In this document: piece by piece, positions 1 to 64,000 of the stretch | Position numbering within the stretch: the stretch's first letter is position 1 | Layout of the letters: each line of letters opens with the position of its first letter | Notes under the pieces: generated by a model | What the model was told of the DNA's origin: nothing | Database searches by the model: none | Seen by the model: only the letters and a program-made list of their open reading frames with translations | Translations under genes and position numbers: made by a program | Source of the DNA: Boswellia sacra | Taxonomy: Eukaryota > Streptophyta > Magnoliopsida > Sapindales > Burseraceae | Reading direction: 5' to 3' | Assembly: GCA_013180625.2 (NCBI GenBank) | Contig: SNVD02002649.1 | Coordinates: 1-64,000, forward strand | Length of the DNA stretch: 64,000 bases

Positions 1-5
1 GGTAA

Positions 6-1124
6 AATCATGATCTTCATGTCAAATTTGCATCCCTAGCTAAAAGAATCGAGGATTTAGAAATGTGGTCTATGCAAGAAAATGTCTGTCACAATTGCAA
101 TCCTAGTGATCATCCAACGGATGATTGCCCAAATGTGCCTACCTTTAGGAAAAGCCTCCATGACCAAACCAATGTTTTAAACACTTTCCATAGGTCAAAT
201 CCTAATCCTTACTCACAAAATTTTGGATGGAAAAATCACTTGAATTTGGATTGGGAGAATGATCATCATGCACAATCTTACCAACCTCCCTTTCAATCAT
301 ACCAAAATTTTAAAAATTCTCATGATCATGTATATGCCTCTCCTCCTAGAAATAGCTTTGAAGAGACAATGCATTTATTAAGTCAAGCTAATCAGAATAT
401 AGCAAACTTGAATGATGCTCTTGAAAAACTTGCATTTGAGAAAGGTGAGTTTCCATCTCAACTCGAGCCAAACCTTATCAACCCACACGTGAGTAATCCA
501 AGTGGCCAACATCTAGATAAAGATCCGGTAAGTGCTCTAGAAGAAGATTCGGTAAGTGCTCTTCATGATGATAAGGTTGATCAAGAACATGTCCTTAACC
601 CTAATGAGGAAGATGATGAATCAATTCTAAAGGGTAAGGAAGAGGTTGATCAACTTTCACCTAACAAGGAAAAGACCGAATCCTCACTTAGGCACTCATA
701 TCATCATGCAAAGGAATTTAATCAAAATTTTGACACTAACGAATTTTTCGAGCATGATGAAAATGAGGAAGCTTATGGGTCTAAAACTAATGTGGAAGAC
801 TATATCCAAAATGAGAATTTGTCAAGTCCTTCAGAAATCGGGTTAACTAGTTCATTTGAACCAAGTATGCAACTAGTGTCCATTGCTTCTAAAGAATTTT
901 CATTGCTTGATTTTGTACAGGTGAAGGAGATTAAGAGTTGGGAGTCATGCTTTGAAAAAAGGCAAGAAGAAACATCCACACTCAAGAATACATGCCTCAA
1001 GGACAAACAAACTCAATCAGTGGTAATCTCTTCCATTCTCACAAATAAAGGAAAAAGAGAGGTACCACCTCAATGGCATATTTTTGACCGTGGTAAATTA
1101 CTTTCGAAAAGATTCCTCTTTTAG
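6..1124 (+). pseudogene. gag C-terminal part, Athila-like retrotransposon
   Basis: Open frame of 372 codons downstream of a stop at 3-5. Codons upstream of the ATG at 63 still match the gag of the 33-43 kb element, for example HDLHVKFASLAKRIEDLE against HDLQAKYASLARKVEALE, so the real start lies outside the window and the stop at 3-5 is a nonsense change. The segment has a degenerate Cys/His motif (CHNCNPSDHPTDDCP), then an Asn/Gln/Pro-rich stretch with NPYSQNF and a long acidic, Lys/Glu-rich tail. The frame ends at 1124 without any protease domain, unlike the longer copy, where gag runs on into an aspartic protease. Gag normally forms the cytoplasmic particle that packages the element RNA. 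Confidence 0.75.
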
Positions 1125-1414
1125 CCTTTTTTCACGATTAACCAAATTTTATCCGTTTGTCGCCCATATTTTCATTTATATTACTTGATTTTTGCTATCA
1201 TTTCTAGTAACCATCATCCCCCCCCCCCATAAAAACTTTGTTGTTATTCTATATTTTATTTTACGTGCTTTTATTTTATTTGTGTGTTTGCATTTTGTTT
1301 TCTGGTCAAGTGGCGGATATGGTACTCCGTGACTTTTAAAGTTGGTTTTTCAGTTCCCTAAAAACTGTTGCTCACCTTGCATCCATTTTCTTTTCTTCTC
1401 TCTCATTTTCTTCA

Positions 1415-1556
1415 TAGTCTTGGGAATTTGACTCAAAACAACCCTGTTTGTCAGTTTATAAGAAAACTGGATGGGAAGCATATCCCCAACCCATAGAAGG
1501 TGTTTAAGCCATTTCTGGACGTAAAACCAGAGGAAGATGTGAGCCACAGTCATAAC
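1415..1556 (+). other. Conserved post-pol block (copy 1 of 3)
   Basis: About 140 bases that recur at 39118-39262 (+) and 27394-27515 (-). The best-kept core contains ACCAGAGGAAGATGTGAGCC. In each case it lies downstream of the coding part and upstream of the 3' region. All reading frames contain stops in at least one copy. It could be the end of a lost env-like ORF or a non-coding signal; the sequence alone does not decide. Confidence 0.7.
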
Positions 1557-2595
1557 TACCTATACACATGCATGTGTGCCATCAATTTTAAATTTCTTAT
1601 CTTTTATTTTATTTGTAGCATTTTATTTTATGAGTCTTTTAGGTCATCTCTCTTGAATAACAAAAGCTTCAGGTAATGTCTCTTATGCTTTATCTTTCTA
1701 CATTTAAACATTGAGGACAATGTTTCATTTGGTTGGGGGGAAGGATAGCAGACATAAGTGTGTCTTGAATTTTCTTTTTTCTTGAAAAAAAAAAAGTGAG
1801 TTAGTAATTAGATTCAGAGTGCGATGTAAGGAGTTCAAATCCTCTTAAGACGCATTCTTGGTCAGGAATGGCAGTGTAGGGAGGGCCAGTTTGAACTCTT
1901 GAAACCCATTCTAACCAATTTGTCATTTTATTTTGATCTTGTGAACTCATTTTAGCTAACTTGATATTATTTAGTCTTGATTTTTGAATTTTATATCAAG
2001 GAGGTCTTATTCATTTCACTTTGAATTATTCAAATCTATGAACTCTCACAACCTTATCATTTAAAAATTGTGTGCTTATGTACTCATTAAGCAAGTATTC
2101 ATGAATCTTTCTTCACATACACACACATACCTTGATGCATGATTGTGGGTGGCAAAATGAAATGTTGTAATATTGAGTTCTTTTGTTTTGTTTAGGATAA
2201 CAACACAAAGGAAGGGGAAAGTTAAAAAAAAAAGTTAAAAAGAAAAGTTAAAAAAAAGTGAAAAAAAAGAAGAGAGCAATTATGGATAAGTTTGGTCTCG
2301 TAGCCTCCTTAATTCGAGCAATTAAGCCCGAGGGGTGCCTCAACACCTAATACCCTAAGACCAATTGGTTTGGGAGCTATTGGCCCAAAGCTCGCTACAT
2401 GGATTAATGAGAAAGCTTAATGGGATTGAAAATTGCACTATCCACAAGTTTCTAAGCAAAAATAAAGCATCGGCAACCCGAGTCGTTAAGCTCGTAGGGG
2501 TGTCTTAACACTTAATGCCCTAAGGCCAACTGGTCTGGGAGTCATTAGCCTAAGGCTCGCTACATGGGTTAAAGATGCATTCTTTCAAAAAAAAA

Positions 2596-2641
<46 letters not shown>

Positions 2642-2947
2642 AAATAAATGAATGCCCTTTACGTACAGTTGTTAGCCTTAACAAATATTAGAACCGATAT
2701 GGTTTCTTTCTAATAAGCCCCATAGTCATGTGTTGACTGAGCACAAAAAGAAGGTTTACAGAAATCTTGACCGAAGGGTACATGAGTCATAAAAAAAATA
2801 ATAATAATAATTGGTTGAGAGTTTGTTTATTTGGATAAAATCAAGGAGAGTGCAACAATGACCACCTTGGATGTAAAATTCTATAAATCACTTCTAAATA
2901 ATAACGCTTTAATTGCTAGGGACTAGCAATAAGCTAGTTGGAGGGTG
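1557..2947 (+). other. 3' untranslated region and polypurine tract of the left Athila-like element
   Basis: No gene is seen. The sequence is collinear with 40125-41440 of the 33-43 kb element, including the run reading ATTGAGGACAATGTTTCA and the paired tracts around 2300-2580 that share TAAGCTCG/CTCGCTACATGG. The last bases before the LTR (GTTGGAGGGTG) form a short purine-rich priming tract. In contrast to the other two Athila-like elements, no LOG-like sequence lies between the shared block and this region. Confidence 0.7.
2587..2640. repeat. Compound microsatellite A(n)-(CA)n-(TA)n
   Basis: A run of A is followed by about 15 CA units and then TA units, inside the 3' untranslated region of the left Athila-like element. 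The second element has only a short A-rich tract at the matching place (41120-41130), so the array grew after the copies diverged. Confidence 0.95.
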
Positions 2948-4457
2948 TGATGAACACTTAAATATGCATGTTTAATAAGAGTTTAGTTCATCATATTGCA
3001 TTAATAGTGTCATTAAATTCCTCAACTTAAACATATTTGTAGCATTGCATCTTTGGAATTAATTCCTCTTAATTTTGGTTTTGTTACAGGTTCGGTAAAA
3101 TGGGCATAACTCTCTATTTATAGATCAGAATGGTGCAATTCTTAATGTTTGGAAAGCTGATTCAATTGTCTGCAAGATTGCATTTCACAAGCATCATCAA
3201 ATTCGGGCTCTTAGTGGACCAAAATTGGGCTTGAAGTGAACCCATCTACAGGCTCGGCCCAGTCTGACCAGGCCTCAGTCTTTGGACCGTATCTCTCAAA
3301 ATACGTATCTAAATTGTGCAAATCAATATGTTCTAGAAAGCTGAGAGAAATGTCTACAACTTTCATGAAGACATATTTTAAAATTCTTAATATTTCAATG
3401 TCAAAATTGATGGTCAAATTCGGTTCCTAATGATCCCAATTGTCAAAGATATTTACAACTAATAATGGATAATTATGCCCTTGTAATTTGACAAGTTTGC
3501 CCCAGGATGTATCTATAAATAGAGGTGCCTTGTGACCCATTAGGGCATCTTGGCCTTGGCTGGAACATTTTGGCTTTGGCTAGGATCTTGTATTGTGTTT
3601 GTGTGTTTATGTTATTAATGAATTTCCTTTTTCTTGCATTTTATTTTCTTTCTATTATAATGTTCTTCTAATTTCTCTTTTGCTAAGGTGAAAGGGTGAA
3701 ACCCTTGATATGAGAATAAGGATTCTCTAACCCTTAATATGTGCTTAATAATCTTAATCTTATAATGTTTATTCAATATGATTTATATTTAATTTCTTAA
3801 TCAATCTTGACACCACTTGTAAAGTGGAGGTCTTGATCCATTGTAGACAATCCTTGGCACATCAAATGCTTGGATCCTTCCTAGAAGTCGTATGGTTCTT
3901 CCTTACCGACACAAGTCTAGTTAGGAACCTTGATTTGTTGTAGACATATGGTGATTGGCACATTGATACTTGAACCCATTTACAAGAAGTGGTATAAATA
4001 TTGGTAATGAAACAAATATAATTCATATAACTAAAATGGGTTAATTATCCTTATTTGAAATATCAAGGGCGGATCCCCTAACCTTAGCCTTCATTGTTAT
4101 TGTGTTAATTCCTCTTGTATTTTAATTATTCTATTGTTTATGAACTTTTTATTTTATTTACTATGGTAGGTTCTACCACCTTATGAAATTGTTCTTTAAT
4201 TTACTATGGTTGGTTATACCACCTATTTCCACGGATGGTTTTACCTCCTCTTGCTTTTTGTTTTATATTTGAATGGTCGGTAATACCGCCTATCATTTTA
4301 CATATTTATTGATATTATCTTGTCATTTCTTTGAATTATTCATATCATATTTGCTTATCTTATAATTTGTAACGCTAAAATCCCCTTCCTCAGTCTCACC
4401 GAGATTATTACTTCGACACTCCTATACTTGGGAGACAATCGTTTTTCGGATGTATCA
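2948..4457 (+). repeat. 3' LTR of the left Athila-like element
   Basis: Starts TGATGAACACTTAAATATG and ends GATGTATCA. It matches the LTRs at 33132-34463 and 41441-42812. It is longer (1510 bases) mainly because of extra sequence around 4145-4300 with imperfect repeats of a GGTTNTACCACC type. The promoter box is at 3513-3522. Confidence 0.9.
3513..3522 (+). promoter_or_regulatory. LTR TATA box
   Basis: CTATAAATAG, kept in the same surroundings in all three LTRs of this family (also 33689-33698 and 42010-42019). It is the likely start signal for retrotransposon transcription, with the R region just downstream. Confidence 0.65.
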
Positions 4458-4731
4458 ATCTACATGACGAGGCAGCCTCACACTATTAACCTGAAATAGG
4501 TAAAGATCAACATGATAAAGAGATTTTATTGTTTTAATTACTCAAAGGATTTGGTTCCATAGGATAGAACCATTATCTTTGTCATCACTGAACAAATAAT
4601 TTCTCAAAATCTAGAGTGAAATCCACATCCCTCAGGAGGCACATAATGTTATATGTTAACATTCTTCTCAAAGCATGTAAACCATTGATAATTGCAAACC
4701 AATTTACATCAAATAAAGGGATAGCTAATAC

Positions 4732-4874
4732 CTTGGCGTATTGACTAAAAAAGGATTCTACATCTTCCCGATTCACATCGAATTCTAGAGGTGATGCAGC
4801 AATTGTTCTTACATCTAATTGCTCTTTCATCTCCTCTGGCTTTAGTAGTTCAAAAACCCGACCAACTCGCTTTC
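4732..4874 (-). pseudogene. La-protein exon fragment (captured)
   Basis: On the minus strand an exon of 143 bases is bounded by a TCTAG acceptor and an AAG/GTATTA donor. It encodes about 47 residues including VRTIAASPLEFDVNREDVES and FFSQYAKV, typical of the linker and start of the first RRM in plant La proteins, which bind the 3' oligo-U of RNA polymerase III transcripts in the nucleus. No La motif or further RRM exons are present, so it is an isolated fragment. It lies just downstream of the AGO4-like fragment on the same strand. Confidence 0.7.
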
Positions 4875-4992
4875 CTAGACCACCCAAAAAGAAGTTAACA
4901 AAAAGTTGTTTTGTTACCTATGTTAATATATTAAGAATTCGAACATAGTCGCCAAAAACTGTTTGGAAAACAATAGTTTGAAATTCATAAAA

Positions 4993-6560
4993 CTATATTT
5001 TTGCAAAAATTCTATTTAGAACTTCATGATACTGTTGCAAGTACATCATAATAGAGATTCCAACCTCAAAAAATAATATGGTGAAAACAGAAGTTATGAT
5101 GAATCTAAATGAATTTTTCCAGTTGCACAGCAGATAAAGATTCATCACAGAATTCTCAGCGATTAAATGTAAGGAAAAATTTTCCATTATTGGAAGGAAG
5201 TCAGAATGTAAAATTTCCCTTTTTAACTAGAAATCCCAAAACCTTGCTGAGTTCTAAACTGGGGCTCCTCCCAAACTGTACACCTTGGTAGCTTGATGGA
5301 ATTATTTTTGTAGCAATTGATGGAATATCAGACTGTCCAGGAGACCCATGAGACACATCCATTCCAAGAATAATGGTGGGAGTCTTGGAAACTACAGGGA
5401 TTTGAGGAGACTGTTCAACTGTAAGTTTAATTCGCCAAGCTGTAAAACAGTACAATGGACATTAAACAATGTGAAATCAGTACAACCAAGAAACACCATA
5501 CATAAATCCTGAAGTACAAAATAGAAACCACAAAAAGAGGGTTATAGATGTAGAAAGTCAACTGAAAGTGACATCTCTAAATAGTACTCACCTTTGCATT
5601 AATCTTTAGAAGAACATTTGTAAGATATTGATCCTTAACCCTCAAAGGAGTGATGCACTGAGTCACAATTCCAAATTCAGCAAGATCCTTTCGCTTCCAT
5701 GGACCTTAAAGATTAAATAGAGATCATTTTTAGACAAAGGCAAAAATTTTAACAATTTTTCTTTCACTTCGAAGCATAACTTTTAACCATAAATATCAGA
5801 GTTCTTTCTCTCAGGAAGCAAACAAAGAAGGAACTGTAGAGCCCCAGGAAGTTTAGACTGAATCTCGTTAAACATCTTATCCACTCTAACCATAGCTGGG
5901 GCACGCCTAAACTGTGGATTCTCTTCAAACACATCAAATGGTGCATCTATCCATTGCAATAGGCAGAGAAAAGAACTTCTGTCAGTTTCTTGATTTGATG
6001 TTGCCAATTAATATAAACTGATAAAACTTATAATTCCCTTCATTTTTGCACATTTGATCAGATCTCGAACAAGGCTCTGTATATTACAACGTGCAGAGAA
6101 ATTCACAACAGCCCATCGTTCTATCTTAGTTGGCTCGACCAATTTCTAGATGATCATTTGACAATAAAAGGAGAACTAATGGATCAAAATAGTGATCAAC
6201 TTAAAGGCAGACACACAAACCTTATTGTTGAAATTCCACCTCCCATTTCGAGGAAAGAAATCCTCACAATTGCCCACTTTTAACTGTTACAAGAATTAAA
6301 GATAATCATTAGCTTTATTAAAAAAAAAAAGGACCCACAAGGTTCATAATAACAATAACATTAAAATACATTCCACCACAAATACAAGAAAATAATACAT
6401 TACTCAAAAAAATCAGTGATATACCCTTGGAGCTGACAGAACACGGCCCTCCACTTAAGCAAAGTTAGTACTAATGGAAATGCCATATGAACATAACATT
6501 GGTTCAGCATCATATTTGCTATTTCGCAGAACCTTTCAATAAGAAACATGAGACAAACTT
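4993..6560 (-). pseudogene. AGO4: ARGONAUTE4-clade pseudogene, L2-MID-PIWI part
   Basis: Reading the minus strand, exon-like blocks follow in AGO4 order: a block with YGISISTNFA and EGRVLSAPR (about 6550-6425, in-frame stop after NFA); FFPRNGRWNFNNK (6283-6221); EPTKIERWAVVNFSARC (from 6145); DVFEENPQFRRAPAMVRVDK and LLCLLPERKNSDIYG (about 5955-5785); GPWKRKDLAEFGIVTQC and YLTNVLLKINAK (about 5704-5600); and VSKTPTIILGMDVSHGSPGQ (about 5430-5310), which holds the first PIWI Asp. After that only faint similarity continues to 4993. The PIWI core with the later catalytic residues is lost, introns remain, and stops are present. The family loads 24-nt siRNAs for RNA-directed DNA methylation. This copy is DNA-derived and non-functional. 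Confidence 0.88.
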
Positions 6561-6618
6561 CAACATAGAAAAGAATATTGCATGTCAAAAGACAAGTTTG
6601 GAAAGATGCTTACATTAG

Positions 6619-8840
6619 ATAAAGCAAAAAGTTCAATCAGGCTTAGATCCCGAACATCCAAGTTTTGTGAAGCCTATGCTCCAGTCACATGTGACTGGAG
6701 GCTTTTGGCTGGTAATTCAATAACCAAAATGCATTTTCATGTATCAGTAATTCAGTTACCAGAATGCAAAAATTTGATTTTTCTATTGGAGCTTTGAATT
6801 GGTTAATTTTAGTATTGGTCTTTAATCTTCTTGTGCATTTTCTATAGGGTCTGCCAGTCCAATTTTGCAAGAAACATCTTCCCCACTGTGATGTAACAAT
6901 CACTTTGGTGGATGAGGAAAGAAATGATTTTCCAACAAAATACCTTGTCGAGAAAACTGGCTTGAGCGGTGGGTGGCGAGGATTTTCTATTGATCATGAA
7001 CTAGTTGATGGGGATGCACTGGTATTCCACCTTGTCAAGCCTACAACTTTTAAGGTGCTCACTCAGACTTACATGCTTATGTATGTTATCTGTGACTTTA
7101 GTAATTTGAAAGAAAATTGTACTTGTCTTAGATGAGAATATATTTTTGTGCGACATAAAGAATGTTAGTATGATATGCATACTTTAGTAATTTGAAAGAA
7201 AATTGTACTTGTCTTAGATGAGAATATATTTTTGTGCGACATAAAGAATGTTAGTATGATATGCATATATTCTTTGAAGTTGACAAGTGACAACAGAAAC
7301 TTGTATGGATGCCAATGCATACGTTTTCCATTTCAAGCATAATACTACATATTAATTGCATTACCTATTGTTTTTAGGTTTATATTATCAAGGCATATGA
7401 ATCAGAAGACAATGAGGACAACAACAACGACGATAACAATAAGGACTCAGATGATACATAATCGGACAGGAGTGCCAAACGAACCAGAGCAAGTAACTGC
7501 TTTTCACTTCGTTTAAATCTCTAAAAAAATGCATTCTTTTAGTAGATTACAAGGGCAAGCCTGTCTATATATTTATTATAATTTCTGACTGCTTACATAA
7601 AAGAGTTGAAGTTAATTCAAGTAGTATAATTTTATCAACCATATAGATTACATTTACTAATTGGTCAATATTGAATAAGAAGACATGCAAGCCAACAGCA
7701 ATGAAGATAACAAGAATGACTCCGATGGCACTCGGTTGGACAAAAGTGCCAAAAGGACCAGAGCTAGTAACTGCTTTTCACTCTTTCAATTTTCTACAAG
7801 TTGTTTCTTCCAGTAGATTACAGGGAAAGCTTTTGTGTATATTTGATTTTAGTTTCTGATCGCTTGCATAGAAGAGTTATGGTTAATTCAAGTATCATAA
7901 TTTTATCAACTATATGAGTTATATTTACTGATTGGTCAACATTGAGCCATAAGACATGAAAGAAAACAATAATAAGGATAACAAGAACTCAGATGACACT
8001 TGGTTGGAAAGGAGTGCCAAAGGAACCAGAGCAAGTAACTGTTTTTGACTCCCTCGTAAATTTCTACAAGTTGGTTTCTTTTAGTAGATTATTGGGCAAG
8101 CCTGTCTATATATTTTATTGTAGTTCTTAATCGTTTACATAGATGAGCTAAAGTTAGTTCGAGGTTTATATTTTTATCAACCATATTGATTGTATTTACT
8201 GACTGATCAATATTGAGTCAGAAGACAGGAAAGAAAACAACAAGGATTACAAGGACTCAGATGACACTCGGTTGGACAGAATTGCCAAAAGAACCAGAGC
8301 AAGTAACTACTTCTCACTCCCTTTTAAATCTCTACAAGTTGTCTTGTTTTAGCAAATTTCATGGCAAACATGTCTATATATTTGTTGTATTTTCTGACCA
8401 CTTATGCAGATGAGTTGAAGTTAATTAAGTGTTACAATTTTATCAACTATATCGGTTATATTTACTAATTGGTCAATATTGAGTCAGAAGACATGAAAGA
8501 CAAGAATGAGGACATCAAGGACTCAAATGACACTCCGTTGGACAATAGAGCCAAACGAACCAGAGCAAGTAACTACTTTTTGCTTCCTTTTAAATATTTA
8601 AAAGTTTTGTTTTATCAGATTAAAAGGCAAGACTGTGTATATATCTATTGTTATTTCTTATTACTTAGTCAGATAAGAAGTTAATTCAAGTATTATAATT
8701 TTATCAACCATGTTGATTATATTTACCAATTGGTCAATATTGAAGACATGAAAGACAAAAACGAGGACAACAAAGAAGACTCCGATGACACTCAAAAGGG
8801 TAGGAATATCAGACAAACAAGACCAAGTAGCTACTTTTGA
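6619..8840 (+). pseudogene. B3-domain DNA-binding protein gene fragment with repeated 3' exons
   Basis: Exons 6619-6711 and 6848-7054 join in phase 0. They give a good plant B3 domain: HPSFVKPMLQSHVTGGFWL, then GLPVQFCKKHLP, KTGLSGGWRGF and DGDALVFHLVKPTTFKV. The next exon, 7378-7492, encodes VYIIKAYESED, an acidic Asn/Asp run and a basic SAKRTRA motif, but has a TAA at 7459-7461. This exon is followed by five decayed or intact copies (see the repeat entry). The last, 8746-8840, ends in a natural TGA at 8838-8840. No start exon is found: upstream of about 6575 lies AGO4-like sequence on the other strand. B3 proteins bind DNA in the nucleus. The fragment is 5'-truncated and probably captured; whether any transcript is made is unknown. 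Confidence 0.85.
7095..7266. repeat. 86-bp tandem duplication in a B3 intron
   Basis: Two adjacent, apparently identical copies (7095-7180 and 7181-7266), each beginning ACTTTAGTAATTTGAAAG. The lack of visible differences points to a recent event. It lies in the intron between the B3-domain exon and the repeated exon. Confidence 0.95.
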
Positions 8841-8842
8841 TT
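7400..8842 (+). repeat. Six-unit exon-plus-intron tandem array in the B3 gene
   Basis: The exon end AGAGC (before AAGTAACT) recurs at 7490, 7764, 8032, 8300, 8566 and, changed, at 8824, giving a period of 258-274 bases. Each unit has an acidic, then Lys/Arg-rich exon and the same intron. Likely exons are 7680-7766 (87 nt), 7951-8034 (acceptor lost), 8222-8302 (81 nt) and 8488-8568 (81 nt). All are phase 1 at both ends, so they can be added or skipped without changing frame. The terminal unit 8746-8840 also enters in phase 1 and ends in a stop. Units 4 and 5 are fully open. Confidence 0.85.
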
Positions 8843-8845
8843 TCT

Positions 8846-9180
8846 CCACAAGGGAAGCCCTCTAAAGAGAGGTGAGGGCTTTTTGTGTAACTTTGTAACG
8901 AAACCAAAGAACAAAGCTGCAAAATTCCCAACCAACAAATACCAAAGAAAATAAGCAAGAATTGTTTATCTCAAAACCAAAAAGATTCAATTGTTGCACA
9001 TAAACATTTAACAGAATCGTGTGAAGTCTACTCACCTGAATAGGAATGTAAGTTGGGCGCTTTGGCTTCCCAACATTGATACACGGAAGATCAGCTGAAT
9101 ATCGCAAATCTATCTTGCGATTATTGACAAAATAATCATAAACAATGATTTCCTGAGTCTGAACTTCATCTTCCCCATCC
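8846..9180 (-). pseudogene. AGO4: ARGONAUTE4-clade pseudogene, PAZ part
   Basis: Exon 9036-9180 (minus strand, TATATAG acceptor, CAG/GTGAG donor) encodes VYDYFVNNRKIDLRYSADLP and NVGKPKRPTYIPIQ, the C-terminal PAZ region of AGO4-type proteins. The next exon starts at 8916 with LCSLVSLQSYTK, then carries a one-base insertion and a TAG codon before RASLVEKS, so it is broken. It stops at about 8846, where B3-derived sequence on the plus strand begins. AGO4 coding resumes at about 6560 on the same strand. So this and the 4993-6560 block are halves of one gene split by the B3 fragment. Confidence 0.88.
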
Positions 9181-9859
9181 TATATATAGATTTCTCTAAT
9201 CTATATATCTTTATTCACCAATAACAAGTGACAAAGAGATCCCAGGAAACCCTATATCCTAGTGTGATACGATTTTGTTCTTGTTTTTATTTTTTTTAAA
9301 AATTGAAAACCCTTAAAAACCCAGGTTAGAAACGATCGATTAACAACACAAACTCTGATCGAAAAACGATCCACAAATCCCAAATCCCAAATCAGATTCA
9401 CAATCAACGCCCCACAAAACAATACAACAGAGGAAGAAATAGAAAGACTATTTGAGACATAGATAGAGAAATCTTACAGAAGAGAGAGCACCGAGAGATC
9501 TTGAAGGAGAGGGAAGCCGTGCGAACCTTGGTGGACAGAACGCGATTGCAGCTTTTTCATGTAGCTTCGGTCGTATATATGCAGCTTCAAAATGAGACAC
9601 TAGGGGGGATTACAGAAGAACAAGACAAGATCTGAGAGGGAAATCGAGAGGGAAGACATAATCGAGAGGGAAATCGAGCGAGAGGATAGAATCAAGAGGG
9701 AAATCGAGAGGGAAATCGACAAAAATTGCAAGAAGGACGAGGGAAAATTGCAAGCGGGAAGAGTTGGGATTTTTAGGGTTGTCGCGGGAAAGGCCGAAAA
9801 AGCGAGAGGAAAGCTCGATCGAGTAGGTTTCCTTTTATATTTTCTAATTTTTTTATTTT
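9181..9859. other. Region upstream of the AGO4-like fragment, with GA-rich repeats
   Basis: No gene is seen. Around 9630-9720 the plus strand is an irregular run of GAGAGGGAAATCGA units, which is CT-rich on the strand that carries the AGO4-like fragment. This could be the captured gene's 5' leader or part of the carrier element. A comparable GA-rich duplicated stretch lies near the right end of the neighbouring CACTA element (13960-14460). Confidence 0.4.
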
Positions 9860-10027
9860 TTAATTAGTTATATGTGTCACATATTCAATTTACGTCAAAG
9901 AGCTTAGTCCATTTTTTACTAGGTGTGACATATATTTGGTTTGACCGATTTTCATGTTTATATATGTGTCATTTTTCTAGAAACTGACACAAAATTTGTG
10001 ACACAAAAACATTATTTTATTGTAGTC
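9860..10027. repeat. Subterminal TGTGTCA repeats and right end of the first DNA element
   Basis: Motifs TGTGTCACATA, GTGTGACATA, TGTGTCATTT, ACTGACACAAA and TTGTGACACAAA occur within 170 bases, ending in ATTGTAGTC at 10027. Dense short subterminal motifs next to a TGTAGT(G) end are usual for CACTA (En/Spm) elements, where transposase binds them. The partner end is not in view. Confidence 0.5.
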
Positions 10028-10213
10028 TTATCTTGATGAATAACGAAGTGAAAATGGTTTAAAAAAAAATAATAATTTGAAGACAAAAAAAAAATTATAT
10101 TCAGATGCATGCAATATCTTGCACAACAATTGTGTGAATACAAGTATATTTGTACAATTGCAAATAAATTTGTTAAGAATACAAATGTTTATTTAGCTTA
10201 CCTTAAACTCTAA
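10028..10213. other. Duplicated flank segment, left arm (paralog of 58.69-58.87 kb)
   Basis: From about 10090 it matches 58750-58870 (shared CAATATCTTGCACAA and GAATACAAATGTTTAT). The match is interrupted exactly at the CACTA element and resumes after 14662. No gene is seen. Confidence 0.75.
10211..10213. repeat. Target site duplication TAA, left copy
   Basis: TAA directly before the CACTA end at 10214; the partner is at 14662-14664. Three-base duplications are the rule for this superfamily. Confidence 0.8.
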
Positions 10214-10229
10214 TTCTACAAGAAAAAAG

Positions 10230-11145
10230 TTAATATTTGACTGTTTTGAGCCGTCAAATATGATAATATTTGACGGTTATTGCGTGTCATATATGTCACC
10301 GTCAAATATGATAATAGTTGACCGTTGGTCAAACAGTCAAATATTAACTATAACATATTTGACTCTTACGAAATAGTCAAGTTTTATACCTTTGAAATTC
10401 AAATTTTTAGCATTATTTGACGGTTTATGGAATAAATATTTGACATAAACCGTCAAATATGCCAAAACTAACGGTCAAAATTTTTAAATTATTGTTAGTA
10501 ATATTTGACAGTAACCGTCAAATATTCTGAACGTAACGGTCAAAATATTTACATATTTGATTGTTTTTAACCGTCAAGTATGTCAGCATATAGTAATATT
10601 TGACTCTTTTTCGACAGACAAATATTGTTGTAAATAAAATTCTTAATACTTGACCGTTTGGATACTGTCAAGTATGACAAAATTTTTACATATTTGATTG
10701 TTTTTAACCGTCAAGTATGTTAGCATAAGTAATATTTGACTCTTTTCCGACAGACAAATATTGTTTGAAATAAAATTCTTAATAATTGACGGTTTGGATA
10801 CTGTCAAGTATGACAAAATTTTTTTGCTTATATTTGACTCTTTTTGGCAGACAAATATTTGTGGTCATATTTGACAGTCAAATATTTGATTGTTTGTTCG
10901 TTTTTGGTGCAGAACTCATATTTGACTGTTTGTTAATGTCAAATATTACAGAATTTTTAACTCATATTTGACTGTTTGTTAATGTCAAATATTACAGAAT
11001 TTTTAACTCATATTTGACTGTTTATTAAATGATACTGTCAAATATCACATATTCGTTTAGCCCATATTTGACGGTTTATTATTGTCAAGTTTTTGGAAAT
11101 GGTATTGAATATTACATATTCGTTTTGCCCATATTTGAACCGTCA
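10230..11145. repeat. CACTA left subterminal repeat array
   Basis: More than 20 copies, in both orientations, of a core like ATATTTGAC(GG/TG)TTT and its complement, many paired as short palindromes. They occur at 10-40 base spacing. Some longer units repeat in tandem (for example 10918-11010, TAATGTCAAATATTACAGAA twice). Such arrays are the transposase binding region in CACTA elements. Confidence 0.85.
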
Positions 11146-11344
11146 AGTATGAATATATATATATTTATAAATATTTTTCAAAAAAATTATTTATATTATA
11201 TATTCTTTCTTGAAAACATAATACAAATAGAATTGGTTGAATGGTTAAAACACTATTATTAAACTCGATTCTATTTGTTTACAGTTGATAGACATCAATT
11301 TCATAAATTTAATTAACTAGAACAAAAAAAAAGTGTCTAAGCTA

Positions 11345-11465
11345 AAACCTTGTAACCCAGATAAGACTTGCTCAATTCTTCCTTCCGATCATTGAGATAC
11401 TTCAATTGCTCCTCATACTTCTCAATGAGTAAGCCATATTTACATATACCATCACTAATTTCCTT
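11345..11465 (-). pseudogene. Unidentified captured exon(s) in the CACTA element
   Basis: The minus strand encodes a clean, charged helical stretch (KYGLLIEKYEEQLKYLNDRK, then EELSKSYLGY) preceded by an AG acceptor context. A second short piece at about 12065-12110 reads DFGISAGQENLVAM after an ACAG acceptor and before GTTAGT. I do not recognise either. Phosphorylase similarity stops at 12303, so these may come from another host gene, or from a poorly conserved part of the same one. Confidence 0.4.
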
Positions 11466-12302
11466 AAAAAAACCAAAAAAAAAAACAGTTCAATACATGA
11501 ACAGCTCTGGTATCAATTTCCAAATACAATAATACACATTTGGCAAGCAACAACTTAGAGAGGCAGTGATGTTGACTACCACGAATGGAGCAGTACAACA
11601 TCGAGGTACCTGTTATTGACATAACCTGATATTATAACCACCAATTAAATGGCATAACATGCAAATAGTTCAAACAACAAAAAACAACAGCAAAGCATAC
11701 AAACCCTGATACAACTCTCAGCTCCCTTTTTTCAGTTTCAAACTCGTGCTTGAAAACCACTTCACGATCATATAAAACTGAGAGTGATACTACAAGGGGG
11801 AAAAAGATAAAATGAGATCCCATTTACGTTCATTAAATTGAGATTTGTTAAATTGACATAATCGCTTAGAAGTGCCTGAGAAAAGTAGATACTAGAATTG
11901 TATGACATTCGAGACAGATTAGAAACATCTTTGAGACATTCATAGTTAATATCTATGTTCTAAAGTAACTAGGAAGTAACAATTAGTAATTAATCCAGAT
12001 AAAAAGAGCAATAGAAAGTTGCATGCAATGATGAATGAAAGCGCAAATACTTTCTATCACTAACCATTGCAACTAAATTCTCTTGGCCAGCACTGATGCC
12101 AAAATCTGTAATTGAAACACTGTCAATTTGTTAGAAGGAACTATTAAAATCCAAAGGCAAATGACAAAGGCCAAGAAAATTAAAATTGAAACACTCATCA
12201 ATCTTGGTTTCAATCTCGAAATGCAAGAAATATTGTTGTAAATAAGACATGTAAAAAGCAAAATATTTATGAGGGAAAAAGATGATCACAATTGCTCCAG
12301 AC

Positions 12303-13753
12303 CTTTTCAGCATTGGATAGGGCCTCAACTGCTTTGGTATGCTCTCCAGAATTAAAAGTAGATAAATCAAAATCTTCTGAAGGAACTTTAGTCGACCAAA
12401 GTTGTAGGTTGATCGTGGTTTTAGTTTTATACTCTGGTATTGGGATATCACAAGCAACAGCGTTTACATCTTCTCCTCCTATCCAGTGTTTTTTCCATCA
12501 GATCCAGTAACAACGTTGCCATAAAATTTTATGGGATATGAGACATCATTTCTCACAATTTCCCAGGGATTTCCAAGCTACAAGGAAAAGAGACGATCAA
12601 ATTAGAAATGAAATCAACAAGAGCCAAATTAGGGAATAATTCAATGATATCAAAGATGCCATATACCTAGATGAACAATACAGTGAACGAGTTAAAGCTG
12701 AAGTGAAAGCAAGGTTGGTACCTCAAGCCAATCTTCAGCAACTTCTTCTTGGGCATCTTTAGTAATCCTCTGTTTGAATAACCCATACTTGTATCTTAAG
12801 TCCATAACCCCAAGCTGGGTAATTTAGAGTCACCATAGAGTCCAAAAAACAGGAGGCAAGTTGCCCAAGAACCCCATTACCAAGGGCAGCATTAGGCTCC
12901 TATAAATAATTGACAAAAGAAACTTAGCCTCTGTAACAAGCATGTGACACAAGTTCTCATCATGCATAGAGATTCACTGTCCTCCTAAAGAAGTATTTTT
13001 TCGAAAAAAGGAGTAATATTCTGAATCTAATAGCAACTATAGCTGCTAGAAGCTTAAAAATGGATAGTATCCAGGTCTCACTAAGCCAGCAAAAATGAAC
13101 GGTCTATACCAAGTCTTGCCTTAATTAAATATTTGACTTCAAATTTAATATCAATTTTGAATTTGTGGTGTTAAAAATTTGAGGCAAAGAATCTATGTTA
13201 GAATATCCAAAATATATATTAATTACTTGGTTGCTTGATATAAATTTTGCATAAAGGGTAACTTTTGACCAAGATGAAGTCTTGTACAAGCTTATATCAA
13301 AGGTTGATAGATAAAATAACCTCACCTCACGAGCCACATTTTCAAGATCGTGCCGAAGATTGCTCAAAGCCTCTGCATAAGCACCAGTGAGCCCTAAATT
13401 TCCAACTGCATTCAACAGCGCTCTACCCTACAGAAGTAGGAAATGATGAATCAAAATTTGTTATGCTGTAAAGATTAAATTATAACTCATGGGAGTTATA
13501 CAAGGATCAATAAAAACCTATAAAAACTCCATTGATAGGTAATATGCCTGCTTCACATTCATCTTTTCATAATACTCATATGTGTCATTCCAATTGATAA
13601 TGAGATTATCACAAACACTTTGAGCAGTCACAAAGTAAGCCTTTGGAAGCTCAAATTTTTCGGGAGAAAACAATGGAGTGAACTCCACGTGATGCTTGAT
13701 ACTCGAGGCAACAGAAGCAGCATCTAGACCATATGGATTCAGAGTGCTACGAG
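12303..13753 (-). pseudogene. PHS1: Plastidial (L-type) alpha-1,4-glucan phosphorylase fragment
   Basis: Exons on the minus strand: 13753-13519 (HHVEFTPLFSPEKFELPKAY, MNVKQAYYLSMEF), 13427-13326 (NAVGNLGLTGAYAEALSNL, ENVARE), 12899-12722 ([19 protein letters not shown], then [15 protein letters not shown]) and 12577-12303 (NPWEIVRNDVSYPIKFYG, TTINLQLWSTKVPSEDFDL, NSGEHTKAVEALSNAEK). Wording such as GLTGAYAEAL and STKVPSEDFDL fits the L-type isozyme better than the cytosolic H-type. GT-AG introns are kept, so genomic DNA was captured. One-base insertions near 12785 and 12487 shift the frame. The transit peptide, the L-type insertion and the whole C-terminal pyridoxal-phosphate domain are missing. 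The enzyme releases glucose-1-phosphate from starch or malto-oligosaccharides in plastids. This copy cannot do so. Confidence 0.9.
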
Positions 13754-13959
13754 CTTCAAAATCAAAACACCATTACAAACAGCAAGCATTAGCATGGAAT
13801 AAGAAGACCACTATAATATTACATAGAAAATCCACTCTCAAAGATACAGAATGAATAACCATTTGATTAGTAGAGTATGCATATTACTTACAGGAAAAAC
13901 AAAAACACATATAGCGATTCACCTCGATCAATCAGCGATTCATTATTGATTACACAGTG

Positions 13960-14460
13960 AGATCAATCAGCGATTCACCTCGATCGTGCGTGAGAAACAT
14001 ATCGAAGAGGACTGAGTGATATGCGACAAAGTGACAACGGTTGGAGAAACGGATTGAGGTTGTGATGTAGCGAGTGAAATGGCCTGAGTGATGGTGAGGG
14101 AGGAAACAAATCGAAAAGGGAGCAAGGAGAGGGATGAGTGATTTCAACCAAATCAGTGAGGGAATGAAGCCGATACACAATGACCGGAGGAGAGAAACTA
14201 ACTTACCCAGTGAGATCAATTAGCGATTCACCTCGATCGTGCGTGAGAAACAAATCAAAGAGGACTGAGTGATGTGCGACAAAGTGACAACGGTTGGAGC
14301 AAGGGATCGAGTACTGAGGTAGGGAGCGAAATGGACCGAGTGATGGTGAGGGAGGAAACAAATCGAAAAGGAAGCAAGGAGAGGGATGAGCGATTTCAAC
14401 GAAATCAACGAGGGAATGAAGCCGACAGAGCGCGGGCTAGGGCAAAATCGAAGAGGGAAC
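13960..14460. repeat. 253-bp tandem duplication, GA-rich, near the CACTA right end
   Basis: The run CGATTCACCTCGATCGTGCG occurs at 13971 and 14224, and sequence stays parallel for about 240 bases (shared GGTGAGGGAGGAAACAAATC). It lies upstream of the captured phosphorylase exons on their strand, so it may contain their former 5' leader or promoter. Confidence 0.9.
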
Positions 14461-14539
14461 GATGAAACACAAAAGGGGGAAAGATATATTCGGCTATTTA
14501 TATATAGTGGCAAATATGCAATTATGCTTTATTGAAATA

Positions 14540-14661
14540 GTGTCAAATATTTGAAAAACACGGGTTGACTTTTTCTTATTGTATTATATTTGACCGAATT
14601 TTAAAAAACCCTCAAATAAGTTAAAACTGATGCATCAAATATTGAAAAATTTCTTGTAGTG
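14540..14661. repeat. CACTA right subterminal repeats and terminus
   Basis: Fewer copies of the TATTTGAC/GTCAAATA core than on the left (around 14542, 14588, 14633), then TTTCTTGTAGTG to 14661, then TAA. Confidence 0.8.
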
Positions 14662-14664
14662 TAA

Positions 14665-15390
14665 GTGGAAAAAAAAATCCCCCAAGTACCTAACAAATAA
14701 TCCAATATATGAAGATACTGAGCGAATAACCAGTAAAGGGTTAAATAAAAAAACCAATTTTGTACAATAATATGAGAAGGGCTGTTTAACATAATAATCG
14801 ATAAGATTGTTAAAATCTTATCTTGATGCACTTATATATTTCTAAATATGGAGAGATTTAATAAGGGTTTTGCTTCAATATACAAATTAATCTAATAACT
14901 CTATAATTCAAATCTCTATGCGTGGCATCTTACTATCCCTATTAAAGAGTATGTAATTATCAATTTAATGATATTAGAATATTGTGATAGAGGAACAATG
15001 TAGTTAAAGGTACATATAAGATTATATTTTCTATGGTAGCATCGAAAGTGATGTTCATGAAATGTAACCACTAATTTAATGGCAATAAACATCTAGGGCC
15101 AAAATAACTTTTGAAACTTTCCAAATTACCTTTGAACCTTTAAATAATTATGCTCTGCTTTACTTAGCATCAGTTCTTCCTTTTTCTCTATTAAAATTAT
15201 TATTACAATTAAACATCCTGTTTTTTATTTTTTAATGTTGGTTTCAACTCCCTTCAAATGAAACAATTCATCAAACACAATAAACTTCAATTGGTGGCCG
15301 AATCCAACATAATTAATTCATCATTAATTAAGGAAGTCAAACAATCAGGTAATTTTGTTATTCGTTCAGTGAAAGTTTGAAGTGCTGTTT
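14665..15390. other. Duplicated flank segment, right arm (paralog of 58.87-59.29 kb)
   Basis: No gene is seen. Collinear with 58865-59285: shared AATAATCCAATATAT near 14700, ACCACTAAT near 15070, and AATTAATTCATCATTAATTA near 15320. About 290 bases at 14765-15050 have no counterpart in the other copy. Confidence 0.75.
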
Positions 15391-17230
15391 TTTTGGAAAA
15401 TGATAATTAATTGATTATAATTTATTTATTTCATTAATCTTTTATTCTCAGTTTTTCAATCATTATATTGATTTTTTTTAAAATAATAAATATGTACACA
15501 GGGTTGATATTAAAACCAAAAATTATTTTCTTCACTTTGCAATTTAAGGAACCACATCTGATATCAATATTAAAATCGAATCGGCACACTTTACATGTTA
15601 AAATTTCCATTTTTTCTTACCTTAAAAAGGAGATAAAATTGTCTTATCTGAGAATATGAAAAAAAAATTTTAATATATGGATTTGTGTGATAAAAGAAAA
15701 TTATTTGTAAAAAAGGTAGAAATGAAAACTAAGAAAAGAGCACAGTAGAGTCCGTCAAGCCATTTTGTCAATTGCTAATACTTCACCCTGTTGATCACTG
15801 TTGCTACCATCGAAATTGCTGAGCGATGATCTTCATGTCCCCTGGCAAAAAATTGGTCATGCAAGGTTAAAAAGCTACTTTTAGATTTATGAAGATAAAA
15901 TAATTAAAATCTAATTTATCAAAGCTTAATCAATGAGGCGTATTTAGAAGAATAAATACCGGAATCAATTTTTCAGGGGTTATACAAAAATTATTTTGGC
16001 CCAATTATTATTTTAGTTAACTCATTGTATTTGGATACTTAAGTCCGATATATGTTAAAAGTTTAATTAGTTTAAGTTAAAATAATGCTTATGAGGGTGT
16101 TTTGGCCACAAATTTTCTATTACTATGACCTGTGAAATTTAATGGCAACCGAAGCTTGAGGGTTCATGATAAAGAGTAATAATACTGTTCTTAGATTTTT
16201 TATTTCAAAACTCATTTTAAATAATTTGTGCTATTGTGCGCGCTACTATATCACTTATCTCATCATCCCATTTTACATATATTAAATGTTACATTATTTA
16301 GGATGAATATCGTTATTATTATGAAACTTCCAATCTAATTTAATTAATAACATGCAATACATTAATTAATAATAATTTCTTTCAAATAATTGCATGGGCA
16401 GTACCTCTAAAAGTCTTCACCTTATAATTCTCGAAGCTAATAAATCGGAGTAGATCCAATATGTAGGCTCAATTGGAGAATCATAGAAATAAAAAAATTC
16501 TTCAAGGATACCATATAAGTATGTTGAAAGCAATGGCCTGTGTAAATTTTTAATCCCAGAAGTTGAAGTCCTTTTTAGTGCATTATTTTTTTTCTTGTTT
16601 AAGTTTAGATGTTATCATGTGTTAATTAGAGGTTAGAAAACTGTTAAATAAATAATTATTAAATAATAATACTCTTTCCATATTTTATTCCAAATTGAAT
16701 AATAATATTTTTTTTTCAGATTTTATCCTAACTTTATGTCATAAATGATATATATTTAGGTGATGATTGATAAGTGGATAGGTTAATGATATAATAAACG
16801 TTATAATAGTTTTATAGGTGGATAGGTTAATGATATAATAAAGGTTATAATAGTTTTATATTTATACTCATTTGATATGTATAATTTTGAAATATGTACT
16901 CGTAATGATTAAGCTTTACTAGCTTCACACTTTTTACAACTCAAGATAATGGAATATATTTCATTTAAATGAGATTCTAATTACAATACCATTTTACTCT
17001 TTTATCATTAAGTCTCAGTCTTAATTTCATCAACGTAAATATCTCATTAACATGTTATCTAAAATAGAAGACATATTGATTGAAATATTTATATTTGTTT
17101 TATATAAAATAGTAAATTTAATAATTTAATTTTATCTCATATTATTTGAAATATATGATTTTAGGATAAGTTTAGGGTGTGGATCACTATTCTTTTAAGA
17201 CTAAAATATTTAAGCAAACCATCCACTAAT
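15391..17230. other. Intergenic AT-rich sequence with decayed paralogous pieces
   Basis: No gene is seen. Sequence around 15555-15630 resembles 22930-22990. Sequence around 16480-16670 resembles 56490-56640 and, more weakly, the region upstream of the cysteine-rich peptide gene. A 44-base unit beginning GTGGATAGGTTAATGATATA is duplicated at 16774-16817 and 16818-16861. Confidence 0.5.
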
Positions 17231-17235
17231 TTAAT

Positions 17236-18146
17236 TGTTGGGTTTTGCAGCGTACGGAAGTTACGAATAATATAACAAAAAACTGTAATATAAATCGAAA
17301 CAAGATTATTACATGGTTCGTTTAAAACAAACCTACATCCACGGGCAACAAGAGTTGTAATCCACTATGTTGTATGTGTTTACACTCGACTTAGGGCTCT
17401 TTACAGTGGTAGACACCTGCTTACTCACTAACCTAATCTATGTAAACTTGATCAACCCCGATCACAACCATAGTCCTTCACACACTCTTCTGATGCTGTT
17501 CTTTTTTCTATTATGATTATCTTAACAACACACTGTTAAGAATAACATAACACCCGTAATTGCTACAGACTTGTAACTAGTAGAGACACATGTGATTACT
17601 CAACTCCCTGAAGCTCACACAACCTATAACAATTAACCAAAGCGTAAAGCTTTACACAAGACATGAAAAACAAAAAAAAAAGCTCTCAAACTTGCTCTTG
17701 ATTGCTCTCTCTCAATTTGCGTTGAATGCCTTGAATGTCTTGAATTAATTCCACTAAAAGCTATGAAGATAGCTTTATATAGTATTTTATATGAGTTGTA
17801 ATCCTTGTCAAAATCCTGTAAAACTCATAAGGAAAGTTTGGATAACAATCAAACATTATAGGAAGTAATAATATACTTCTCATAAGTAAACTATAATACT
17901 TAAATAATATCCTAATCTAATAAGGGATAATTATAAAACTTCCTATTCAACTAGGATTCCAAATCCAAACTTATTCCTATTTAACTAGGATACCATATCA
18001 AAACTTATCCTATTTTAATTAAAATTCTCCTAATACAAAACATCTATATAAAATGAATGAGATTAGGAAAATATTCATATTTAATGTTTTTATAACAAGA
18101 TGACAAATTACTCATGTGCAATGCACATGCACTTCTAGAACCAACA
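17236..18146 (-). repeat. Copia 3' LTR
   Basis: 911 bases, TGTTGGG to CCAACA; pairs with 21120-22027. Contains an AGCTTTATATAGT box shared by both LTRs. Confidence 0.93.
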
Positions 18147-18161
18147 ATCTCCCCCTTTGGC
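18147..18161 (-). promoter_or_regulatory. Copia polypurine tract
   Basis: On the minus strand GCCAAAGGGGGAGAT directly precedes the LTR. This is the usual plus-strand primer of plant copia elements. Confidence 0.85.
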
Positions 18162-18228
18162 ATCTTGTGATGAAAACATATAAATGTTAAAAAAATGCAT
18201 GAGTACATGTAAAGCAACTAAAATGAAA

Positions 18229-18380
18229 CACTTAAACAAAGACTATTATGACAACCTTAAAAAAATAAAGAAACAACCGAATAATGTCAAAAACATCCAT
18301 ACTCACTTAAACAAAGACTATTATGACAACCTAAAAAAAATAAAGAAACAACCGAATAATATCAAAAACATCAATACTTC
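18229..18380. repeat. 75-bp tandem duplication in the copia 3' region
   Basis: The unit beginning CACTTAAACAAAGACTATTA occurs at 18229 and 18304, with A-rich sequence. It lies in the untranslated part upstream of the polypurine tract. Confidence 0.85.
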
Positions 18381-19369
18381 TCCCCCTTATTTTCTGAACC
18401 AGTGCCAAAGTATAAAAGAAAAATTAAAATGACAAACAAAACTCGCCCTAACTGAATGTTCAACTCTTTAAATTGCGCATAAAAGTGAAAAAAAATTAAA
18501 AACCAAAAAAGTAATTAAATCAAGTACTCCTGCAACTGAACAAACTCCCCCTCAAATCAATTTCGCTGACCTGGAACTTTTTGACACGTAAGAATACACT
18601 TAAGAGGATCAAACTGAATCAGACATATAGCACTGATCGTAAGTTATAAAAATCATAACTGAAAATAGTCAAAATTTACTTAACATAAATATCTGGACAT
18701 CATATAATCTTTTATAACCAAGCATGTATTCGAGTTGTGGACAAATATTGAAAATAAATAATTTTTCACAATTTTATTATTTAATTCAATTGAGTGGCCA
18801 ACTTGAACATGCTTCTTACACACACAAAAGTTAATCTCAATGTGAATTTCTATAATGAATACAGTAGCTTTCACATATGTATAGAGGTAGCCCTTTTCCA
18901 TTTGAGTGGGTGACCTCGGCATATTTCCAAGATACATTGAAGTTACTCTCAATGGATGGCTTTCACACGTTATATGCTGGTAGCCCTCTCTGTATTTGTC
19001 ATGAAATTACTAGCAAAATTATACCTATAAAATAGCTCAAGCATGCTTTAATTATAAACAGATTAATGATGCTACAAATATAAACAACATTATAGAACAC
19101 TATTATAATTCAAGTAACTGCCAAGTGCCAATGTTCAAAATCTCAGTGCATCTTAGTGCTTTATATGAATAGGTCAACTAGATGATTCTTAGATGAAACG
19201 TACTCAGTGCAGATAATCTTTGATTCACTAAGTTTCTAAACAACACGTTTTGTCATCACTTGTCTAACTAAAAATTGTCAAACACTTTTCATTTTCTATC
19301 ACATGTTTAGAACAAGCACAATCAATATTTGAAGAAACATTAAGTGCAGCAACTTTGCAGTGACTTTCA

Positions 19370-20818
19370 TGTTTCTTAACGCAAACCTGTCGTGTGTTAT
19401 GTAACTGTCTAAACTGACTTGCCTTTTTCTTCAAAAATTTTTTTAATTTATAGCACCTAGGTATAATGTGACCTTTTACACCACAAAAATAGCAAGTAGG
19501 AACAAATTTTTTTACCTTTTCTGGATTTGGAATGAAAGAACCATTGGGGAAGCAAAATCAGTCATATCTTTAAAGCTTGAGTTAGAAGTGTTACCAGAAT
19601 TTGAAGCTTTAACAAACACTGTCTTTGATGTTGAAGCGTCATTCTTTTCATCATACCTCAGCCCATGTTTGATGGAGCTATCACGGCTTAAACTCATAAT
19701 TTGATCAAGCTTTGCTAAGCCTACTTGAGTTGATTAATGCACTTGTTTGCCTTATCCAATTCTGCAATAATTTTTTGGATACATTCTGTCTTGTTTGTCA
19801 TAATAGCTTCCAGTTTTATGATTTTTTCATCTGTAGATGCTATTTCGCTCTTGAGCACTTCTTGTTCATTCTAAAGAGTTTTGATTTGTACTTTCTGCTT
19901 CTCCAACATCTCATGAAGTGCATTATACGACTTCTTAAGTTCTCCATAATATTCAGCATCCTTCTCAGCATCTGACTCATCAATGTCTGATCTATTCTGT
20001 TCTGTTAAGTTAGACACAAAAGTTTGTTGCTTATCTAAAATAGTCCCATTGAATGCTAAAAAATTGTTGGGGATGTCTTCATCTATTTCTGAGTCATCAT
20101 CACTCCATGTTGCATACAAACTCTTTTTCTTCTTATAATTAGGATACTCAGTTTGAATGTGCCCAAAACCCTTGCATTCATAACATTGAATACCTTTTCT
20201 CTCAAACTTCTCTTCTTTTTTCTTTGTAGGTTCTTTACGAACATTTTTTAGCATCAAAGTTCTTAGAATTTGTCTTATTGAGATTTTTTTTTTCATATAT
20301 TTGACAAAATTCCCTGTCAAATGAGCAAGTTCATCATTGGAATCATCAAGATTGCTGTCATATTTTGCTTCTTTTTTCTAAAGAACGAATAAAGGCAATA
20401 CTCTTTTCCTTCCTTCTTGACTTTAAACCCTTCTCATATGCTTGAAAAGACCCACCCAATTTATCAACTAGCACCGATTTCACATTGTCGCTTTCTTTGA
20501 TAGTTGTGACCTTAGGCTGAAATTTTCTGGTAAAGATCTAAGAATCTTGCAAATAATTTTAGCCTCAGTATATTCCTCACCAAGCATATAAGCAAAGTTA
20601 GTAATTTCACAAAGGCTAGTGTGAAATTCACTAATGGTTTCTTCTTCATGCATAACTAAGTTTTCAAATTTAGAAGTCAAAGTAAGCAACTTAGATTCTT
20701 TAACCCTTTGAGTACCTTCATTCTTTACCTTAGGGATATCCCAAGCTTCTTTTGCGATGGTGCACTTTAAAATTAACCCAAACTGTTGAAGGTTGACAGC
20801 ATTAAAAATTGCATTCAT
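19370..20818 (-). pseudogene. Copia gag remnants
   Basis: On the minus strand, 20818-20480 encodes a gag core (KEAWDIPKV, ISEFHTSLCEITNFAYMLGE, ICKILRSLPENF), as in copia UBN2-type gag. 20320-19871 encodes a zinc knuckle CYECKGFGHIQTEYPNY, in which the last Cys is Tyr, followed by an acidic, coiled-coil-like tail. Further on, about 19500-19370, is a second CCHC-like motif, CYFCGVKGHIIPRCYK. The frames are separated by stops, so no full gag is made. After this the copia polyprotein should continue with protease; here only short non-coding sequence follows. Confidence 0.8.
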
Positions 20819-21105
20819 GCCTTTAGAATTCCATCCAGCTAATCGATATTCAGCTTCACTCCACTCATTCTGTGGTTTCTCAATCTTCTACCAAGCGTCA
20901 TTAGCTTTTGTTGGGTGTGTCTAGCCGTGAACAATGCTTGACCACACTCTTTCATCAATTGATTTGATGAAAGCCCTCATTTTAACTTTCCAATAAGCAT
21001 CGTTTGCATCTTCAAGTAACGGTGGTTGAGTGACTGATCCTCCTGCCCGAAATCCTTCTATATCTATAAAAAAAATCTGATCTACAATACTATGTCAGTG
21101 TACCT

Positions 21106-21117
21106 GCTCTGATACCA
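21106..21117 (-). promoter_or_regulatory. Copia primer binding site (tRNA-iMet)
   Basis: TGGTATCAGAGC on the minus strand, two bases inside the right LTR. It matches the 3' end complement of plant initiator tRNA-Met. Confidence 0.9.
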
Positions 21118-21119
21118 AT

Positions 21120-22027
21120 TGTTGGGTTTTGCAGCATATGGAAGTTACGAATAATATAACAAAAAACTGTAATGTAAATCGGAACAGATTTTTACGTGGT
21201 TCGGTTAAAACCAACCTACATCCACGGGCAACAAGAGTTGCAATCCACTATGTTGTATGTGTTTACACTCGACTTAGGACTCTTTACAGTGGTAGACACC
21301 CACTCACTCACTAACCTAATCTATGTAAACTTGATCAACCCTGATCACAACCATAATCCTTCACACACTCTTCTAATGCTACTCTTTTTCTGTCACGATC
21401 ATCTTAACAACACTCTGTTAAGAATAACATAACACGCGTAACTGTTACAAGCCCGTAACTAGTATAGACACATGTGATTACTCAACTCCCTTAAGCTCAC
21501 ACAACCTAAAACAATTAACGAAAGCCTAAAGCTTTACACGAGACATGAAAAACAAATAAAAATGCCCTCAAACTTGCTCTTGATTGCTCTCTCTATTTTT
21601 GCATTGAATGCCTTGACTGTTTTGAATTAATTCTACCAAAAGCTATGAAGATAGCTTTATATAGTATATAATATGAATTGTAATCCTTATCAAAATCCTG
21701 TAAAACTCATAAGGAAAGTTTGGACAATAATCAAACATTATAGGAAGTAATAATTTACTTCTCCTAAGTAAACTAGAATCTTAAATAATATCCTACTCTA
21801 ATAAGGGATAATTATAAAACTTCCTATTCAACTAGGATTCCAAATCCAAACTTATTCCTATTTAACTAGGATACTATATCAAAACTTATCCTATTTTAAT
21901 TAAAATTCTCCTAATACAAAAAATCTATATAAAATGAATGAGATTAGGAAAATATCCATATTTAATGTTTTTATCACATGGTGACAAATTACTCATGTGC
22001 AATGCACATGCACTTTTAGAATCAACA
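21120..22027 (-). repeat. Copia 5' LTR
   Basis: 908 bases, TGTTGGG to ATCAACA; near-identical to 17236-18146. TTAAT follows at 22028-22032. Confidence 0.93.
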
Positions 22028-22032
22028 TTAAT

Positions 22033-23006
22033 ACACATCGTTTGGAATACAAATTTTGAGATATAATTTAAATTAAGTTTCGTTATTCTCTAATTTTTTT
22101 AAGCTACATTTATTGATATTAGTAGACCAGTCACATGTGTCACATTTAATAATAACTATATTTCCTGAATAAGCCCTAATGGTACATCCTAAATTGTAGG
22201 ATGCATTTTAGTTTCAAAAAAATATAAAAACAAAAAAAATATCTGAAGTATTTTCTTGTACGTATATGTGGTTAAGTGCTAAAAAAAAAAAAAATTGATT
22301 CCAAAAGTTAAACATCTTTTTAATGCATCAATTGTGACATCAACTTGTTGCCTTCTTCACCATTCAGAGTAGTATGTAGAGTGGCATAATCAGAAATTTC
22401 TTTTTTTGGATTGGTTGAAAGAATTTTAGAAAATTTTTAATAAAACTTAAAATTTACAAGAAAATCTTATTAATTAAAAAAAAGTATGTCTAACCAAAGA
22501 AACATCGTGTATATTATGTTTACAAAATAAAATAAAAAAATGACTTATAAAATTATAATATGATAGAATAAATAATAAATATTACAGTGAAAAAATGTTA
22601 TTTTCAAAGCATGAAAACTGGATTACTTGTATCGTTTACTTGGATTTTCTTTTAAGTTTTCAGTAACAAGTAAAAAAATAACATAAGCTTTCAAAAAAAT
22701 GTATATTTTGGAATTAAGTTTACCACGGCAGGAAAATATCTTAATATGTGAAAAACAATAGATGAATTACATAAAATTGCAGTGGTATTTTGGAATGTAA
22801 CTTGAAAATGGCATTATGTTATGTAAAAATCGTACTAGGAATATAATCTTTGTCCACATAAAATTTCTCCAATGGTTGCTTTTTATAAAACTAATTTTTT
22901 TAAATTTTCATTTCAATATAGGTTGATATCAATGTTAACATCAAATTGGCACGCGTTACATATTGTAATTTGCATTTTTTCTTATAATCTTTATTTTATT
23001 GAGTCC
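22033..23006. other. Intergenic sequence with a decayed copy of the cysteine-rich gene's upstream region
   Basis: No gene is seen. 22285-22370 (TTGATTCCAAAAGTTAAACA, TTTTTAATGCATCAATTGTG) resembles 57520-57570, just upstream of the cysteine-rich peptide gene, but the coding part is not found here. Confidence 0.5.
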
Positions 23007-24413
23007 TGATGCGCTTGAAACTAGCAAGTGTACTAATTACACAAGCAATAAAGTGATAAGTAAGGTATCATTCCCACGAGAATTGGTTCTAATTAAATTT
23101 GTCATTAGACAACAACAATAAAAATAAATGGGGTGTTTTGTTGAATGATTAACTAAATGAAACACGAATGTAAATGAAGAATAACACAACTGAAAGTTAA
23201 GTGAAGTGAGAAATAATCAATGAGAGAAACTCAGTTAAGGGATCATTCTCTACCACAAGATATGAAATTGCAAATCAACTATAGAATTATCATCCAATTA
23301 CAACATTGAAATTATTAACCGTCGATAACAGGCTTTGTTACCCCAAATTTTCTTTACTTTGTTGTTAAATAAAACAAGCTCTTTATTTAATCTCTATCCA
23401 TTAAACAACCTATAACAAACTCTCTAAAATTTATTTCAATGGAAGCATTACGATATGAAAGGCAGGTTGATATAAGCAATAAACATACAAGTTCGGATTA
23501 TTTAACTTAGGTTACATTTTCCAATTCCTATCTTCGACCATAATTTTGCTACTAACGATTAGAAATTAAAAAAATTATGGGTCAAGTTTTATAGTCTAGC
23601 AATAGAAAACAATCATATTCTATTTAGTTGGTCATCGAAATAAAATCAGCAAGTAATCATAAACATTGAATATGGGAAAATACAAGCAACTTTAATTAGA
23701 GAATTAGACAATAATTTCTTGAACAATCAACTCACAAGAATCATAAGGCTTTGAAATCACCCTCAACCAAATAAGATTTAGTTACACATGTTCAAACATA
23801 ACATAAATATAATACAACATAGAGAAATTCCAAAAAAATGAAAAAGAAAGGAAATACTTAGCAAATCCTTTGAAAATCTCCTACATAGATGAATCTCCTT
23901 AGGATTGTAGTTTCTCCTCTTTCCAAGCCTTGTTTCTCCTTTAGGAACTCCAAGAGATGTGAGAGATCAAGAGAAGTAGCCTCCAACTCGTTCTCCACCC
24001 TTCTTGTTGTCAAAATAAAACCCTAAAATGTGTTTATGTACTCTGCACAGTAACCCTGCTGCCGTGCCCCTGAATTGTAAAACTACAATTCTACACTACT
24101 TCACCATTTTGATCATATCTTCTGGTATGCTACACGGACTCATGAACCGTAAATTTCTCTAGAAACTAGACGTCTAGAGCTTTCTAACGGTATATAGCAC
24201 ATTATCTGGTTCATTGTAGATTGGCACAATTAAATCCAAGAATTTGGTTGTCTAGTAAAGGTGAAAATGAGAGATTTTACTCCATTTTAGAGTAAACTCC
24301 TCCAAAACTCCTACAAATGTCAAAAGCACACAAAAACATCAAAATACGAAGAAATATAGCAAAGAAGCATAGAAGAATTGATATAAAAGTAACATGTAAA
24401 TAGACACCTATCA
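23007..24413 (-). repeat. 3' LTR of the minus-strand Athila-like element
   Basis: On the minus strand it starts TGATAGGTGTCTATTTACAT and ends GCGCATCA. It is followed upstream by the tract TAAGTGTGGGGTAATT (24428-24414). The length (1407 bases) is similar to the other Athila-like LTRs. No second LTR is in the window. Confidence 0.75.
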
Positions 24414-26328
24414 AATTACCCCACACTTAGACTTTGCTAGTCCTTGAGCAACTAAAACGACATGAAAACAAAAATAGATCTAGACAAAATCACAAATAAA
24501 ATAAAACATATAAATGTTGTGACTTGCAAATGGGCCTCAGAGATTGCATTTAATTATAGCCTAAGGAAAACTTCAAAATTATGCACTTGATCATGAATTG
24601 TCATCTCATAGATTAGTTTTGTTCCACTTCAATTCCTCGAGTGTGTGTGTGTGTGTGTGTAGAGCCATTCTCACCTAATCACTTGTAACCCGGATGAGTT
24701 TATGCATAAAAATGAATCGTATTTAATGGTGAAGATGTGCCTATAAACAGACTCAATAGGTCTACTTTTCAAGTCACTCTCCATTAATGTAGACAAGAAT
24801 AACATTGAGGATCAGGTGGGGCTTTATTAAGCTTGTAGTATTTGGCAAGGGTGAAGGTATGATAAAGGAAATATTTTAGCTTAAAACACCCAAAAACACA
24901 CAAATCATTCAAGATTGTGCAGAGCTCAACTCCATAACATAAATTTTGTATAACATACGTACCTAACAATTCTCCTAAGTTTATTTACAACACTTGATCT
25001 CTTTATTTTCATAAAACAAAAGAAACTACATCCCAAACTTATATTTCATTCTTTCCAATTATACTCAAGGGTATAGTTCTTTTTTACGCAATTTTTTTCT
25101 CTCTGTTTTTTTTTTCAATTGTCGACTATCTCTCCTCCACACTTAAACAACACTTTGTCCTCTATGTTTAAGTATATGGAAGATAAGTATAGCTTTCTTT
25201 TTTTTTTAACAAATACAATAGAACTCACTTTCATTGCTCATTACACCACCCAACCTCCCTCAACTTCCCAAAATCAAAACATAGCTCAAAACGTAGTCTC
25301 AAATGATCTACATGCTCATAGGTGAGGGACAAACTGTTTGAAAAAGTTCATTTAAGGTTAGGAAATATTTTAGTTAGTTGACAAAGAAAAGGTTTAAATA
25401 AGCTCAAAGAGGTAACTAAGGATCAATATCATATAAGGGTTGGCTAAGAAGGCTCAAACGATCCAAAGATTACCTAAATCATTTCCCTAATGTTGTACAG
25501 TCTAGGATTTTGCCTCAAGTGACCATCAAACAGGTTCTAGACTTCATTGAAATCTTATAAAATGCTTAACTTGCATAAACCTTCTCTAAGTAAATAAATA
25601 ACTCAGTGATTATGGCCATGTGCTCCATATTGTGCAAGGAATTAAAAGCAAAGCAAAAACCAATAAATAGTTCAAGCACACAGATCTATGCATCATTTAT
25701 CATTTTTCAAGAGTTATTCTCAATTCAATTATTACCTTATCACTGGCCCACAAAATGCAAGAAAAGAGGTACGTGGCATTGTTAGACCTAAGTCAAGATT
25801 GTATATTTCCAGTAGCCTACGGACTTATGGCTTCCAACCTATATACCTTTGTTATGAATGAACAAAAAGGATGCAAGACACCTCAAACAATAGTGAATAA
25901 ACAAACTACAAATTTATTTAACTAGAATGCATTTCAAGGGTTGAAGAAACCTTCTATTTTGCCATTCTTTATTTCTTTTTCGTACTTTTTTTTAATCAAA
26001 TTTGATAGAGACAAAAAACACATAACAACTTTAAACTATATAAAACTAATCATAGTCATAAAATAACAAAATCCAACAACCAGTAAACAAAAACAGGCTA
26101 GTTAGAATGGGTCTCAAAAGCTTAGAAGTTAGCCTTCTCATTCTATCATTCTGGATCGAAGAGATCTAGAGTGCGTTTCAATAAAACTCTAACTTTTTTA
26201 GGCACTGCTCTAGAGGGAAAGATTAGAAAATGTTACCTAGCGTGAAAGTCCAAAGAAATAACCTGAAACATCTCAAATAAACACAATAAAAAGAAAGCAA
26301 ATAAATAAAAGTGAAGCAGACTAGTAGA
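24414..26328 (-). other. 3' untranslated region of the minus-strand Athila-like element
   Basis: No gene is seen. A stretch around 26090-26230 on the minus strand resembles 1815-1920 and 40325-40440 of the plus-strand elements (shared GACCCATTCTAAC-like end), supporting common descent. A (GT)n run lies at 24642-24660. Confidence 0.55.
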
Positions 26329-26942
26329 TTATAGGTGGAGCGTCAAATCCAGTTTACATCTTTTACGGCCTTCCGTGAACTAATCTATCCTAGTTGTTGC
26401 TGGATCAGATGTAGGAACGAATTCATGTAGTTTACCAATCAACTTACAATTGAAGTTGTTACTGAGCTTTGCCTCGCTAATTGTGAGATGAAATTCTATT
26501 CTACAACTTGATAAAGAAAAGAAAACAAACCATCAAAAGAATTTTTGACATTGAACAAACCAATGGGTTTTCGATGGATGTTTAGATAGGCTGAGGAAGC
26601 AATTTGAAATATTTTCTCTAATGTACAATAACCACCTGGTAAAGCTATAATTCCATTAGAGTTACAAAGCATATGTGTAATAGCTCATGCATGCTCGAGA
26701 CCTTAACTCTTCTCCAATTGTGTTACCTATGATACGTCTTACAACTAACGGTTTAGGGATAATGCCTAGAATCTGGCTCCCTCATAAGTTTGCAGTTGTT
26801 GATACATGCCCCATTAACCCAAGGCTATCCCCCATAAGCCAAATGAATACCTCTCTCAACTAAAACCCTACCAAGATCAAGAGCTGCTGCTGTTGTAAAC
26901 TCTCGGACTTTACCAAGTTCAGATCCACAAAATGCACATATA
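26329..26942 (-). pseudogene. LOG: LOG-like (cytokinin riboside 5'-monophosphate phosphoribohydrolase) retrogene remnant
   Basis: Intronless on the minus strand, broken by several frameshifts and stops. Recognisable pieces in order are [37 protein letters not shown] (other frame), a region matching ALPGGYCTLEKIFQIA, LNIHRKPIGLFNVKN, and a tail CKLDLTLHL followed by a stop at 26331-26329. LOG enzymes release active cytokinin bases from their nucleotides in the cytosol. The catalytic PGGxGTxxE motif reads PGGYCTLEK, so the second Gly (to Cys) and the Glu (to Lys) are changed. It is more decayed than the copy at 39472-40110, but ends with the same tail (CKL-L-LHL) and holds the same place in its element. 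Confidence 0.8.
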
Positions 26943-27393
26943 TTTTAGAATCATCAAATTGGTATTTTCTCCATTTCTACATGTGCCCTAACCATGTGTA
27001 TGATAATAATGCCTATTGGGTGTTGTATTTTTCAAGTTCAAAAGATGTTATAACAATGCCATTTGAAAATATGGAGAATGGATGGATACACATGTAATGT
27101 TCTTAGATTTTACACATAGGGATATAATTTCAGTGGGGGCTACCTGATGCATATTTATCACCCTCTGATTTGAAAAGTTGAGATATGCTTTCGGCGGGGG
27201 TTGACAATACCCCTACACTTATCTCCCACATGAGCTTATGTTATGGGTAGTCATGTGGTTTGTCAAATAGAAAACTTGAAATTAAAACAAAAAAATCAAC
27301 AAACAACAACACAAAGACAATAACAATGATCATGTCAAACAAAAGAAGAAAAATAAATTTCAATAATAATAGCACACATTCAAATATGCAAGT

Positions 27394-27515
27394 AGTTATG
27401 ATTGTGGCTCACATCTTCCTCTGGTTTTATGTCTAGTAATGGTTGAAATGCCTTCTATGGGTCAGGGATATGCTTCTCATCATGTTTTCTTATAAACTAG
27501 TAAATAGGATCTTTT
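27394..27515 (-). other. Conserved post-pol block (copy 2 of 3)
   Basis: Reverse complement matches 1415-1556 and 39118-39262, including AGAGGAAGATGTGAGCCACA. It precedes the LOG-like sequence by about 450 bases. Confidence 0.75.
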
Positions 27516-27529
27516 TTAATTAGATTCAT

Positions 27530-27945
27530 AAGGCTGCAGTTTATCATGAAATTGTGTCCAAAGATTAAGCAATTCATGGTAAACAAGTCCACAAGGATGT
27601 AACTCAAGAGTTAGTGAAATATTATCTAGAGATTCATTACTAAGACCATTCTTAATAAATATAAGTATATCTTCTCTATTCCTCGACACAAAACCTCATG
27701 ATCGATAACTCTAGTTACACTTCCGTCTAACACATTTATAAAATACTTTTAATCTCTTTGCTCTTCGCCTTTTGGCATAATGGCTCCTCCCTATATCAAG
27801 CATGTATATTGTGAAATTAATATAAGGCTTATTAGATAATCTTACGTTGGCTTTGATAAGCCGTCGGATATCCATAGGCATTTTTAGGATCATCAACATC
27901 CAAAGTCTATACAACCGTACTTCATAAATTTTGGACACAAGATTT
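27530..27945 (-). other. Unidentified coding-like sequence upstream of the conserved block
   Basis: The minus strand carries open stretches such as ESLDNISLTLELHPCGLVYH (about 27640-27570) and an open frame of 75 codons at 27938-27711 (IYEVRLYRLW, RRLIKANVRLSN). I do not recognise them. Given the position after pol in an Athila-type element, an env-like third ORF is one possibility. Confidence 0.35.
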
Positions 27946-27991
27946 TTAGAAAGTGAAGGAAATGTTTATGAAGGTTTAACAAAAAGATATT

Positions 27992-30070
27992 TGTAGACAC
28001 CGAATTTTTGAGGCTCAATGAAGGAATGAAGATAATTATCGAGCAAGGAAAATGACTAAAATATCCTTAGCGGCCAAGGAGAGAAAGGTGAGAAAGAGTT
28101 GGTGAAAGGCCTTGAAAACTGACATAGAACTTTGAAAAATCACAGAAATTAATCTAAAAGGAATCTGATAATGAGTCATATACCGTTGAAAAACTACGGA
28201 TGTCTAGTTTTCATAGAAATCTATGGATCATAAATCAAATTTAGATTTGAAAAGTTATGTGTGATGGAATGGGCAAAGTTCTAAAGGGACTGCATTAAAA
28301 GATTACAAAATAGGAAGGGGTCGAATAGATAATGGCCGGTCGACTGTCTGTCGGCAGACTGTCCAGAATAGCTACCTAGCCATTTGATAGCCGCTGAGCT
28401 ATTAGACGGTCTCCCGACTATTTGAAGATGGTCACCCGACCGTTCATGGTGTATTTTAAAAAAAAAAATCATTATAAACCTTCCTTTTTTAGCTTCACCC
28501 CTCCTCTGTATAAACATCCCCTTTGTCACTTTGTAAGACACACAAAATTCAAATAAATTCTCTCTTCTTTCTCTTGAAGACATACTTGAGGACTCAATGA
28601 GTCTTTTCCATTTTAAAATTTTCAGGCATTCTATTGCTCTAAACCCAAAAATGGTACTTCTTGAGAGTAAAATTCTCTCCTCCCTTCTATCTTTTCTTTT
28701 TCTTATGCTTAGAATGAGCATGTTAGGAATTATTTTTTATGCTTAGAAGTGTGTTTATGGTTATTATGAATTATTTAACCCTTGTCTGCTTTGTGAGATG
28801 GATAAGCATGTCGAAGTAAGTCTGTAATCTCTTCTTTATTAGAATCATGCTTAGGAATTTACTTTCTTCATGTTTGCTTAGAAACATGCTTAGGAACGCA
28901 TTATTAGAATCATGCTAGGAGAACTTATATTTGCTTTCATATATGCTAGGAAATTGCATAGAATATGAAAGAATTACAATTTTGCCCTTGAATGCTATGA
29001 TTGATATTGATTGCTTGAATTATGCTAGAATATGCCATGATTGGACTGGAAATGCCGTGCTTAGGTTAGAAATGTTGTGATTCTTAATAAATTGATATGA
29101 ATTATGCTAAAATAGCAATAGATAGAATACCAGGATAGAATTTATCAAATCTAGGCAAGAATGCCTTGATTTTAGATTATGGTTTTGTTTGAATTTCATT
29201 TGATTAATTTACAAATGCATGAATTTACCTTGAATATGGAGTATAATGGTATGATGCTACGAAGTGGTGGTGGATTCACATTAATGGTGAGGGACCATCA
29301 CTTAGAATAACCAAATTTATATATGAACATACTTTGAATGTATGAATGTACTTGTAGTGGTTTAATAGAAGTTGAATAGACTCACATATGGTAGTGAGGA
29401 ATTCATCAACTATCAGGCCTCGAATGTACCAATTATACTTTATATTTTGAATTATATTATGAATGTATGAATGTACTTGTAGAGGTTCAATAGGCGTTGA
29501 ATAGACTCACATATGGTAGTGAGGAATTCATCAACAATTGGGCTCAAATGTACCAATTATACTTTATATTTTGAATTATATTATGAATGCATATTATTTT
29601 AGGTGGCAAAGAATAAAGTGATGTAATCCTCTTCTCGTTCCCCTATGTTTGAAAGGAAATGTAATCCATTCTCCTCCCCCTTTCTATGTATGAAAATATA
29701 ACCGTTTTGAATGAATAATTACTTCACATGACTAATGAAGATAAAATATGAAATGTGTGCATAAAACGGACAACACTAAGTGGACTAGGTAATGGCATGA
29801 GATGTGATTATTTGGTATTTCCTAGTGGAGGTCAGATTTTGTTTCAAGCGGGTCGAAAGACTCGTATCTAACTTCTTGAACCTGTCTCTAAAGGGATGAC
29901 AGTAGTTTAGCTTTTGAAGCAAGGGATCAGATTGGCACCATTCATTCCCAATAGAATAATTGGGTGGCAACTCGATTCTCCAGACGTGCCCATGACTCAT
30001 TTATGTTCCTTAAGTCTCGAAAGAGGCTTTGACACAGTGTTGTGATCGCAAATGCTCCGGCAGGATGAAA
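27992..30070 (+). repeat. Decayed Tat/Ogre-like LTR (solo or truncated)
   Basis: Starts TGTAGACACCGAATTTTTG and aligns in blocks with 45714-48340, most clearly 29620-29790 and 29810-30065 (CTAGTGGAGG, TAACTTCTTGAACC, AAGGGATCAGATT, TTGGGTGGCAACTC). GGGTGGCGACTC-type wording near the end is known from Tat/Ogre LTRs. A 125-base tandem duplication lies at 29336-29585. The exact 3' end is uncertain, and no coding part of this family follows. Confidence 0.55.
29336..29585. repeat. 125-bp tandem duplication inside the LTR
   Basis: Two copies, each starting GAATGTATGAATGTACTTGT and ending in TTATATTTTGAATTATATTAT. Confidence 0.9.
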
Positions 30071-30440
30071 GCCATATCCATAATATCGAATATCCATTGA
30101 AGAGGAGAAAAGGAAAGATATTAGAGATAATATGTTTGAGTCTGTTCTTCTTAAAGAGATGCACACTTCAACCCTTCAGGCAATGGCTTCAGTTCTCGTT
30201 TTGGTGTTTCCTCAAGTTGTTGTAAGCACAAAGCATAGAATAGTCAAATTAGACCAAAGAAAAGAAAAGAAAAGAAAGACATATAAAAGGAACAAAAACA
30301 TAATAGCAAACAAAAGTAAAAACCAAACAACAAAGGAAATGAGACAGATGACAAAGAGAGATAAAACCTGATCAATTATGATAGATAGATCGCACGAGAG
30401 GAATCTCCTCAAGACACAAAAATATTAATATTACTACCTT
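30071..30440. other. Spacer between Tat-like LTR and chromovirus fragment
   Basis: A-rich on the plus strand; no gene or clear repeat is seen. The open frames here are low-complexity Lys-rich. Confidence 0.4.
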
Positions 30441-31443
30441 CTTTCGATTGTTGACCGGTTGACAAAGTCCATACATTTTCTTCCTATACGTACCACTTTT
30501 ACCATGGATAAATATACTTGGATCTACATGGATGAGATAGTCAAACTTCACAGAGTATTGGTATCTATTGTATCAGATCAGGATCTAAGGTTCACCTCTT
30601 TGTTTTGGAGGAGTTTGCACAAATTCGTGGGAACTAGGTTGAACTTTAGTACGACTTTTCATCCCAAATAGACAGACAGTCGGAGAGGACCATTCAAAAT
30701 TTGGGGGATATGCTTAGGGCTTATGCGATTGATTTCAAAGGTAGCTGGGATAAGCTCTTGACCTTGGTGGAATTTGCTTGTAATGACAGTTATCAAGTTA
30801 CCATCGGTATGGCCTTGTATGAAGCGTTGCATGGAAGAAATGTAGATCTCTTGCCCATTGGGATGAGGTTGGCGAGAGAAAGTTGCTTGGAGCCAAAATT
30901 GTTCAGCAAACCTATTAAGTCCTTATAAAGGTGAAGGAAATACTGAGAATGACTCAAAGTAGACAGAAGCGTTATGCTGATCACCTTAGAAAGGAGCTTG
31001 AGTTTGAGGTGGGTGACAAGGTTTTCCTCGAAGTGGCTCCAATGAAAGGAGTGATGAGATTTAGAAGGAAAGGAAAATTAAATCCAAGGTACATTGGCCT
31101 GTATGAAATTTTAGAGAGGATCAGGGATGCAACTTATCCGTTTGTGCTACCTACCTCATCATCGAGTGTGCACGATGTATTCCATGTATCTATGTTAAGG
31201 AAATACATCTTAGATCCTTCTCATGCTTTGAGTTCTGAATTACCATAACTAAAAGACGAGTTGTCATACGAAGAAGGGCCCTTACAAATAGTAGATCGCA
31301 AGTACAATGGAATTCTAGAATTATGTTAAAGAATTCTTTTGGTGAAAGTACAATGGAAGAATCACTCCGCTAAAGAAGCAAAATGGGAGCTAGAGGATGA
31401 GATGCGCGAGAAATACCCCTCCTTATTCGAGAAAATGGCCTAA
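30441..31443 (+). pseudogene. Chromovirus (Ty3/gypsy) integrase fragment with C-terminal domain
   Basis: Encodes the late part of an integrase core: RLTKSIHFLPIRTT, VSIVSDQDLRFTSLFW (catalytic Asp region), LNFSTTFHPK, then after a stop and shift ERTIQNLGDMLRAYAIDF, SWDKLLTLVEFACN, and the C-terminal GPY/F-type region (FEVGDKVFLEVAPMKG, RYIGLYEILERI, VFHVSMLRKYILDP). The last frame ends KEAKWELEDEMREKYPSLF and a TAA at 31441-31443, consistent with a chromodomain-type tail of the Tekay/Del group. Frames shift near 30671, 30928 and 31248. Reverse transcriptase and everything upstream are missing. Confidence 0.85.
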
Positions 31444-31479
31444 ATTTCGAGAACAAAATTCTTTTAAGGGGTGGAGATT

Positions 31480-31623
31480 TGTATCACCCAAAGTTTTGTA
31501 ATACTAATATGTCTTGAATATATGTATATTTAAAAAGGTGTGTTTTGTAATTATTAAAATTTTATGAGCTAAGTGAAGAGACTTAAAGACGTTAGGGTCA
31601 AATTGAAATTTTTGATTGAAGCT

Positions 31624-31673
<50 letters not shown>

Positions 31674-33131
31674 TAAGTTTCTAGAACTTGCATCATTTTC
31701 CATTATCTTCAAGAAGGCTCCAACCCACTCTCTCTCCTTGTTGTTCTTTTCATTTGTGAGAAATCAAGGAAATAAACCAGAAGCCAGGAGGAATTCAAGG
31801 TAGGAATTTTTTCTCTTTCAACTTCTAATGGTTAGTTATCAAATTTTATGAAGCAATATTAGGCTAGACTATGGTTTATGGTATGTTCATGTTATGTATA
31901 CATTTAAGTATGTTGGAAATCACAAATTTTGGTAGTCTATGCATGATTCTAGTAAATTGGATTAGATAGGAAGGCCATAGATGATGATTGGGTTAGAATT
32001 ATGCAAGACAGTCAAACTGAGTACTGGGGACAACGAATTTTCCTAAACATTCTAGCGTTATCATTCGATTCTAAAAATTTTATATGTGAAATTAGATACA
32101 TTAAAGAGTTTATAGGCATTTGGAAATCACAAATGTCTTGAGTGATTTTCTAATTAAGGGGCCTATCCTCCATGAACAATTCCGGTTTTTAGAGCCTAAA
32201 GTCTTGAGTGTATTTTTTGTTGAAATGGAAATTTTCAGGGCTTTTGGAGTTTTGTATTAATTTATATGATTTTTCAAATTTGGGGCTGTGAAGCTGAAAA
32301 TTTTAACTGTCAAAACAGAGATAACAAGTTAAATAATAATGTTCGACTAACATAGACTCTTCAGAAAATTGTGATTTTTGGGAAGATGACACTTATATGT
32401 GTCTAGTTTTAGACTCGAAAGTTTGTCAATGATTTGATGAAAGATGAATTTTATAAAATTTGCCATAGTACTACTGCTTAGTTATATAACCTATAGACAA
32501 AAATTGTGTATGGTAAAAATTAAGGGATTTCAAGGCATATATGGCATTATTTTGACTCAATATAATTCATGGGACATAATATATGTATCTATTTGAGTTC
32601 CATGAAGTTTAAAAATAAATAACCTCTTATTTACTTATTTAACCAATAAGTGAGTAGTATTGGGTTTCTAATGGCATTATGAATTGGTTGAGTTTTGCTA
32701 ACTCTCAAGAGAGGTTAATTGGTTTCTAGGTGGAAATCAAAGTCTGAGAGTGAAGGAAACCAGGTAAGTAGCTAGACCAATTCTGATGGCATAATAGATT
32801 TTATGTTGATTTGTTAGTTGTATTGATTTCCTTATGTTTATGTACTCCATGAACGAATTTCTAAAGAAAGCTTTGATTGTGGCTAGAAAAAAAAAAATGA
32901 ATTTGACCATGGATACATGGACTTTAAGTTGAAATAGCATGAACGACATTTTTGGATTATTCATGTGATGTGTGTTTCCCCTCCTTTATATATGCATGGG
33001 TGATGTTTTGATATGAATGCTATGAGTGTGGCTTATACAAAAATGTGATTTTGGCTATATGTTTGTGAGCCATAAAGTGAAATGGCATGACTCATGTATA
33101 TAAATGAATATTATGCGTATGAAAATGCCAC
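31480..33131 (+). repeat. Chromovirus 3' LTR, first part
   Basis: Starts TGTATCACCC right after the purine tract AAGGGGTGGAGATT. Contains a (TA)n run at 31622-31670. It is cut at 33131 by the nested Athila-like element and continues at 42813. Confidence 0.8.
31622..31670. repeat. (TA)n microsatellite
   Basis: About 20 TA units with one CA interruption, inside the chromovirus LTR. Confidence 0.95.
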
Positions 33132-34463
33132 TGATGAACACTTAAATATGTATACTTAATAAGAGTTTAATTCATCATATTGCATTAATAGTGTCATTAA
33201 ATTCCTCAACTTAAGCATATTTGTAGCCTTTGCATCTTTGGAATTACCTTTCTCTTAAATTTGGTTTTGTCACAAGTTCGGTAAAATGGGTATAACTTTC
33301 TATTTCTATATCCGAATGGTGCAAATCATAATGTTTTGGAAATCTGATTAAATTATCTATAAGATTGTATTTCACAAGTATCATCAAATTCGGACTCTTA
33401 GTGGACCAAAAATGGGCTTGAAGCAAACCCATCTGCAGATTCAACCTAGCTTGATGACTCATCAGTATTTTGACCATATCTTTCAGAATACGTATCCAAA
33501 TCATATAAATCAAGATTTTCTAGAAAGATGAGAGAAATATCTACAACTTTCATGAAGACATGTGATTTAAATTCTCAATAATTCAAGGTCAAAGTCGGTT
33601 CACCTAATTACCCCAATTATCAAACTTGGTGCATATAATATTTGATAATTATGACTTTGTAATCTGCCAAGTTTGCCCCTAAATGTATCTATAAATAGAG
33701 GTGCCTTGTGACCCACGAGGGCATCTTGGCCTTTGCTGGGATCTCTTATTATTATGATTTTCTCTCTTGTATTTTTATGTTATTAATGAATTTCCTTTTT
33801 CATATAATTAGTTTTCTTTCTCTTATAATGTGTTTCTAATTTCTCTCTTACTAACGTGAAAGGGTGAAACCCTTGATATGAGAGTAAGAATTCTCTAACC
33901 CGTTGATATATTCTTAATTATCATAATCTTGTATTGTTTATCTTATATGATTTATATTTATTTTCTTAATCAATCTTGACACCACTTGTAAAGTGGAGGT
34001 CTTGATCCATTGTCGACAATCCTTGGCACATCAAATGATTGGATCCTTTCTAGATGTTGTATGGTTCTTCCTTACAGACACGAATCTAGTTAGGATCCTT
34101 GTTTTATTGTAGACATATGGTGATTTGCACATTGGATGCTTGAACCCATTTACAAAAAGTGGTATAAATATTGGTAATGAAGCAAATATAACTCATATAA
34201 CTAAGGGCGGATCCCCTAACCTTAGCTCTCATTATTATTGTGTTAATTTCTCTTGTGTTTTAATTATTCTCATTTATTAACTTGTTCTTTACTTATACTT
34301 GCTGATGTTATCTTGTCACCTCTTTGAATCATCCATATTGTATTTGCTTACTTTATAGTTTGTAGCGCTAAAATTCCCTTCCTCGTGGATCGATCCCGGT
34401 CTCACTAGGTTTATTACTTTGACACTCCTATACTTGGGAGACAATCCTTTTTCAGATGTGTCA
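33132..34463 (+). repeat. 5' LTR, Athila-like element
   Basis: TGATGAACAC to GATGTGTCA, 1332 bases. It lacks about 30 bases present in the 3' LTR near 42525-42555. The two LTRs show many substitutions and indels by eye, so the insertion is not recent. TATA box CTATAAATAG at 33689-33698. Confidence 0.92.
33689..33698 (+). promoter_or_regulatory. LTR TATA box
   Basis: CTATAAATAG, conserved among the family's LTRs in this window. Confidence 0.65.
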
Positions 34464-34469
34464 AGTTTT

Positions 34470-34487
34470 TGGCGCTGTTGCCAGGGA
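34470..34487 (+). promoter_or_regulatory. Primer binding site, Athila type
   Basis: TGGCGCTGTTGCCAGGGA begins seven bases after the LTR end. It differs from the commonly seen TGGCGCCGTTGCCGGGGA by two transitions. Confidence 0.8.
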
Positions 34488-34661
34488 ACGCGAAAATTGG
34501 CGTGCAAAATTGTAAGTGTTCTCCTTTCTCATCTTAGATCTTAATTTTTTCTTTTTTTGTTCATCTTTTCTTCTCTGTTCTTTTCTCTTCCTTGTATGAA
34601 AATTTGGTCACAAACATTTAGTGGTAGACTTGTTAGAAAGACATCATCTTCTTTAGAGAAC

Positions 34662-37600
34662 ATGGCCGACAATCAAGTGGAAAGATTCACGAATGAAGGG
34701 GACAACCTTTCCCAACAAAATGATCAAAACCAGCCAAGAACCCTCAGAGATTACATGAATCCGGTAAGGACTAGTGCACCATCTTGTGTAGTTTCTCCTC
34801 CAAATTCAATCAATTTCAATTTCAATTTCAAACCAAGTTATGTTCGACTTCTACCCACTTTTCATGGCCTTGATATGGAGAACCCATATTCATACTTGAA
34901 AATCTTTGAAGAGGTATGTAACTCCTACACTGACCCAAATTGTAGCATAAACACCATTAGATTAAAGCTTTTTCCTTTTTCTTTAAAAGATAAAGCTAGA
35001 ATATGGCTACAAAATTTGAGGTCGAATTCCATCAGTTCATGGGATGAGATGAAACAATAATTTTTGAAAAAATTTTTTCCTACCCATTTTCTATCAATGT
35101 TGGGATAGGTATAAGGAACTACTTAATACCTGTCCTCACCATGGTTTTGAAACTCGGAGAATAGTTGCACACTTCTATGAAGGGTTAACACCTCAAGATA
35201 GGCAACTAGTAGAATTAACGTGTAATGGAGAATTTGGAGATAAAGACCCTGAGGAAGCAATTGACTACCTAGATTCCTTGGCAGAAAAGGCACAAAATTG
35301 GGACACTGCTGGCACCTATGAGGTACCAAGCAAGGCCCCAACCTCGACATCTAATAAAGGCATTTACAACCTTAGGGAAGACCATGACCTTCAAGCCAAA
35401 TATGCATCCCTAGCTAGAAAAGTCGAGGCTTTAGAGATAAAAAAGAGTGGTCAATTAAATTCTATTCAAGAAAATGTCTCTAACATTTGTAATGACAATG
35501 AACATTCTACTGATGATTGCCCAACTTTGCCTGCCTTTAGGGAATGTCTCTATGAGCAAGCCAATGCCTTGAATACTTTCAAAAGGCCAAATCACAATCC
35601 ATACTCACAAACTTATAATCCTGGTGGGAGAAATCATCCAAATTTCAATTGGAAAAATGACAATCTTGCACAATCTTCACAAGCCCCTTTTCAAACATGA
35701 CAAAATTTTCAAAATTCTCATGATCATGCATATGCTCCTCCTCCTAGGAATGACTTTGAAGAGACATTGCATTCATTCATTACAAAGCAAGAGACTTTCA
35801 ATAGTCAAACTGCTCAAACATTAGCAAATTTATCAGACACTCTTGCAAAATTTGCATCTACATTTAGCATCCAAGAGAAAGAAAAATTTCCTTCTCATAC
35901 TTTGGAAAACCCCAAAGATCAATCTAACTCAAATGTAGGGAGTTCAAGTAACCATTATTTTGACCAAGCCAAGTCAGTCATGACCCTTTGCAATGGTAAG
36001 GTTGTTGAAAAACATATTCCTAACCCTTGTGAGAAAGAAGAAGAATCGATCTCTAAAAGGCAGGCAGAGGTTGCCAAACCAACACCTAACGAAGAAGAAA
36101 CCAAATCCTCATCTGTGCCTCCATTTCCTCAAGCATTAGCCACACAAAAGAAGCCAACTCACAAATGTGAAATCTTTGAAAATTTTAAACAGGTAAAGGT
36201 CAACATTCCCTTGCTTGATGTGATCAAATAGTTACCTTCTTGTGCAAAATTTTTGAAAGACTTGTGCACTGTGAAAAGGAAATTGAATGTTCAAAAGAAG
36301 GCCTTTCTAGCCGAGCAAGTAAGTGCCATTCTTCAAAATAATAATACAGTGAAATATAAGGATCCAGGTTGTCCTACAATTTCATGTGTTATTGGAGACC
36401 ATAAAATTGAACAAGCTTTACTTGATCTTGGTGCTAGTGTGAATTTGCTTCCATACTCGATTTTTCAGAAACTCAATCTAGGTGAGTTAAAACCGACTTC
36501 TATGACTCTTTTGCTTGCAGATAGATCAATGAAAGTACCAAGAGGAGTAGTAGAAGATGTGTTAGTTCAAGTTGATAAATTCATTTACCCAGTGGATTTT
36601 ATCGTCTTGGACACACAACCAGTGGAAGTAAGCAATTCAATTCCTGTTATTTTAGGGCGTCCATTTCTAGCTACCTCTAATGCTTTGATTAATTGTAGGA
36701 ATGGAGTCATGAAGCTATCATTTGGGAACATGACATTAGAACTTAATGTTTTTAATATGTGCAAACAACCACATGAAGAAGAAGATGAAATTGAGGAGGC
36801 TAATATGATCGAAACTATTGTGGAAGATCACATCCAAAAAGGGAGTTCTTCTGACCCTTTGGAAACTTGTTTAGTGAATTCATTATAATCAAGTATGGAA
36901 CTAGAGTCTGATCTTTCTGATATAAGTTCTTTATTAGATTGTGCACAGGTGATGGAAAAAGGCTCAAAACCAAGATTCAAAGAATTGGCGCAAATGAATG
37001 AAAGCAAGGAAGAGGAAGCTCCCAAGTTAGAATTAAAGCCCTTACCTGAAGGACTGAAATATACATATCTTGGGGAGAATCAGACATATCTGGTGGTAAT
37101 TTCTTCATCCCTCACATGCGAGCAACAAGGTAAGTTGATAGAAGTGCTTAAAAGACATAAAAATGCAATCGGGTGGACTTTAAAATATATAAAAGGAATT
37201 TTGCACACATAGAATACATTTAGAGGAAAATGTCAAAACATCCCAACAACCTCAAAGAAGATTGAATCCACATATGAAAGAGGTTATTAGGGCTGAAGTT
37301 CTTAAACTACTTGATGTAGGAATTATTTATGCTATTTCTGATAGCAAGTGGGTAAGGCCTACACAAGTAGTACCTAAGAAATCTGGTATTATAGTAGTTA
37401 AAAAAGAAAAAGGGGAATCATTGACAACTCGAGTCTCATCTAGTTGGAGGATGTGTATTTATTATAGAAAATTAAATGCTGTCATTAGAAGAGACCATTT
37501 TCCCTTACCTTTCCTTGATCAAATTCTTGAAAGAGTAGCACGACACCCGTACTACTGCTTTCTTGATGGATACTCAGGCTATTATCAAATTCCTATTGCA

Positions 37601-38960
37601 CTCGAAAACCAAGAAAAGATCACATTCACATGCCCCTTCAACACTTTTGCATTTAGGAGAATGCCTTTTGGACTTTGCAATGCCCCAGCCACTTTTCGAA
37701 GACCCATGTTAAGCATTTTCAGTGATATGGTTGAGCATTGTTCAAAAGTTTTTATGGATGATTTAAATATCTTTGGAAACTCTTTTGACAATTGTCTTGG
37801 AAACTTAGAAAAAGTCTTAAAAAGGCTTGCAGAAAAAGGTCTTATTTTGAATTGGAAAAAATGTCACTATATGGTCACTTCGGGAATTGTCTTAGGCCAT
37901 ATGGTGTCTTCTAAGAGAATTGCAGTGGACAAAGCAAAAGTGGAATTAATTTCCCATTAGCCTCCACCAAAAACAGTCAAAGAGGTTCATTCATTCTTAG
38001 GGCATGTTGGATTTTATAGGAGGTTCATAAGAAATTTCAGTGCTATATCTAAACCGCTTTGTAACCTTTTAATAAAAGACACTTATTTTGAATGGACTCA
38101 AGAATGTCAAATGTCTTTGATAAATTAATTGGACTTTTAACAACTGCTCCAATTATGCAATCTCCTGATTGGTCCTTGCCTTTTGAATTGATGTGTGATG
38201 CAAGTGACTATGCCATTGGTGCTGTCTTAGGACAAAGAAAAGAAGGTAAGCCTTATGTCATATACTATGCAAGTAGGACTTTAAATGATGTGCAAATGAA
38301 TTACACAACAACTGAAAAAGAACTACTTGCAGTAGTATTTGCATTAGACAAATTTCGATCCTATTTAATTTGTCCTCCAACAATTGTTTGCACTGACCAT
38401 GCAGCTGTGAGATATTTAATGTCTAAATAGGATGCAAAACGTAGATTGATACGGTGGATCTTATTTCTTCAAGACTTCAACATCACAATAAAGGATAAGA
38501 AAGAAGCCGGAAATGTCGTTACAGATCATCTTTCAAGACTAACGACAGAGGCATTAATTGAAACTTCACCTATCAATGATTCTTTTCCTGATGAATTTTT
38601 ATTTTCCGTTGCTACTGTACCTTGGTTTGCTAACATTGTAAATTTTCTTACAACAGGAAAAATGCCACCTCATTGGAATGCTCGAGACATAAGGAAAATT
38701 TTAACCGAGGTGAAAAATTTTTATTGGAATGACCCATATCTGTTCAAATATTATCTAGACCAAATAATAAATAGATGCATACCCGACAATAAAGTAAGTA
38801 GTGTCATTAACCTTTGTCATTCTGAAGCATGTGGAGGACATTTTTCATTTAGAAAAACAGCTGCTAAAATCTTGTAATATGGATTTATTGGCCCACCTTA
38901 TTTAAAGATGCACATGCATTTTGCAAAACATGTGAAAATTGTCAAAAATTGGGATCCATT
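34662..38960 (+). pseudogene. gag-protease-reverse transcriptase-RNase H-integrase polyprotein remnant
   Basis: Starts MADNQVERF at 34662. Gag: LPTFHGLDMENPYSYLKIFE, LFPFSLKDKARIWLQNL, then WDRYKELLNTCPHHGFE and IVAHFYEGLTPQDRQLVEL. A Cys/His motif (CNDNEHSTDDCP) follows. Protease near 36410: LLDLGASVNLLPYSIF, with Asp-Leu-Gly instead of Asp-Ser/Thr-Gly, as usual in this clade. Reverse transcriptase 37262-37960: SWRMCIYYRKLNAV, LDGYSGYYQIPIA, PFGLCNAPATF and the catalytic FMDD. RNase H about 38040-38430: CDASDYAIGAVLG, TEKELLAVVFALDKFRSYL. Integrase zinc motif only (to about 38960). Stops lie at 35058, 35698, 36229, 36886, 37958, 38428 and 38875. Frameshifts lie near 35080, 37205 and 38110. 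The integrase catalytic core is deleted. Confidence 0.92.
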
Positions 38961-39117
38961 TCAAAAAGAAACATGATGTCTTTGAATCCCATTCTTGTTG
39001 TTGAAATCTTTAACTGTTGTCTTTGAATCCGAACGACTATTGAGACACATTCTTGTAGACTTGTGCAACGTGAAATTTTTAACTTATAGACACAATTCTG
39101 AGATAAGCAGGAATGCT

Positions 39118-39262
39118 ATAGTCTTGGGAATCTGACTCAAAATGACCCTGTTTGCCAGTTTATAAGAAAACTGGATGGGAAGCATATTCCTAACTCATAG
39201 AAGGTGTTTAAGCCGTTTCTGGACGTAAAACCAGAGGAAGATGTGAGCCACAGTCACAACTA
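39118..39262 (+). other. Conserved post-pol block (copy 3 of 3)
   Basis: Closely matches 1415-1556 and the reverse complement of 27394-27515. It lies just after the integrase truncation and about 210 bases before the LOG-like sequence. Confidence 0.75.
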
Positions 39263-39471
39263 TCTGTACATATGGATGCGTACCATCATTTTTGAATTTT
39301 AATGCCTCGTAGCTATCATTTTTGAATTCGTATCTTTTGTTTGACTTATTTCATCATATTTTTTTGAATTTTTATGCATTATTGTCAACTTTTTCAACAA
39401 ACAACCGAGCTACCTATTTAGATGTCATCATTAGCATACCTTTTTGCACTCCATAAATACCACATATCTTG

Positions 39472-40110
39472 TTCTCTTCTTGCACTCCAAAGATATGTGT
39501 ATTCTGTGGATCTCGACTAGGTAAAAGTGAAGAGTTTGTCGAGGTAGCAAATTATGTTGGTAGGCTACTGGCTGAAAGAAAAATTCATGTGGTTTGTGGG
39601 GGAGGTAGCCTCGGGTTAATGGGTTGTGTGTCAACAGCTGCACATGTAGGAGGTAGTCAAGTTTTATGAGTTATTCCTGAAGCCTTGGCTGTAGAAAGCG
39701 TCGTTGGAAAAACGGTCGGGAAGGAGTTACAGGTCTCCTCTATGCATGAACGCATGGCACATATGCTTATCAATTCATACGCCTTTATTGCTTTACCAGG
39801 TGGCTTTGGTACTCTTGAAGAAATTTTTCAAATTACCTCTTGGGCCCAACTGAATCTCCATAAAAAACCCATAGGTTTGTTGAATGTCAAAAATTTCTTT
39901 AATCCTTTAATAAGTTTTGTTGATGCAGCTGTGGAACAAAATTTTATCCCTCATTTGGCGAGACAGATCCTTGTTTCTACCATTTCTGCTGGTGAGTTAC
40001 TTCACAAATTGCAAGTAGTTGATTATGAACCTGACCCATCTAGTACTCAAATTAATTGGTTAGGAGGGCAAAACAAAAAGTGCAAATTGAATCTGAATCT
40101 CCATTTGTAA
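39472..40110 (+). pseudogene. LOG: LOG-like (cytokinin riboside 5'-monophosphate phosphoribohydrolase) retrogene inside the retrotransposon
   Basis: A contiguous, intronless reading of about 212 codons covers the whole LOG domain: PKICVFCGSRLGK at the start, CGGGSLGLMGCVSTAAHVGG, VIPEALAVES, VSSMHERMAHM (substrate-binding Arg region), ALPGGFGTLEEIFQI (the family's PGGxGTxxE motif, intact) and LHKKPIGLLNVKNFFNPL. It ends in a tail KKCKLNLNLHL and a stop. Only one in-frame stop (TGA, 39667-39669) breaks it, at a position where the family has Gly, and there is no ATG in frame upstream: a stop lies at 39454. Host LOG genes have several introns, so this is a cDNA copy. LOG converts cytokinin nucleotides to free bases in the cytosol. 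Flanks on both sides are retrotransposon sequence shared with the LOG-less copy at 1-2947. Confidence 0.92.
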
Positions 40111-41440
40111 TTTTTTTCTTCTTGTCCTTTATTTAATTTTAGCATTTTATTTTATAAGTCTTTTAGGTCATCTCTCTCGAATAACAGAAGCTTCAGGTAA
40201 TGTCTCCTATACTTTATCTCTCTACATTTAAACATTGAGGACAATGTTTCATATGGTTGGGGGGGAAGGATAGTAGACATAAGTGTGTCTTGAATTTTCT
40301 TTTCTTGCCAAAAAAAAAAGCGAGTTAGTAATTAGATTCAGAGTGCGGTGTAAGGAGTTCAAATCCTCTTGAGATGCATTCTGGGTCAAGAATGACAGAG
40401 CAGGGAGGACCAGTTTGAACTCTTGAAACACACTCTAACCATTTTGTCATTTTATTTTTGCATTTTTGAAGACTTATTTTAACTAACTTGATATTATTTA
40501 GTTTTGATTTTTGAATTTTATAGCAAGGAGGTCTTATTCATTTCACTTCGAATTATTCAAATCCATGAACTCTCACAACCTTATCATTCAATAAACTGTA
40601 TGCTTATTTACTCGTTAAGCAAGTATTAATGAACCTTTCTTCACACACACACATACCTTGATGCATGATTGTGGGTGGCGAAATGAAATATTGTAATATT
40701 TGAGTTCTTTTGTTTTGTTTAGGATAACAACAAAAGGAAAGGGAAAGTTAAAAAAAAAAGAAAAAGAGAAGTGAAAGCAAAGAAAAAAAGTGAAAAAAAA
40801 TAGAGAGAGCAATTGTGGATAAGTTTGATCTCGTAGCCTCATTAATTCGAGTAATTAAGCCCGAGGGGTGCCTCAACACCTAATACCCTAAGACCAACTG
40901 GTTTGGGAGCTATTGGCCTAAAGCTCGCTACATGGATTAAGGAGAAAGCTTAATGGGATTGAACATTGCACTATCCACAATTTTCTAAGCAAAAATAAAG
41001 CATCAGCAACTCGAGTCGTTAAGCTCGTAGGGGTGTCTTAACACCTAATGCCCTAAGGCTAACTGGTCTAGGAGTCATTAGCCTAACGCTCGCTACATGG
41101 GTTAAAGATGCATTATTTCAAAAAAAAAGAAGATAAATAAAATGAATAAATGCCCTCTACCTAAGGTTGTTAGCCTTAACAAATATTAAAACCGATATGG
41201 CTTCTTTATAATAAGCCCCATAGTCATGTGTCGACTGAGCACAAAAAAAAAGGTTTGTTGATATCATGATTGAAGGGTACATGAGTCATTTAAAGAGAAA
41301 AAAATTGGTTGAGAGTTTGTTTATTTGAATCAAATCAACGAGAGTGTAATAATGACCACCTTGGATGTAAAATTCTATAAATCACTTCTAAATAATAACG
41401 CTTTAATTGCTAGGGACTAGCAATAAGCTGGGTGGGGGTG
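40111..41440 (+). other. 3' untranslated region and polypurine tract of the Athila-like element
   Basis: No gene is seen. Collinear with 1600-2947 of the left element. Ends GGTGGGGGTG directly before the LTR at 41441. Confidence 0.75.
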
Positions 41441-42812
41441 TGATGAACACTTAAATATGTATGCTTAAGAAGAGTTTAATTCATCATATTGCATTAATAG
41501 TGTCATTCAATTCCTCAACTTAAGCATATTTGTAGCCTTTGCATCTTTGGAATTAACTTTCTCTCAATTTTGGTTTTGTCACAGGTTCTGTAAAATGGGT
41601 ATAACTTTCTGTTTATAGATCAGAATGATGCAAATCATAATGTTTTGGAAAGATGATTAACTTATCTACAAATTGTATTTCACAAACATCATCAAATTCA
41701 GGCTTTTAGGGGACCAAAAATGGGCTTGAAATGAACCCATCTGTAGATTCTACCCAGCTTGACCACACCTCAGTATTTTGACCATATCTCTTAGAATACT
41801 TATCCAAATCATATAAATCAAGATGTTCTAGAAAGTTGAGAGAAATATATATGACTTTCATGAAGACATGTGATTAAAATTCCCAATAATTCAAGGTCAA
41901 AACCGATGGTCAAAGTTGATTCACCTAATTACCCCAATTGTCAAAGTTGCGGCATGTAATATTTGACAATTATTACTTTATAATTTGACAAGTTTACCCC
42001 TGAATGTATCTATAAATAGAGATGCCTTGTGACCCATGAGGGCATCTTGACCTCTGCTGGGATCTCCTGTTATTGTGATTTTCTCTCTTATATTTTTATG
42101 TTATTAATGAATTTCCTTTTTCTTATAATTAGTTTTCTTCTTATAATGTGTTTCTAATTTCTCTCTTGCTAAGGTGAAAGGGTGAAACCCTTGATATGAG
42201 AGTAAGGGTTCTCTAATCCTTTGTTATGTTCTTAATTATCATAATCTTGTGTTGTTTATCTTATATGATTTATATTTATTTTCTTAATCAATCTTGACAC
42301 ACTTGTAAAGTGGAGGTCTTGATCCATTGTCGATAATCCTTGGCACATCAAATGCTTGGATCTTTTCTAGATGTCATATGGTTCTTCCTTACCGACACGA
42401 ATCTAGTTAGGAACCTTGATTTGTTGTAGACATATGATGATTGACACATTAGATGCTTGAACCCATTTACAAGAAGTGGTATAAATATTGGTAACGAAGC
42501 AAATATAACTCATGTAACTAAAATGGGTTGTTTATCCTTATTTGATATATCAAGGGCGGATCTCCTAACCTTAGCTCTCATTATTATTGTGTTAATTTCT
42601 CTTGTGTTTTAATTATTCTCATTTATTAACTTGTTCTTTACTTATACTTGTTGATATTATCTTGTCACCTCTTTGAATCATCCATATTGTATTTGCTTAC
42701 TTTATAGTTTGTAGCCCTAAAATTCCATTCCTTGTGGATCGACCCCGGTCTCATCGGGTTTATTACTTTGACACTTCTATACTTGGGAGACAATCCTTTT
42801 TTGGATGTGTCA
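41441..42812 (+). repeat. 3' LTR, Athila-like element
   Basis: TGATGAACAC to GATGTGTCA, 1372 bases; TATA box at 42010-42019. Pairs with 33132-34463. Confidence 0.92.
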
Positions 42813-43987
42813 ACCATGAGGTATGTATGGCCTTGCAAACCTCATATATGTGTGTGTGAGAATCTATGAAGTGCCATGAAATGGGCATTTACATGCCAAC
42901 TTTGGGAGAGCACTTAAATGTTTTTGTGGTAATTCATGCTTGGGTTGGGTTATAGAAGTCTCTACCTAAAGCTGATAAATGCAAGTGGGTTGGGTTGTGA
43001 AAGTGTCCACCCGAAGCTAGCCATTGCATGTGGGTTGGCTTTTGGAAGTGTCAGCTTGAGGTTGAGACATGCATTTAGGTTTAGGTTGTAGAAGTGTTCG
43101 CCCGAAGCTAGCAAATGCATCATGGGTAGGGTTGTGGAAGTGTCCACCCAATTTGTGATTATGTGTGAGTGTTGTATGTGTCCCCAAAGCCCTTTAAGGC
43201 ACAATTTAAGTTGTGAGTAAAATATATGTGTATGCTTATGAAGGAAAAACGTGATATACGATTACACAGGTGGAAATGTATTTTATAGGTGTTGACGTTG
43301 AAGTAGAGCAGGAATTGTAAAAAATTAGCTAAATTGTATTTGATGGCAAACAGAGAAAATGAGCATTAAATGTATTGCCCATAAACTTGATCGACGGAAG
43401 AGCGCAAGCTCCGTGATGCAAATCGGGAGGAGACAAAGAGTTGGCAACGTAGCGTGAAATTATTGGCGTAGGAGCGCCCACACTTTACCTAAAATGCTCG
43501 TAAGACAGAAACTTGGCGCAGCTGCGCCAAATGATCCACGCCGGTACATAACCTATGACTTTTGTCAATTTGACTTGTAGATAAAGAAAAGGACTGGTTG
43601 GGAGACAAGCAAGAGTTGTGGACTGTATTTATGTGATCTATCCCTGCATGAATTTCAATTAAGTTTCATGTTTAGCTACTTACTAAGTGTATTACTCACT
43701 AGCTCTATTGTGTGCCCCAGGTGAGCGTTAGATTCAGATTTTCTGAGGATGTTTGGCATAGTGGCGCGAAGTTCCCTTGGCAACCATTACACCGCCGCAA
43801 CGATTTAATTTTGCTTGGAATTGTTTTTGATTGACATGAAATGTATATAGAATGTTCCATGGTTGAAATGGGAACTTTGTGTATTTTGGATGTAGTCTTA
43901 ATGAAATCGTTCGTTTTTCTTATTTATTGAGTGTGTATAGGCCTTACGTAACATTTTTTTATTTATTCTGGGGTATGGGGTGTTACA
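42813..43987 (+). repeat. Chromovirus 3' LTR, second part
   Basis: Continues the LTR from 33131 and ends GGGGTATGGGGTGTTACA, a usual end for this group. About five imperfect units of roughly 46 bases (GTGGGTTGGGTTGTGAAAGT, GTCCACCCGAAGCTAGC) lie at 42938-43150. The two parts together give about 2.8 kb. Confidence 0.75.
42938..43150. repeat. Imperfect ~46-bp tandem repeats in the chromovirus LTR
   Basis: Units share GGGTTG-GAAGTGTCCACCCGAAGCTAGC with changes; five can be counted. Confidence 0.8.
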
Positions 43988-44800
43988 GATATAATCATTT
44001 GGCTTTACCAATTATACTGTTTTTATCTTATTAGTAAAATAAGAATAACCAATTAGTTTGCCAATTGTACTTATAACTTTAAATATAATAATCATGATTT
44101 ATGATCTCTTATTGTTACAATAAATAGTACTTGTTCAACTAGCATAGCTTAAAGAATGTAATTATTTTATGTTCCTATGAATACAAGTATTATACTTACA
44201 ATTTGATTGCAAAAGTTCCACAATTAAAAAAAGAGTATGATGCAATACCTTGCACAATAATCACGCATAAAAGTTGCATTTACAATGAAAAATATTGAAA
44301 GAACACAAAAATCACCTTAGTTTGACTTAAACTGCTATAAGGTAATAGCAAAATAATAACTATTATAATGCTAATAATTATAATAATAAATAAATGAATA
44401 TACTGATAACAAATCAGATAATACAGTTACTCTATGACACAGGTAATATACAAGCTCACATCTCATGTAGTGATGGAAAACATAGGTTAATCATGTTAGA
44501 CCAGAGACCCTAAAAGAGTATACTTAACTTTCTTTTTATTCTTACTTTGTATCTTAATTGCTCTTCTCCCATCAAGATGTGCTTAATATATGAGTTAATG
44601 AATGGATAACTCTTATATTTTTAATGCCATCAATTGACAAAATAGTGAATCTGAAAAAGTTTGTCTAATTTAATTGGCCACTTTATTAATCTTTAAGATG
44701 CTTTATTAATTTCAAAATTATATTTGAAATTAAATAAATATTTAATACATTTAACATTCTCTCACTTGACCCATTACACTCAATTTCATATTGATTATCA
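43988..44800. other. Duplicated flank segment (paralog of 61.96-64.0 kb)
   Basis: No gene is seen. 44090-44340 matches 61980-62230, and 44490-44760 matches 63735-63990 (shared GTGCTTAATATATGAGTTAA). A related stretch with CCTTGCACAATAATC also occurs at 58775 and, diverged, at 10110. Confidence 0.75.
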
Positions 44801-44929
44801 TATGAAAATATTTAATCTCTCACTTTATATTCAAACAAAAGAGTTAAAAACATGAATTATGATAGTATGTTTTTAAATCAATATTGCATTTAATCTTTTA
44901 TAATAAGAACTACACTGCAAATGTACGGG
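44801..44929. other. AT-rich spacer
   Basis: No feature is seen. Confidence 0.4.
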
Positions 44930-45655
44930 TATCTTAATTAGCTAAAGTGATCACAAAACATAATTATGTGCTTTATGCTGAACATGTTCCTTATGTAATT
45001 TAGGTGGCAAAGCTTTTGTTAATGGTCTACCATCATTAACTTGGTGCTAATGTACTCGATAGCTAAATATTTAATGTTGATATGTTTACTTTGACTTCCA
45101 CTTTTGTTGTTCTTTATTGCAGTAGAACTATCGTAAAAACACTTTAATTTTCTAGAAATACAATCAACAACTCCAAGCCTTGAAATAAAACTCACGGGCC
45201 ACAGAGTCTGTGATGTGGCTTTAAAAATGACACAAACTATGATTTTGCGATTGAAGTAGCAATTAATGATTGCTTTGCACTTCTCCAGGAGATAGAACCT
45301 CCATCTAATATAATGAAAAAACCTGATTTCAAGTTTCTTGAGTTAATGTAGCCAACAAAATCAAAATCAGAATATCAACCACTCCAAGATGATCATATCG
45401 TTATCCAACAACTTTCATTGCAATTCTTTGCAACTTTCTATTAATGTTCTACTATAGGATTACTTTGGTATGTGCCGAACATTCCTAGTACTGCATATGC
45501 AATATCAAGTCTTGTATAGACTGAGGAATAAATTAAGCTTCCAACTACATAAGAATAAGGAATGTTCTTCATCTATTCCCTTACTAGATCATTCTTTGGG
45601 CATTCATTCAAACTAAATTTGCCACCTTTAACAATTGATGCTACATAAAGTGAAC
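44930..45655 (-). pseudogene. Ty1/copia reverse transcriptase/RNase H remnant
   Basis: On the minus strand, decayed pol reads NIPYSYVVGSLIYSSVYTRL, DIAYAVLGMFGTYQSNP, then RNase H pieces (SWSG, SDFDFVGYINSR, ISWRSAKQSLIATS). Stops are frequent. No LTRs of this element are recognised nearby. Confidence 0.75.
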
Positions 45656-45713
45656 TTTAATCAAATATGGATATATTACATGTGATAGATTGAATTATGT
45701 CTTTTATAATTTG

Positions 45714-48340
45714 TGTAAGCACTTAATTTTTGCTTATGGTTTTTGTAAGCCTGATGATGGCAACCAATGACATTGAACAAAGAAAAATATCCAAATGAAA
45801 CCTCAAGTGAAAGAAGAGTGAAAATGCATAGAAGTAGCACATAAGAAGCTTGAAGAAAAATTGGTCATTTTGTGCGCTTGCCAAACAACCAAATTGTCAT
45901 AATTTTACAAAAATATCTACAGTGAACTAAAAAACGAACCATATACTGTTGTAAAGATATGGAGGTCTAGTTTATGTGAAATTTTACATTTTATTAATTG
46001 GATTTGTGTACCAAAAGTTATGGTTAGAGTAGTGCAGCTGACTCATTGTTGATAGCGTTAGGGTTTCATAGGTTTTTGGCTGTTGACGGCCCCCACAGCC
46101 AATCAGCTATCCTATAGTTGATCAGTTGTCCTCCATAGATACCCATAACAATTAGCTATTCCCCAGAGCCAATCGACTACCCTTCATGCCCCAGAAGTGT
46201 ATTTCACCTGAATCCCACATTCTTTGAACATCCTTTCACCATCCCAAGGACTCTTTATGTAAACCCGCCCTATTCCTATCCCAATGCATCAACAAAAATC
46301 ATGGGAACTCTCTCAAGACACATTCAAAATCACTCTAAAACACCAGAGAAGGGATTTAGAGAGATTTAGTAAAGCTTTCTAAAGTGAGAAATACTTTGGA
46401 GAGTATTTAGTCAAACATTTTGAGGGTGTTGCTCTTTGCTCAAAACCATGAAAAGGTACGTCACGAGGAAAATCTTTCTAACTCCTTTTCTTCCCTTCTT
46501 TGAATGTTTTGATATCCTTGTTTTTCTGCTAGCTTTTTGATGTGTGCGCAATAAGGTAAATTCTCCTCTTGTTTGTTTGTTTTCAGAATCATGTTAGGAT
46601 TACAACATGTTAGGATTTTATTATATTTTTAATGTTTTCCTCCTCTTCTTCTCTTTCTTGTTTAGATTATGCATGATGTTCTTTTATGTTTAGAAACATG
46701 CTTAGGTTTATGTTTGTTTAGGAACATAATTAGGATCATTGCTTCCTTCTTGTGCGTGACTTTCCTTTCCCTCTTCATGTCCTTTTAGTTATGTTGCCTT
46801 ATATTTCCTCTCTTTCTACTCCTTTTCTTTCTTTTGAGATTTGAGTATAATGGATGGACTCTTGTTGAATGCTTATATGCTTTCCTTGATGAATTTTGCA
46901 TATTTTCCTATCTTTAGTGTCCTCTTGTATTTACTTGGTTTTATAGCACTCTTTTTCTTCTCCTTCTACGTTTCTTTTCTTTTTTTTTGGCATGTTGAGT
47001 GGAATATCACTTAATCCATAAGTGATATTCCCTCTTCTTTAAGGCTAAATAATGGACATCAGTTAATCCATAAGTCATTGTCAAAAGGTACATGGCATAA
47101 TTGGATGCTATCCAAATAATGGATAATAATCCAAGTTGAGGGAGTTTACCTTTTCCATAAGTTCATTTCCAATGATTACCATATCAAGCTTTATATGCCT
47201 CTTTCTCATTTTCTTTTATTTCTTATGTTTTGAATATGCTTCTTTTATTTATTTACTTTGTTGTTTGCTTCTGGTTTGGTATTATGTTTATGTTTATGTT
47301 GCATTTTTATTGAAATACTAGAAAACTTCTGCGTTCATAGACTATTGATCGATTATTCATGGATTGTCAATTGATTGTTCATGAACAACCGATTGAATTT
47401 TGGATAGCCAAGAGCTTCATCGATCAGTTCTCTTGCCTAGTCGATCGGCTGTTGTCTAGAAGTTGTTATCATGTTTCCTTTCTTTGCTTTAAGTCATTTT
47501 TTTCTCTTCCACTTGTTTGTTTTGTTGCTCATTTTTCTCTCATGATGATTTCAAAAGTCTACCTTTTTTGTTTCCTCATTCCTTTTGAAAATGATGTTTG
47601 CCTTGTTTTCTTTCACTTATGTTTAACTTTGCATGACTCAAACTCCAAATCTTGTTCTTTTCATTTTGTTTATGCTTATGATCATGAATGAACCAATATG
47701 CTCTTGTCTATGTTCTCTCTTTTTCCTTTTTCACATGATTCATAATCATCATATGATCTTGTTTTGGTTTTATGTATGTTTTGACCTTGCGATGCTTTGC
47801 TTAATGTTTATTATGTTTACGAATTTCTTGCTTTTATTCGCCATAATTGTTCAAATATGCTCATGAATTGTTGAGATATATTTCTCTCTTCCACCATGTT
47901 TGAATAGAAATGTAACTCGATTCCCCTCCTTCTTTTTATGGATGGTTTATTTATTGTTATTGTATTGTTCACTTCACATGGCTAATAAGATGAAAATGAA
48001 CAAATGTGCATGAATAAAATGAATCAATATTAAGTGGACCATAAAAATAACATAAAACATTCTAATTTGGTATAACCTAGTGGAGGCTGAATTTATATCC
48101 AAGACGGGGCAAAAGCTCGTACCTAACTTCTCGAACCCATCTCTTAAGGGATAAGGGTAGTTTAGGTCTTGAAGAAAGGGATCAAATTACCCCTATCCAA
48201 TTTGGTTCCCAATGCAAGATTGGGTGGCGACTTCCCATTTTCTCTTAATTAGTCTTTATGGCTAATTTACATTCCCTTAAGTGTTGAAAAAGGTTTTGAA
48301 ACAGTGTCGTGGTCACAATAGCTCTAACGAGATGAAAGCC
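45714..48340 (+). repeat. Second decayed Tat/Ogre-like LTR
   Basis: Starts TGTAAGCACTTAATTTTTG, parallel to 27992. The shared 3' portion (47880-48340) has CTAGTGGAGG, TAACTTCTCGAACCC, AGAAAGGGATCAAATT and TTGGGTGGCGACTT. Pyrimidine-rich stretches make long but meaningless open frames rich in Phe/Leu/Cys. No coding region of this family follows. Confidence 0.5.
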
Positions 48341-49740
48341 TTGTTCACAATTTGTATTCAGTTGAATTTGATATTTAATATTCTAAACTTTATATTATAA
48401 GAGGGGAGAAGGGGAGGGGGGTGGGTATTATAAATTATGATGGATTTCCACCACAAGTGAGATGTGGTTAGACACAAATTTGATTTTCATAACTAGACCT
48501 GTACAAACTTGGGCCCAAGCTCCTCCTAAAATTTAAAAAATTTCTCTTACTTCCCTAGCTTACATAGATTATTTTTGTACCCTCTTTTGAAGCCTAACTT
48601 TAAATTTTGTTTCTCTTTTTGTCTAACCATATCCTACCTATCTCATTTGGCCCTACTACATACGTCTTTTTTGCATCCAAATAACATAATTTGCAATCAT
48701 ATAAGTTTCTCTTATTTTGAAGTTATTTTTTATAATTTTATTTTAAAATCAATTTTTAAATTTTCTTATTCTTATTTATTTAGTTTGACATGAATTATAT
48801 CTTTCTCATTACATTTTCATTTATAATTTGTAAATTGTTAATATGTTGTTACTAAGAATACAAATCCAAGTTATTTCTAATAAAGGATAATAATTAACTC
48901 TTTTTCTACTTTTTCGTGAAGGTATATATTATTTAAATTTTTTAGTGAATGATAGACTGCTTACATACATTAAAACATATTTTTGATAACATTGACAATG
49001 AGGCAATGACACAATATTTTTAAAATGTAAAAACTAGTCGAGAACAGTTATAAAAGTATATACATTCAATAAATTATTGAATAATAGCATTTTATATTTT
49101 GTATTTTGCTTAAGTGTATTCTTTTAATTTTTTTAATTTTCTTGTATAATTGAGAGAATACAATTTAAATATTAAAAAATAATTAAAGATGCCCCTCTTT
49201 TAGTAAAATCTTAGGCTTGCCACTGTTGATTTTGATTGGCTAATGGGTTAGTTCACATTGATTGGTTAACGGATTGGCGTATTTTGGTTGGCTTGAGTTT
49301 TGGCAAATTTTGATTTGCTAACTTAAGCGGCATTAGGCGATTTGTTACTCCATAAAGACAGGTGTATTATTTGACTTTGTACCTCACACAACTAGAATTA
49401 CTCGTCTCTCTCTCTCTCACAATTGCTCTTCTCATTTCTTAATTAATTTAGGGACAGTTAAGATTTGAGGGGGCTTTTCAATAGCCGTAAAAAAAAAAAA
49501 AGAAAGAAAAGTTTTCATAAAACAGCTTCCAAATAGTCTTTTATAAAATAATAACCACACTATCCATTCGACAACTGGACGATCCTAAATTATAATTCGA
49601 CAATGTTGTTCAACAATTGTATACTTAGAATCGACGATGGTTTGACATAATTCGACAATGTTATTTGATGATAATATACCCAAATTTGACAATTCGACGA
49701 ACATTCGATAGTTCTACAAGAGTCATTGAATTGTCAAACA
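48341..49740. other. Intergenic AT-rich sequence
   Basis: No gene is seen. A short CT run lies at 49405-49420. ATTCGACAA-like motifs recur about ten times at 49560-49735 without a regular period. Confidence 0.4.
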
Positions 49741-50060
49741 CAATGAATGCAAGCACGACCAAAATTAGTTTGATTTCAATTTTGGTTTATGGTTTTTAGT
49801 TTTGGTTTTGTTGTGGGAGGAAGATGCAAGCACAACCAAAATCAATAAAAATTGCAATTAAAATTAGATGGCATTAAAGAAGCGTAGATGAGGAAGGAAG
49901 TTCTTAGAGGGAGAGATGAAATCAATTCTATCAAGTTGGTTCCAGTTTTCGTTTTTGGTTTTGGATTTGGTTTATTGTGGGTGGAAGACGCAAGCACAAC
50001 CAAAATCAATTAAAATTAAAAGTCCTTTTGGAGACAGATGAAATCAATTCTGTCTTGGTT
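49741..50060. repeat. Imperfect tandem repeats around GCAAGCACAACCAAAAT
   Basis: The motif occurs at about 49748, 49827 and 49990. Each is followed by sequence rich in TTTTTGGTTTTGG and GTGGGAGGAAGA-like words. Spacing is uneven (about 80 and 160 bases). Confidence 0.65.
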
Positions 50061-50610
50061 CAAGTGTTGATTTTTGGTTTTTGGTTTTGGTTTGTTATGG
50101 TCAGAAGAGGCGGGCCATAGAGGTTATCTTTTTCAGATTTTGTTTTTGGTTTGTTCTAGTTTGTAATAGAGAGAGTGGGTAGAGATGCAAAGAGATCGAA
50201 GGTTAAAGAGAGATCGTGAGGAGAGGTAAGGGCAACATGAAAATTTCGCACCTTGGAGATAATAAGTATAAAAAATTTAAAAGATAAGGTTGTTTTTAAA
50301 ATGGTTTATTTATAAATGGTCCCCCAAATGGGGGCCAGATCTGAAAAATTTCCCATTTATTTATTTCTCTTATTCACCTCTGACAGCCCCACTGCCTTTA
50401 CAATTCAGTGGCAATTCAATTAGCATAGTTTCATCGTCTGTATCAGGCAAATTTTCAACAAATGACCCCCCATCAATTCCACTTTATATTTGTGACCCCC
50501 CTTTTAAATTTGATCATCTTTTATCTCGTTTTTAAAGTAAAAAGACCAAAATACCCATAATACTTGGAAAATTAACAATATAACAAAATCAGCCTCTTGC
50601 TTTTCACATC

Positions 50611-53560
50611 CTTGCATGACTGGGTCATGCAAAAAATTGTGATATTTTTATCAGGTTCTCATTTACTGCACAACTGCACCGTGCTGATTGCATGACCTAT
50701 TCGTGCAAAATCCCAGATCTCATTTTCTTGCACGACTAGGTCGTGCAAAATCCCATACTAATATTAAGCTCTCATTTACTGCACGAACTGCTCGTGCCGT
50801 TTCCAGTCACTCAACTCCTTTGTCCAGACATCATGATACACGGATCTGTTTTCATTAGCTGGCCTTTACTGGTCGCTCCCATCGCTGTGCTCACATCTCG
50901 CCTCACGCCTCGGTCGGTCGCATGCTCACGTCTTTCGTAGATATCTAAGTGTTTGTAAGATATAGATGGTACAGATGGATTTATGTTTCAAAATTGATGC
51001 TCCAATTGTTTGTTGGTGTTGGCTTCCTGAATGGCAAACAATATGACGAGGGATAAAAATTGAAGTATTTACCTACTCCCGAAGCCCACTCCAAGGCTTT
51101 GAATTACAACTCAAACTGAATTTTGTGCACCATGTTAAGTTAATTTTAATAAAACTCTAGATTGCATTTTTTCCAGTCGTGCAAGATTCCATTATATTTC
51201 TATACAAATCTCATTCACTGCATGACACAGTCATGCCACTTACCCGACTTGGTCATGCAAAATTGCAAAATTTTATTTTTTTACACGACCTGGTTGTGTA
51301 AAATTCTGTGATATTTCTATGTTCTCTTTTACTGCATGACCCAGTCATGTAGGTTTTCATATTTCATTTTTTTTCTCACAATCAGGTCGTGCATCTAACA
51401 TGACTAGGTTATGCAAAATTCCGTGATATTTTGTTTAAAGTTATCATTTACTACACTACTGGGTTGTGAAAGTCATGCAAAATTCCAGATTACAGATTTT
51501 GTATGACCAACTAAGTCGTGCAAGATTTCGTGATATTTTATTAAACTTCTCATTTACTCCACGACTAGGTTGTGTAACAACCTAGTCACGCAAAATTTCA
51601 GATTATATATTTCTGCATGAATGGGTTGTGCAAATAACACAACCGAGTCGTGGAAAAATAGAGAGCATTTTATGTTCACAATTATTGCATGACTTGGTCG
51701 TGCAAATTGCACGACTTGATCGAGCAAAATTTCAAAATTCACTTTTTTGCAAGAATAAGTCGTGCTACATGGTTGTGCAAACAATAGTGAGCATGACTAT
51801 GTTGTGTAAATTTTAGCTCTTAGGAATTTTGCATGACAAAGTTGTGCTTGTTGCACGACATTGTGATGCAAAGTTTAGGAAGAAACAAAGCTTGCACCAT
51901 CAATATCTAAAACAATACATTTTGTCCTGGTTTCAAAATCATACACAGTTTGTCATAAAATACTGTCTAGAATAGAATGTGAATAACTAATGACTCATGA
52001 CCATATCACATTAAACAAATTTTCTTGCCTAGTTAATGAGAGAATACAATCACAACACCATCAAATAGCACAATTTCAATTTTTAATCCTTCATACCAAA
52101 CTAGAAATTGATGGACATTTTATGTGTTTGCTCAAGTCACAGAATTTGAAGACGGTCCCTAGATGCCCATCCAATTGAAACACATGAAGGACAAACAATT
52201 CCCATAAAGCAACATCTAGAACTTTGGCCAACACAATGTGAAATCCTTTTAACATTGTAGTTCATGTGTCGCAAATCAATTAAAATAGGCTAAGCTTCAA
52301 TCTCCCTATCCAGTCTATTTGTTTTGTCTAATATTCGTTAGAAGACATCGGGATGAAAATGTCTGGGTATGGAGCTGCCTTGCTTAGCCTACCTCAAGTG
52401 CATTTACAATGCATAGTTGTTCACCTCGAAGGTTGTCAATGCATAAGAATATTTGTATTCGTAAAAATTGTAACAATGGTTTCATAAGGGAATTAAAAAT
52501 GTTATAACGTAAGAAAATTTTTGTAAATATGTATGATATCACAAATACAACTAGGAAATTGAAAAAATAGTGATATTTTTATGTTCACAAATACTGCACA
52601 GCATGGTCATGCAAGTTGTACGACTAAAATTCCAGATTTCACTTTCTTGCACGACTGGGTCATCCTGGCAGCATGACTAGTTTGTGTGAAAAAAAGTGAT
52701 ATTTCTATAAGGTTCTCATCTACTACATGACTGGGTTGTACATAATTCCAAATTGCACATCACAAAAAATAATGATATTCCTATTAGGTACTCATTTACT
52801 GCATGACTGGGTTATGTCAGTTGCACAACCTAGTCATGCAAAATTCCAAAATTTACTTTGTTGCATGTATGGGTTGTGCAAATAACACTTAAATCGAAAT
52901 TCGATTCTTCTTTTGGTGAGCCCATTCATGAGACTTTGTAGGGGATAATATTATACGTGTCTCAACTTCATCTGAGATGTCTCACTCCTCTAACGGACTA
53001 ACAGGATAGATAAACTTTGTATAAGCAGCTAGTAGGACTTTAGACTTATAAAGTGATGACAAAAAGTATAAACTGATAAGTTGTAAACTTTACACATTGC
53101 AATGGCATGTTTGCATGATAACTGTTCAACCTGGAATTGTCGGCACGATCTAGTAGCATGACTAGGTTGTGCAAAATTTTGTAATATTTTTATTAAGTTC
53201 TCATCTACTGCACAATGAGTCATGCAACTTGCACGACGTGATCGTACAAAAATCTAGATTTCACTTTTTGCACTAGTAGGTCATGTAAAATTACTTGATA
53301 TTTTTATTAAGTTATCATTTACTGCACGATCTGATTGTGCAAAATTTCAGTTTTCTTTTTTTTTTCACAACTACGTTGTGCCAAATTCCAAAATTAATTT
53401 TTTTGCAGGAACGGGTCATGAACTAACATGATATAGTCGTCCAAAACAAGAATGAGAATTTTTATACTGTTCACAATTATTGCGCAACTTGGGGTGCAAA
53501 ATTCCACAAGTAATTTCTTTGCATGATGGGTACTTGCACTAATACATCATAGTTGTGCAA
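50611..53560. repeat. Array of short hairpin motifs (TGCACGAC...GTCGTGCA)
   Basis: Several dozen copies of TGCACGACTnGGTCGTGCA-like quasi-palindromes, many with CG changed to TG or CA. They alternate with AAAATTCC, TTTCACTTTTTTGCA and GTGATATTTTTATTAAG/TTCTCATTTACTGCA spacers. Gaps without the motif are at about 50840-51165, 51870-52590 and 52890-53130. Neither the unit nor the spacing is strictly periodic. It is not CRISPR: there are no unique spacers of constant length, and this is a plant genome. Confidence 0.8.
52030..52260 (-). other. Unidentified coding-like stretch
   Basis: The minus strand has an uninterrupted reading with LKGFHIVLAKVLDVALWELF and HLGTVFKFCDLSKHIKCPS. Composition looks protein-like but I do not recognise it. 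It lies in a gap of the hairpin array. Confidence 0.3.
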
Positions 53561-55480
53561 TGCAATAGTGCTGTTTTGGATGTTACTCATAGTTGTGCAT
53601 TTTTATGTTGTTCTTAACATATCATCACATATGTCAAACATAGTTATGATAAATATAAACAATTTTTAATAAGCAATACAATAGTCACAATTTTTATTTT
53701 TGATGCAAAGTCACATTTTTTATGTTGTTGACTTTGAAAATCTCTTCAATCCTTTTTCTTGCTCCTTTAATTTTCTTAAGCAATACCACTTTCTCTACTT
53801 CCAAACATTAATTTGCAAGAAAATATACAAGAGCAACATGCCCACTCCTTTTTTTATGAAAAACGGGTTATAATCATAATAGAAAGCAAGTCAAATTTCT
53901 CATCATTCACAATAAAGTGAAAAGGTTGTCAAGTTGTCAACGATCAAATTTTAGTAACAATAAGATTCACATTTCAACTGTGTTACATTTTCTTCAAAGT
54001 GGGATTGGTTGAAAACTTGTTTTCATACACATCAATAAGTTGTACAATATAGAAATAAGAAATGAATATGCTGTAACAGAAGCTAGAAAGACTTTATCTA
54101 CAGCCAGAAACTTTCTATCTTTCCATCAGTGCAAGATCCAATGTATATTCTATCAATTTTCACATCTTAGCATTCTCTGGCTAAAGCATGATTATCTGGG
54201 GAATGGGGCTGCAACAGAACACAGATAACTTATGGTAATAGAAGAAAAAGGGAAGAAAGGAGATAGTATTATTTAAGTATAAGAATGAAAGAATTAAGTT
54301 CCTACCATTGTCACTACAAGTTTATATAGTTTTTTGTCATAATGTTTATTTTTCATGTCTTGGAGCAATCTCGTGGTCTCATAGATTGGATCTGCCCATT
54401 TACATGCCCCATTCCTCGCATAGTCTTCGCTATTGCTTTCCTAGAATTAGTAGCAATGAACGATATATAGAGTTATCCCATCCATTTTGTAGAATCTAAT
54501 TCATACATAAAGGAAAAAATGTATGTAGTCATTGAAAAAATTACAATAACCAACTAGACACATGGCCAAAACACTATCAAAATATGTGTGCATAAAAAGT
54601 GAAACAGAATCTACTTTTAAACTGAGAATTTTCCTGTAGTAGTCACAATGTGCACACTGATAGGGAGAAATAAACAGTAAATATAAAAAATTACATAAAG
54701 TAAAATAATCAGGCAAAATTGATCACCAAAAATGAGAAAATAATGCAAAAACATACTGAATGGAAAAGTGTGTCAGGAAGCATAAATGGAAAAGGTAAAA
54801 GATGAGGAGAATGTCCCAAAACAAGCCATCAGAAAGCATAAATGGATGCAAAACCAAAGAACTTTGAGACAATATGTTTACATATTAGGGTACGCTCCGA
54901 AAGAAAGCTTGATGCGAAAGAAAATTTGGTATAAAATTTTTAAGAATACTAGCTTTTTTTTTAATCAACATGCTTAGCACGTGAGCTAATTCTTGGATTG
55001 TTGACTAACATTATCAAATCAAGATCAACTAGGTCAGAAATTAAGCATTGGGTGAAACTAAATTTTTTCTTTTTTAATCTTTCTAAGAAGATGAAAAGAA
55101 CTTATATATAATAAAAAGAAAGATTTACAAGTGAAAAATAGGAAATCACACATTAGGTGGTCCGAGATTTCTTTGTTGTAACAATAATAGCTAGAATGAC
55201 AATTCACTTTCAGGAAAGGACTAAAAGAGTGAGACACGACAAGAGAGATACAGTGCACTAAACAAATGTATGAATTTTACATGTGAAACTTAGTCAAAAA
55301 TACAAAAAAAAAAAACTTACATAAGTCTTGATGCAAACCAGAAATTCAATAAATATCAAAGTTGGGTCCAACATTTCTTCCTAATAACATCACTAGGACA
55401 AATCACAATAAACATACAAGTCTTTTACTCTAATACTAAACAAAATTTTACACACAAAAAGTACCAAAAATAACTAAACA
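53561..55480. other. AT-rich sequence inside the putative element
   Basis: No supported gene or repeat is seen. Confidence 0.35.
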
Positions 55481-56040
55481 ACAGAGATAAGAGTGCCATA
55501 GCTGTATCTTGAAGATGAAGAAGCATCAGACAAACACGGAGATGGTGGATGTCTTCCTGGTAACGGTATCTGCAATGTTTTCAAAGCCAACATTTGAATA
55601 TCTATAGCCAATCCATTCAACCTTTTGATGTCAACCACCTATTCATTCACAAAAATGTCATCATTCTCAGCATTAGCTGACGAACAGCTCACAACACATT
55701 CAATAAAATGCCACAATGACAAAGAAATCAAACAACAGCTCCATTTCAACAAATTGTGGCAATACAACGAAGGCCCATATCAATTTCGAAGCGGAAAACA
55801 AGACAAACAAAAATTACATACCTCGACTCCATTATTAGAAGTTTCCCCATAATCTTCATAGTTATTGACGGACCGAATCAAGTCCTTGACCTTATCAGGA
55901 ATCGATGTGCTGCAATGTTCCTTAATCCCACCTTAGCAACCAGCATCTACTACTGCTACCATAGTCTTGAACTTCCTTGCTTGAATATGAAGAAACTGTA
56001 CCAAGAGTGCATGTGACTTGTGCTCAACCGGAAGCTATGA
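55481..56040 (-). pseudogene. Unidentified exon-like fragments
   Basis: On the minus strand, about 56040-55825 reads KSHALLVQFLHIQARKFKTM and SIPDKVKDLIRSVNNYEDYG, and ends at a GAG/GTATG donor. One stop interrupts it. About 55640-55485 reads VDIKRLNGLAIDIQMLALKT, then SDASSSSRYSYGTLISVV and a stop, like a Ser-rich C-terminal exon. I cannot assign a family. Confidence 0.35.
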
Positions 56041-56190
56041 GAAATCAATATTAGTTGAGCCATAATTCCTCAATTTATTCATGAGTAGTCGGCCAGTATC
56101 ATAGAGGATATTTATGTCTTTTTACTTAAAAAAGGGTCACACATATATAAAATTGAAATGGGGGTTACATTTACTAAGTCGGCTACAAAA

Positions 56191-57410
56191 AGGGTTATAT
56201 AAAAAAAATATCCATCTGTATTCAATCAAAAACCAACTTCATCTTCTATGGTGATGTGCCTCTTGAGAGAAATTTGAAGGGGGCTAATTATTTATTTATT
56301 TATTTATATTTTAATTAGTTATTTTTTTATCAGAGATGTCTATAATGTCCTTACCCTTTCAAATTTAGATAACCAATACAATATGAGGGGTGTCTATTGT
56401 ACTATATTCCAACAATGGGGTGGTGTCTATTGCACTATATTGGACACTCCATTTCAAATTCTAAAAATATACAGAAGAAAATGTATAAAAAAAAAAAATC
56501 TTCAAATATCTTTTAAGTATCGGTAAGCAATGCATGTATAAATTTTTAATTCTAAAAGTCAGACATTACTTTTTTCATTTTCAATAATATTTAAAATTTA
56601 TCATATTAGATAGAGATTAGATGACTATTAAATGATGATTTGGCTCAATCGATAACTCTACGAAATGTTAAATATAGAGGTTGCCTTTCCATTTCTTATA
56701 TTTTGATTTTTGATTTTTTAAGTTCGATAAAGTCCTATATTGGAGTATTCTTGCCTCCGCTTGCAGATAATAAATATTCACTTTAAAATATCTGTTGCAA
56801 TTGAAGATGAAATAATTTAAATTTTATATCAAGCAGTAATAACAATTTCAGCTAAACAACATAAAACAGATATATAGAAGTGAACTTGGGAAATGTTTCA
56901 AGTGGCTGAATGGTAAAAATTAGGGACTGGAATAAGTGCTTGTTGCCAAAAATGCTTTTGGACTTGTTTCACAGCGATTTATGCCAAATTTTTGCTAAAA
57001 TGTGCATAAATTTTGTAAAGATTTCTTTATTAAAATAATATTACAATGCCCGTTAAACCTTTCCATATCATCGTATTATGTCAAAGCAAACTTTGTTAGG
57101 AATTTTTATTTTATCAATTAAATTTCTGATAATTTTTTTTTTCAAGAAAGTTAGGCATTACTTCTTTTTTCTTTCATTCTTTTTCCCTCTTTTTATTTTT
57201 ATTTTTTTATTTATTTTTTTTTTTTTTTGCATTGCACTGCATATCCATTTCATCATAGTGTTTCAATACAAGTTAGAAATACATGTGTGTATATATGTTG
57301 AGATTAAGATCCTTTAAGTTGACCTCGACAACTCAAGATCACAAAGCAAGCAAGTAATTTAACACGAGAACTACTTTTCATCCTCATTATATGTCCTTAT
57401 TATACTTATG
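56191..57410. other. Intergenic sequence with a decayed upstream copy
   Basis: No gene is seen. 56450-56600 resembles 57415-57530 (shared TCTTCAAATATCTT) and also 16490-16670. Runs of T dominate 57130-57240. Confidence 0.45.
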
Positions 57411-57583
57411 CTCTGGATCATCCATTTGAGATTCTCAGAAATATGAGAAGAAAAATATCTTCAAATATCTTGCAACAACTATAAAATTTATAGAAGTGTG
57501 TTGCCCATCTAAAGATTTGATTCCAAAAGTCAAAAGATCTTTTTAATGCATTAATTATGACATCAATCCCCTGGCCTCTTCGC

Positions 57584-57592
57584 TATTTATAG
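57584..57592 (+). promoter_or_regulatory. Likely TATA box of the cysteine-rich peptide gene
   Basis: TATTTATAG, 85 bases before the ATG at 57677, within the upstream stretch that recurs in decayed copies. Confidence 0.5.
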
Positions 57593-57676
57593 GTAGATAT
57601 GTTATTGACTTCCAACATCCAACTCCTTGCATGATAAAAGAATTTGGGAGAAAAGAAACACTACACGCACAGAGAT

Positions 57677-57931
57677 ATGGCCAGAAATGGAATGGTGATA
57701 CTTGTAATGACAACCATCATGTTATACATACCTCCCGCAGTCCTTATGCAATCAGACTGTTTAAATAACTGTGGTGATCAGTGCCGTTCAGCATGCCGTC
57801 CTTATGCATCAGCTATTTGCAGTCCAATCTGCGACGAAGTATCAGTCGCTTGTGAAACTTGCGAAAATGCTGCTAGGGCAACTTGCGCTCACAGTTGTAT
57901 CCAAGGTTGTTCAGTCAATTGTCAAGTGTAA
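57677..57931 (+). CDS. Secreted cysteine-rich peptide, 84 residues
   Basis: ATG at 57677 (MARNGMVILVMTTIML), stop at 57929-57931; no intron is needed. Residues 1-24 form a hydrophobic signal peptide. The rest is a compact domain with 12 Cys at 28, 32, 36, 40, 48, 52, 59, 62, 70, 74, 78 and 82, so spacings are 3-3-3-7-3-6-2-7-3-3-3. The CX3C pairs suggest helices tied by disulfides, as in alpha-hairpinins, but the pattern does not match defensins, thionins, lipid-transfer proteins or snakins that I know. An extracellular defence or signalling role is only a guess. An in-frame stretch upstream (from 57644) has no ATG, so 57677 is the start. Part of the upstream region and the bases ATGGCCAGAAATGG recur at 61589 in a decayed copy. 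Confidence 0.75.
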   Translation: MARNGMVILVMTTIMLYIPPAVLMQSDCLNNCGDQCRSACRPYASAICSPICDEVSVACETCENAARATCAHSCIQGCSVNCQV

Positions 57932-58685
57932 AATCCACCTGTATCGGTTATATCTATGCGTGGTATGTATAAATCTTAGACTCTATAACATTATCTCATA
58001 TTTTATTTTCTTTTGAACTTACATCTTCGTATTGGTTATATCCTTTCGATTTCAAGTTTCAAGGTATGGAAGAGAACTGTGTTTCTACTAATTTTAACAG
58101 TTTAATTTTTTGTTTTTGTTTTCTTTTTTAAAAGCTTACTAAAGATTTGTAAATAAATAAACAAATAAAATAACAGCAGTTCTTTTTTCTTTTTTTTAAA
58201 TATAGTATAGTAATGTTAATTAAGTAGATGAATTATAGAATATTGTAGATCTATTTTGGATAATTTAAAATGGCCTTATGCATATGTTAGGTAGAAATAA
58301 TCATATCACGAAAAATGTTTTCATATGTTCTCAAATATTTTCTCCTTGTATGTATATATGAACTTGAGATAAACAAAAACTTGGTTTTACTTTTGCCACT
58401 ACTGAATTGCCTCGACTTCCTTTTTTTTTTTTTTTTCAAATTCTAAAAGGCTAAAAGATATCCAAGCTCTGGGTGTCTCAGAATAAATCACCTTCTCATG
58501 TTTTGTCGGAATAAAAATTGGATTTTTGTGTACAATTCGTGACAAATTGAATAATTTCAATTCTGAGGCATTATAACCTCTCGGGTGGACCAATTTTACC
58601 ATCTTTACTATTCATTGGTGACAAATATTGTGATACTTTTTGTTGTGCGTTCTGCCCCTCTGTCTCTCTACTAATGTTCCTATTC
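57932..58685. other. 3' region of the cysteine-rich gene
   Basis: No second gene is seen. 58365-58480 (AAACTTGGTTTTAC, TTGCCACTACTGAATTGCC) matches 61700-61795 downstream of the decayed copy. Confidence 0.55.
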
Positions 58686-59290
58686 CGACTAATTATTTTC
58701 AATCAATTAGTACATCTTCTTTTAAGAGGAAAATTAAAGAAAAATTAAAGAATCAGATGCACGCAATATCTTGCACAATAATCGCGCGAACACACAAATA
58801 TTTCTGCAATCGCAAATAAAAAAAATTAAGAATACAAATGTTTATGTTGGTTACCTTGAACTATCACTGGAAAAAAAAAAAAACGAATCCCCTAATTACC
58901 TAACAAATAATCCAATATATAAAGATACTGAGAGAGTAAAAATTAAAGGGTTAAATAAAAAAGCCAATTTTGTTCATCAAATATAACCACTAATATACTG
59001 GTAATAAAAATTTAGGGACCAAATTAACTTTCAGACTTTTCAAATTACCTTTTACCTTTGAATAAATATGCTATGCCTTACTTAGCCATCGGTTCTTCTT
59101 TTTTTTTAATTAAAATTATAATTACAATTAAAAATGATATTTTTCACTCTTTTATGTCGCAGTTTGAACTCCCTTCCAAATGAAACACTTCGTCAATCAC
59201 AATAAACTTCGGCCATGGCGAATCCAACATAATTAATTCATCATTAATTAAGGAAGTCAAACAATTCGATAATTTTTTTTTTGTAAAATA
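58686..59290. other. Duplicated flank segment with empty CACTA site
   Basis: Paralog of 10040-10213 plus 14662-15390. At about 58852-58866 it reads CCTTGAACTATCACTGG, where the other copy has CCTTAAACTCTAA, the CACTA element, then TAAGTGG. No gene is seen. Confidence 0.8.
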
Positions 59291-59869
59291 ATTGAAAAAT
59301 GGTAGCCCAATTTGATGAATTATGTGAGAGAAAGTTGCTAGAAAATTTGAGTGCTCAAGCTGCTGGAGATGTGAAAATGGATGGAGAAATTGATTTCCGT
59401 TCATGTGTAAAATTACAAAGGGACTCTATTTGTAGACATGAGAACCGCCTCATGCCACCCCTCTTCGCCACTTAGGTGCTACCATGACAAGAGCAAATTA
59501 TTTACAATTGGCCAAAATATTAGCCAATAACATTCACACAACACAAAAGCTAATAGCTCATTTTGCAAGAAATGATTGACAAATGGTCAAAAATCCATCA
59601 TGCAATTTACAACACTCCCATTTTAATTCCACCATTTAAAATAATTGTATTTGACTTTATTAAGAAAAAGCTCAGTGGGACAAAAATCAAAGTTAAGAAA
59701 TACAATTATATAATAAATTATATAGTGATGTTGGACATGCTTCTATTGCCCCATTAATAACATTGTTAAGAAACCTGATAGGACAAAACCTGGCCGAAGG
59801 AAAAAAGAGTTCAATTCACATGTGTCCATAATGCTCCCTCTGGTAACTACTCCCCTTGATCATGGCAGA
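59291..59869. other. Intergenic sequence
   Basis: No supported gene is seen. Confidence 0.4.
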
Positions 59870-60720
59870 AGAACTTTTGTCAAATTGGTTGCTTGTTGAG
59901 TCCTCGCATACAGATCTTGTATACTAATTTCTCAAATGTTGTAAAGTCTTGGTGAGCAAATCTGTAAGATTGTCATTAGAACGTATCTACTTCACGTCGA
60001 TCTTATAGTGAAGTCCATGTGTGTAGAAGAACTCAGGTACAATGTGCCTCGTTTTGTCTCCTTTGATGTATCCTCCACTAACTTGAGCAATACACGTTGC
60101 TATCTTCATATGTAATTGTTGGAGGATCTATAGTAGAAGATAACTTGCATGAACTCTGGATATGTTGAATAACCGATCATAACCATACACATTCTTTGTT
60201 AGCCTCATGCCATGCAAGTATTTCAAAGCAGTTAGAAGAAATAGCAACCAAACTTTGCATAGTAGATCGCCATGAAATTGTAATTCAGTTATAAGCAAAA
60301 ACATATCTAGTTCGTGCTCAAGCTTTATGGGAATAAGATAAATAGCTGGCATTAGCATATCCAACTAAACTAGGATTTTCAAAAGGCTCATATGAAAGGA
60401 ATAATTGCAAATCAGTAGTTCCCCAAAGATAATGAAAAATATGTTTGATTTCATTCAAATGCCGTCTAGTAGGTGCAAAAATAAACCTTGCTAACAAATT
60501 AACTGCAAATGCAATAGTGGGTTTAGTACATTGTGTCAAATACATTAATGTACCTATCGTGTTCAAATATAGTATTTTAAGACCAATTAACTGTTCATTA
60601 TCCTCTTCATGACAAAATAGATCCTTTTTAGAATCAATGGATCTAGCAACCATTGGGGTACTCAACGTATGAGCTTTATCCATATTGAACCGTCTTAAAA
60701 CTTTTTTTTATATGTGTTGA
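59870..60720 (-). pseudogene. Ty1/copia reverse transcriptase end and RNase H remnant
   Basis: On the minus strand, 60683-60318 reads MDKAHTLSTPMVARSIDSKK, TIGTLMYLTQCTKPTIAFAV, RRHLNEIKHIFHYLWGTTDL and LVGYANASYLSYSHKA. It continues, with shifts, into the RNase H tail (AISWRSTKQSL-like, about 60290-60130). Compared with active copies the Asp of the CTRPDIAFAV motif is Thr. No LTR is recognised. Confidence 0.8.
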
Positions 60721-61380
60721 TTGATAAACAAATATGCTGTCAGATTTGTAAATAATAAAATATTTGTTGCTTTGAATCTCAACAGTCCCTGACCCATCGT
60801 GTCTCATGCTATGTCATATTATATTTGACAATAAACGTTTATAAAGTAAACTAAAAAAAAAAAAAAGTTGAATAGCTGTTAATTAAAAAAATCATCGCAT
60901 TTGGTCCATTTGATTTATGTAACATGCATAACGTGATATGTTTCCATTATACCCTATTGCATTAGCACAATACTATATGATCTCTTGCAAAAGCACGTGT
61001 GATAGCATGGTGATTGTCCATTTTATCCCTTTTAATGTTTTCAATTTGCGACGTTATAACTTTAACTCTTCGCAAGAATTGTTTTCAACAATCAAGGGTT
61101 GAAACAAATATGATTCTCTTCATATGCCTGCTAAAGTATGAAAACATGGGTGTCTAAGTCTATTTGAACAGTGTCGGTTTGCAGTGTTACCTCTTCAATC
61201 TCACGGGGCCATCCAAATTAATTATTTTTCTCTTTAAATATATTTTTGAAGCTTACGACATAATATCTTTCAAATCTATTTTTTAGCCACATTAATACAT
61301 TAATATTATTAAATTAGTGACTGAAATACATTTAATAGTCATTATATATCTTGAAGAAGCAAGAAGTAACAGTAGATCTT
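60721..61380. other. Intergenic AT-rich sequence
   Basis: No feature is seen. Confidence 0.4.
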
Positions 61381-61800
61381 ATTATGCGGTCCATTTGAGA
61401 TTCTTAGACATATAAAAATAATAATAATAATAATAACAAAAAGATATCTTCAAAAATCTTTTCGAGTAGTGCATGTACAAATTTTTTAACTCCAAAAGTC
61501 AAAGAGATTTTTCAATCCATAAGTTTTTTTTCGGCTAATTAAATTTAAATTTGATTGATATGTTAATTACGGCATAGTTTTTGCGAAATGGCCAGAAATG
61601 GTTCTTTCTTAGATGGATTAAGAAAATTTTTGTCCTTAAAAATTTTCTTTGTAGGTTGCTTCCTAATATGTCATTCCATCACGAACATAAGAGAAATAGA
61701 AACTTGGTTTTACATTTGCCACTACTAAATTGCCATGATTTCCAATTATTTTTGCGTATTCTAAAATGTTAAAAGATATCAAGGCTACAGGTTTCTTATA
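61381..61800 (+). pseudogene. Decayed copy of the cysteine-rich peptide locus
   Basis: 61385-61520 follows 57415-57570 (TCCATTTGAGATTCT, ATCTTCAAA, AACTCCAAAAGTCAAA). ATGGCCAGAAATGG at 61589 repeats the gene's start. The Cys domain is then missing: the next sequence reads without Cys spacing, and 61700-61795 rejoins the 3' flank seen at 58365-58480. So about 700 bases, including the coding body, are lost or replaced. Confidence 0.65.
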
Positions 61801-62920
61801 ATAAAATATATCGTCTTTGTAAATTTTACTGTTAAAAACAGGGCATTTCGTGTGAAAAAGAAGTGTAGCTTCTTTATGGACTAATATTATCGGTTGTGAG
61901 GCCTAAATGATGTAACCGCTGGGCCTGACCAATTGGGCTGTCTTTCTCCTTGTGTTTGTAAAATAAATATACCAATAATTATGATTCATGATCTCTTATT
62001 AGCACAATAAAGAGTACTTATACAAGTAGCATAGGCTAAAAAATATAATTCTTTAATGTTCCTATGAATAAAATAATTGTATCAATACAAAAGTTCCACA
62101 ATTAGGAAAAGAGTCAGATGCAATGCCTTGCACAATAATCGCACACAAAAGTTATATTTACAGTGAAAAATAATAAGAAGACACAAAATTCACCTCAGTT
62201 TAGACTTAAATTTCTATAAGTTTATAACAAAATAATAATAATAATAAATAAATAAATCTACTAATAAAAAAAAAACATACAATACAATGACTCTATGACA
62301 CAATATTTATATTTGTGGTATCTAACAATTTAAGTCAGAGTATTTAAAGATATTATGATAGAGTAAAGATTAAAGCTTATATAAACGATATATTCTTTAT
62401 TATAATATGATCAGATGATTTGTTTAACATAATAAATGTTATAATCTCGTTGATATTAAAAAAAAAATCTAATTTGACAATTTATACCACATTTGAAATC
62501 AATATCCAAAAATAATACTTTCCTTTGTAATTTTCGCATACTGGAAAACACTTAATTATATAATTTGAATATCTATCAAAGGAAGTAGGCAACTCATCAA
62601 TTAATTTTTTCTTTTCACTACTCGAAGGCAAACCAAAGGAGAAAGGTATATGGATTCTAAATGATTTGAAGGCACATGGCACAAATATTATTGCCATGCA
62701 TCATTGCGTCCAAGACTACCTTAGGATTTAATTGTCATTATCATGTAGGCACTGATAGTAAATCATGAAATAAATAAACGGCAGTTAAAAGATCTAACCT
62801 CCACCACAGCTATCATATTCTGATCAAATGCCCAAAACAATTCAAATACAATTATTAATTTTTCTAGTACATACAAGCTCAAATCTCATGCAATGATGAA
62901 AAACACAAACTAGTCTTGTT
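61801..62920. other. Duplicated flank segment (paralog of 43.99-44.49 kb)
   Basis: No gene is seen. Matches 44090-44440 at 61980-62300 and around 44450-44480 at 62870-62905. The part between (62340-62860) has no counterpart there. Confidence 0.65.
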
Positions 62921-62967
62921 GAAGTAGTGCTACTCTCACAAATTCTATATATAAATTGATATAGCAC

Positions 62968-63568
62968 CAGTGGTGGACCCAGGATTTTATTAAACAGGGG
63001 TATCATGCATATATTAATATTTATAAATTATTATCCATCTTGATGATATAAAAAAATCCTTAGATTGAAGATATAATTAACTTTGTTCTATAAAAAGGTT
63101 TCTCAAATATAATATTTTAATGATTATACTATTTTTTTGTAATTAATATAAATAAACAAATAATAAAAAGAAAGACTATATAATAGATAGTTTTATAAAC
63201 CTTATAGAAGAGTTAGTCATTATTGTTCCTTCGGAATTTTTTGTATTTGTACTCTTCTAGTAACAATTTATAGAATCAACTACATAATTTATTTAGAATT
63301 AAGGTTAAAAAAGTATAAAAATTTATTTACAAACAAAAACTTTATTAATTAAATATGATGTAAACTTGCATTGTTGGATGGATGAAAGGTCTATATTGTT
63401 GTGTGCATAGTCTAAAACTAAGAGAGAGTTCTAGCATTTGGGAAAAAAAGAATAGTAAAAACTTGATATTAGATTTTTTTTTTTTTAATTTCTAAATAAG
63501 GGTAATCAAGCAAATATCTATAATAAGGGGGTCTTAAAGTCTTTTCCAAATTTTGGGGGCCCCCGCTA
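62968..63568. mobile_element. Possible hAT-like MITE
   Basis: Begins CAGTGGTGGACCCAGGATTT, an end often seen in plant hAT-type short elements. It finishes AATTTTGGGGGCCCCCGCTAG, whose complement is partly similar. It lies in a stretch (about 62919-63730) that is absent from the paralogous segment at 44490. A clean 8-base duplication is not seen (TATAGCAC against TATGCATG). Confidence 0.45.
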
Positions 63569-64000
63569 GTATGCATGTCTTCCTATGTGTGGCATTACTT
63601 ATTTATGCATACATCATCACCCTTCATTAAATGAGTTGATTTTCTATACATTTTATTCTATTCACCTAATAATACACGAGTTTATATGCATCAGTTTGTT
63701 GAAAAGGTTTATAAAACTAGCATTATTTATCTTGTTAAATCAAAGACCCCAAAAGAGTACACTCAACTCTCTTTCTATTCCTATTTTTGTTCCTTAATTG
63801 CTCTTTTTCCATCGAGAAGTGCTTAATATATGAGTTAATGAATGGGTAACTCTTTGATGTTTAATGCCACTAACTGGAAAAATAATGAATGTGGACGTAA
63901 TTTATCTAATTTAATGGGCCATTTTATTAATCTTTAACGTGCTTTATCAATTTCAAAATTAAATTTGAAATTAAACAAAGATTGTATAAATACATTTAAC
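63569..64000. other. Duplicated flank segment, end of window
   Basis: 63735-63990 matches 44500-44760. No gene is seen. Confidence 0.75.

Follow-up and report, generated by a model that had tools for sequence, protein, structure and literature searches.

A LONELY GUY-family gene as a probable long-kept accessory gene of a Ty3/gypsy retrotransposon lineage, seen as two dead copies in Boswellia sacra

Within a stretch of 64,000 nucleotides of Boswellia sacra DNA (contig SNVD02002649.1, hereafter the window) a LONELY GUY (LOG) reading lies inside a retrotransposon, termed element A, and the explanation that we favour, with a probability of roughly 0.7, is that a Ty3/gypsy lineage (OTA, probably Athila-type) has long kept LOG as an accessory gene. 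Long ago such a lineage would have acquired the coding sequence of a LOG, placed after pol and ahead of the 3' LTR, and would then have maintained it under protein-level selection, with both copies in the window being dead remnants. The case for an accessory gene is built on the same position of LOG in two diverged elements, the related flanks of the two copies, the constraint between them and the conserved catalytic motif in their relatives. What LOG may have done for the element is the least certain part of the explanation. An intact copy would express the LOG enzyme from the element RNA, the enzyme would turn cytokinin riboside monophosphates into the free bases, and a cell made more prone to divide or to stay meristematic in this way might favour the inheritance of new copies. 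This hormone step is a reasonable hypothesis on which we would nonetheless not wager at even odds; the firmer of the two claims is that of an accessory gene kept over a long time.

Table 1. Features of the window, with positions counted from its first letter
Feature	Positions	Strand	Remarks
Third relative, C1, cut by window start	1..4457 (end approximate)	+	gag-like frame
Element sequence downstream of second LOG	26212..26331	-	matches 40108-40221
Second, more decayed LOG copy (M)	26332..26945	-	frameshifts, stops; same C-terminus reached
Element sequence upstream of second LOG	27243..27611	-	matches 39036-39417
Element A, LTR retrotransposon, Ty3/gypsy, probably Athila-type, host of LOG reading	33132..42812	+	paired LTRs; gag/PR/RT/RH/IN-start in order
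Element A 5' LTR	33132..34463	+	TG...CA
Element A putative primer binding site	34470..34490	+	TGGCGCTGTTGCCAGGGAACG; candidate by sequence
Element A gag region, three stretches between stops	34545..36231	+	PF03732 2.5e-05 on 34545-35060
Element A aspartic protease	36232..36888	+	PF13650 7.7e-06
Element A reverse transcriptase and RNase H	37193..38430	+	PF00078 2e-24, PF17919 1e-30
Element A RNase H end, spacer, integrase zinc-binding domain start	38431..38877	+	PF17921 0.00053
182-bp block upstream of LOG, common to all three relatives in the window	39118..39299	+
LOG (cytokinin riboside 5'-monophosphate phosphoribohydrolase-like) reading	39490..40110	+	single TGA in frame; no recognisable N-terminus or start codon
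Element A 3' LTR	41441..42812	+	purine-rich GGGTGGGGGTG immediately ahead

The window is AT-rich DNA of plant type (GC 0.327). Element A (Table 1) has the hallmarks of Ty3/gypsy elements, with TG...CA ends on both LTRs and a PPT ahead of the 3' LTR, and its candidate primer binding site presumably resembles the complement of the 3' end of tRNA-Asp. The LTRs are identical at 1223 of 1327 ungapped positions (K2P 0.083), and the 5-bp flanks, GCCAC on the left and ACCAT on the right, agree at 3 of 5. The gag stretches 35068-35700 and 35701-36228 gave no Pfam match. Protease, reverse transcriptase, RNase H and integrase stand in that order, the integrase being represented by a zinc-binding match alone (PF17921), which at 20.5 bits is under the cut-off of 25.5; the long frame stops within this part, at 38877, and the region after the integrase is lost. 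The integrase core (rve) was not found in the eight frames scanned, all of at least 90 aa and outside 36889-37212. Among the 7997 reverse transcriptase candidates that shared most words and were scored, the two best are 84% and 80% identical to that of element A.

The initial annotation had called the element Athila-like; it is a Ty3/gypsy element, for which Athila membership is plausible. An additional RNase H is given as a mark of Tat elements in the available text of PMC6317226, and element A has only a short spacer from RNase H to the start of the integrase. The same text reports Athila ORF-1 (PF03078) from 16% of Athila elements; it is not a required feature, and no match to it was found in the element A frames scanned. 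The placing of LOG between pol and the 3' LTR, inside the paired LTRs and where a third ORF would be, was confirmed.

The LOG of element A has 206 codons (39490-40107) followed by a stop at 40108-40110, with no frameshifts and one TGA at 39667-39669. It had been described as intronless and nearly complete, with an undamaged PGGFGTLEE motif and a single nonsense codon, and this description holds: the part after the nonsense codon matches PF03641 at E 7e-31 (107.6 bits against a cut-off of 27) and the reading with that codon marked X matches TIGR00730 at 1.1e-44 (152.3 bits against 96.35). The extent first given was right for the reading as such and not for its start, which had been placed at 39472, 18 bases ahead of recognisable LOG. 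A chance reading as its source is ruled out by the E value of 7e-31. The best full-length relatives (P0004-P0006, 215-217 aa) are 67-69% identical over 95% of the query, and no intron-sized gap is present in the alignment to them. On the cytokinin equivalog of NCBIfam, NF058542, whose cut-off is 300 bits, the reading scored 98, and three intact relatives, at 110-124 bits, are likewise below that cut-off.

This copy of LOG is dead. Approximately the first 11 residues are unlike those of the relatives and no ATG is present at the expected start, and with the recognisable N-terminus and the ATG missing the copy is unable to make a normal LOG protein. The suggestion of a live hormone gene therefore fails for element A, in which the start codon is unrecognisable and the frames scanned are without an integrase core. 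The one nonsense codon seen compares with 0.88 expected (P of one or none 0.78), which fits neutral decay of an intact reading after insertion. It had been considered that LOG might be flanked by a target duplication of its own or be unique to this one locus. Round the LOG of element A neither an own target duplication nor poly(A) is present, the longest strings shared by the flanks being 8 bp, and a processed LOG nested in the element and bounded by such a duplication was rejected on this ground; uniqueness to one locus is excluded by a second LOG copy, M.

Copy M was found by comparison of the whole window with itself, 12.5 kb away on the opposite strand, and is another LOG-bearing family member of the kind that the initial annotation had asked for. 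It is 67% identical to the LOG of element A. An in-frame ATG at 26974-26972, at the place where the relatives start, is seen by eye 11 codons ahead of the first recognisable residue of M, with stops between. A single alignment leads from 39489 to 40221 against 26945-26212 and continues beyond the LOG stop, identity being 67% in LOG and 60% immediately downstream. Upstream, identity is 78% in the 182-bp block and 59% directly after it, and across the 72 bases ahead of LOG it is 44%, no better than for unrelated sequence. When the flanks were set against 100 control segments from 43000-64000, with identity taken over alignment columns, both lay above all 100, the right flank by a fair margin (0.53 against a control maximum of 0.49) and the left narrowly (0.51 against 0.50). 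As LOG and related flanks occur in the same order in both, LOG most likely held its element position before the A and M elements diverged, with two captures at one place as the alternative. This bears on the proposal that the element had captured a LOG cDNA: LOG is indeed in the element, but the capture does not appear to be fresh, as LOG most likely predates the split from a relative that is 30-40% diverged. That it was captured as cDNA can only be inferred, since introns could also go later by retrotransposition.

LOG was under constraint as a protein for much of the divergence between A and M, as judged from codon comparison of the two copies. A dN/dS below 1 had been looked for, and the NG86 value is 0.265 (95% bootstrap 0.14-0.42) over 196 stop-free codons; 200 of the 206 codons could be aligned, and four with a stop (one in A, three in M) were excluded from dN/dS. 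Because both copies also decayed for a while, this value has been pushed up. Changes at codon positions 1, 2 and 3 number 70, 46 and 86 in 200 codons (chi-square p 1e-4), and pN/pS is 0.43 in the LOG frame; the effect disappears when the same alignment is read in the two alternative frames, which give 0.75 and 1.40. At four-fold sites 15 of 41 places differ, close to the weak flanks (approximately 40%), as is expected for one shared age. A point on the other side is that the NG86 pS of 0.59 is above this four-fold figure and above the 22% divergence of the adjacent 182-bp block.

The third relative, C1, contains no pol and no LOG. It matches A at 39118-39299 and from approximately 40119 onwards, with 1193 of 1308 positions identical, so that sequences from either side of LOG are joined at 1594/1595, where by eye there is TCTTTT-like microhomology. 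Its gag-like frame is open from 6 to 1121 and has no Pfam match, and its 3' LTR runs from 2948 to approximately 4457; we take it to be similar to gag-only non-autonomous elements. C1 is a mosaic, as its gag is 67% identical to that of A and its 3' part 91%, and the argument on LOG loss is thus confined to the 3' part. Here the simpler reading is that C1 lost LOG, not that A gained it, since the more distant copy M has LOG. Taking C1 to prove that LOG entered A recently was rejected, as M suggests that LOG is older than the split of A and C1. From the absence of LOG in C1 it follows that some copies, at least, can do without the gene. A 110-bp direct repeat (81% identical, 40835-40943 and 40999-41108, + strand) lies between LOG and the 3' LTR of element A, and it is also found twice in C1, at 2302-2410 and 2466-2575.

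Within the 182-bp block all three relatives share the 25-bp string AAACCAGAGGAAGATGTGAGCCACA without a mismatch, at 39228-39252 (+), 1524-1548 (+) and 27403-27427 (-), and the block is better conserved than the sequence on either side of it. Translated in one frame, this sequence gives RKLDGKHIPNP*KVFKPFLDVKPEEDVSHSHNY or close to this, with the TAG in the same place in all three, and it could be either coding or a cis element. A 23-base string from the block gave no exact match in the collections searched, which were non-plant.

Proteins related to the LOG of element A are numerous, with 5394 of 5737 candidates at E of 0.001 or below, of which the best 120 were listed. These 120 include 24 from Reevesia pubescens, on 14 differently numbered chromosomes to judge from the gene names, and 11 from Diplodiscus trichospermus, and one Pterospermum cluster comprises 327 sequences. 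An ordinary plant genome has a handful of LOG genes, and numbers such as these are therefore unlike an ordinary LOG gene family. The sources of the best 120 are jgi for 36 and ena for 33 others, 69 in all, against none of the 120 canonical LOG matches listed, and three of the jgi proteins (P0103, P0107, P0114) have full-length frames of 217 aa on longest contigs of 21-32 kb. From this contrast the P0001-like relatives may be intronless, though the sign is indirect, each of the two lists holding just the best-ranked matches. A Xanthoceras gene model (P0002) reads LOG, linker, LOG, and in a comparison with this one sequence the linker is identical at 24 of 42 residues to the gag-protease region 36091-36216 of element A (E 4e-10). 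An alignment was also made of 24 of the 120 relatives with P0001 (alignment A1). Across 116 relatives Arg98 is conserved in 111, Thr118 in 116, Glu120 in 113 and Glu121 in 113, and we take these four to be the catalytic residues. Elsewhere LOG-like sequence was met once in viral contigs (L001, 44%) and once in prokaryote genome contigs (L002, 41%, in a Paludibacteraceae MAG).

Two trees were built from proteins without their gene context, and the one relative tied to an element, P0002, stands outside both. The larger holds 116 of the 120 relatives with A, M and three reference proteins (P0002, P0003, P0015 and P0031 being excluded by length), and the smaller, whose bootstrap had not fully settled, holds 29 of the 120 relatives and 25 of the 120 canonical LOGs, hand-picked for spread, with A, M and two outgroups. 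In the smaller tree A, M and the 29 relatives are on one side of a branch with support of 100/94 and the 25 canonical plant LOGs, including a gymnosperm and monocots, on the other; one change is seen in this branch in 200 of 200 bootstrap trees. A, M, P0004 and P0008 are grouped in both trees (89/83 in the smaller, 94/52 in the larger). A and M are weakly sisters in the smaller (91/34), whilst in the larger A is placed with P0004 and P0008 (95/15) and M just outside. The two trees do not support an exclusive common origin of A and M among the sampled LOGs, and lacking a firm sisterhood the argument for their common origin rests on the shared flanks. In the larger tree the clade of A and M also takes in LOG proteins with Populus names, known as proteins alone. 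No donor gene was found, as the clade of A and M nests in none of the canonical groups sampled from the two lists of the best 120, from which intermediates may be missing.

The same observations can be set against other accounts of how LOG came to be in element A. A one-off retrocopy of a host LOG, dropped into element A and unrelated to any family, would agree with C1 being without LOG at the matching place. It is contradicted by M, a second LOG set in matching order within a diverged element, unless capture was independent and at the same place, and there is neither poly(A) nor a target duplication round LOG, which makes this account very improbable. It could also be that LOG is a passive passenger, one or more members of a host gene family having been picked up, so that the constraint dates from their time as host genes. 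Some relatives are named in the manner of host genes (LOGL10 in Populus, LOG3-like in Primulina), which would be in keeping with this, as would the lack of a firm sisterhood of A and M and the absence of gene context for the relatives. However, a passenger does not readily account for flanks and order that are common to both copies, for dispersed clusters of tens to hundreds that are unlike an ordinary gene family, or for the Xanthoceras fusion and the published elements of Citrus and Populus, and we regard it as quite unlikely.

A variant of the accessory-gene explanation, overlapping with it in its odds, is that the enzyme serves the element otherwise, for example through cleavage of other nucleotides or a role within particles, so that the LOG fold is kept and a cytokinin role is incidental. 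The separation of the clade from the sampled canonical LOGs is in its favour, as are the NF058542 scores of 98-124 out of 300 bits in four proteins, although that library was made for the annotation of bacteria and archaea and LOG enzymes have this motif and Arg98; it is unlikely on balance. Returning to a long-kept accessory gene, a broader form of it would have a cytokinin-activating (or related) enzyme as the selected accessory gene of one retrotransposon lineage, spread over many eudicot families and as old as the clade, with a parasite biasing the fate of host cells through a hormone-pathway enzyme of its own. We put this forward tentatively and with the odds leaning against it. A point against the accessory-gene explanation in general is that the LOG-bearing copies read as DNA are just the two of the window, both dead.

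The canonical plant LOGs with solved structures, At2g37210 (2a33) and At5g11950 (1ydh), which are presumably LOG3 and LOG8, share the fold family, the PGGxGTxEE motif and the arginine at position 98 with the element LOG. The element LOG differs from them in the separate clade described above and in being carried by a mobile element.

LOG-bearing gypsy elements are already in print. The available text of PMC9289625 describes the YgdH domain, which is otherwise that of LONELY GUY proteins, from the Gypsy consensus of both Citrus sinensis and C. clementina and, when no filter is applied, from Populus trichocarpa as well, in line with Steinbauerova et al. 2011. These elements are thus like element A in having a LOG-family domain on a Ty3/gypsy element of eudicots; the likeness is by description, as section 12 of that text states the presence of the domain alone, without position, selection or copies. 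In the same source, as far as available, Phalaenopsis Ty3/gypsy elements have a captured ORF for a 2-ODD RNA demethylase, likewise an extra enzyme ORF that was kept, with conserved cofactor-binding residues. They differ in the enzyme and in their Ogre/Tat-like lineage, and activity was shown in vitro there, whereas LOG is known here by its sequence. Athila-type elements have the same layout, in which pol is followed, ahead of the 3' LTR, by an additional gene in sense orientation, but in the accessible part of PMC7264820 this gene is env-like and in element A it is of the LOG enzyme family. In the literature searched, supplements aside, no analysis was found of the selection, position or function of LOG in elements, and neither the constraint nor a co-resident older copy was found there. 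Cytokinin is not mentioned in the available text of PMC13317346 and PMC7264820, nor is "log" as the start of a word in the former or "lysine" in the latter.

The extra ORFs of plant retrotransposons are mostly without known domains according to the available text of PMC9289625. A 2019 survey of plant elements counted extra ORFs only when of at least 250 codons (PMC6317226, available text), and a LOG of approximately 216 codons would be passed over by this rule. As the LOG enzyme has a clear chemistry, it makes the role of an extra ORF directly testable. There is a warning for annotation as well: LOG-like gene models occur by the dozen in some Malvaceae assemblies, and these may be genes of elements and not hormone genes of the host.

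The window as a whole gave no tRNA or Rfam match. A Tf2-1-like SH3 domain at 30919-31248 (+; PF24626, 1.1e-21) is probably the end of a separate gypsy integrase. A copia-type gag remnant is found at 20483-20887 (-; PF14223, 1e-14), and it is flanked by 0.9-kb direct repeats at 17233-18146 and 21117-22027 (+), which are 92.6% identical and are possibly the LTRs of another element.
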